Shown here: positions 1 through 34,053 of the stretch, piece by piece
Layout of the letters: each line of letters starts with the position of its first letter
Numbering within the stretch: position 1 is the first letter of the stretch
DNA from: Massilia sp.
GTDB taxonomy: Bacteria > Pseudomonadota > Gammaproteobacteria > Burkholderiales > Burkholderiaceae_D
Reading direction: 5' to 3'
NCBI GenBank assembly: GCA_025359245.1
Contig: JANYGW010000078.1
Location: 1 to 34,053, forward strand
Length of the DNA stretch: 34,053 nt
Made by a program: the position numbers and the translations under genes
The notes under the pieces: generated by a model
Databases searched by the model: none
Told to the model about the DNA's origin: nothing
What the model saw: the letters and a program-made list of their open reading frames with translations, nothing else

Positions 1-1070
1 CCCAGCGCCGCGGCACCGGCAATCCCGGCGCCGGCGTGCCGCTGACGGCCGCCGCGCCGGCAAGCGCGGCGGAACCGGCGGCGGTGGGCAAGCCGCCCGC
101 CACCAACGGCCGGCCGCCCGAAGTGGCGCCTTTGTTCGAGCAGCCCGGCGTGCTGACGCCGAACGGCAAGTTCGTGTTCGAGCCGGCCTTCCAGTTCGGC
201 TACTCGTCGAGCAACCGGGTCGCGCTGGTGGGCTACACCATCATCCCGGCGCTGCTGATCGGCCTGCTCGACGTGCGCGAGGTCAAGCGCAATACCGCCA
301 CCGCCATCGTCAGCGCCCGGTACGGCATCGGCAACCGGCTCGAGGTCGAAGCCAAGATCCCGTATGTGTACCGCTCCGACGCCACCGTCAGCCGCGAAAT
401 CTTTACCGGCACGGCAGTCGAAAACGTGTTCTCGACCAGCGGCAAGGGCGTCGGCGACGCCGAACTCGGTGTGCGCTACCAGTTCAACAATGGCGGCGCC
501 GACCGCGCCTATTATGTCGGTTCGCTGCGGGTCAAATCGCGCACCGGGCGCGACCCGTTCGAGGTCGTCACCGATTGCGTGCGGCGCTGCATCGGCACCA
601 ACGCCAGCGGCACCGGCTTGCCGCTCGACCTGCCCACCGGTTCCGGTTTCTATTCATTGCAGCCGGGCCTGACCTGGCTGTTTCCATCCGACCCGGCCGT
701 GTTTTTCGGCAGCGTCAGCTACCTGCATAATTTCAAGCGCAGCAACGTCAGCCGCACCGTGCTGGGCGGCGAAAAGGAAATGCTGGGGACGGTCGAACCG
801 GGCGCCATCGTCGGCTTCAATTTCGGCATGGGGCTGGGACTGAACGACAAGGCGTCGCTGAGCCTGGGCTACGACCACAATTCCATCGCGCGCACACGCC
901 AGGCCGGCATACCGGTACCCGGTTCAGTGCGCACCCAGCTCGGCACGCTGCTGGTGGGCTATTCGTATCGCCTCAGCGAAGGGCGCAGCCTGAATGTATC
1001 GGTCGGCGCCGGCCTTACGCGCGACACGCCGGACGTCACGCTGACGGTCCGCTTGCCGACCACGTTTTGA
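1..1070 (+). CDS. Outer-membrane β-barrel transporter-like protein, 5'-truncated by the window
   Basis: The reading frame is open to the left edge, and the first in-frame start inside the window (GTG at 36) has no signal peptide after it, so the gene very probably begins upstream. The visible part starts with an Ala/Pro/Gly-rich linker (about 50 residues). About 290 residues of alternating amphipathic strands follow, with aromatic girdle residues and a terminal Phe, the usual C-terminal signature of outer-membrane barrels. It looks like the MetA-pathway/FapF-type barrel family (Phenol_MetA_deg); the linker followed by a barrel recalls FapF, the exporter of functional amyloid. That family call is from memory of the pattern. 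No other fap genes are visible, so the substrate is open. A CVRRC pair sits in a predicted loop and could form a disulfide. Confidence 0.7.
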   Translation, partial: QRRGTGNPGAGVPLTAAAPASAAEPAAVGKPPATNGRPPEVAPLFEQPGVLTPNGKFVFEPAFQFGYSSSNRVALVGYTIIPALLIGLLDVREVKRNTATAIVSARYGIGNRLEVEAKIPYVYRSDATVSREIFTGTAVENVFSTSGKGVGDAELGVRYQFNNGGADRAYYVGSLRVKSRTGRDPFEVVTDCVRRCIGTNASGTGLPLDLPTGSGFYSLQPGLTWLFPSDPAVFFGSVSYLHNFKRSNVSRTVLGGEKEMLGTVEPGAIVGFNFGMGLGLNDKASLSLGYDHNSIARTRQAGIPVPGSVRTQLGTLLVGYSYRLSEGRSLNVSVGAGLTRDTPDVTLTVRLPTTF

Positions 1071-1103
1071 CCAGGCGCGCCGATCCCTCCATCCCAAGTG
1101 TCA

Positions 1104-1152
1104 GCGCAGCCTGCGCAGCGCGCACGACAGCCGCGCGCTGCGCAGGCTGCGG
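1104..1152. terminator. Perfect 19-bp hairpin between convergent genes
   Basis: Arms at 1105-1123 and 1133-1151 are perfect inverted repeats of 19 bp around a 9-nt loop. The hairpin lies between the end of the barrel gene (1070) and the end of the oppositely oriented small secreted-protein gene (1175). No T-tract follows on either strand. It is best read as a bidirectional terminator or transcript-end stabiliser. Confidence 0.6.
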
Positions 1153-1174
1153 CGCACGGCCCGGGCCGCGTCGG

Positions 1175-1573
1175 TCAGCGCGACGCCAGTACGGCCACGT
1201 TGTTGCTGCGCAGGCCCATGCGGACCACGACATCGCTGACGCGGTCGCCGCGGAACTCGTCGAAATCGACCTGCATGTCGCCGTTGAGCGCGACGAACTG
1301 CTTGTTCGCGGTCGGTACGATTTCGACCTTGCGCTGTCCTTGGATCTGGGCGAAGTAGTGGTAATTATCGCCACTGACGGTCAGCCGCTTGCCGTTCGAC
1401 AGCGCGTAGGCGCCGCTGAAATCCTGGAACTGCTCTTCGGTCAGCACATGGCGTGCGGCGACGACACCCTTGATGCGCACCGACGACGTGTCGGCGGGAT
1501 CCTGGGTCTGGGCTTGGGCGAGCGTGGCGAAGCCGGCGCTGGCAACAAGGGCAATGGCGAGCAGTGTGCGCAT
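1175..1573 (-). CDS. Small secreted protein of unknown function
   Basis: A 132-residue protein. The ATG at 1573 is preferred over in-frame starts upstream because AGAGGA lies about 7 nt before it and a clean Sec signal peptide follows directly (MRTLLAIALVASAGF, cleavage near AQA-QT at about residue 22). The mature part is about 110 residues with a YALSNGKRLTVSGD stretch and a β-rich, hydrophilic pattern. It has no cysteines and no membrane segment after the signal. I do not recognise the family. It is probably periplasmic and monocistronic, ending at the shared hairpin 1105-1151. Confidence 0.7.
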   Translation of the reverse strand: MRTLLAIALVASAGFATLAQAQTQDPADTSSVRIKGVVAARHVLTEEQFQDFSGAYALSNGKRLTVSGDNYHYFAQIQGQRKVEIVPTANKQFVALNGDMQVDFDEFRGDRVSDVVVRMGLRSNNVAVLASR

Positions 1574-2006
1574 AATAATTCCTCTCAAGGTGGGTGAAGA
1601 CGCTGAGCAACATGGACTGGTTTGCATGTCGATCAATACCCAGTGTAGGCAAGCCCTGTGCGACTGTCAGTGGAAAGCGACGAACAGCCGGAATGATGGC
1701 CTGAACGGTGGATAGGCGGGCCAGAAGAGCGCGCACGCAAGTTGTCTAGCGGAGCCGTAACTGCACGGTTCATGCATACGTATGCATGCAAGGCGCCCTG
1801 CTGGGCACTGGCTTGCTGCGATTTCGCGCCGCCCCGCCGGCAACGCCCAGGGCGCGTCGCAAGGCCAGTCCATAGCCGCCTTGCGCCCCACCATCGGGCA
1901 AAAAACAGCTTGTTCAATACCGCTGGTCTCGACAATAAATGCGGCTGCCGATCAGACACGCAAGCGTGCGTCCAAAGTGCATCGGGAGCCTCGCCTGTGC
2001 CGCGCC
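1574..2006. other. Intergenic region, 433 bp, with an 18-bp perfect palindrome
   Basis: No convincing gene was found on either strand; the open frames here lack a ribosome site and protein-like composition. It holds the upstream region of the small secreted-protein gene and the 3' flank of the Lrp-type regulator. The only clear structure is the palindrome at 1771-1788. Confidence 0.5.
1771..1788. promoter_or_regulatory. Perfect 18-bp palindrome, operator-like
   Basis: CATGCATACGTATGCATG reads identically on both strands with no spacer. It is alone in a non-coding stretch, about 200 bp upstream of the secreted-protein gene that starts at 1573. A loop-less palindrome of this length is more typical of a dimeric repressor site than of a terminator. 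The binding protein is unknown. Confidence 0.45.
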
Positions 2007-2492
2007 TCACTCGGTCGACAACACCAGCGTCTCCTTGATCTCTTCCATCACCACATAGCTTTTCGATTGCGCCGCGCCGGGCAATTCGAGCAGCATGTCG
2101 CCGAGCAGCTTGCGGTACTCGGCCATTTCGTGAATGCGCGCCTTGATCAGATAATCGAAGTCGCCCGACACCAGATGGCATTCCTGCACCTCGGGGATGC
2201 GCAGCACTTCGCGCCGGAACTGCTCGAACGCCGACGCCGATTTCTGGTTGAGCGTGATCTCGACGAACACCAGCAGCGTCGCCCCCAGCGCCGCCGGATC
2301 GACCCGGGCGTAATAACCGCTGATGACGCCGTCGCGCTCCATGCGCTTGACGCGCTCGATGCAGGGCGTGACCGACAGCCCGACCCGCTCGCCCAGGTCC
2401 TTCATCGACAAGCGCCCCTCGAGCTGCAGGATGCGCAGGATGTGGCGGTCGAGTTTATCCAGCGTGCGGCTCGATTGTTTTTGAATTCTCAT
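2007..2492 (-). CDS. Lrp/AsnC-family transcriptional regulator (DadR-like)
   Basis: A 161-residue protein of standard Lrp length. The N-terminal winged helix-turn-helix covers residues about 12-60 (LDRHILRILQLEGRLSM, then KDLGERVGLSVTPCIERVKR as recognition region). The C-terminal RAM/ligand-sensing domain covers about 70-150 (LVFVEITL, then VQECHLVSGDFDYLI). This family forms octamers or dimers of dimers that bind AT-rich sites and respond to amino acids. It is divergent from dadA with a 105-bp AT-rich gap. In several proteobacteria an Lrp-type protein activates D-amino-acid/alanine catabolism in response to alanine, so local control of dadA is the likely job. That role is inferred from position. 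Confidence 0.9.
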   Translation of the reverse strand: MRIQKQSSRTLDKLDRHILRILQLEGRLSMKDLGERVGLSVTPCIERVKRMERDGVISGYYARVDPAALGATLLVFVEITLNQKSASAFEQFRREVLRIPEVQECHLVSGDFDYLIKARIHEMAEYRKLLGDMLLELPGAAQSKSYVVMEEIKETLVLSTE

Positions 2493-2597
2493 GAAAATCC
2501 ACTAAATATATTGGTTTATACGTGAACAAACACTAGAGGAATGCCAATAATATAGCGGAAATTCTGGAATATCCATTGTTATTCATCGGGAGTGTGT
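2493..2597. promoter_or_regulatory. Divergent Lrp-type regulator/dadA control region
   Basis: This 105-bp gap is strikingly AT-rich compared with the coding DNA on both sides. It holds two short pseudo-palindromes, CCACTAAATATATTGG (2499-2514) and TGGAATATCCA (2565-2575). They fit the loose AT-rich sites favoured by Lrp-type proteins. No strong -35/-10 pair could be assigned with confidence. Confidence 0.5.
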
Positions 2598-3908
2598 ATG
2601 CGGGTTGTGATTCTGGGCAGCGGTGTCATTGGCGTAACGACGGCGTACTACCTGGCCAAGGCCGGCCATGAGGTGACGGTGATCGACCGCCAGCCCGGCC
2701 CTGCGCTGGAAACCAGCTTCGCCAACGCCGGCCAGATCTCGCCCGGCTACGCTTCGCCGTGGGCCGCGCCCGGGATTCCGCTGAAAGCGATGAAATGGAT
2801 GCTGCAGCGCCACGCGCCGCTGTCGATCACCCCGGACGGCACCACGTTCCAGCTCAAATGGATGTGGGACATGCTGCGCAACTGCACCGCCGACCGCTAC
2901 GCCGTCAACAAGGAACGCATGGTGCGCCTGGCCGAATACAGCCGCGACTGCTTCAAGGAATTGCGCGACGAGGCCGGCATCCGCTATGAAGGCCGGCAGC
3001 AGGGCACGATGCAGCTGTTCCGCACCGAACAGCAATTTGCCAGCGCCGAAAAAGACATCCGCGTGCTGCAGGAGTCGGGCGTGCCCTACGAACTGCTGAC
3101 GCGCGACCAGCTCGGCGCGGCCGAGCCGGCGCTGGCCGCGGCCGGCGACAAGCTGGTCGGCGCGCTGCGCCTGCCCAACGACGAGACCGGCGACTGCCAG
3201 CTGTTTACCACGCGCCTGGCGGCCATGGCCGAGCAGCTCGGCGTCACTTTCCGCTACAACGTCGCGATCGACCGCCTGGCCGTGGCCGCCAACAGCATCA
3301 CGGGCGTCCATTGCGGCGCCGAGCTGGTGCAGGCCGATGCCTATGTGGTGGCGCTGGGCGCCCACTCGACCCCGCTGCTCAAGGGCCTGGTCGACATTCC
3401 CGTCTATCCGATGAAGGGCTACTCGATCACGGTGCCGATCAGCGACGCGGCGCTGGCGCCGGTGTCGACCATCCTCGACGAAACCTACAAGATCGCCGTG
3501 ACGCGCTTCGAAGACCGGATCCGGGTGGGCGGCATGGCCGAACTGGCCGGCTTCGACCTGCGCCTCAATCCGCGCCGCCGCGCCACGCTCGAGATGGTGG
3601 TCAACGACCTGTTCCCGGGCGCCGGCGACACCAGCGCCGCCTCGTTCTGGACCGGCCTGCGTCCGATGACGCCGGACGGCACCCCGATCGTCGGGCGCAC
3701 CGCGCTGTCCAACCTGTTCCTCAACACCGGCCACGGCACGCTGGGCTGGACCATGTCGTGCGGCTCGGCCCAGATGCTGGCCGACCTGATGTCGGCCAAG
3801 CGGCCGGCGATTCCGTTCGACGACCTGGGCGTCGGCCGCTACGCCGGCGCCAAGGGGGCAGCCCCCGGTGTTTCCGTTGGGGGTCTGACCCCGGTTCACG
3901 GTCGCTAA
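2598..3908 (+). CDS. dadA: D-amino acid dehydrogenase, small subunit type
   Basis: A 436-residue FAD flavoenzyme that oxidises D-alanine and other D-amino acids to the 2-oxo acid, passing electrons to the quinone pool at the inner membrane. It matches E. coli DadA along its length: dinucleotide-binding start [11 protein letters not shown], the [22 protein letters not shown] block, [23 protein letters not shown], and the C-terminal [28 protein letters not shown] signature. The ATG at 2598 is chosen over a GTG two codons earlier because GGGAG lies 5 nt before it and MRVVILGSG is the family N-terminus. The last ~18 residues, after RYAGAK, are unusual: they are encoded by the palindromic repeat cluster that begins at 3854. 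No racemase gene is adjacent. Confidence 0.96.
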
Positions 3909-3993
3909 CACTGGCAAATCGGGGTCAGACCCCCTGACTGAAAAACCGGGGTCTGCCCCCTCGCCCCGGGGACTCGGCGTCCCCGTCTGCCCC
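3854..3993. repeat. Cluster of GGGGTCNGACCCC-type palindromes
   Basis: There are two perfect copies, GGGGTCTGACCCC (3880-3892) and GGGGTCAGACCCC (3921-3933). Related forms are a G5-CAG-C5 palindrome (3854-3866), GGGGTCTGCCCC (3948-3959) and CCCCGTCTGCCCC (3981-3993). A further stem GGGGAC/GTCCCC lies at 3968-3984. The cluster starts inside the dadA reading frame and fills the gap to the convergent gene ending at 4006. It may act as a bidirectional terminator, but copy number and sequence suggest a REP-like interspersed repeat. Confidence 0.75.
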
Positions 3994-4005
3994 CTCGCTC
4001 CCGGT

Positions 4006-6114
4006 CTACTGCACCGTGATGGCCAGGTCGCGCCCGGCCTGCGCCTGGTTGCCGGCAAAGTCGGCCGCGACGATCCTGATCGTGTAGTCGCCTGGCGCCA
4101 GCGGCGCCGGATCCCAGCTGCCGCTGGCCGCCGCGCCATCGCGCACCGTGTTGGTCACCACATACAAGAAACGCGTCGTCGCATTGCCGTACACGGTGAT
4201 CCCGCTCTTGTCCGCATACGCCAGCTTGACACTCTCCTGGTCCGGCGGCAGCCGGTTGAATTCGATATTCATGCGCGCCTTCTCGTAGCCGGCCAGCGGC
4301 GTGCCATTGGCCCCCAGCAGTTGATACCCGACCTTGTACAGTCCCAGCTTGCGGCGCGCCGCGTTGCCGTCGGTCTGGTCGTAGGCGTCGACCACGATCG
4401 CCAGCGGCCCGGCGCCGCGCGGCACCAGCAGCCGCTTGCCCTGCCTGGCCGCCAGGCGCGTGTTGGCCTGGTCGAACAAGGCAATCCCGTCGATATGCGG
4501 AATGACCAGGTCCTGCAGCCCCGGGAAAGGCAGCGCCAGCGCATTGGCCTCCCCTTCCGGCGTGCGCTCGATCAGGTGCACGTGGAACATGCGGTTGACC
4601 GTGCCCAGTTTGTCGCCCACATGGAAGCGCGTGCCGCGCCGCACCCGCACCCGGTACGGCTTGCCCTTCTCGTCGCCGAGGATGGCGAAGCGCGCCGGGT
4701 CGAGCGGCACGTTGCGCAGGCCGCGCCCGACCCGCATGTGCACGTAGGCGAACGTGTCCACCGCCAGCCCTTCTCCCAGCTCGTCGAAGGCCCAGTTGGA
4801 CAAGGGACTGGCGACCTTCTCGTCGGCCACCGCCAGCACCGGCACGCCCATCGCGGCCTGGATATCGAGGCCGTTGTGGAAGTGGTCGCGGCTCTCGCCG
4901 TCGTAGCTGCCGCGCACTTCGCCGACGATGCCCACCACCTCGTGCCTGGCGTCCTGCGGCGCGAACGGCCACGGGAACGTGCCTGTGCGCGGCGCCGGCG
5001 GCAGCACCGCCAGAGCCTGCGACGGCGGCGCACCATCGGCGCGCACGGCCAGTTTGCGCAGCACGCGTGCGCGCGCGTCGGCCACGTACAGGGCGCCATG
5101 CCGGTCCAGCGCCATCCCGGCCGGCCTGTTGAATCGCACCGAGCGGCTGTCGCCGATCTTGATATCGATGCCGATCCCGGTCAGCCCCTGCAATTGGCCG
5201 CCCGGCGCCAGCTGGAGTATCCGGCCGCGCGCCATGTCGCCCACATACAAGTAGCCGTCGGCGTTCAGCGCCAGCGCCAGCGGGCGGCGCAGCAGCGGAT
5301 CGGTCGCCTGTTCGTCGGTCCTGGCCAGCGTGCTGACCTGGCCGTCGATGCCCAGCTTGCGGATCGCGCCGTTCTGGGTGTCGGCGATGAACAGGTTGCC
5401 CCTGGCGTCGAGCGCCAGGCCGGTGGGCGTGTCGAACAGCGCCGCGGCCGCGGGGCCGTCGGCGTAGCCCGGCGCGGCGCCGCCGGCCACGGTCGACACG
5501 CTGCCGTCGGGCGCAATCTTGCGGATCCGGTCATTGTAGGTGTCGCTCACGTACACATTGCCCGCCTGGTCCACCGCCACCCCGATCGGGCCGTTGAACT
5601 GGGCCTGGGCGGCGGCGCCGTCCACGTAGCCGGGCGCGCCGCTGCCGGCCAGCGTGCTGACCACGCCGGCCACGCTGATCTTGCGGATCACGTGGTTGCC
5701 GGTGTCGGCCACGATCAGGTTGCCCGCCGGGTCGAGCGCCATGCCCGACGGCGTGTTGAAGGCCGCTGCCGCGCCGATGCCGTCGGCATAGCCTTCGCGC
5801 TGGCTCGCCAGGACGGTGCGTACGCCATCGGCGCCGATCTTGTGGATCTGGTTGTGGTCACCGGCGTCGGCCAGGTACAAATTGCCGGCGTGGTCCAGCA
5901 CGACCCCGAACGGGTCGGCAAAACCGCTGGCGACATCCGTGATGGCGACCGGCCAGCCCATGACGGTGGGCGGCTTTTTGCGGGCCAGCGCGGCGATGCG
6001 CGCCAGCGGCGCCTCGCCCCGGCCCAGCCACAGCCAGGCGCCGCCGGCGGCCGCGGCGACGATCAACATGGCGCCAATGGCGCGCGTTCCGATTTTCCTG
6101 TTCAAACCCCTCAC
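4006..6114 (-). CDS. Membrane-anchored NHL-repeat β-propeller fused to an M23 metallopeptidase domain
   Basis: A 702-residue protein from a GTG start. An N-terminal hydrophobic segment (about 12-30) anchors or exports it. Residues about 55-360 hold five to six NHL repeats (GVVLDHAGNLYLADAGDH, GMALDPAGNLIVADTGNH, GVAVDQAGNVYVSDTYND and others), forming a propeller. Residues about 390-520 carry a complete M23/LytM motif set: H413-N-G-L-D417, Y-V-H459-M and H511-V-H513. That matches the zinc ligands and catalytic histidines of peptidoglycan endopeptidases. The C-terminal ~120 residues are β-rich, with an Ig/FlgD-like ending (PGDYTIRIVAADFAGN). It probably acts in the periplasm, with the propeller as a binding platform; substrate is inferred. 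It converges on dadA through the repeat cluster. Confidence 0.85.
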   Translation of the reverse strand: MRGLNRKIGTRAIGAMLIVAAAAGGAWLWLGRGEAPLARIAALARKKPPTVMGWPVAITDVASGFADPFGVVLDHAGNLYLADAGDHNQIHKIGADGVRTVLASQREGYADGIGAAAAFNTPSGMALDPAGNLIVADTGNHVIRKISVAGVVSTLAGSGAPGYVDGAAAQAQFNGPIGVAVDQAGNVYVSDTYNDRIRKIAPDGSVSTVAGGAAPGYADGPAAAALFDTPTGLALDARGNLFIADTQNGAIRKLGIDGQVSTLARTDEQATDPLLRRPLALALNADGYLYVGDMARGRILQLAPGGQLQGLTGIGIDIKIGDSRSVRFNRPAGMALDRHGALYVADARARVLRKLAVRADGAPPSQALAVLPPAPRTGTFPWPFAPQDARHEVVGIVGEVRGSYDGESRDHFHNGLDIQAAMGVPVLAVADEKVASPLSNWAFDELGEGLAVDTFAYVHMRVGRGLRNVPLDPARFAILGDEKGKPYRVRVRRGTRFHVGDKLGTVNRMFHVHLIERTPEGEANALALPFPGLQDLVIPHIDGIALFDQANTRLAARQGKRLLVPRGAGPLAIVVDAYDQTDGNAARRKLGLYKVGYQLLGANGTPLAGYEKARMNIEFNRLPPDQESVKLAYADKSGITVYGNATTRFLYVVTNTVRDGAAASGSWDPAPLAPGDYTIRIVAADFAGNQAQAGRDLAITVQ

Positions 6115-6191
6115 CTGCCCGACACATTACGAGAACCGAAGCATACCCGATCCCCTGCTACACTAGCTGGCAAACCGAACCGAAAGGCGCC

Positions 6192-6596
6192 ATGCAAGTA
6201 CACCCAATCAACGCCATGATCGCCGCCGCCGACGACGCGATCAACCGCGAAGACTTCGATTCGCTGATGGATTTTTATGCCGACGATGCCACCCTGGTGG
6301 TGGTGCCCGGCCGCGCCGCCAACGGCAAGGACGAAATCCGCGCCGCCTTCGTGGCGCTGGCCGAACACTACCAGCACACCTTGTACGTGACCCAGGGCGA
6401 CATGATCGTCATCGAGGGGGGCGACACTGCGCTGGTGATTGCCCAGACCAACGTCAGGGCCAACATGAAGACCGCCGCCCCGACCATGGAAACGCGCAAT
6501 GCCACCTATGTGTTCAAGCGCGACGAAGAGGACCAATGGCGCTGCGTCGTCGATAATTCGTATGGCGCGGCGCTGCTGAACCAGTCGAACAGCTAA
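6192..6596 (+). CDS. NTF2-like (SnoaL/DUF4440-type) protein
   Basis: A 134-residue cytoplasmic protein. Its start is supported by AAAGGCG about 5 nt upstream. The pattern is that of the SnoaL/DUF4440 cone fold: an N-terminal helix AADDAINREDFDSLMDFYADDATLVVVPG, then GKDEIRAAFVALAEH, then β-strands with NVRANMK and a terminal strand pair (ATYVFKRDEEDQWRCVVDNSYG). Such proteins are small ligand-binding or isomerase-like folds, and sequence alone does not give the substrate. It is divergent from the NHL–M23 gene (77-bp gap), and its last 4 nt overlap the end of the convergent PAAR gene. Confidence 0.85.
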   Translation: MQVHPINAMIAAADDAINREDFDSLMDFYADDATLVVVPGRAANGKDEIRAAFVALAEHYQHTLYVTQGDMIVIEGGDTALVIAQTNVRANMKTAAPTMETRNATYVFKRDEEDQWRCVVDNSYGAALLNQSNS

Positions 6597-7336
6597 GGGG
6601 CCCGGTCGCAGCCGTCGTCCTCGGGCAGGAACGCGACCAGCGCTTCTTCGTCCACCTGCGCCGGCGCGCGCGGACCGCGCGGACCGTGCTGCAGTCCCTG
6701 CAGCCGCACTTGCTTGGGCCGCGATTCGGCCAACGGCGTGGTGCACCGTTCGGCCCGATGGTGCAGCACTACCCCGGACGGCGAAATCAGCGAGGTCGTC
6801 ATCATCGCCCCTTGCACATAGATCTCGACCCGCTCGGACTGCGCGGTGGCCGACAGCAAATGGGTTTGCCCGGCCGCGTCGGAGGTCCCGAATTCGAGCT
6901 TGCCGCTGGCCCGCACCACCGCGTACTCGCGGCTGGGCAGCGGCGCCCCGTCATGGTCGTCGACCAGCAAGAAGCGCTCGCTGTAGACCGAATCGGCGAG
7001 CCCATGCCGGGCCGGCCCGGGAGCGGGATTCGACAGCGCCCTGCCGGTATCCTTGATCACCTGGCAGCGCAGGGTCTGGATCGGCTGCAGGCGCGGGTGG
7101 GTGGTGCAGCGGCAGATGCACAGGTCGTTTTCGAGGGCGACGTTCTTGCCGCCCCAGGTTTCGGGGATGCGCGGGCCGACGCACAGTATCTTGCCGGCCG
7201 TCTTGCACACCGGGCAGGTCACCAGGTCGCCCTCGAGGGCAATCGCCGCACCGTCGATCTTGCCGTCGCTGCTGGCTGAAATGACCTTGCCCCCGCTGGT
7301 GGTCGGCGCGCCCAGGGTAATCGTGTAGCGCCTCAT
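6593..7336 (-). CDS. PAAR-domain type VI secretion spike-tip protein with C-terminal extension
   Basis: A 247-residue protein. Residues about 1-95 form a PAAR domain (GAPTTSGGKVISASSDGKIDG, then DLVTCPVCKTAGKILCVGPRIPETWGGKNVALENDLCICRC), the sharp cone on the VgrG spike of type VI secretion systems. Its Cys/His residues suit the apical metal site. Residues about 115-185 (SERFLLVDDHDGAPLPSREYAV, then TDAAGQT-like text and VEIYV) look like the transthyretin-like adaptor seen in VgrG/PAAR proteins. The last ~60 residues are Arg/Pro-rich and have no recognised effector fold. No other T6SS gene lies in the window, so it is an orphan here; an effector or immunity partner is not visible. Confidence 0.8.
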   Translation of the reverse strand: MRRYTITLGAPTTSGGKVISASSDGKIDGAAIALEGDLVTCPVCKTAGKILCVGPRIPETWGGKNVALENDLCICRCTTHPRLQPIQTLRCQVIKDTGRALSNPAPGPARHGLADSVYSERFLLVDDHDGAPLPSREYAVVRASGKLEFGTSDAAGQTHLLSATAQSERVEIYVQGAMMTTSLISPSGVVLHHRAERCTTPLAESRPKQVRLQGLQHGPRGPRAPAQVDEEALVAFLPEDDGCDRAP

Positions 7337-7781
7337 CGGATGCGGCCCTCGCCGCAGACGCCGTTACTGGTCGATGTGAAATTCACTGTAACGCTCCCCG
7401 GACAGGCTCTGTCCCTGATATCCGTCAATCTGACGTGGCCGAGTAGTCAGGTTACGGTTCGCACCAATTCAGTCTTTGATTTCCATCAAGCATTGTCCGA
7501 CCGAAGCTTGCGCCCGTGTTGTACCGCCCTGGCGCCCTTCTGGCAGGCGATCAAAACCGTTAGTAACTGTTAAATATTGGCTTTTGGTATATACACCATA
7601 ATTCGCCAGACTGGCAAGTATATTTCTTGCAATGGCCGAGTGTGGTACCCTGAGCTTTGGGCGCCATCTGCATTGCGCCTCCTTCCTTGAAACGCCTGGC
7701 ACGCCTGCGGACGTTGCGGCTTCGCCGTTACCTTATTTGAGCCGAGGCTAGCGCTCAGTCTTACCTGGCCCGGTTCACACG
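7337..7781. other. Intergenic region, 445 bp, AT-richer than its surroundings
   Basis: No gene is supported here; a 77-codon frame on the minus strand has no ribosome site or recognisable product. The stretch around 7560-7660 is clearly AT-richer than the flanks and probably holds the promoter of the hybrid kinase gene. A loose -35/-10 candidate (TTGGCT, 16 nt, TAATTC) is visible near 7578-7605. A small hairpin GGACAG/CTGTCC lies at 7400-7414. Confidence 0.4.
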
Positions 7782-10496
7782 ATGTTCACCATTGATAAGA
7801 CCCTTTCTGCCCGCCTGCTTTTGCTCGGCTACGGCGCCACGCTGGCCGCCCTGTTCGTGTTCGGCTGCATGGCCATGCTGACCTCGCCCCGTCCGGCCAG
7901 CGCGACCGAAATCTTCGCCGCCACCGCGGTCCTGATCGCGGTCTTCGTGCTGCTGGTCACGGCCAGGAAAAGCGCCGCGCCGCACGCCGACGCGCTCCAT
8001 CCGGTGTCGCAGTCGCTGATCAAGGCCGGCGCCCTGCAGCACGCGATTTTCAACAGCGCCAATTTCTCCTCCATCGCCACCGATGCCCAGGGCGTGATCC
8101 AGATCTTCAACGTGGGCGCCGAACGCATGCTCGGCTACGCCGCCGCCGACGTCGTCGACCGCATCACCCCGGCCGATATTTCCGACGCCCAGGAAGTGAT
8201 CGCGCGCGCCAAGAGCCTGTCGGTCGAACTGGACGCGCAGATCGCGCCCGGCTTCGAGGCGCTGGTGTTCAAGGCCTCGCGCGGCATCGAAGATATTTAC
8301 GAACTGACCTACATCCGCAAGGACGGCAGCCGCTTTCCGGCGGTGGTCTCGGTAACCGCGCTGCGCGACGCCGAGGAAGCCATCATCGGCTACCTCTTGA
8401 TCGGCACCGACAACACCGCCCGCAAGGAAGCCGAAGAAGCGCTGCTGCGCGCCGGCGCCCTGCAAAGCGCGATCTTCAACAGCGCCAACTTCTCCTCCAT
8501 CGCCACCGACGCCCAGGGCGTGATCCAGATTTTCAACGTCGGCGCCGAACGCATGCTCGGCTACACCGCCGCCGACGTCGTCGACAAGATCACCCCGGCC
8601 AATATCTCGGACCCGCAGGAAGTGATCGAGCGGGCCGAAACGCTGTCGCTCGAACTGGACGCCTCGATCGCGCCCGGCTTCGAGGCGCTGGTATTCAAGG
8701 CTTCGCGCGGCATCGAGGACATCTACGAGCTGACCTACATCCGCAAGGACGGCAGCCGCTTCCCGGCGATCGTGTCGGTGACGGCGCTGCGCGACGCCCA
8801 GGAAGCGATCATCGGCTACCTGCTGATCGGCACCGACAACACCGCCCGCAAGCAGGTCGAAGCCGAACAGGCGCTGCTCGACCAGAGCCTGCGCGACCAG
8901 CAGTTCTACACACGCTCGCTGATCGAATCGAATATCGACGCCATCATGACGACCGACCCGCGCGGCATCATCAGCGACGTCAACCAGCAGATGGTGGCGC
9001 TGACCGGACGCACCCGCGACGAAATGATCGGCGCCCCGTTCAAGAATTACTTCACCGACCAGAACCGCGCCGAAGCCGGCATCAAGCGCGTGCTGCGCGA
9101 AGGCAAGGTCACCAACTACGAGCTGACCGCCCTCGCGCGCGACGGCAAGGAAACCGTGGTGTCCTACAACGCCACCACCTTCTACGACCGCGACCGCAAC
9201 CTCAAGGGCGTGTTCGCCGCCGCGCGCGACGTCACCGAACGCAAGCAATTCGAACTGACGCTGCAGGAAAACAATGTCGAACTCGAAAGCGCGAAAGCGG
9301 CCGCCGAGAAGGCCAACCTGGCCAAGTCCGATTTCCTGTCGTCGATGAGCCATGAACTGCGCACCCCGCTCAACGGCGTGCTCGGCTTTGCCCAGCTGAT
9401 GGAGTCGGCCGAACCGCCGCCGTCGCCGGCGCAGATGCGCTCGATCAGCCAGATCCTCAAGGGCGGCTGGTATCTGCTGCGCCTGATTAACGAAATCCTC
9501 GACCTGGCGATGATCGAGTCGGGCAAGGTCACCATTTCGTCGGAACCGATGTCGCTGGCCGAAGTCCTGCTCGACTGCAATGTGCTGATCGGGCCGCAGG
9601 CGCAAAGCCGCGGCATCGGACTGGTGTTCCCGTCCTTCGACGACGCGCTCTACATCCACGCCGACCTGACCCGCATCAAGCAGGTGATGATCAACCTGCT
9701 GTCGAACGCGATCAAGTACAACCGTCCCGGCGGCGTGGTGACGGTGCGCTACGAGCGCCACGGCACGGACCGGGTGCGCATCCACGTGGCCGACAGCGGC
9801 GCCGGCCTGGCGCCGGCCCAGCTGGCGCAACTGTTCCAGCCGTTCAACCGGCTGGGCCAGGAAAACAGCACCGAGGAAGGCACCGGCATCGGCCTGGTCG
9901 TGACCAAGCAGCTGGTCGAACTGATGAGCGGCACCATCGGCGTGACCAGCACGCCGGGCATCGGCACCGAATTCTGGGTCGAATTTCCGGCCGCCCAAGC
10001 GCCGGCGCTCGACGAGTCGGCCCATCCGGAAGGGGTAGTCCCCGCCATCGGCGCCAGCGTGCCGGCGCGCGACACCAAACAGCGCACCTTGCTGTATGTG
10101 GAAGACAATCCGGCCAACATGGAACTGGTCGAGCAGCTCATTTCGCGCCGCACCGACCTCAAGCTGCTGACGGCGATCAACGGCCACCTCGGCATCGTGC
10201 TGGCGCGCGCCTGCCAGCCCGACGTCATCCTGATGGACATCAACCTGCCCGGCCTGTCCGGTTTCGGTTGCCTGAAGATCCTGCGCAACGACCCGGCCAC
10301 GGCCCACATTCCGGTGATGGCGCTGTCGGCCAACGCGGTGCCGCGCGATATCGAAAAAGGCATGGAAGCGGGCTTCTTCCGCTACCTGACCAAGCCGATC
10401 AAGGTGGTCGAATTCATGGGCGCGCTCGACCTCGCCCTCGATTTCGCATCCCAGCGCGGCCTGGCGCCGGAACTGCATCCCGCCGGCGAACAGTAA
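7782..10496 (+). CDS. Hybrid sensor histidine kinase with duplicated PAS domains and C-terminal receiver
   Basis: A 904-residue protein. Two N-terminal membrane segments (about 8-33 and 43-60) with almost no periplasmic loop suggest cytoplasmic or intramembrane sensing. Residues 82-223 and 224-365 are nearly identical PAS/PAC units (each with ANFSSIATDAQGVIQIFNVGAERMLGY split by few changes), a 426-bp tandem duplication. A third, distinct PAS covers about 375-495 (DAIMTTDPRGIISDVNQQM). HisKA follows with the H-box SHELRTPLNG (His524). HATPase motifs are NLLSNAIKYN, DSGAGL and EGTGIGL. The receiver (about 768-890) has the acidic pair VEDN, phospho-acceptor Asp819 in ILMDINLPG, and TKPIK. No output domain or adjacent regulator is present, so it probably signals by phosphorelay to a distant partner. 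Confidence 0.95.
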   Translation: MFTIDKTLSARLLLLGYGATLAALFVFGCMAMLTSPRPASATEIFAATAVLIAVFVLLVTARKSAAPHADALHPVSQSLIKAGALQHAIFNSANFSSIATDAQGVIQIFNVGAERMLGYAAADVVDRITPADISDAQEVIARAKSLSVELDAQIAPGFEALVFKASRGIEDIYELTYIRKDGSRFPAVVSVTALRDAEEAIIGYLLIGTDNTARKEAEEALLRAGALQSAIFNSANFSSIATDAQGVIQIFNVGAERMLGYTAADVVDKITPANISDPQEVIERAETLSLELDASIAPGFEALVFKASRGIEDIYELTYIRKDGSRFPAIVSVTALRDAQEAIIGYLLIGTDNTARKQVEAEQALLDQSLRDQQFYTRSLIESNIDAIMTTDPRGIISDVNQQMVALTGRTRDEMIGAPFKNYFTDQNRAEAGIKRVLREGKVTNYELTALARDGKETVVSYNATTFYDRDRNLKGVFAAARDVTERKQFELTLQENNVELESAKAAAEKANLAKSDFLSSMSHELRTPLNGVLGFAQLMESAEPPPSPAQMRSISQILKGGWYLLRLINEILDLAMIESGKVTISSEPMSLAEVLLDCNVLIGPQAQSRGIGLVFPSFDDALYIHADLTRIKQVMINLLSNAIKYNRPGGVVTVRYERHGTDRVRIHVADSGAGLAPAQLAQLFQPFNRLGQENSTEEGTGIGLVVTKQLVELMSGTIGVTSTPGIGTEFWVEFPAAQAPALDESAHPEGVVPAIGASVPARDTKQRTLLYVEDNPANMELVEQLISRRTDLKLLTAINGHLGIVLARACQPDVILMDINLPGLSGFGCLKILRNDPATAHIPVMALSANAVPRDIEKGMEAGFFRYLTKPIKVVEFMGALDLALDFASQRGLAPELHPAGEQ
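8025..8876 (+). repeat. 426-bp in-frame tandem duplication within the kinase gene
   Basis: Copies at about 8025-8450 and 8451-8876 are offset by exactly 426 bp (142 codons). At protein level they differ at only about a dozen of some 130 positions. Each copy encodes one PAS-PAC unit. The closeness implies recent duplication or continuing gene conversion. Confidence 0.85.
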
Positions 10497-10505
10497 GCGG
10501 CATTT

Positions 10506-10535
10506 CCGGGATTTCTGCAAACACAGAAATCCCGG
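10506..10535 (+). terminator. 12-bp hairpin downstream of the hybrid kinase
   Basis: CCGGGATTTCTG (10506-10517) and CAGAAATCCCGG (10524-10535) form a perfect 12-bp stem with a 6-nt loop. It begins 10 nt after the kinase stop codon. No T-tract follows, but position and stem strength suit a terminator. Confidence 0.65.
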
Positions 10536-10701
10536 CCGCGCCACCGATAATTTGCTGGCGCGCAACCCAAAGCAGTGGTATTGTCCACTGCTGGTTTTTT
10601 AATCAGTTCCCGACCGAAGCGCCCCAACCCCGCGCCGCTGTCCCCTTACCATCTGCATTGCCGGCTGGCGCCGCCAATGGCAATACCTTCTGGGATTTCG
10701 C

Positions 10702-10950
10702 GTGCAACAGCAACACCGAACCAATCAAGCCTTGTCGCTCATCATCGAGCAGGGGGTCGCGCGCGACCTGCTGCACGGTTCCGTGCTGGCCTGGAAATTC
10801 ATGGCATCGCATGGTGTGCCTGACGAGACCATCGCCCGCGTGCTGGCCCATCCTGCAGCCCGGCGCCAGAGCGACGGCCAGCAACACCATGGCAGCGGCC
10901 GCCCGCCGGTCAGCAACGACGCCGCCGCGCAGCAGCCCTTGCCGGACTGA
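10702..10950 (+). CDS. Small conserved-looking hypothetical protein
   Basis: An 82-residue frame with a GTG start at 10702 and GGGA about 6-7 nt upstream. The first ~52 residues are protein-like and predicted helical (LSLIIEQGVARDLLHGSVLAWKF, then HGVPDETIARVLAHP), with the look of a small helical DNA- or protein-binding module. The rest is a low-complexity Gln/His/Pro tail. There is no signal peptide or membrane segment. It lies 205 bp after the kinase gene, beyond the hairpin, so it probably has its own promoter. It converges on the truncated YeeE/YedE gene with only 4 nt between stop codons. Function unknown. Confidence 0.5.
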   Translation: MQQQHRTNQALSLIIEQGVARDLLHGSVLAWKFMASHGVPDETIARVLAHPAARRQSDGQQHHGSGRPPVSNDAAAQQPLPD

Positions 10951-10954
10951 GCCG

Positions 10955-11125
10955 CTAGGTGCGCCAGGCGCGGTCGCCCTTGGCCGGGCGCAGCAAGCCG
11001 CCCAGGATGCCGCTGATGCCGGCGATGCGGCCGTTCAACAGCAGCAACATGGCCGCGGCCAGGCCGATCAGCAGCCCGCCGGCAACCGAGGTCCAGGGTG
11101 TGAACTGGCTCCAGGCAATCGTCAT
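10955..11125 (-). pseudogene. Truncated YeeE/YedE-family (DUF395) membrane protein
   Basis: A 56-codon frame that starts at the ATG at 11125 with AGGA about 6 nt upstream. It reads [13 protein letters not shown], then a hydrophobic helix ([19 protein letters not shown]), then [15 protein letters not shown]. The [15 protein letters not shown] text is a hallmark of YeeE/YedE proteins, which take up thiosulfate or other sulfur compounds and are usually about 140 residues or more per unit. The frame stops (TAG) right after GDRAWRT, where homologues continue with further membrane helices. The start and ribosome site look intact while most of the protein is missing, so this is probably a decayed remnant; a functional micro-protein is the alternative. 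Confidence 0.65.
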
Positions 11126-11162
11126 TGTGTTCCTTTATATGCCGCATTCGCGCGGTGAGCGA

Positions 11163-11476
11163 TTACTCAACAGGGGGCAAAACGGTGGCGTAGTCTTGGC
11201 CGCCGTAGAACACACCCACGATCGCAACAGACATGCTGGCATCATTGACGACAAATGCAATGACAGCATGACCTTTGTAATTGGTCGTGCTCAAACCTGG
11301 ACGAATGTCATCGCGTCGGGTACCCCGATGAGGGAAAAGGCTCAAGTCTTCGCAATACGAACGATTGCGCTGGTATAGCATTCCGCTGTCACTGGCGACG
11401 TGTGGTCCGCAATAAAACGATAGAGACTCAGCAGTTGCTCTTCTGCTTCCGGCGTGAAAACGACGGTATAGTCCAT
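11163..11476 (-). pseudogene. parE: ParE/RelE-superfamily toxin gene with a single-base frameshift
   Basis: The ATG at 11476 overlaps the antitoxin stop by 1 nt (TGATG), the usual translational coupling. It reads MDYTVVFTPEAEEQLLSLYR, continues FIADHTSPVTAECYTSAIV, then meets TGA after 44 codons. In the next frame the family text resumes at once: YCEDLSLFPHRGTRRDDIRPG, then TTNYKGHAVIAF and VGVFYGGQDYATVL, ending at 11163. The break is at about 11358-11359, where two bases stand between the Val and Tyr codons instead of three. Restoring one base gives a 104-residue ParE toxin, the normal size. ParE-type toxins act on gyrase or, for RelE relatives, on ribosome-bound mRNA. As sequenced it is inactive, barring a base-call error. 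Confidence 0.85.
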
Positions 11477-11754
11477 CACTTTTTCTCAACGGCAGCTTTA
11501 TGTTCTTCGGCAAGCCGCGCACGCACACTGTCGACGCTGATGACGCGCGACGAATCGGCCAACAGCGCATCGTAAGCAGGAACTACCTGCTCCAGAAGCC
11601 ATTGATCAACCACCCGATCGCGCGCTAGCAGGACGCGCAGTCCATCTCGGATCACTTCACTTTCTGTCGCATACGCGCCAGAGGCGACTTTTTCCTTTAC
11701 CGCATCTGCCATCTCATTTGGCAACGTGATGCTAAATTGCTGAGTCGTTCTCAT
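11476..11754 (-). CDS. parD: ParD/CopG-type antitoxin (ribbon-helix-helix)
   Basis: A 92-residue protein. The ATG at 11754 has GAGGAAG about 7 nt upstream; frames extending further upstream run into the neighbouring gene and are rejected. The N-terminal ribbon-helix-helix (QQFSITLPNEMADAVKEKV, then YATESEVIRDGLRVL) binds operator DNA. The C-terminal part (about 50-92, EQVVPAYDALLADSSR and RLAEEHKAAVEKK) is the charged helical toxin-binding tail. The gene is followed, with a 1-nt overlap, by the broken toxin. A 15-bp palindrome 21-35 bp upstream is a probable autoregulatory site. The pair is AT-richer than its neighbours, consistent with horizontal acquisition. Confidence 0.9.
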   Translation of the reverse strand: MRTTQQFSITLPNEMADAVKEKVASGAYATESEVIRDGLRVLLARDRVVDQWLLEQVVPAYDALLADSSRVISVDSVRARLAEEHKAAVEKK

Positions 11755-11774
11755 GATGATCTTCCTCGGCACAA

Positions 11775-11789
11775 TAGGATTAAATCCTA
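11775..11789. promoter_or_regulatory. Palindromic operator upstream of the antitoxin gene
   Basis: TAGGATTAAATCCTA is a perfect palindrome about one central base. It ends 21 bp before the antitoxin ATG and includes a -10-like TTTAAT on the minus strand. This is where ribbon-helix-helix antitoxins normally bind to repress their own operon. The binding is inferred. Confidence 0.65.
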
Positions 11790-11824
11790 CTCCAAATCGC
11801 AGTGAGGTGCCGGGCCTGATTCGT

Positions 11825-12631
11825 TTAAAGAAAGCAACAGCGCGCCCGCACCTGCTGGACGTAGCGCTCGCTGACCGGCACCGCCTGCCCGCCGCGCAGG
11901 CGCAGCAGGTAGCTGCCATCGCCCACCACCTCCAGCGTGCTGGCCTGGTCCGCCCGCACGATGGCGCCGCGATGGGCGCGCACGAACAGCGCCGGATCCA
12001 GGCTGTGTTCCAGTGTTCCAAGCGGCAGCCGATGCAAGACGCTGCGCCCGGCCGTGTGCAATTCGACGTAATTGCCCGCCGCGCGTATCCACAGCACCTC
12101 GTCCATCTGGATCACTTCGATCTTCCCGACCGAGCGTACCGTCAGCTGCCGCGCGTAGCCCGGTACACCGCCGTCGGCGTGCCGGTCGCGCGCGTCGAGG
12201 AAGGCGCGCATCGCCTGCCCGTACGGCCCGCGCTGGCGCAGCGCCAGCATCTGCGCGGCGCGCGCCAGGGCCTGCGCCAGCCGCTGCGCGTTGAACGGCT
12301 TGAGCAGGTAGTCGAGCGCGTGCATCTCGAACGCATCGACCGCGTACGCATCGAAGGCGGTGACGAAGATGACCAGCGGCGGTTCGGGTTCGGCGCACAG
12401 GCTGCGCGCCAGGCTCAGGCCCGATTCGAGCGGCATCTGGATGTCCAGGAACACCACGTCGACCTGCCCCGCCGCCAGCGCCTTGCGCGCTTCGGCGGCG
12501 CTGGCGCATTCGCCCACGACCTCCCAGCCGGCGTGCGCCTCCAGCATGCAGCGCACGTTGATCCGGCCCGGCTCCTCGTCGTCGACGACCAGTGCCCGCA
12601 CGCGCGGCGCTGGCGGCTTATTCGGGAGCAT
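11825..12631 (-). CDS. LytTR-type response regulator
   Basis: A 268-residue protein starting at the ATG at 12631; an upstream TTG frame extension is less likely. The N-terminal receiver (about 11-130) has the acidic pair DDEE, phospho-acceptor Asp63 in VVFLDIQMP, FVTAFDAYA and the YLLKPF lysine. The C-terminal LytTR DNA-binding domain (about 160-262) shows VIQMDEVLWIRAAGNYVELH, then FVRAHRGAIV and GSYLLRLRGG. LytTR proteins bind paired direct-repeat sites. Its start overlaps the end of the upstream kinase gene by 14 nt, so the two are co-transcribed and translationally coupled. The regulated genes are not evident. Confidence 0.95.
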   Translation of the reverse strand: MLPNKPPAPRVRALVVDDEEPGRINVRCMLEAHAGWEVVGECASAAEARKALAAGQVDVVFLDIQMPLESGLSLARSLCAEPEPPLVIFVTAFDAYAVDAFEMHALDYLLKPFNAQRLAQALARAAQMLALRQRGPYGQAMRAFLDARDRHADGGVPGYARQLTVRSVGKIEVIQMDEVLWIRAAGNYVELHTAGRSVLHRLPLGTLEHSLDPALFVRAHRGAIVRADQASTLEVVGDGSYLLRLRGGQAVPVSERYVQQVRARCCFL

Positions 12632-13739
12632 GGGCCGGCATCGCGATCGCAACCTCGAAGCGCCCGTCGACGACGCCGGCCCGCAGCGTTGCCGCGCCGC
12701 CGTACGCGAGCCGCAAGCGCCCTTCGATATTGCGCAGGCCCAGGCCGACGCCGGGGTTGTGCGCCGCGCCGCTGTGCACCGGGTTGCTGATGCGGATCAG
12801 CAGTTGGTCATCGTGGCGCTCGAACGCCAGCAGGATATCGCTCGCACTCTCGTGGCAGTCGAGGTCATGCCGCAAGGCGTTTTCGACCAGCGGCTGCAGC
12901 AACAGCGGCGGGCAGTCGCAGTCCAGTCCCGCCTGCGCCGCGCCTTCGATGGCGATGCGCAGGCGCGCACCGTAGCGCATGCGCTGCAGGATCAGGTAGT
13001 CCTCGACGAAGCTCAGCTCGTCGGCCAGCGTGACCCAATCGCGCTCGCTGGCCGACAAGGCATAGCGCAGCAAGTCGCTCAAGCCATGGATCCCTTCCAG
13101 CGCGATGTCTTTGTCGGTGCGCACCATGGCGCTGATGGCATTCAAGGCGTTGAAGACGAAGTGCGGTTCAAGCTGCGCGCGCAGGGCCAGCCCGCGTTGC
13201 TGCTCGAGTTCCAGGCGCAGCCCCAGCGCGTCCGCCTGCGCCTGCGCCCAGTCGCGCGCGCGGGCCTGGCTTTGCTGCCAGATCTTGACGGCGGCGACCG
13301 CAAAATAGACAGCCGTGATCGCGGTCCAGTGCACGATGGGGATCGCCTTGCCGTAGGTCTCGATGGCGGCCCAGCCGGCGCTGTCGCCGAACACATAGGC
13401 CTTCGCCACGAACAGCAGCTGCAAGGGCAGCAGCGCCAGCATGAGCACGGCGTAGCCGCACGAAATCGTCGTGGCGTTCGCGACGATCGCCGGCCAGCGG
13501 CTCATGCCCAGGTACAGGATAAAACTGAGGCAAGCCAGCGTCATCGATGTCTTGCACGACGAAATAAAAATCAGCCACAAGCTGCCTTCGACGCCGAACC
13601 GGAGATCGTCGTTCAGCGAAGTGAGCGTGCCCATCGCGCTGAGGATCAGCCAGATGGCGACATTGGCCGCCAATACCAGTAGCGCCCTCCTCCACGCGGG
13701 AGGCGGCGCTGCAACGAAAGCATGGACGGTAGTGGTCAT
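12618..13739 (-). CDS. LytS/YehU-type membrane sensor histidine kinase
   Basis: A 373-residue protein from the ATG at 13739; an ATG at 13781 would add 14 residues and cannot be excluded. Four hydrophobic segments lie at about 20-38, 52-78, 85-113 and 133-152. A short coiled linker then leads to the His_kinase domain with H-box LEPHFVFNALNAISAMV (His193), the family signature in place of a classical HisKA. The ATPase region has LLLQPLVENALRHDL (N-box) and GVGLGLRNIEGRL (G-box). The partner is the overlapping LytTR regulator. The gene is divergent from the M13-like gene across about 138 bp. The signal is unknown. Confidence 0.93.
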   Translation of the reverse strand: MTTTVHAFVAAPPPAWRRALLVLAANVAIWLILSAMGTLTSLNDDLRFGVEGSLWLIFISSCKTSMTLACLSFILYLGMSRWPAIVANATTISCGYAVLMLALLPLQLLFVAKAYVFGDSAGWAAIETYGKAIPIVHWTAITAVYFAVAAVKIWQQSQARARDWAQAQADALGLRLELEQQRGLALRAQLEPHFVFNALNAISAMVRTDKDIALEGIHGLSDLLRYALSASERDWVTLADELSFVEDYLILQRMRYGARLRIAIEGAAQAGLDCDCPPLLLQPLVENALRHDLDCHESASDILLAFERHDDQLLIRISNPVHSGAAHNPGVGLGLRNIEGRLRLAYGGAATLRAGVVDGRFEVAIAMPAHAPE

Positions 13740-13877
13740 GCCAGCGAGTATACCTGCGCCGCGCATGCATATGTGCCGCATTCATCCCACGGCGGCGGAG
13801 CTTCGCCCCACAGCGCACCAGCGACGCGCGCCGCGCATTCACAATCGGCGCTCATCCAACACTTCAGGGAAGCAGAA

Positions 13878-15938
13878 ATGACACCACATTATTTCGCACC
13901 ATTCGCACGCACCGCCGTGCTGCTGCTGGCCAGCGCCGCCGCCTGCCTGGCATCGGCCAGCGCCTCCGATGCGCCAGCCATGCAGGCCAGCGGCATGGAC
14001 TTGCAGACCGCGCCGGGCGACGATTTTTTCCGCTTTGCCAACGGCGGCTGGGTCGCTGCCACCGCCATCCCGGCCGACACGTCAAGCTGGGGCGTGCGCG
14101 CCCAGCTGCGCGACGCCAACCTGGCAGAAATGGCCAGGCTCTTCGCGCAGGCCTCGCAAGGAGCGCCCGGCACCACTGCCGCGGCCAGGCGCGTGGGCGA
14201 CTTCTACACTTCGCAAATGAATGCCGCCGCGATCGAAGCGAAGGGCCTGGCGCCGATCCGTCCGATGCTGGACCATATCGCCGCTATCGACAGCAGGAAG
14301 GTGCTGGCGCACTACCTCGGCACGACCTTGCGCGCCGATGTGGACCCGGTCAACCTCGGCGGCTTCGATTCCGACAACCTGTTCGGGCTGTGGGTCGCGC
14401 CCGGCCTGCATGATCCGAGCCGCCACATGCCCTACCTGCTGCAAGGCGGACTTAGCCTGCGCGACCCCGGGCAATACCTGGCCACCGACCCCGAGGGCAT
14501 CGCCCTGCTCGACGGCTATCGCCGGTTCATTGCCGCGTCGCTGGCGAAGGCCGGTCTTGCCGACACCGAGGCCAAGGCTGCCCAGGTCCTCGATCTCGAA
14601 ACGCGCATCGCGCGCATCCACGCCGACCCTGCGTCCTCGCTCGACCTGGCAAAAAGCGACCAGCTGTGGGGCCGCGCCGATTTCGCGGCCAAGGCCGCCG
14701 GCATGGACTGGGATGCGTTTTTTTCCGGCGCCGGCCTGGCGCGCCAGCAGCGCTTCGGCGCCTGGCAACCGGACGCGATCAAGGGTCTGTCGGCACTGGT
14801 GGCCTCGGCCCCGCTCGACGCCTGGAAATCCTACTTGAGCTTCCACGCCATCAATAGCAATGCCCGCTTCCTGCCCAAAGCCCTGGCTGATGCCTACTTC
14901 GCTTTCTACGATCCGATCTTCATCGGCCCCGGCCAGCACCGGCCGCTGTGGGACCACGCCGTCAACCAGACCATCGCCTTCATGCCGGGAGCAGGCCAAC
15001 CGTTCGTCGACCACCATCTGTCGCCCAAGGCCAGGGCCAAGGCGCAGGACATTGTGCGCAACATTGTCGCCGCCTTCGACCGCCGCATCGGCCAGTTGTC
15101 CTGGATGACGCCGGCCACGCGCCAGCAAGCCCACGCCAAGCTCGCGTCCATGGTCATCGGCGTCGGCGCACCGGACAAGGCAGTGAGCAATGCCGGCCTG
15201 CTGATCCGGGCCGACGACCCGTCCGGGAACATGCAGCGCACGGCCCTCTACAACTACCGGCACGAGATCGCCAAGATAGGCCGGCCGGTCGATCGCAAGG
15301 AGTGGATACTCAACGCGGAAGTATTCGGGATCAACCCGATGCCGCTGCAAAATGCGATGACGATTCCGGTCACGGAACTGCAGGCGCCGTTCTTCGATCC
15401 GGACGGCTCGGATGCCGACAACTACGCGGCTATCGGCGTCCGGGTCGGACGCTTCCTCGCCCTCGCCTTCGACAGCAAGGGCAGCCGCTTCGATGCCGAA
15501 GGCCGTTTGCGCAACTGGTGGAGCAGCGCTGACCAGGATCAGTTCACCAAGGCCGCCCAGGCCATGGTGGCGCAATACGCAAGCTACGCGCCATTCCCGG
15601 ACGTGAAGATCAACGGCGCGCGCACGCTCAACGACAACGTCGCCGACCACGCCGGCCTGCTGGCCGCCTACGACGCCTTCCAGGCGGTGCGCGCCGCCCG
15701 GCACGATACCGACAGCGACCAGCTGGCGGCGCAGCGCTTCTTCACCGCCTATGCCAGGAGCTTGCGCGTCAAGAGCAGCGAAGAAGCCTTGCGCGGACAG
15801 GCGCTCGGCAGCCCGCAGGCGCCGGCCATGTACCGGGTCGCGGCGGTGCGCAACCTCGATGCGTGGTACGCCGCGTTCGACGTCGTGCCGGGACAGTCGC
15901 TGTATCTGGCACCGGGCGACAGGGTGCGCATCTGGTAA
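13878..15938 (+). CDS. M13 (neprilysin/PepO) family protein lacking the zinc-binding motif
   Basis: A 686-residue secreted protein. The ATG at 13878 is chosen because AGGGA lies 7 nt before it and a signal peptide follows (about residues 1-30, ending ASASA-SDAP). The M13 N-terminal opening is present (MDLQTAPGDDFFRFANGGW), as is the C-terminal family ending (NLDAWYAAFDVVPGQSLYLAPGDRVRIW). In active members the core reads GHExxHGFD; here it is G-R525-F-L-A-L529-A-F-D, so both zinc histidines and the catalytic glutamate are gone. The third-ligand motif GENIAD has become NDNVAD (Glu to Asp586). The fold should be intact and the frame is open, so this looks like a pseudo-peptidase with a binding or regulatory role. 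It is divergent from the LytS-type kinase. Confidence 0.9.
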   Translation: MTPHYFAPFARTAVLLLASAAACLASASASDAPAMQASGMDLQTAPGDDFFRFANGGWVAATAIPADTSSWGVRAQLRDANLAEMARLFAQASQGAPGTTAAARRVGDFYTSQMNAAAIEAKGLAPIRPMLDHIAAIDSRKVLAHYLGTTLRADVDPVNLGGFDSDNLFGLWVAPGLHDPSRHMPYLLQGGLSLRDPGQYLATDPEGIALLDGYRRFIAASLAKAGLADTEAKAAQVLDLETRIARIHADPASSLDLAKSDQLWGRADFAAKAAGMDWDAFFSGAGLARQQRFGAWQPDAIKGLSALVASAPLDAWKSYLSFHAINSNARFLPKALADAYFAFYDPIFIGPGQHRPLWDHAVNQTIAFMPGAGQPFVDHHLSPKARAKAQDIVRNIVAAFDRRIGQLSWMTPATRQQAHAKLASMVIGVGAPDKAVSNAGLLIRADDPSGNMQRTALYNYRHEIAKIGRPVDRKEWILNAEVFGINPMPLQNAMTIPVTELQAPFFDPDGSDADNYAAIGVRVGRFLALAFDSKGSRFDAEGRLRNWWSSADQDQFTKAAQAMVAQYASYAPFPDVKINGARTLNDNVADHAGLLAAYDAFQAVRAARHDTDSDQLAAQRFFTAYARSLRVKSSEEALRGQALGSPQAPAMYRVAAVRNLDAWYAAFDVVPGQSLYLAPGDRVRIW

Positions 15939-16170
15939 GTGGCAGGTGGTAATGGCCGTCAGTGGCGTGGCGAGTATGCCGGGACCGGACGTCGGTGAAT
16001 CGGGGATGCACATGGGGAGCATTTGTATCATATGCGCCACAAGGCTGCGTGCTCGCCCTTAAATCCGACCGGAGCGATTAAGCTGACAGGCTAGGATCCC
16101 TGCCGTCCGTTCCGAGTGCAGCCTTCAGCGAGGCGCACTGCACTGCGCACCCATTACCAGAAAGACAGAC

Positions 16171-17559
16171 ATGAGTCGATTGATTGTTCCTGCACTTGCC
16201 CGTTTCTCCAGCCGCATCGCACTGGCGACCGTCATGGCGCAAGGCTTGTTGTTGCCATTGGTGGCGCAAGCGACGCCAGTGTTCTCGCGCCAGACCAGCA
16301 TGCAGTGCGTTTCCTGCCACGCCGGCGGGCAGTTTCCCGAGTTGACGCCGTTCGGCCGCACCTTCAAGCTCACCGGTTACACGCTGGGGCAGCGGGTGGG
16401 CGTACCCCTGGCCGTGATGGGTGTCGCCAGCGTATCGAGCACGCGCGACACGACCAGCGAACAGCAGTCGGTGGACTTCGCCAAGGACGCAGTGGCGCTG
16501 TTCCAGACTGGCAGCGTCCTGTTCGGCGGCAAAATCACCGACAAGGTCGGGCTGTTCGGGCAGATCACCTATGAAAACTATGCTAGCCAGGACCCTGACT
16601 CGTTGCACTGGAAAGGGCACTCGCATGCAGACAACATCGACCTGCGTTACGCCACCCAATGGAGTGGCGGCGGGCAGGACTGGGTCAGCGGTGTGAGCCT
16701 CAATAACAATCCGTCGGTGTCCGATATCTGGAACACTGCACCGGCATGGATACAGTACGTGCCAACCGGCTTTGGTTTCACCGGCCCCGCCGCCGCACCG
16801 ATGGTGGCCCAACTGGGACAACAAGCGGTCGGACTGAGCGCCTACACAATGTGGAACAACACGGTGTATGCGGAACTGTCCGGCTACCATACACCGCAAG
16901 GCGCCTTTAAGTTGCTCACGCGGGGCAACGACCTGGAAGCCCGCCTGAAAGGGGTGGCCCCTTACGCGCGCCTGACGCTCAGCCATGCGTGGGGAGAGCA
17001 CAATGCGATGGTCGGGGTTTTCGGCATGAATGCAAACATCTATCAAGATCCCGTGTCGGGCGGTCCCACGACGGCGTACCGCGACCGCGGCATCGACGCG
17101 CAATACCAGTACCTGACCGATGTGCATACGGCCACCGGGCAAGTGAGCTATATCCGCGAAGCGATCCGCGGCGGCGACCAGACCGGCGTCACCAGCAATG
17201 CCACCGATACACTGCGCCAGCTGCGCGTGAAGGGCAGCTATGTCTATCGGGCCGGGGTCGGCGCCAGCCTGACCTGGTTCAACACGTCCGGGTCGGCCGA
17301 CAGCACCTTGTATCCGGGGTCGCAGGACGACGGCAACGGTAACGCGGCGCCCATTGCGCTCGCCGGCAGCATCGCCAACCGCCCCGACACGCGCGGATGG
17401 ATTCCAGAACTGTTCTGGATACCGGAACAACACGTCCGCTTCGGGGCCCAATACTTCAAGTTCAATCGCTACAACGGCGCCTCTACCAACTACGATGGTA
17501 CCGGCCGCAATGCCAAGGGCAACGACACCTTGTTCATCTACCTGTGGGCTTCGCACTAG
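16171..17559 (+). CDS. Haem-binding (CXXCH) protein with predicted outer-membrane β-barrel
   Basis: A 462-residue protein. A signal peptide (about 1-35, cleavage near AQA-TP) is followed almost at once by one c-type haem motif, C46-V-S-C49-H50, in the stretch QTSMQCVSCHAGGQFPELTP. The remaining ~390 residues alternate in the manner of porin strands (VGLFGQITYENY, VGASLTWFNTSG, VRFGAQYFKFNRYNG) with turn-rich loops, ending TLFIYLWASH with an aromatic girdle. It could be an outer-membrane protein with a single covalent haem at the periplasmic mouth, but electron transfer is inference. No other cytochrome or maturation genes are adjacent. It ends 40 bp from the convergent polB. Confidence 0.75.
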   Translation: MSRLIVPALARFSSRIALATVMAQGLLLPLVAQATPVFSRQTSMQCVSCHAGGQFPELTPFGRTFKLTGYTLGQRVGVPLAVMGVASVSSTRDTTSEQQSVDFAKDAVALFQTGSVLFGGKITDKVGLFGQITYENYASQDPDSLHWKGHSHADNIDLRYATQWSGGGQDWVSGVSLNNNPSVSDIWNTAPAWIQYVPTGFGFTGPAAAPMVAQLGQQAVGLSAYTMWNNTVYAELSGYHTPQGAFKLLTRGNDLEARLKGVAPYARLTLSHAWGEHNAMVGVFGMNANIYQDPVSGGPTTAYRDRGIDAQYQYLTDVHTATGQVSYIREAIRGGDQTGVTSNATDTLRQLRVKGSYVYRAGVGASLTWFNTSGSADSTLYPGSQDDGNGNAAPIALAGSIANRPDTRGWIPELFWIPEQHVRFGAQYFKFNRYNGASTNYDGTGRNAKGNDTLFIYLWASH

Positions 17560-17568
17560 CGTTTGCGT

Positions 17569-17582
17569 GCCAGCGCGCTGGC
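17569..17582. terminator. 14-bp palindrome between convergent genes
   Basis: GCCAGCGCGCTGGC is a perfect palindrome in the 40-bp gap between the haem/barrel gene and polB. It has no loop and no T-tract, so it is only a weak bidirectional terminator candidate. Confidence 0.3.
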
Positions 17583-17599
17583 CAAGCGCCCGGACAGCG

Positions 17600-19972
17600 C
17601 TAGAACAAGTTCCACTGGCGGCTGGTCAACGCTGAAAAATCAGCGCCGACGAACGGCAGTATCGCGTCCGCCACCGGCTGCAGTTGGCGCGTCAGATAAT
17701 GGTCGTAGTCGATCGGCGAGCGCTGGGTCTCGAGCGGCTCCGGGCCCGCCACCGTGATCACGTAACGGATCCAGCCGCCGCTCTGGTACTGCAGCGGCCG
17801 GCCTTGCTGGCGGTTGAATTCATCGGCCACGCGCGCGGCGCGCACGTGCGGCGGCACGTTGCGCTGATACTCGTCGAGCGGCCGCCGCAAGCGCTTGCGG
17901 TACACCAGCAGCGCATCGAATTCGCCGCTGGCGGTGCGCCTGACGTAGTCCTGCAAATACTCCTGGTAAGCCTGGCCCTTGAAGATGCGCGCGTACAGCT
18001 CCTGCTGGAACTGCTGCGCCAGCGGCGTCCAGTCGCTGCGCACCGTTTCGAGGCCTTTGTAAATCATCGTTTCGCTGCCGTCCGGCTTGCGGATCAAGCC
18101 CGCATAGCGTTTCTTGCTGCCCTCTTCCGAACCGCGGATGGTCGGCATCAGGAAGCGCCGGTAATGCGTTTCGTACTGCAGTTCGAGCGCGCTGGCGAGA
18201 TCGAATTGTTCGCGCAGGTGCTGCGCCAGCCACTGGTTCACATGCGCCACCAGCGCGCGGCCGATCTCGCCGGCCTGCTCCTCGGTATGCGCATGCCGCA
18301 GCCAGACGAAGGTCGAATCGGTGTCGCCGTAAATGACCTGGTAGCCCTGCTCTTCGATCAGCCTGCGCGTCTGGTGCATGATTTCGTGCCCGCGCAGCGT
18401 GATCGAGGACGCCAGGCGCGGGTCGAAGAAGCGGCAGCCGCTCGACCCCAGCACGCCATAAAATGCATTCATGATGATCTTGAGCGCCTGCGACAGCGGC
18501 TTGTTGTGCTCGCGTTTGGCGGCATCGCGCCCGTCCGAAATCTGTTTGACGATGGCCGGCAGGCAGTGCTTGTCGCGCGAAAAGCGTGCGCCGCGAAAGC
18601 CGGCCACCGTGCCCGCCTCATCCTCGGTTCGGGTGCCCACCACCAGCCCGACCGGGTCGATCAGGAAGGTCCGGATAATCGACGGATACAGGCTTTTATA
18701 ATCGAGCACCAGCACCGAATCGTACAGGCCCGATTGCGAATCCATCACGAAGCCGCCCGGGCTGTTCTCGCCATCGATATCGCCCAGGTTCGGCGCCACG
18801 TAGCCTTGCCGGTGCATCATCGGCATGTACAGGTGCTCGAACGCGGCCACCGAGCCGCCGCTGCGGTCGACCGCGAGGCCGGTCACGCTGGCCCGTTCGA
18901 GCAGGAAGGTCAGCAGCTCGGTCTTGGCGAAAATGCGCGTGACCAGTTCGCAGTCCTTCAGGTTGTAGCGCGCCAGGGCCGGCTTGTCCTCGGCGAAGCG
19001 GCGGTCGATTTCCGCCATCCGCTGGTAGGGATTGTCGATCGATTTGCCCTCGCCCAGCAGGGCCTGCGATACGTGTTCGAGGCTGAACGACGGAAAACTC
19101 CAGGTCGCCGACTTGAGCGCCTCGATGCCATCGATGATCAGGCGCCCGGCGGCGGCGGCGAAAAAGTGCTGCTGCTTGCCGCCGTGCTCGCGCCACTCCA
19201 TTTCGCTGCCGTCGCGGCCGAAGCGCAGCGGCATGTGGTGGCGCTCGGCGTGCTTGCGCAGCACGCGCAGGTCGAACTGCACCAGGTTCCAGCCGATGAT
19301 GGCGTCCGGATCGTGGCGCTCGATCCACTGGTTCAGCCGCTCCAGCATGTGCGGGTGGCTGTCGCAGTATTCCAGGTCAAAATCGAGCGCCTCGGCGCCG
19401 CCATTAGCTGGACCCAGCATGTAGACCTGGCGCTGGCCGCAGCCTTCCAGCGCGATCGAATACAGCTCGCCGTGGGCGGTGGTTTCGATGTCGAGCGAGG
19501 CCAGTTTCAGTTGCGGGCGATAGCCGGGGGCCGGCTTCAGGTGGCCGTCCAGCAGCGGCCCTTTGGCGCCGGGACCGGGCTGGCCGCCGAACCAGACCGG
19601 CGCGGTAATGAAGCGCTCCATCAGGTAGCGGTCGGGTGGGCGCACGTCGGCCTCGTAGACGTCGACCCCGTTTTCGCGCAGCTGCCTGGCCTGCTTCTGC
19701 AGCTGGCGATATTGGGTGCAATACAGGCCCAGTACCGGCCGGTGGTGGAAGTCGCACAGGGACAGAGGGCGCAGTTCGCACGAGCGCTCGCCGCGCAGCA
19801 CCAGTTCGGCCTGCGCACGCTGTTCTTCAGGGATGAAGGCGACTGACGGATGGGGCGCAAGGCGAACATGGCGCGGACCGTCATCGGTCGCGAGCCAGAA
19901 ATCGACCTCGGTGCCGGCGGCGGTGTCGCGCCAGTGCCGGGTCAGGAGAAAACCTTGCTGTAAGTGGTCCAA
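17600..19972 (-). CDS. polB: DNA polymerase II (family B)
   Basis: A 790-residue family-B polymerase with 3'-5' exonuclease. In enterobacteria it is induced by DNA damage and restarts or extends stalled forks. It matches E. coli PolB from end to end. It has the N-terminal [11 protein letters not shown], Exo I (LASLDIETT, Asp161/Glu163), [14 protein letters not shown] (Exo II), YNLKDCELV (Exo III), motif [11 protein letters not shown] (Asp424), motif [13 protein letters not shown] and motif C YGDTDS (Asp550/Asp552). All catalytic residues are present. The start is probably TTG at 19972: an in-frame stop lies about 14 codons upstream and no ATG or GTG falls between, while family homology begins right after it. 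I saw no clear LexA box (CTG-N10-CAG) in the upstream 100 bp. Confidence 0.97.
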
Positions 19973-20197
19973 CGTCTGGCGCCTTTTGCGAATCGCAGTG
20001 GGTGGATTCGCATATTAAAGCAAACACCTGTCCCACGCCGCAAGCGCTGGCGTTCTGCAATGCGGTAGTGGTGGCGACGCGAGAGCTGACTTTTAGTGCA
20101 GGACAATCCAGGACAGATTTGCCTGCGGCATTCCCGCGGCGCACTCAGCACCGCCGGACAGCCCAGTCAGGTCATGCCTGACTGTCCTGCCTGGACA
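19973..20197. other. Non-coding stretch upstream of polB
   Basis: Contains the presumed polB promoter on the minus strand and a hairpin at 20164-20184. No gene is supported. Confidence 0.4.
20164..20184 (-). terminator. 8-bp hairpin downstream of the small cysteine-containing ORF
   Basis: CAGTCAGG (20164-20171) and CCTGACTG (20177-20184) pair around a 5-nt loop. The hairpin begins 13 nt past the stop of the minus-strand frame ending at 20198. There is no T-tract, so this is a modest terminator candidate. Confidence 0.4.
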
Positions 20198-20395
20198 CTA
20201 GATCGTACCTTGCCTGCCGCCAGTTTTGCCGGCAATTACAATATCTTCCAGTTCATTGTCCATGCCTTCGAACAGGGCACCGGTCTTTTCGATGACGGCC
20301 TTTTGACGGCGGCATCCTGGTTGTTCGCATTTCTGGCCGGGTCCCAATTCGATATAGGAGGGACAATTTTTGTAGTCATGATCAACGCACGGCAT
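20198..20395 (-). CDS. Small cysteine-containing hypothetical protein
   Basis: A 65-residue frame starting at the ATG at 20395, with AGGA about 7 nt upstream. The start 25 codons further up has no ribosome site. The sequence begins MPCVDHDYKNCPSYIELGPG and continues QKCEQPGCRRQKAVIEKTG, giving four Cys in a CX7C/CX4C arrangement that could bind a metal or form disulfides. The C-terminal half is acidic, then basic. There is no signal peptide. A hairpin follows the stop. I do not recognise a family. The region is AT-richer than average and lies between polB and an insertion sequence. Confidence 0.4.
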   Translation of the reverse strand: MPCVDHDYKNCPSYIELGPGQKCEQPGCRRQKAVIEKTGALFEGMDNELEDIVIAGKTGGRQGTI

Positions 20396-20532
20396 ATAGA
20401 TTCCTGGGAAGTTCGTTCGCTGCGGAGTTGTTGCAAATTCGAGCTTACACCGCAACGGGGGAAATCGCATTTTCGACCGTTTTCAATCGAACCGCGCTCC
20501 ACCGTCAGATATCCTGAGAGAAACACGTGAGT

Positions 20533-20590
20533 TACAAGAACCAACGTCGTCCTCGCGATTGCACACTGCTGTCCGGGATAATTGTGTTGA
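20533..20590 (+). repeat. Left terminal inverted repeat of the IS4 element with outward extension
   Basis: Positions 20561-20590 are the inner inverted repeat. Positions 20533-20560 (ACAAGAACCAACGTCGTCC, then TCGCG) mirror the sequence beyond the right end at 21878-21905 with few mismatches. Confidence 0.7.
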
Positions 20591-21877
20591 CTAGTTGAGA
20601 GAGGGTTGCAGGCATTGGTTTACGAGTGTTAACCTCGGTTTGCCAACTTAAAAACCAAACCTGCAACATGTTTAGAATAACGACTTTTCAAGAATTAATG
20701 AAGGGGCTGCCGCGCAGCACCTTCGACAAAGTGGTCAAGAAACACAACGCCGACAAGTACTGCAAGCGCTTTGGCCACTGGGACCATCTGATTGCCATGT
20801 CGTACGCGCAATTGAGTGGCACTACGGGCCTGAGGCCTTTGCAGACTGCCTTCAACAGCCACGAGGCGCACCTCTATCACCTGGGAACAACGCCAATCAA
20901 GCGTTCAACACTCGCCGATGCCAATGAAAATCGCGCCGATACGGTCTTTGGCGAGGTTGCCACGTGGTTGATGGGACAGGTTTCCGGCCAATTGCGCCAA
21001 GACGCCAGAGAGTTAATGTTCCTGCTCGACTCGACGTCTGTGACGCTCAAGGGGCGTGAGTTTGATCGGTGGACTTCGAGCAACCAGACTCGCAATACGC
21101 AAGGAATCAAACTGCATGTCTTACTCGAATCGGCGTCGGAAACGCCCTCGTGGACGCGCTTTAGTGCCGCCAATGTCAACGATGTGGAATTGGCCGCCGA
21201 AGTCCCATTGCAGGAAGGGGCGCTCTACGTCTTCGACAAAGGCTACTGTGACTACAACTGGTGGTACAGCATCGGTTTGGCCGGTGCGCGCTTCGTTACC
21301 CGATTTAAATACAACGCCGGGCTGAGAGTCGTCGAGGACCGCGACATCCCAGTTGAAGATCAGGACGTAGTGCTGCAAGATCAGGTCGTCAAATTCAAGA
21401 GGAAGTACCCCGGTGGTGGGCGTGTCAACAAGCACTTCGACAAGCCGCTCCGCCGTGTCACGATTGTGCGGCCGGATAAACCTACACCTCTGGTGCTGGC
21501 GACCAACGACTTCAAGGCAAGCGCAAAGGAAATTGCCCAGCGCTACAAAGAACGCTGGGCAATTGAACTGTTCTTCAAATGGATCAAGCAGCACTTGAAG
21601 ATCAAGAAATTTCTTGGTCGCACAGAAAATGCGGTGCGCATTCAAATACTTACAGCGCTCATTAGCTATTTGCTAGTGGCACTTCACAAGCAACGGCACA
21701 ACTTGAAACAAAGTCTCTGGGACTGCTTATGCCTCATTCGCGTCGCGATGTTCCAGCACTTCGAAGCAGAAGAATCTCCCTTTCGAAGGCGACGACGAGA
21801 CGCCCAATTTGCCGCCCAAATGCAAGGAGGTCTATTCTAAGTGCAGGTCAAGAACTTTATTCCGGACAGCAGTGTGC
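20561..21877 (+). mobile_element. IS4-family insertion sequence, complete
   Basis: A single transposase gene is flanked by inverted repeats. The left end at 20561 reads GCACACTGCTGTCCGGGATAA; the right end, read inward from 21877, reads GCACACTGCTGTCCGGAATAA. Weaker similarity continues to TTGAC about 30 bp in. Homology between the two sides also continues outward (CGTCGTCC-CGCG and ACAAGAA-CAACG) to about 20533 and 21905. Either the true inverted repeats are ~58 bp or the element sits inside a palindromic target. Length is 1,317 bp by the inner ends. No simple target duplication was identified. Confidence 0.8.
20668..21840 (+). CDS. IS4-family transposase with N-terminal DUF4372 domain
   Basis: A 390-residue DDE transposase. 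The ATG at 20668 begins the family N-terminus (MFRITTFQELMKGLPRSTFD), a DUF4372 domain to about residue 75 with FGHWDHLIAMSYAQLSG. The catalytic core has Asp121 (FLLDSTSV), Asp190 (YVFDKGYCDYNWW) and Glu300 in the IS4 signature Y293-xx-R296-xxx-E300-x6-K307 (YKERWAIELFFKWIK). All residues of the Y(2)R(3)E(6)K motif are present, so the enzyme looks intact. The frame closes just before the right inverted repeat. It lies directly downstream of the sugar locus, convergent with the kinase–RpiR gene. Confidence 0.95.
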   Translation: MFRITTFQELMKGLPRSTFDKVVKKHNADKYCKRFGHWDHLIAMSYAQLSGTTGLRPLQTAFNSHEAHLYHLGTTPIKRSTLADANENRADTVFGEVATWLMGQVSGQLRQDARELMFLLDSTSVTLKGREFDRWTSSNQTRNTQGIKLHVLLESASETPSWTRFSAANVNDVELAAEVPLQEGALYVFDKGYCDYNWWYSIGLAGARFVTRFKYNAGLRVVEDRDIPVEDQDVVLQDQVVKFKRKYPGGGRVNKHFDKPLRRVTIVRPDKPTPLVLATNDFKASAKEIAQRYKERWAIELFFKWIKQHLKIKKFLGRTENAVRIQILTALISYLLVALHKQRHNLKQSLWDCLCLIRVAMFQHFEAEESPFRRRRRDAQFAAQMQGGLF

Positions 21878-22013
21878 GAACGCGGGGACGACGTTGATTC
21901 TTGTATTTCAAGTCTCATTTCCGCGACTTCTGCAGCAGTCCAACGCCCAATTAGTGCGCCATCCATGTCAAGAATTTTATTCCGGACAGCAGTGCGCGAA
22001 CGCGGGGACGACG
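21847..22013 (+). repeat. Direct repeat of the IS4 right end; second copy is a solo end
   Basis: A 47-bp sequence beginning GTCAAGAA and ending GGGGACGACG occurs at 21847-21893, where it is the right end of the intact element. It occurs again at 21967-22013 with only two differences. The period is exactly 120 bp. The 73 bp between (21894-21966) are AT-richer than the chromosome and show only a 10-bp match to the transposase 3' end. The second copy has no transposase of its own, so it is a remnant of a related insertion or a local duplication. Confidence 0.8.
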
Positions 22014-22048
22014 GTAGTGGCGGTACTGGGTATGCGGCTGTGCGATTT

Positions 22049-23902
22049 CTAGATGTCGAGGTGGGAAATCAGCATGCGCTTTTTCGCCGCCTCGGTATCG
22101 CCGGCGGCATGCGAGCCGAGCGAAATCCCGACCGACATGATATCGATCAGCAGCAGCTGCAATATGCGCGAGATCATCGACAGGAACGACGTGCTGTCTT
22201 CGCTGTGATCGACCGCCAGGCAGACCGTGGCCTTTTTCGCCAGCGCCGATTTGCTGCTGGTGATGGCAATCACGTCGGCCCCGACCGCGCGCGCCGCATC
22301 GACAGCGGCCAGCAGCTCCGGCAGCTGCCCGGACGTCGAGATCGCAATGACAACGTCGCCCGGCTTGAGCAGTTCGGCCGCCAGTTTGAACAGGTGCGAA
22401 TCGCCGTACGACGAGCTTGGAATGCGGAAGCGGAAGAACTTGTGCTGGCCGTCCAGCGCCACCACGCGCGAATTGCCCATCGCGTAAAACTCGACCCGGT
22501 TGGCATTGCGCAGCAGTTCGATGGCGCGGTCGATCGACAGCACGTCGAGCTGGTCGCGGAATTTCAGGATCGCCGACACGGTGTTGTCGATGACCTTGGC
22601 CGACAGGTCGTGCGTGCTGTCGGAGACCCGCACCTGGCTGTGGCGCACCGGGATCGTGCCGGTCAGGCTGCTGGCGAACTTGAGCTTGAAGTCGGCCAGG
22701 CCGAGGAAGCCCAGCGAACGGCAGAAGCGGATCACGGTCGGCTGACTGACGTCGGCCAGGCGCGCAATTTCGGCGATCGGCTCGCCCAGCACCTTGCGCG
22801 GATGCTCGAGCACCAGCGTGGCGACGCGCTGTTCGGCCGGCGACAGTTCATGCTGCAAGTGCTGGACCCGCTCCATCAGCGTATTGGCGCCGCTGCGCCC
22901 GCGCAGGTGCTCGGACAGGATGGTCGCCACGCCGTAGAACGCCGGATTCGGCGTCATGATGACGTAGGTCGGAATCTCGGACAGGTAGGACGTGAACCGT
23001 CCTTTCGCTTCGAAGCGCGAACGGAACGACGACTTGGCGAACAGCTCGGCCATGCGCGGCACGATGCCGCCGCCGATGAACACGCCGCCGAAAGCGCCCA
23101 GCGTCACGGCCAGGTTGGCGGCCGCGCCGCCCAGCATGCCGCAGAAGCAATCGAGCACTTCCAGGCACAGCGGATCGTTCTGGTCCAGCGCTCCGGTGAT
23201 GATGTCCGGCGACGTGCGCGCGGCGACCTTCAGGCCGTTGCGTTCGGCCAGCGCGCGGTAGATGATTTCCATGCCGGGACCGGAGATCAGGCGCTCGTTC
23301 GATACGTGCGCCCATTCCTTCCAGGCGAATTGGAGGATGGCGAACTCGCGCTCATCGGCGGGAGCGAAGTTGACGTGGCCGCCCTCGCTGCCGAGGGTCA
23401 CGAAACCGTCGAGCGTCGGGATCACGCCCGACACGCCAAGGCCGGTGCCCGGTCCGAGCACGCCGATCACGGCGTTCGAGGCCGGGGCGCCGCCGCCGAC
23501 CTGCATCAGGTCGGAGCCCGACAGGCCGGGCAGCGACATCGCCAGCGCCGTAAAGTCGTTCACGATCAGCAGCGTATTGAGGCCCAGCTCGCGCCGCACT
23601 TCGTCGGTCGAGAAGGTCCAGTCGCGGTTGGTCATGCGGATCATGTCGCCGCTGATCGGATTGGCCAGCGCGAACGCGGCGTGGTTCAGCCGCAGGTTCT
23701 TGTGGTCGGCCAGGTAGGAGTGCAGCAGCGGCACGATGCCGGCGAAGTCGTCGCACTTGAGCACGCGCACCGAGCGCAGCACACCGGGAGCGGTTTCGAG
23801 GGCGAAGCGGGCATGGGTCGCGCCGATGTCGGCGAGCAGGCGGGGACCGTCGGCATAGGCGGTGCGGCTGTATTTTTGTTCAGTGTCGAGTTCTTTGGTC
23901 AT
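22049..23902 (-). CDS. glk: Bifunctional glucokinase / RpiR-family transcriptional regulator
   Basis: A 617-residue two-part protein. Residues about 20-325 are a glucokinase of the E. coli Glk type: phosphate-binding DIGATH (25-30), LIVNDFTALAMSLPGL, GVLGPGTGLGVSG, GSEGGHVNFAP and GVFIGGGIVPRM. It phosphorylates glucose in the cytoplasm. Residues about 340-415 are an RpiR helix-turn-helix (LSPAEQRVATLVLEHP, then IAEIARLADVSQPTVIRFCR). About 460-590 is a SIS sugar-phosphate-binding domain (VEFYAMGNSRVVALDGQHKFF, VIAISTSGQLPELL). This fusion is known in Burkholderiales. It is the last gene of the α-glucan operon, 136 bp after the amylase with a strong hairpin between, so it may also have its own promoter. 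The SIS domain probably senses a hexose phosphate. Confidence 0.95.
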   Translation of the reverse strand: MTKELDTEQKYSRTAYADGPRLLADIGATHARFALETAPGVLRSVRVLKCDDFAGIVPLLHSYLADHKNLRLNHAAFALANPISGDMIRMTNRDWTFSTDEVRRELGLNTLLIVNDFTALAMSLPGLSGSDLMQVGGGAPASNAVIGVLGPGTGLGVSGVIPTLDGFVTLGSEGGHVNFAPADEREFAILQFAWKEWAHVSNERLISGPGMEIIYRALAERNGLKVAARTSPDIITGALDQNDPLCLEVLDCFCGMLGGAAANLAVTLGAFGGVFIGGGIVPRMAELFAKSSFRSRFEAKGRFTSYLSEIPTYVIMTPNPAFYGVATILSEHLRGRSGANTLMERVQHLQHELSPAEQRVATLVLEHPRKVLGEPIAEIARLADVSQPTVIRFCRSLGFLGLADFKLKFASSLTGTIPVRHSQVRVSDSTHDLSAKVIDNTVSAILKFRDQLDVLSIDRAIELLRNANRVEFYAMGNSRVVALDGQHKFFRFRIPSSSYGDSHLFKLAAELLKPGDVVIAISTSGQLPELLAAVDAARAVGADVIAITSSKSALAKKATVCLAVDHSEDSTSFLSMISRILQLLLIDIMSVGISLGSHAAGDTEAAKKRMLISHLDI

Positions 23903-23979
23903 CGCGGTAATTGGGCCAGGTTCGCGCGTAGCATACCCTATTGTACGAAATGCACCAATAAACCGTCATTACCAACCCT

Positions 23980-24032
23980 TCGCCCGTGCGCCAGGGCGGC
24001 CCTCGGCGAAGGCCTCCTTGGCGCACGGGCGA
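23980..24032 (-). terminator. 14-bp stem-loop between the amylase and kinase–RpiR genes
   Basis: Arms at 23980-23993 and 24019-24032 pair perfectly over 14 bp around a 25-nt loop that itself contains a GGCC/GGCC stem. It lies 6 bp beyond the amylase stop (24039), inside the presumed operon. There is no T-tract. It may be a partial terminator, or an mRNA stabiliser that lowers expression of the downstream regulator relative to the amylase. Confidence 0.6.
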
Positions 24033-24038
24033 TGGGGT

Positions 24039-25709
24039 CTAGTACCCGATCAGAGCCACCGGCGCGCCGGCGTCGAACTGCACCTTCCCGTTCGCCACCA
24101 CCGCGGTCTTGCCGGAATAATAATCTCGCACGGTCTGCCCGTCGTTGAACACGCCGGCCACGCTGACGGCCGTCGCGACATCCTTGGGCAGATCGAGCGC
24201 CACCACCACCCGGTCGCGCACGTCGCCGCGTTCATACACGCGCGAGAACGTGTACGGCGCGGTCTGCAATTGCGTGTGCACGCCCGCACCCACCGCCGGA
24301 TGCGCATGGCGAAATTTGCCGAGCCGGCTCCAGTAGTACTGCACATCGGCGACCCGGTAACCGTCGCGCTGCGCGTTTTTGGCCAGGTCATCCCAGTTCA
24401 TGAACGAGCGCAGCGTGGCGTCGCCCACCGCCCCGTCGATCTTGAGCAGGCGCGCAGTTTCATCGCCGTAGTAGATCTGCGCCGCGCCTGGCGCGAGCAG
24501 CAGTTTATTGGCCGTCTCGTAAGGCCGCGCGCGCAGCGGATCGAACGGCCCGCCATCGTCGTGCGAGCTCAGGTAATTGAGCACCGAGACGCCCTTGAGC
24601 GGCCCGTTCAAGGCCGCCGAGTAGCTGCTGAACAGTTGTTCGTATCCGCCCCGTTTGGCATCGGCGACGAAGCTGAAGTTGATCAGGCTGTCGAAACCGT
24701 TGTCGAAAAAGTCGACCAGTTGGCCGCGGCCCATGTCGAATTTGTGTCCGTGGCCGACCGCATAGTTGTACACCTCGGCCGTCATGAAGAACTTGTCGTC
24801 GCCGAGGCGCTTGGACGGGTTGGCGCGCTTCCAGCCTTCGTACGCTTCGCTGGCAGCGGTTTTCAATTCTTTCCAAACGCCAGGCTCGGTGTGCTTGACC
24901 GTATCGCCGCGAAAGCCGTCGAAGCCATACTTGCGCACCCAGTCCGCATGCCATTTGATCAGGTAGTAGCGCGGCGCGCGCGGGTATCCGGTGCGCTTGA
25001 AGAAGTCGTCGAGCTCCTTGACTTCGCGCGCGTAGCGCCCCTCCTTCTTCCACTTGGCCACCAGCGCCGGCGGCAACGGCACATCCTGGTTGCTGTCGGT
25101 GCGGATGTCAGGCAGGTTCTTGACCAGCGTGCAATCGGTCGTGGTCTTGCTGTCCTTGAAGGTGCACATCGGTCCCTGGCGCACCCACTCCTTCGGCCAT
25201 ACCGGATCGATCGGCGTCACCGGGCCGAGATGGTTCATCACCACATCGAGCAGCACCCGGATGCCGTGCGCATGCGCGGTGTCGACCAGTTCGCGCACGT
25301 CGGCTTCGGTGCCCAGGTTGGCGTCCACGCTGGTGAAGTCGGCGGCCCAATAGCCGTGAAAGCCGTACGACTTGCCGGTGCCTTCATCGGTGCCGGCGTG
25401 AATCTGCTCGACCGGCGGCGAAATCCAGATCGCATCGACGCCCAGATTGTTGAAATAGCCCTCCTTGATCTTGGCGGTCACGCCGGCCAGGTCGCCGCCC
25501 ATGTAGCTGCGCAGGGTCGCGCCATCGGCCTTGCGGCCATAGGCCAGATCGTTGGCCGGGTTGGCGTTGTTAAAACGGTCCGTCAACAGGAAATACACCG
25601 TCGCGTTTTCCCACACAAACGGCTGCTTCTGCGCCACCTGCGCCATGGCGGGGGACGAAGCACTACTGTAGGCGAGGGCAAGCGAAACGGCGAGTGCGGA
25701 GAATTTCAT
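24039..25709 (-). CDS. Periplasmic α-amylase (GH13)
   Basis: A 556-residue secreted glycoside hydrolase that cleaves α-1,4 links in maltodextrin or starch. The ATG at 25709 has AGGA about 6 nt upstream. The signal peptide (1-23) ends AMA-QVA. The four GH13 conserved regions are present: DVVMNH (155-160), GFRGDTVKH with nucleophile Asp269 and His273, MTAEVYNY with acid/base Glu312, and LSSHDDGG with His383/Asp384. The C-terminal β-domain begins at about 470. Overall it resembles MalS-like enzymes (GH13_19). A Cys pair around 182/193 could form a periplasmic disulfide. It is third in the minus-strand operon, 50 bp after the transporter, with a 6-bp hairpin (25739-25754) in that gap. It would shorten oligosaccharides before transport. 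Confidence 0.95.
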   Translation of the reverse strand: MKFSALAVSLALAYSSASSPAMAQVAQKQPFVWENATVYFLLTDRFNNANPANDLAYGRKADGATLRSYMGGDLAGVTAKIKEGYFNNLGVDAIWISPPVEQIHAGTDEGTGKSYGFHGYWAADFTSVDANLGTEADVRELVDTAHAHGIRVLLDVVMNHLGPVTPIDPVWPKEWVRQGPMCTFKDSKTTTDCTLVKNLPDIRTDSNQDVPLPPALVAKWKKEGRYAREVKELDDFFKRTGYPRAPRYYLIKWHADWVRKYGFDGFRGDTVKHTEPGVWKELKTAASEAYEGWKRANPSKRLGDDKFFMTAEVYNYAVGHGHKFDMGRGQLVDFFDNGFDSLINFSFVADAKRGGYEQLFSSYSAALNGPLKGVSVLNYLSSHDDGGPFDPLRARPYETANKLLLAPGAAQIYYGDETARLLKIDGAVGDATLRSFMNWDDLAKNAQRDGYRVADVQYYWSRLGKFRHAHPAVGAGVHTQLQTAPYTFSRVYERGDVRDRVVVALDLPKDVATAVSVAGVFNDGQTVRDYYSGKTAVVANGKVQFDAGAPVALIGY

Positions 25710-25738
25710 GTATTCCTGTTGGTTGAGTCGGTCAAGAA

Positions 25739-25754
25739 CGTTGGCAATCCAACG
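25739..25754 (-). other. Small intercistronic hairpin between transporter and amylase genes
   Basis: CGTTGG (25739-25744) and CCAACG (25749-25754) pair around CAAT in the 50-bp gap. It is too short to be a firm terminator but could shape mRNA processing. Confidence 0.3.
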
Positions 25755-25759
25755 CTACG

Positions 25760-27088
25760 TCAGGCTTCCACGACCACGTCGTCTTTGACCAGCAGCGTGC
25801 ACAAGCCGCCGATGATCATGCAAACGCCGCCCAGCGCGAGCGCATTGACTGCATGGCCGCCGAGGAATTTCGCGGTGATCGGTCCCAGTATCAGGCCGGC
25901 CACGACTTGCGGGATGACGACGAAGAAGTTGAAGACGCCCATGTAGTAGCCCATCTTATCGGCAGGCAGCGAACCGGCCAGGATGGCATACGGCACCGTC
26001 AGGATGCTGGCCCACGCAATGCCGACGCCGACCATCGGCAGCAGCAGCATTTCCTTCGATGTGATGAACATGATGCTGGCCAGGCTGGCGCCGCCGATGA
26101 TCAGGCAGATCATGTGCAGTACTTTGCGATTGGTTTTGCGCGCAATGACCGGCAGGATGAAAGCCGCGATCGCAGATACGGCGTTGTAGACCGCGAACAT
26201 GACGCCGACCCAGTTGCCGGCATTCTGGAACGCGTCCGAATGGGCGTCGGTGGTGCCGTACACATTCGCGGCGACCGCGTTGGTGGTATTGACCCACATG
26301 ACGAACAGCGCGCTCCACGAGAAGAACTGCACGGCCGCGAGTTGGCGCATCGTCAGCGGCATCTTGCCGAAACCGGCCAGGATCTCGGTGACGACATGGC
26401 CAAGGCCCCGGTGTGCGGCCTTGCGGGCACGGAATTCATCCATGTCGGCCGGTGCGATCTCAGTGCTGGTCAGCACGGTCCAGGTGACGGCGCTGATGAA
26501 GGCGAAGCCGCCGACATAGAACGAGTAGCGCACCGTCTCGGGGATATTGCCGCCGATGGCAGCGTTGGAAAAGCCCAGCTTATCGAACATCATCGGCAGC
26601 AGCGACGCGATCACCGAGCCGCAGCCGATGAAGAAGGTCTGCATTGCGAAACCAGTCGTCTGCTGCGACGGATCGAGCTTGTCGCCGACGAAGGCGCGAA
26701 ACGGCTCCATCGACACGTTGATCGACGCGTCCATGATCCACAACGCGAACACCGCCATCCAGACGGCCCTGGAATTGGGCATCAAGAACATCGCCATCGT
26801 CGCCAGCGCCGCGCCGACAAAGAAGAACGGACGGCGGCGGCCCCACTTGGGGTGCCAGCTGTTGTCGCTCAGGTAGCCGATGATCGGCTGCACCAGCAAG
26901 CCGGTCATCGGCGCGGCCAGCCAGAACCATGGCAGGTCGTCCGGCGAGGCGCCGAGCGTCGAAAAAATCCGGCTGCTGTTCGAGTTTTGCAGCGCAAAGC
27001 CGAACTGGATGCCGAAGAAGCCGAAGCTCATGTTCCACAACTGCCAGAAGGTCAGCCGCGGTTTGATTGCTGAAAAATTCATTTGCAT
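25760..27088 (-). CDS. MFS sugar transporter (SLC45/GPH-like), maltodextrin candidate
   Basis: A 442-residue inner-membrane protein with about 12 predicted helices. The ATG at 27088 has GGGGGA 5-6 nt upstream. The signature loop between helices 2 and 3 reads [20 protein letters not shown], the D-x-GRRRP form of SLC45/sucrose-type MFS carriers. The repeated motif in the second half ([20 protein letters not shown]) is also typical. Homologues in α-glucosidase loci of Alpha- and Betaproteobacteria import maltose or maltodextrin with protons. The substrate here rests on context: it lies between the GH31 gene (48 bp upstream) and the GH13 gene (50 bp downstream) in one transcription unit. Confidence 0.9.
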
Positions 27089-27136
27089 CTGAGTCCCCCA
27101 ATGTTGCTGTCCGGACGAAGCGCCGGACTAGTCAAA

Positions 27137-29530
27137 TCAATAGCCGATAACGAAACTGCCGCTATCGTTGTTCATGGTCCTGCTGCGCACCTTGGACTGG
27201 CCGGCCGCTGCATCGAGAAAGCTATGCATGCGAGGCGCCGCCGACGGCACCTCGCCAAACCCGTGCAGCACGATTTCCAGCTTGCTGAATTTCGATTTGT
27301 ACGCACCCTCCACAGCACCGAACACGATCTGTTTGGCCGCCGGATCGTAGCTGATGGTGCGCTGGTAATAAGCGCCTTTCTGATAGGCGAAGCTGGCGCC
27401 GTCATCCTCGTAATAGGTCGTACGGTTGCTCGCATCGCCTTTGTAAATATGGATCGCCAGCGTATCGGTGGGTTTCTCCGAGGTCGACTGGACCAGCGAC
27501 TGCACCGGCACGATGCTACTCTCTTTCACATACACGGGCAGCTTGGCCACCGACAGTTCCACAACACTGTCCTGGGCGCCGGCGTGCACTTCATCGGTGT
27601 ACAGGTCGTACCATGCGCCGGCCGGAAAATGGACCTTGCCGAACTCCCTGGTGCTCTCGAACGGGACCACCAGGAAGGCGCCGCCGAACATGTACTGGTT
27701 CTGGTAGGCCGGGTCGTAGACCTTGGCGTCGTGCGTGAAGTCGATCGCCAGCGAACGCATGACCGGCGCGCCGCTGGCGGCCGCGTCATGGAAGGCCGAA
27801 TACAGATAGGGCATCAGCCGATAGCGCAGATTGATGTAGTTGCGCGAAATGGTGAGCACGTCCTCGCCGAAGGTCCACGGCTCGGCCGACTTGGTGTCCG
27901 AGGCCGAGTGATTGCGGAAGTACGGGTTGAAGGCGCCGATCTGCATCCAGCGCGCGTACAGCGACGGCGTCGGCGATCCGGTAAAGCCGCCCACGTCCAT
28001 GCCGGTAAAGGGCACGCCCGACAGGCCAAGACTGCTCAGCAGGCGCACGCCGAGCAGCATGTGGCTTTCCTCGGCGCGGTTGTCGCCGGTCCAGATGGCG
28101 CTGTAGCGCTGCAGGCCCGCGAAGCCGGAGCGGGTCAGCATGAAAGGACGCTGGCCGGTGGCCGCCTTCATGCCTTCGTAGCTGGCGCGCGTCATCTCCA
28201 GCGCGTAGACGTTATGGGCCTGCTGGTGGGTGGTCGGCGCGCCGTCGAAATCGAACAGCACATTGCTCGGCATGCGCTGGCCCCAGGTCGAAATTTCGTT
28301 CATGTCGTTCCACAGGCCCGCCACGCCGGCGCTGGCGTAGGTCTTCACTTCCTCGCGCCACCAGCTGCGGCCCTTGTCGCTGGTGAAGTCGGGGAAATTG
28401 CACCAGCCCGGCCAGACCTCGCCGGAGTAGTTGGCGCCGTCCGGGTATTTGATGAAGACGTCGCCCTTGAGGCCGCGCTCGTAGGCGCCATAGCCCTTCT
28501 CGACCTTGATGCCCGGGTCCACGATGACAGTGGTCTTGAAGCCCATCGCCGCCAGCTTCGCCGTCATGGCCGACGGGTCGGCAAAGCGCGCCTTGTCCCA
28601 CGTGAACAGCTTGTAGGCGTCCATGTAGTGGATGTCGAGCGTGATGCCGTCGGCCGGGATTTTCTTCTCGCGCAGCGTCTGCGCGATGCGCATCACTTCC
28701 GTGTCGGGGAAATAGCTGTAGCGGTTCTGCTGGTAGCCGAGGCTCCACAGCGGCGGCAACGGCATGCGCCCGGTCAGCGCCGTGTACGAACCGATGATGT
28801 CGGCCACGCGCGGATGGTAAATGAAATAGTAGTTCATCTCGCCGCCATGAGCCGAGAACGACGAAAAGCGGTTATTGCTGGCGCCGAAATTGAAATCAGT
28901 CTGGTAGCTGTTGTCGAAGAAGATGCCGTAATTGAGGCCGTGATGGATCCCGATATAGAAAGGGATCGAGGCGTACAGCGGATCGTCGCCCGGCCCGTAG
29001 CGGAACGCATCGGTGTTCCAGTTGGTATAGGCGCTGCCACGGCGGTCGAGGTTACCGGTCTTTTCGCCCAGGCCGATGAAGCGTTCGCCGTCCTGCAGTT
29101 TCTTATAGGTCGCCACCTCGTCGCCGACCCACGACGTGGCCAGGCCCGGCTCGTCCTGGCTGATGACTGTGCCGTCCGGCGTGCTGAAGGTGATCGCAAA
29201 CGGCTGCTTGCTCACGCGCACGCGCAGCGCGTCGGTGACGAGCACCAGTTCCTGCTCGTCCTGGGTCACGCTGGTTTTTACTGCCTGTGGTTTTCCCACC
29301 ACGGCATACGAAAAATCGCGACCCAGCGCCTGCCTGTCGATCCGCACCCGCACCACCGACGGACTGAAGACGCTCAGCTCGACATGGGCGTTCGCGGTCT
29401 GCATGCGCACCTGCTGGCCTTCGAGCGCCACCTGCGTGACCGCGCCCACGGGCGTGACCGGCGCGGCGCGCACCGCCAGCGGCGAAAGCGCGACGGCGAG
29501 CACGAACAGGGGGTTCAATGTTACTTTCAT
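27137..29530 (-). CDS. Secreted α-glucosidase (GH31)
   Basis: A 797-residue protein. The ATG at 29530 is preferred over a TTG two codons upstream; GGAAAG lies about 8 nt before it. The signal peptide (1-22) ends VRA-AP. An N-terminal GH31 β-domain contains FSPSVVRVRID and the pair GLGEKTGNLDRRG. The catalytic barrel has LDIHYMD, GLWNDMNE with nucleophile Asp409, and IWTGDNRAEE with acid/base Asp483. The C-terminal β-domains include YMFGGAFLVVPF and YYEDDGASFAYQKG. It releases glucose from non-reducing ends of α-glucans. It is the first gene of the minus-strand sugar operon and is controlled from the divergent region 29531-29696. Confidence 0.95.
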   Translation of the reverse strand: MKVTLNPLFVLAVALSPLAVRAAPVTPVGAVTQVALEGQQVRMQTANAHVELSVFSPSVVRVRIDRQALGRDFSYAVVGKPQAVKTSVTQDEQELVLVTDALRVRVSKQPFAITFSTPDGTVISQDEPGLATSWVGDEVATYKKLQDGERFIGLGEKTGNLDRRGSAYTNWNTDAFRYGPGDDPLYASIPFYIGIHHGLNYGIFFDNSYQTDFNFGASNNRFSSFSAHGGEMNYYFIYHPRVADIIGSYTALTGRMPLPPLWSLGYQQNRYSYFPDTEVMRIAQTLREKKIPADGITLDIHYMDAYKLFTWDKARFADPSAMTAKLAAMGFKTTVIVDPGIKVEKGYGAYERGLKGDVFIKYPDGANYSGEVWPGWCNFPDFTSDKGRSWWREEVKTYASAGVAGLWNDMNEISTWGQRMPSNVLFDFDGAPTTHQQAHNVYALEMTRASYEGMKAATGQRPFMLTRSGFAGLQRYSAIWTGDNRAEESHMLLGVRLLSSLGLSGVPFTGMDVGGFTGSPTPSLYARWMQIGAFNPYFRNHSASDTKSAEPWTFGEDVLTISRNYINLRYRLMPYLYSAFHDAAASGAPVMRSLAIDFTHDAKVYDPAYQNQYMFGGAFLVVPFESTREFGKVHFPAGAWYDLYTDEVHAGAQDSVVELSVAKLPVYVKESSIVPVQSLVQSTSEKPTDTLAIHIYKGDASNRTTYYEDDGASFAYQKGAYYQRTISYDPAAKQIVFGAVEGAYKSKFSKLEIVLHGFGEVPSAAPRMHSFLDAAAGQSKVRSRTMNNDSGSFVIGY

Positions 29531-29574
29531 CGGCAAGCTTTCCAGCGCAGGTCTCGGAAGGGGTTTTTATGATT

Positions 29575-29589
29575 TGTAGTAAAGTAACA
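29575..29589. promoter_or_regulatory. RpiR/HexR-like operator site 1, over the GH31 -10
   Basis: TGTAGTAAAGTAACA fits TGT-W-R-Y-N3-R-Y-W-ACA, an odd-length pseudo-palindrome close to published HexR-type sites (TGTARTWWW-type). It covers the predicted -10 hexamer of the GH31 promoter, the position of a repressor site. Its sister copy is at 29664-29678. Confidence 0.6.
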
Positions 29590-29663
29590 TGACGATTTCT
29601 CAGTGTCAATCCAAACAGTTCCATAGTAGAATCGAGCGATAGCACGCACAAAAACAAAGAAAT

Positions 29664-29678
29664 TGTAGTCAAATAACA
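29664..29678. promoter_or_regulatory. RpiR/HexR-like operator site 2, before the second MFS gene
   Basis: TGTAGTCAAATAACA matches site 1 at 13 of 15 positions and has the same pseudo-palindromic form. It ends 18 bp before the ATG of the plus-strand transporter gene, and the two centres are 89 bp apart. Looping or independent repression of both divergent units is possible. Confidence 0.6.
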
Positions 29679-29696
29679 GAATCGGATGGGGACACC

Positions 29697-30974
29697 ATGC
29701 TTGACATGCAGAAACGATTGACCAACTTTTTTTACGCGACGATGAGTTTGCCGTCCACGGCGATGGGCTTCGCGCTGTGCATCCAGATTTCGGCGCTGAG
29801 CTGGATCCTGAGCACCAAGTTCCACCTCGATATCCACGAAATCGGCATCGTCTGGGCGGCCGGGCCGACTGCCGGCATCCTGGGCCAGGTCATCATTGGC
29901 CTGATCAGCGACAAGGCCTGGTTCTGGGGCGGCCGGCGCCGGCCCTTCATCCTGATCGGCGGCACGCTGGCTGCGCTGATGGTGTTCCTGCTGCCGCGCA
30001 TCGACCTGGTCAACCAGCTGCTCGGCGTCGGCAATATCCTGCTGGTGGCGGTGGTGGTGGCGCTGGTGCTCGACCTGTCGATCAACATCAGCTTCAATCC
30101 GACCCGTTCGATCATCGCCGACCTGACGCCGGAAGGCGAGGCCCGCACCAAGGGCTATACCTGGATGCAGACCATCTCCGGCTTCTGGGGCGTGATGGCC
30201 TACATCGTCGGCGCCACGCTGGGCAACGACGTGCTGATCTCGATAGGCGCGCTGGTCGTGTTCGCGTTTTCGGTGGTGCCGATGTTCTTCATCAAGGAGC
30301 AGCGCGAGCTGGCCACGCAGGCGGAGAATGCCGCCGCGACCAAGGCCGACTGGGGCCAGCTGGCGCGCATCTATGTTGCGCACGGCTTCTCGTGGCTGGG
30401 CGTGCAGTCGATGTTCGTCTACACCTACGGCTTCATCCAGAGCCACATCATCCCGGCCGGCACCGCACAGGCCGTATCGGACGCCCAGAGCGGCCAGATC
30501 ATCGCCTACTCGTTCGCGGTACTGAACACGGTCGGCTTTTTGCTGCCGGCGCTGGTGCTCGCGCCGCTGGCCAAGCGCATCGGACGCGTCACCACGCAGG
30601 CCGCCTGCATCGCCATCATGGCGGCCGGCTATTTCATGATCGCCTCGTTCGCGCGCACGCCGATGATGCTGTACGCGCTGATGGCGGTGGTGGGGATCGG
30701 CTGGAGCGCGATCGTCAGCCTGCCGTTCGCGATCATGAGCGACAAGGTCGACAAGAGCCGCATGGGATTCTTCATGGGCGTGTTCAACCTGTCGGTGGTG
30801 CTGCCGCAGCTGATGTCGACCGGCGTCGGCTATGTGCTCAAGAGCGCCGCCAACAACAGCCTGCTGTACGTGATCTGCGGCGGCTCGCTGGCGATATCGG
30901 CGGCGCTGTGGTGCCTGGTGAAGGACACGCAGACGGCATCCTCGGCATCGGCCATTCCACTCGCTGCACACTGA
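29697..30974 (+). CDS. Second MFS sugar transporter (SLC45/GPH-like)
   Basis: A 425-residue inner-membrane carrier with about 12 helices. The ATG at 29697 has GGGGA about 5 nt upstream. It carries the same family loop as the first transporter (GLISDKAWFWGGRRRPFILI), plus NISFNPTRSIIADLTPE and MGFFMGVFNLSVVLPQ. It is clearly related to the 25760-27088 carrier but too divergent for a recent duplicate, so the two may differ in substrate length or affinity. It is divergent from GH31 across the operator region and is followed after 12 bp by an esterase gene, with which it is probably co-transcribed. Confidence 0.9.
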   Translation: MLDMQKRLTNFFYATMSLPSTAMGFALCIQISALSWILSTKFHLDIHEIGIVWAAGPTAGILGQVIIGLISDKAWFWGGRRRPFILIGGTLAALMVFLLPRIDLVNQLLGVGNILLVAVVVALVLDLSINISFNPTRSIIADLTPEGEARTKGYTWMQTISGFWGVMAYIVGATLGNDVLISIGALVVFAFSVVPMFFIKEQRELATQAENAAATKADWGQLARIYVAHGFSWLGVQSMFVYTYGFIQSHIIPAGTAQAVSDAQSGQIIAYSFAVLNTVGFLLPALVLAPLAKRIGRVTTQAACIAIMAAGYFMIASFARTPMMLYALMAVVGIGWSAIVSLPFAIMSDKVDKSRMGFFMGVFNLSVVLPQLMSTGVGYVLKSAANNSLLYVICGGSLAISAALWCLVKDTQTASSASAIPLAAH

Positions 30975-30986
30975 TACCCTCGAAAG

Positions 30987-31868
30987 ATGAAATCCATGCA
31001 CATACTACGCAAACTGCTGGTCCTGTTGCTGTGCGCCGCCACTGGCGGCCAGGCCCTCGCGGCCGACAAGGTCTCGACCGCCCTGCCCGGCGTATCGCTG
31101 CTGACGCCGCTGCTCGACATGCCAGGCCTCGACCGCAAGCGCCAGGTCCGGCTCTACCTGCCGCCCGGCTATGCCAGCTCGGGCAAGCGCTATCCGGTGC
31201 TGTACATGCACGACGGCCAAAACCTGTTCGACCGCGCCACCGCCTATGCCGGCGAATGGCAGGTCGACGAAACCATGGACGCGCTGTCGAAAGCGGGCAA
31301 GCTGGAACTGATCGTGGTCGGCATCGACAACGGCCAGGAAAAACGCATGACGGAACTGAACCCGTGGACCAACCCCGAATTTGGCGCGGCCGAAGGACGG
31401 CAGTACATGGATTTCCTGGTCAAGGTGGTCAAGCCGCTCATCGACAAGCGCTACCGCACGCTGCCCGACCGCGCCAACACGGGCGTGATGGGCAGCTCGA
31501 TGGGCGGACTGATTTCGCACTACGCCATCAACCAATATCCGGACGTATTCGGCAAGGCCGGCATTTTCTCGCCGTCCTATGGGATCGGCATCGGGTCGTT
31601 TGCCTGGGTCGCGGCAAAGCCGGCGGCAAAGGACGCGCGCCTGTACCTGCTGATGGGACAACTCGAAGGCGGCTCGATGGTGCCTGACGTGCGGCGCATG
31701 CACACGCAGCTGCTGGCCGCGGGCCACCCGGCGGCCAATGAAAGCCTCAGGATCGTGCCCGGCGGCGATCACAATGAAGCATTCTGGAGCGCCGAATTCG
31801 GCCGCGCCGTGCTGTGGCTGTTCGCGCCGGGATCAAACGGCGGCGCTGCGGCGGCGCCCGGCAAATAA
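30987..31868 (+). CDS. Secreted esterase-D-type α/β hydrolase
   Basis: A 293-residue protein. The start is ATG at 30987 or the in-frame ATG at 30996; the second has better spacing to GAAAG. The signal peptide ends QALA-ADK (about residue 26). The fold is the PF00756 esterase type: RLYLPPGYASSGKRYPVLYMHDGQN (oxyanion strand), nucleophile Ser171 in MGSSMGG, and catalytic His262 in GGDHNEAFW. Esterases of this type often sit in polysaccharide loci and remove acyl groups or act on glycosyl esters. It follows the second transporter by 12 bp, which suggests a role in processing substituted glucans. Substrate unproven. Confidence 0.88.
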   Translation: MKSMHILRKLLVLLLCAATGGQALAADKVSTALPGVSLLTPLLDMPGLDRKRQVRLYLPPGYASSGKRYPVLYMHDGQNLFDRATAYAGEWQVDETMDALSKAGKLELIVVGIDNGQEKRMTELNPWTNPEFGAAEGRQYMDFLVKVVKPLIDKRYRTLPDRANTGVMGSSMGGLISHYAINQYPDVFGKAGIFSPSYGIGIGSFAWVAAKPAAKDARLYLLMGQLEGGSMVPDVRRMHTQLLAAGHPAANESLRIVPGGDHNEAFWSAEFGRAVLWLFAPGSNGGAAAAPGK

Positions 31869-31885
31869 GGGCACGGCTGTCCGAT

Positions 31886-32224
31886 TTACGCGAGGCCGAG
31901 CAGCGCTGGAACGCACTGCTCGAGCTGCTCGACCAGTTCCGGATCCATGTAGCGGTAGTCGTCCGGGATATCGAGCACGTGGATCACCCGCCCCGCAAGC
32001 AGTGCACTGAACTCGGCCTTCAGGCGGGATTTGTGCTTTTCTTCCATCACCAGGATCACGCCGGCCCAGGCGATATCGTCAGCCGACACCGTGCGGCGCG
32101 CGCCCGGACTGGTGCCGGCGGAACGCACCGCCAACAGCGGATGCCTGCGAAAGACCTGCTCCGCGGTGGGACTGCGCCACTGGTTCTTACTGCAGATGAA
32201 CAGGACGTTTTGCTTGGCGATCAT
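31886..32224 (-). CDS. Low-molecular-weight protein tyrosine phosphatase family protein
   Basis: A 112-residue cytoplasmic protein, shorter than the usual ~150 residues. The P-loop is at the N-terminus: FICSKNQWRS, with Cys11 nucleophile and Arg17 in the CX5R motif followed by Ser. The remainder has RSAGTSPGARR and VILVMEEKHKSRL, both typical of this family. The C-terminal DIPDDYRYMDPEL could supply the general-acid Asp in place of the standard DPY loop. It is convergent with the esterase gene (17-bp gap) and lies in its own orientation beside deaD. Substrate unknown. Confidence 0.88.
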   Translation of the reverse strand: MIAKQNVLFICSKNQWRSPTAEQVFRRHPLLAVRSAGTSPGARRTVSADDIAWAGVILVMEEKHKSRLKAEFSALLAGRVIHVLDIPDDYRYMDPELVEQLEQCVPALLGLA

Positions 32225-32302
32225 GTTGGTGCGCCGCGTGCGGCGTCATGCTGACGCAGCCCGGGAAAGGCCAGGCCGGCCTTCCGCGAGCGTGCACCCT
32301 GG

Positions 32303-34053
32303 TCAGGCAGGCTTCGGCCCCTTGCGATGCTCTTTCTTCTTGCTCGCATCGTAAGGCTTCTTCGGGCCCAGCTTCTTCTCTTCGAAGCGGCGGTCACCCG
32401 CCTGCTTGAACGCGCCCGGTTTCTTGACAGCAGGCGTCTCGCCGTCGCGGGTGATGTTCAGCTGCTGGCCGGCGACCCACACACCCTTGAGGTGATCGAT
32501 CAGGTCCGGCGGCATGTCCGACGGCAGGTCCAGCGTGCTGTAGTCGTCATAGATCTCAATGCGGCCGATGAACTTCGACTCGATGCCCGCTTCGTTGGCG
32601 ATGGCGCCGACGATGTTGCCCGGCTTGACGCCGTGCGCGTGGCCCACTTCGATACGGAACGTGCCCATGCCCTCTTCCTGCGGACGCATGGTGCGTTTGC
32701 GTTCGAAGGCAGGCGGTGCGCTGTCGGCACGCTCGCCGCGATCGGCGCGCGGCGCCGATTCAAAGCGCGGAGCCGACTCGAAACGCGGCGCATCCGAGCG
32801 CGGCGCGCGCGACGCCGGCGTTTCGGTGGCGGCCCACGATGGCGCCGACTTGGCGTCGCGGTTCGGCTTTTCGAGCAGCAGCGGCACATCGCCGCGCGCC
32901 AGCTTGGCCAGCGCGGCGGCGATTTCAATGGCCGGCACGTTCAATTCACTTTCGTACTCCTCGATCAGCGAACGGAATACATCGAGGCCGCCGGCGGCCA
33001 GCGCCTCGGTGATCTGATCCTTGAATTTGGCGATCCGCACATCGTTGACGGCCTTGACCGTCGGCAGCGTCAATGGCGCGACCGGCTGGCGCGTGGCGCG
33101 TTCGATTGCCTTGAGCAGGCTTTGCTCGCGCGGCGTGATGAACAGGATCGCATCGCCGCTGCGGCCGGCGCGGCCGGTGCGGCCGATGCGGTGGGTATAG
33201 CTTTCCGGATCGGATGGCACATCGTAGTTGATCACGTGGCTGATGCGCTCGACGTCCAGGCCGCGCGCGGCCACGTCGGTGGCGACCAGGATGTCGATCT
33301 TGCCGTTCTTGAGCTGCTCGATGGTGCGCTCGCGCTGGGTTTGCTGCATGTCGCCATTGATGGCGGTGGCCGCGAAGCCTCTGGCCTGCAGCTTGGACGC
33401 CAGCTCCTCGGTCCCGAGCTTGGTGCGCGCGAAAATGATCATGCCGTCGAACGGTTCGGCTTCCAGGATGCGGGTCAGTGCCTCGAGCTTCTGCATGCCG
33501 CTTACCATCCAGTAGCGCTGGCGGATATTGTCGGCGGTGCCGGTCTTGGCGGCCACGGTCACTTCGGCCGGGTCGCGCAAATAGGTCTTGGCGATGCGCT
33601 TGATGGCCGACGGCATGGTGGCCGAGAACAGCGCGGTCTGGCGCGTGGCCGGGGTCTTTTGCAGGATCTGTTCGACGTCGTCGATAAAGCCCATGCGCAG
33701 CATCTCGTCAGCTTCATCGAGCACCAGCGTCTTCAGCTTGGACAGGTCGAGCGAGCCTTTTTCGAGGTGGTCGATGACGCGGCCCGGAGTGCCGACGATG
33801 ACGTGCACGCCGCGGCGCAAGGCCGACAGCTGCGGGCCGTAGCTCTGGCCGCCGTAGATCGGCAGCACATGGAAATCCTTGATGTGGGTCGCGTACTTCT
33901 GGAACGCCTCGGCAACCTGGATCGCGAGTTCGCGGGTCGGTGCCAGCACCAGCGCCTGTGGCTTGAACTGCCTGGGATCGAGCCGGGCGAGGATGGGCAG
34001 CGCGAATGCGGCGGTCTTGCCGGTGCCGGTCTGGGCCTGCCCGAGTACGTCGC
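32303..34053 (-). CDS. deaD: DEAD-box RNA helicase, DeaD/CsdA type (N-terminus beyond the window)
   Basis: The frame runs off the right edge, so the N-terminus is missing. The visible part begins just before Walker A (QAQTGTGKTAAF) and continues with motif Ia (APTRELAIQ), GTPGRVIDHL, the DEAD box (VLDEADEM), SAT (FSATMP), ARTKLGTEEL, DVAARGLDVERI and HRIGRTGRAG. A DbpA-type RNA-binding domain follows (GTFRIEVGHAHGVKPGNIVGAIANEAGI), identifying it as DeaD-like. Between the helicase core and that domain is an Ala/Arg/Ser-rich linker with repeats of the form RFESAPR. The C-terminal tail is strongly basic (Lys/Arg/Pro) and probably binds RNA. Members unwind structured RNA in ribosome assembly and cold adaptation. 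Confidence 0.95.
   Translation of the reverse strand, partial: DVLGQAQTGTGKTAAFALPILARLDPRQFKPQALVLAPTRELAIQVAEAFQKYATHIKDFHVLPIYGGQSYGPQLSALRRGVHVIVGTPGRVIDHLEKGSLDLSKLKTLVLDEADEMLRMGFIDDVEQILQKTPATRQTALFSATMPSAIKRIAKTYLRDPAEVTVAAKTGTADNIRQRYWMVSGMQKLEALTRILEAEPFDGMIIFARTKLGTEELASKLQARGFAATAINGDMQQTQRERTIEQLKNGKIDILVATDVAARGLDVERISHVINYDVPSDPESYTHRIGRTGRAGRSGDAILFITPREQSLLKAIERATRQPVAPLTLPTVKAVNDVRIAKFKDQITEALAAGGLDVFRSLIEEYESELNVPAIEIAAALAKLARGDVPLLLEKPNRDAKSAPSWAATETPASRAPRSDAPRFESAPRFESAPRADRGERADSAPPAFERKRTMRPQEEGMGTFRIEVGHAHGVKPGNIVGAIANEAGIESKFIGRIEIYDDYSTLDLPSDMPPDLIDHLKGVWVAGQQLNITRDGETPAVKKPGAFKQAGDRRFEEKKLGPKKPYDASKKKEHRKGPKPA

Follow-up and report, generated by a model that had tools for sequence, protein, structure and literature searches.

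A putative secreted M13 pseudopeptidase encoded divergently from a LytS/LytTR gene pair in Massilia sp.

The M13-like gene and its former active site

The 34,053-nucleotide stretch of Massilia sp. DNA analysed here (the window), which belongs to a draft genome of 244 contigs with 81.7% completeness, contains an M13 peptidase homologue and, in divergent orientation, the genes of a LytS-type histidine kinase and a LytTR response regulator (Table 1). A preliminary description made from the sequence had reported a 686-residue, in-frame M13 homologue, and the same open reading frame and translation were recovered here. Its membership in the M13 family follows from homology, as both Pfam domains clear their curated cut-offs: Peptidase_M13_N (PF05649) spans residues 46–432 (E-value 1.1e-83; 282.2 bits against a cut-off of 32) and Peptidase_M13 (PF01431) residues 490–682 (E-value 3.1e-38; 131.9 bits against 24.5). 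The N-terminal hydrophobic segment, signal-peptide-like by hydropathy scan alone, suggests that the protein is probably secreted. An AlphaFold2 model based on an alignment of 62 sequences (pLDDT 91, pTM 0.87) confidently predicts an M13 fold, and among PDB entries its first 15 Foldseek matches all belong to PepO, Zmp1, neprilysin or ECE-1, headed by PepO of P. gingivalis (TM 0.84, 27–28% identity). Since the underlying alignment consists of M13 homologues, the predicted fold is not independent of the homology. A viral fold library gave two matches at E < 0.001, a mimivirus zinc metalloproteinase and an unnamed protein, and no new insight.

Table 1. Features of the M13-like gene and its divergent neighbours (window coordinates)
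Feature	Position	Strand	Basis
M13 peptidase homologue of 686 aa lacking the active site	13878..15938	+	ORF, translation, Pfam, AlphaFold2 model
Probable Sec-type signal peptide	13878..13973	+	Sole hydrophobic segment, residues 5–32 (hydropathy scan)
Former V-N-A substrate-binding motif (residues 483–485), now F-G-I	15324..15332	+	Alignments
Former HExxH (residues 525–529), now R-F-L-A-L; context IGVRVGRFLALAFDSKG	15450..15464	+	Alignments
Former GENIAD (residues 585–590), now N-D-N-V-A-D; zinc-ligand Glu is Asp	15630..15647	+	Alignments
Former transition-state His (residue 647), now Gln	15816..15818	+	Alignments
LytS-type membrane histidine kinase (PF06580)	12618..13739	-	Pfam, alignment with orthologous loci
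LytTR response regulator (PF00072 and PF04397), overlapping the end of the kinase gene	11825..12631	-	Pfam
Divergent intergenic region	13740..13877	.	Alignment of the intergenic regions of three carriers
Candidate direct repeat, 21-bp spacing: CCCACGGCG / CCCACAGCG	13786-13794 / 13807-13815 (intergenic)		Partly kept in orthologous loci; weak

The motifs of the family are HExxH, GENIAD and VNAFY, according to PMC2259306. For neprilysin, PMC7822871 assigns roles to His583, Glu584, His587, Glu646 and His711 and places Asp590 and Asp650 in Asp-His-Zn triads; Asn542 appears there in the title of a reference. In the translation and the alignments of the window protein, RFLAL at residues 525–529 and NDNVAD in place of GENIAD read just as first described. 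The accompanying claim that all zinc-site residues are lost holds for HExxH, but the third ligand, at position 586, is changed from Glu to Asp, a conservative replacement (both orthologues have Ser). In other respects the damage is wider than that description stated, as His 647 is Gln and the substrate-binding Asn-Ala at 484–485 is Gly-Ile. The protein thus lacks the features of an active M13 zinc peptidase, namely HExxH, the third-ligand Glu, the transition-state His (neprilysin His711) and Asn-Ala (neprilysin 542–543). For this last pair we assume part of the neprilysin numbering and the substrate-binding role of the Ala. A displaced HExxH, named beforehand as an observation that would refute the pseudo-peptidase reading, was looked for across the whole 686-residue sequence and is absent, as is HxxEH.

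Four of the 61 rows of alignment A1 were set aside: those of the window protein and its orthologue, and the unusual sequences L098 and L106. In the other 57 M13 rows, 86 positions are at least 95% conserved. The window protein and its full-length orthologue both retain 63 of them, one of the two departs at 9, and both depart at 14. Every one of the seven positions considered for catalysis or the substrate backbone (N484, A485, H525, E526, H529, E586 and H647) is among these 14. According to the alignment, D590, four residues past the lost Glu, and R653 are kept in the window protein. Judged from these replacements, it would be unable to bind the catalytic zinc or to hydrolyse peptides.

Orthologues, distribution and comparison with other M13 genes

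Two orthologues were found. The first is encoded in a 100% complete assembly from a different genus of the same family (G411); it is full length, 55% identical to the window protein, and has YYISL for HExxH, GSNVAD for GENIAD, Val for the transition-state His and Gly-Tyr for Asn-Ala. The second (G006) stems from the same genus as the window, in a single-contig assembly rated 48% complete, and is split by frame breaks, which point to assembly indels, since the two other M13 loci of this assembly are also broken. GTRIA, RFIGIGLD and SRFDAKGR are encoded in three successive frames around its former site, giving RFIGI for HExxH, and the GENIAD position reads NSNHAD. When its unjoined pieces are compared with the 150 M13 rows introduced below, three of them match the window protein best, with identities of 59, 63 and 63%. 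The fourth, C-terminal piece shares 50–51% with the window protein, which lies outside its top six matches, the first of them being an active-type row (54%). In a quick tree of the 150 rows, calculated without bootstrap and not including G006, the window and G411 proteins group with an SH-aLRT support of 100. The loss of the catalytic residues is therefore kept in three carriers, two of them full-length, and orthologues with an intact HExxH, the other observation named in advance as refuting the pseudo-peptidase reading, were not encountered, as both G411 and G006 lack the motif. Recent decay or a sequencing error at a single site is disfavoured, because these two further genomes have also lost the site. 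The replacements differ among the carriers (RFLAL in the window, RFIGI in G006, YYISL in G411), so that the old site has little in common beyond Phe483-Gly484, an aromatic residue at 526 and Leu or Ile at 529.

Searches of 60 relatives, 17 genomes of the genus (E-value up to 1e-100) and 392 of the family (up to 1e-170, the two best candidates being scored per genome) yielded the window gene, the G006 pieces, which surfaced solely among the 60 relatives, and the G411 gene; for further family matches, the motif was read in those returned as loci (30 at most). The genome sets of these and the following searches overlap. In 74 genomes of the genus of G411, this genome alone has the gene (E-value up to 1e-188), and no carrier was detected in three other genera, represented by 62, 40 and 43 genomes (up to 1e-195). 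An order-wide search of 399 genomes, again with the two best candidates per genome, led to ten places, one of which (L206) repeats a locus already counted; all nine besides the window gene keep HExxH. Matches in plasmid records all stayed below 60% identity, with 43% as the highest value among the best 10 of 136 records. A wide distribution of the inactive gene was thus not found in the genus, family, order or plasmid searches. As a fragmented copy like that of G006 would drop below the strict thresholds, the number of carriers is a lower bound for what appears to be a rare gene.

Across the collected loci, 165 non-identical M13 rows were obtained (phmmer, E-value up to 1e-30), of which 150 remained after removal of 15 rows shorter than 560 residues; they are homologues fetched with the window protein as query and not a random sample. 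With the window copy entered a single time, 147 of these 150 full-length rows keep HExxH, and chance is therefore not a credible explanation of the loss of this motif. The exceptions are the window protein, the G411 protein and a copy from Gemmatimonadetes (L106). The window genome itself encodes four M13 proteins, and the other three have an intact HExxH, the EN[IL][AG]D motif and the C-terminal His.

Several other loci carry altered M13 genes. The Gemmatimonadetes homologue (L106:6001-8025) has HDISH in place of HExxH and forms, together with L098, L210 and L211, a divergent clade in which the VNA motif is altered. In the quick tree this four-row clade, on long branches, stands beside the clade of the window and G411 proteins (support 97), a placement that is not relied on because it may reflect long-branch attraction. 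The relatives of the gene in an Oxalobacteraceae draft (L085) and in a Massilia sp. (L058) fall among the rows of the family, which suggests that this family is Oxalobacteraceae. At L036:7291-9345(-) (equivalent to G016:C66:249293-251293; also in L124), an M13 gene that stands in tandem with another, active-type M13 gene retains HEISH, but its transition-state His is replaced by Phe and its VNA motif is altered. It is 42% identical to the window protein and possibly a half-degenerated copy. The M13 gene of L022/L043 (G019:C3:45342-47337) is broken by a stop and a frame change.

The divergent LytS/LytTR pair

By its domains, a PF06580 kinase with an adjacent receiver-LytTR regulator, the neighbouring pair belongs to the LytS/LytTR two-component systems. 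The longest reading frame of the kinase begins at 13781, but the probable start, which aligns with the orthologous loci, is 13739 (MTTTVHA...). In all three carriers the pair is divergent from the M13-like gene; the kinases of G411 and G006 are 61–67% and the regulators 59–61% identical to those of the window, the genes being split over frames in G006. The preliminary description had suggested that this pair might regulate the M13-like gene, a proposal that gains support from the conservation of the three-gene arrangement. The window reading frames outside 11.7–16.1 kb had no match in the 18 and 19.5 kb of the orthologous loci. In a tree of 37 kinases, those of the three carriers (G006 with a partial row) form a clade of their own, supported at 95/88, and in the loci read for sister clades, with neighbours judged by eye, the kinases adjoin other genes. 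More generally, a LytS/LytTR pair lies near M13 genes in 1 of 91 loci (52 of them at least 12 kb long, the rest shorter), and the association therefore does not look like a general trait of M13 genes.

A second association of this kind was observed in six genomes of another genus (G264, G326, G282, G311, G336 and G216), where a different LytS/LytTR pair is located beside one or two active-type M13 genes (L186:1315-7823, L187:1683-5866, L188:14282-18387, L189:928-5270, L191:6958-11226 and L204:4875-9144). In L199, L200 and L203 (also L188 and L196), related pairs are near or divergent from a large reading frame with, by eye, an outer-membrane-like C-terminal end, which occupies the place of the M13-like gene in the window. 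A third signalling gene close to the module, at 7782-10496(+) of the window, encodes a large hybrid histidine kinase that combines several PAS domains with a receiver domain, and about 4.7 kb downstream of the M13-like gene lies a transposase gene (DDE_Tnp_1, DUF4372; 20626-21840(+)).

The intergenic regions of the three carriers have a short element in common, with repeats 21–23 bases apart, a spacing that we take to be the layout expected of a LytTR operator. When its 13-base half element was sought beside 26 kinase loci besides that of the window, only the G006 locus had a near match (2 mismatches, shuffle p 0.04), and p was at least 0.1 at the other 25, including G411 (3 mismatches, p 0.355). 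Since this control supports G006 marginally and places G411 at chance level, the element is treated as a lead only.

Possible roles and relation to known M13 proteins

The loss of the site, its conservation in the orthologues and the linkage to the kinase/regulator pair, which can be read from the sequences, together with the predicted fold, led us to favour the secreted pseudo-peptidase of the preliminary description as the best reading; the narrower role proposed there, perhaps that of a peptide-binding or inhibitory paralogue, is conjecture. As a whole, this reading of a conserved secreted pseudopeptidase that is controlled by LytS/LytTR and most likely binds peptides has, in our estimation, an even chance of being correct. 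The gene would give rise to a secreted and correctly folded M13 protein that neither binds zinc nor hydrolyses peptides in vitro. Within one bacterial family, a small lineage would have retained it as a functional protein without enzymatic activity, with expression probably controlled by the divergent pair. M13 proteins have a closed chamber, and by analogy with these and with Nepl15 of Drosophila (see below) the protein would most likely hold peptides within it, as a sink or carrier. Peptides held in this way might be shielded from cleavage by the cell's three active-type M13 paralogues, or might miss a target. However, the substrate-gripping Asn-Ala is lost as well, which argues against ordinary, neprilysin-like peptide binding. 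Also counted against this reading are the number of three carriers, of which the G006 copy comes from an indel-ridden assembly and has a C-terminal piece nearer to active-type rows, the variable replacement residues, the sister kinases beside other genes, and the chance-level match of the intergenic element in G411.

Alternatively, the pseudopeptidase could be an extracytoplasmic peptide sensor or co-receptor for the LytS-type kinase, which would have no large outside domain of its own, the three gene products forming one module. The conserved divergent arrangement and the separate clade of the kinases beside the M13-like gene fit this idea, as does the part of the kinase before its catalytic region, which consists mainly of hydrophobic windows with short gaps (six overlapping windows between residues 29 and 165 in a hydropathy scan, with no long gap). 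If it were true, a peptidase would have been turned into a peptide co-receptor for a LytS-type kinase. We nevertheless consider it rather unlikely, as a direct contact between the two proteins is conjecture, the sister kinases next to other genes seem to work without an M13 partner, and the divergent orientation fits a regulated target equally well.

That the protein acts on an active M13 paralogue, as its partner or competitor (a regulatory subunit or a dominant negative), appears improbable. We know of no obligate M13 heterodimer in bacteria, and the nearest active-type paralogue is just 45–46% identical to the window protein and is encoded on another contig. In its favour, the same genome has three M13 genes with intact HExxH, and pseudopeptidases that regulate their active cousins are known in other families (PMC11266112).

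It is very improbable that the gene is a decaying pseudogene that by chance is still open. Such decay could explain why the inactive pair of the window and G411 is less similar than the pair of active orthologues in these genomes (55.1% versus 64.5% amino-acid identity), why the replacement residues vary between orthologues, and why one of the three copies (G006) is broken, although the other M13 genes of that assembly are broken too. Against it, the frames are intact in the window genome and in G411, a member of another genus, and conserved M13 residues and the neighbouring genes are retained. The proportions of differing sites at codon positions 1, 2 and 3 are 0.316, 0.290 and 0.411 for the inactive pair and 0.272, 0.233 and 0.388 for the active one; judged by these comparisons, the inactive pair is more diverged, yet still constrained. 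Moreover, when neutral drift of the gene was simulated with 10, 17 and 34% of sites changed, the frame stayed open in only 4, 1 and 0 of 300 runs, and recent decay of the window gene is thus unlikely. A different chemistry or metal site in place of the zinc site is scarcely credible: the changes are non-random, with an aromatic residue at 526 and Phe-Gly at 483–484 in the window and G411 proteins, but visual inspection shows no newly formed cluster of His, Asp, Glu or Cys at the site, the third ligand position holds Asp, Ser and Ser, and the replacements are mostly hydrophobic.

The putative peptide-binding pseudopeptidase resembles the bacterial enzymes PepO and Zmp1 in its predicted two-domain M13 fold (Foldseek TM up to 0.84), with 27–32% identity to Zmp1 and the P. 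gingivalis and T. forsythia PepO structures, and 24% to PepO of Lactobacillus. It differs from them in that the zinc-binding, catalytic and transition-state residues are gone, which cautions that full Pfam scores and a family name can overstate activity. Streptococcal PepO, which according to PMC5167397 degrades SHP quorum-sensing peptides and is under a two-component system, offers a further parallel, as a bacterial M13 protein tied to both peptide signalling and a two-component system; PepO, however, degrades peptides, whereas the window protein should not cut them. The neighbouring kinase and regulator match the families of LytS/LytTR systems (PF06580 and PF04397), and a linkage of such systems to an M13 gene was not found in the literature searched on LytTR.

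Inactive M13 homologues have been described in Drosophila: Gone early (Goe; PMC11266112 and PMC4242634) and Nepl15, which according to PMC7822871 is probably secreted, has kept its loss across the genus, and was suggested by modelling to sequester peptides. In addition, expansions of M13 proteins without catalytic residues occur in insects (PMC2259306). Goe and Nepl15 share with the window protein the replacement of key active-site positions in an M13 homologue, but they are animal proteins with other replacement residues and no link to a bacterial two-component system, and Goe is a membrane protein. All described inactive M13 homologues that we found are from insects; none from bacteria was described among the literature matches listed, which came mostly from outside subscription journals. 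With active-type relatives, three paralogues of active type in its own genome and conserved regulatory neighbours, this bacterial counterpart of the Drosophila proteins would be a tractable system in which to ask how a peptidase becomes a binding protein, and which peptide it binds.
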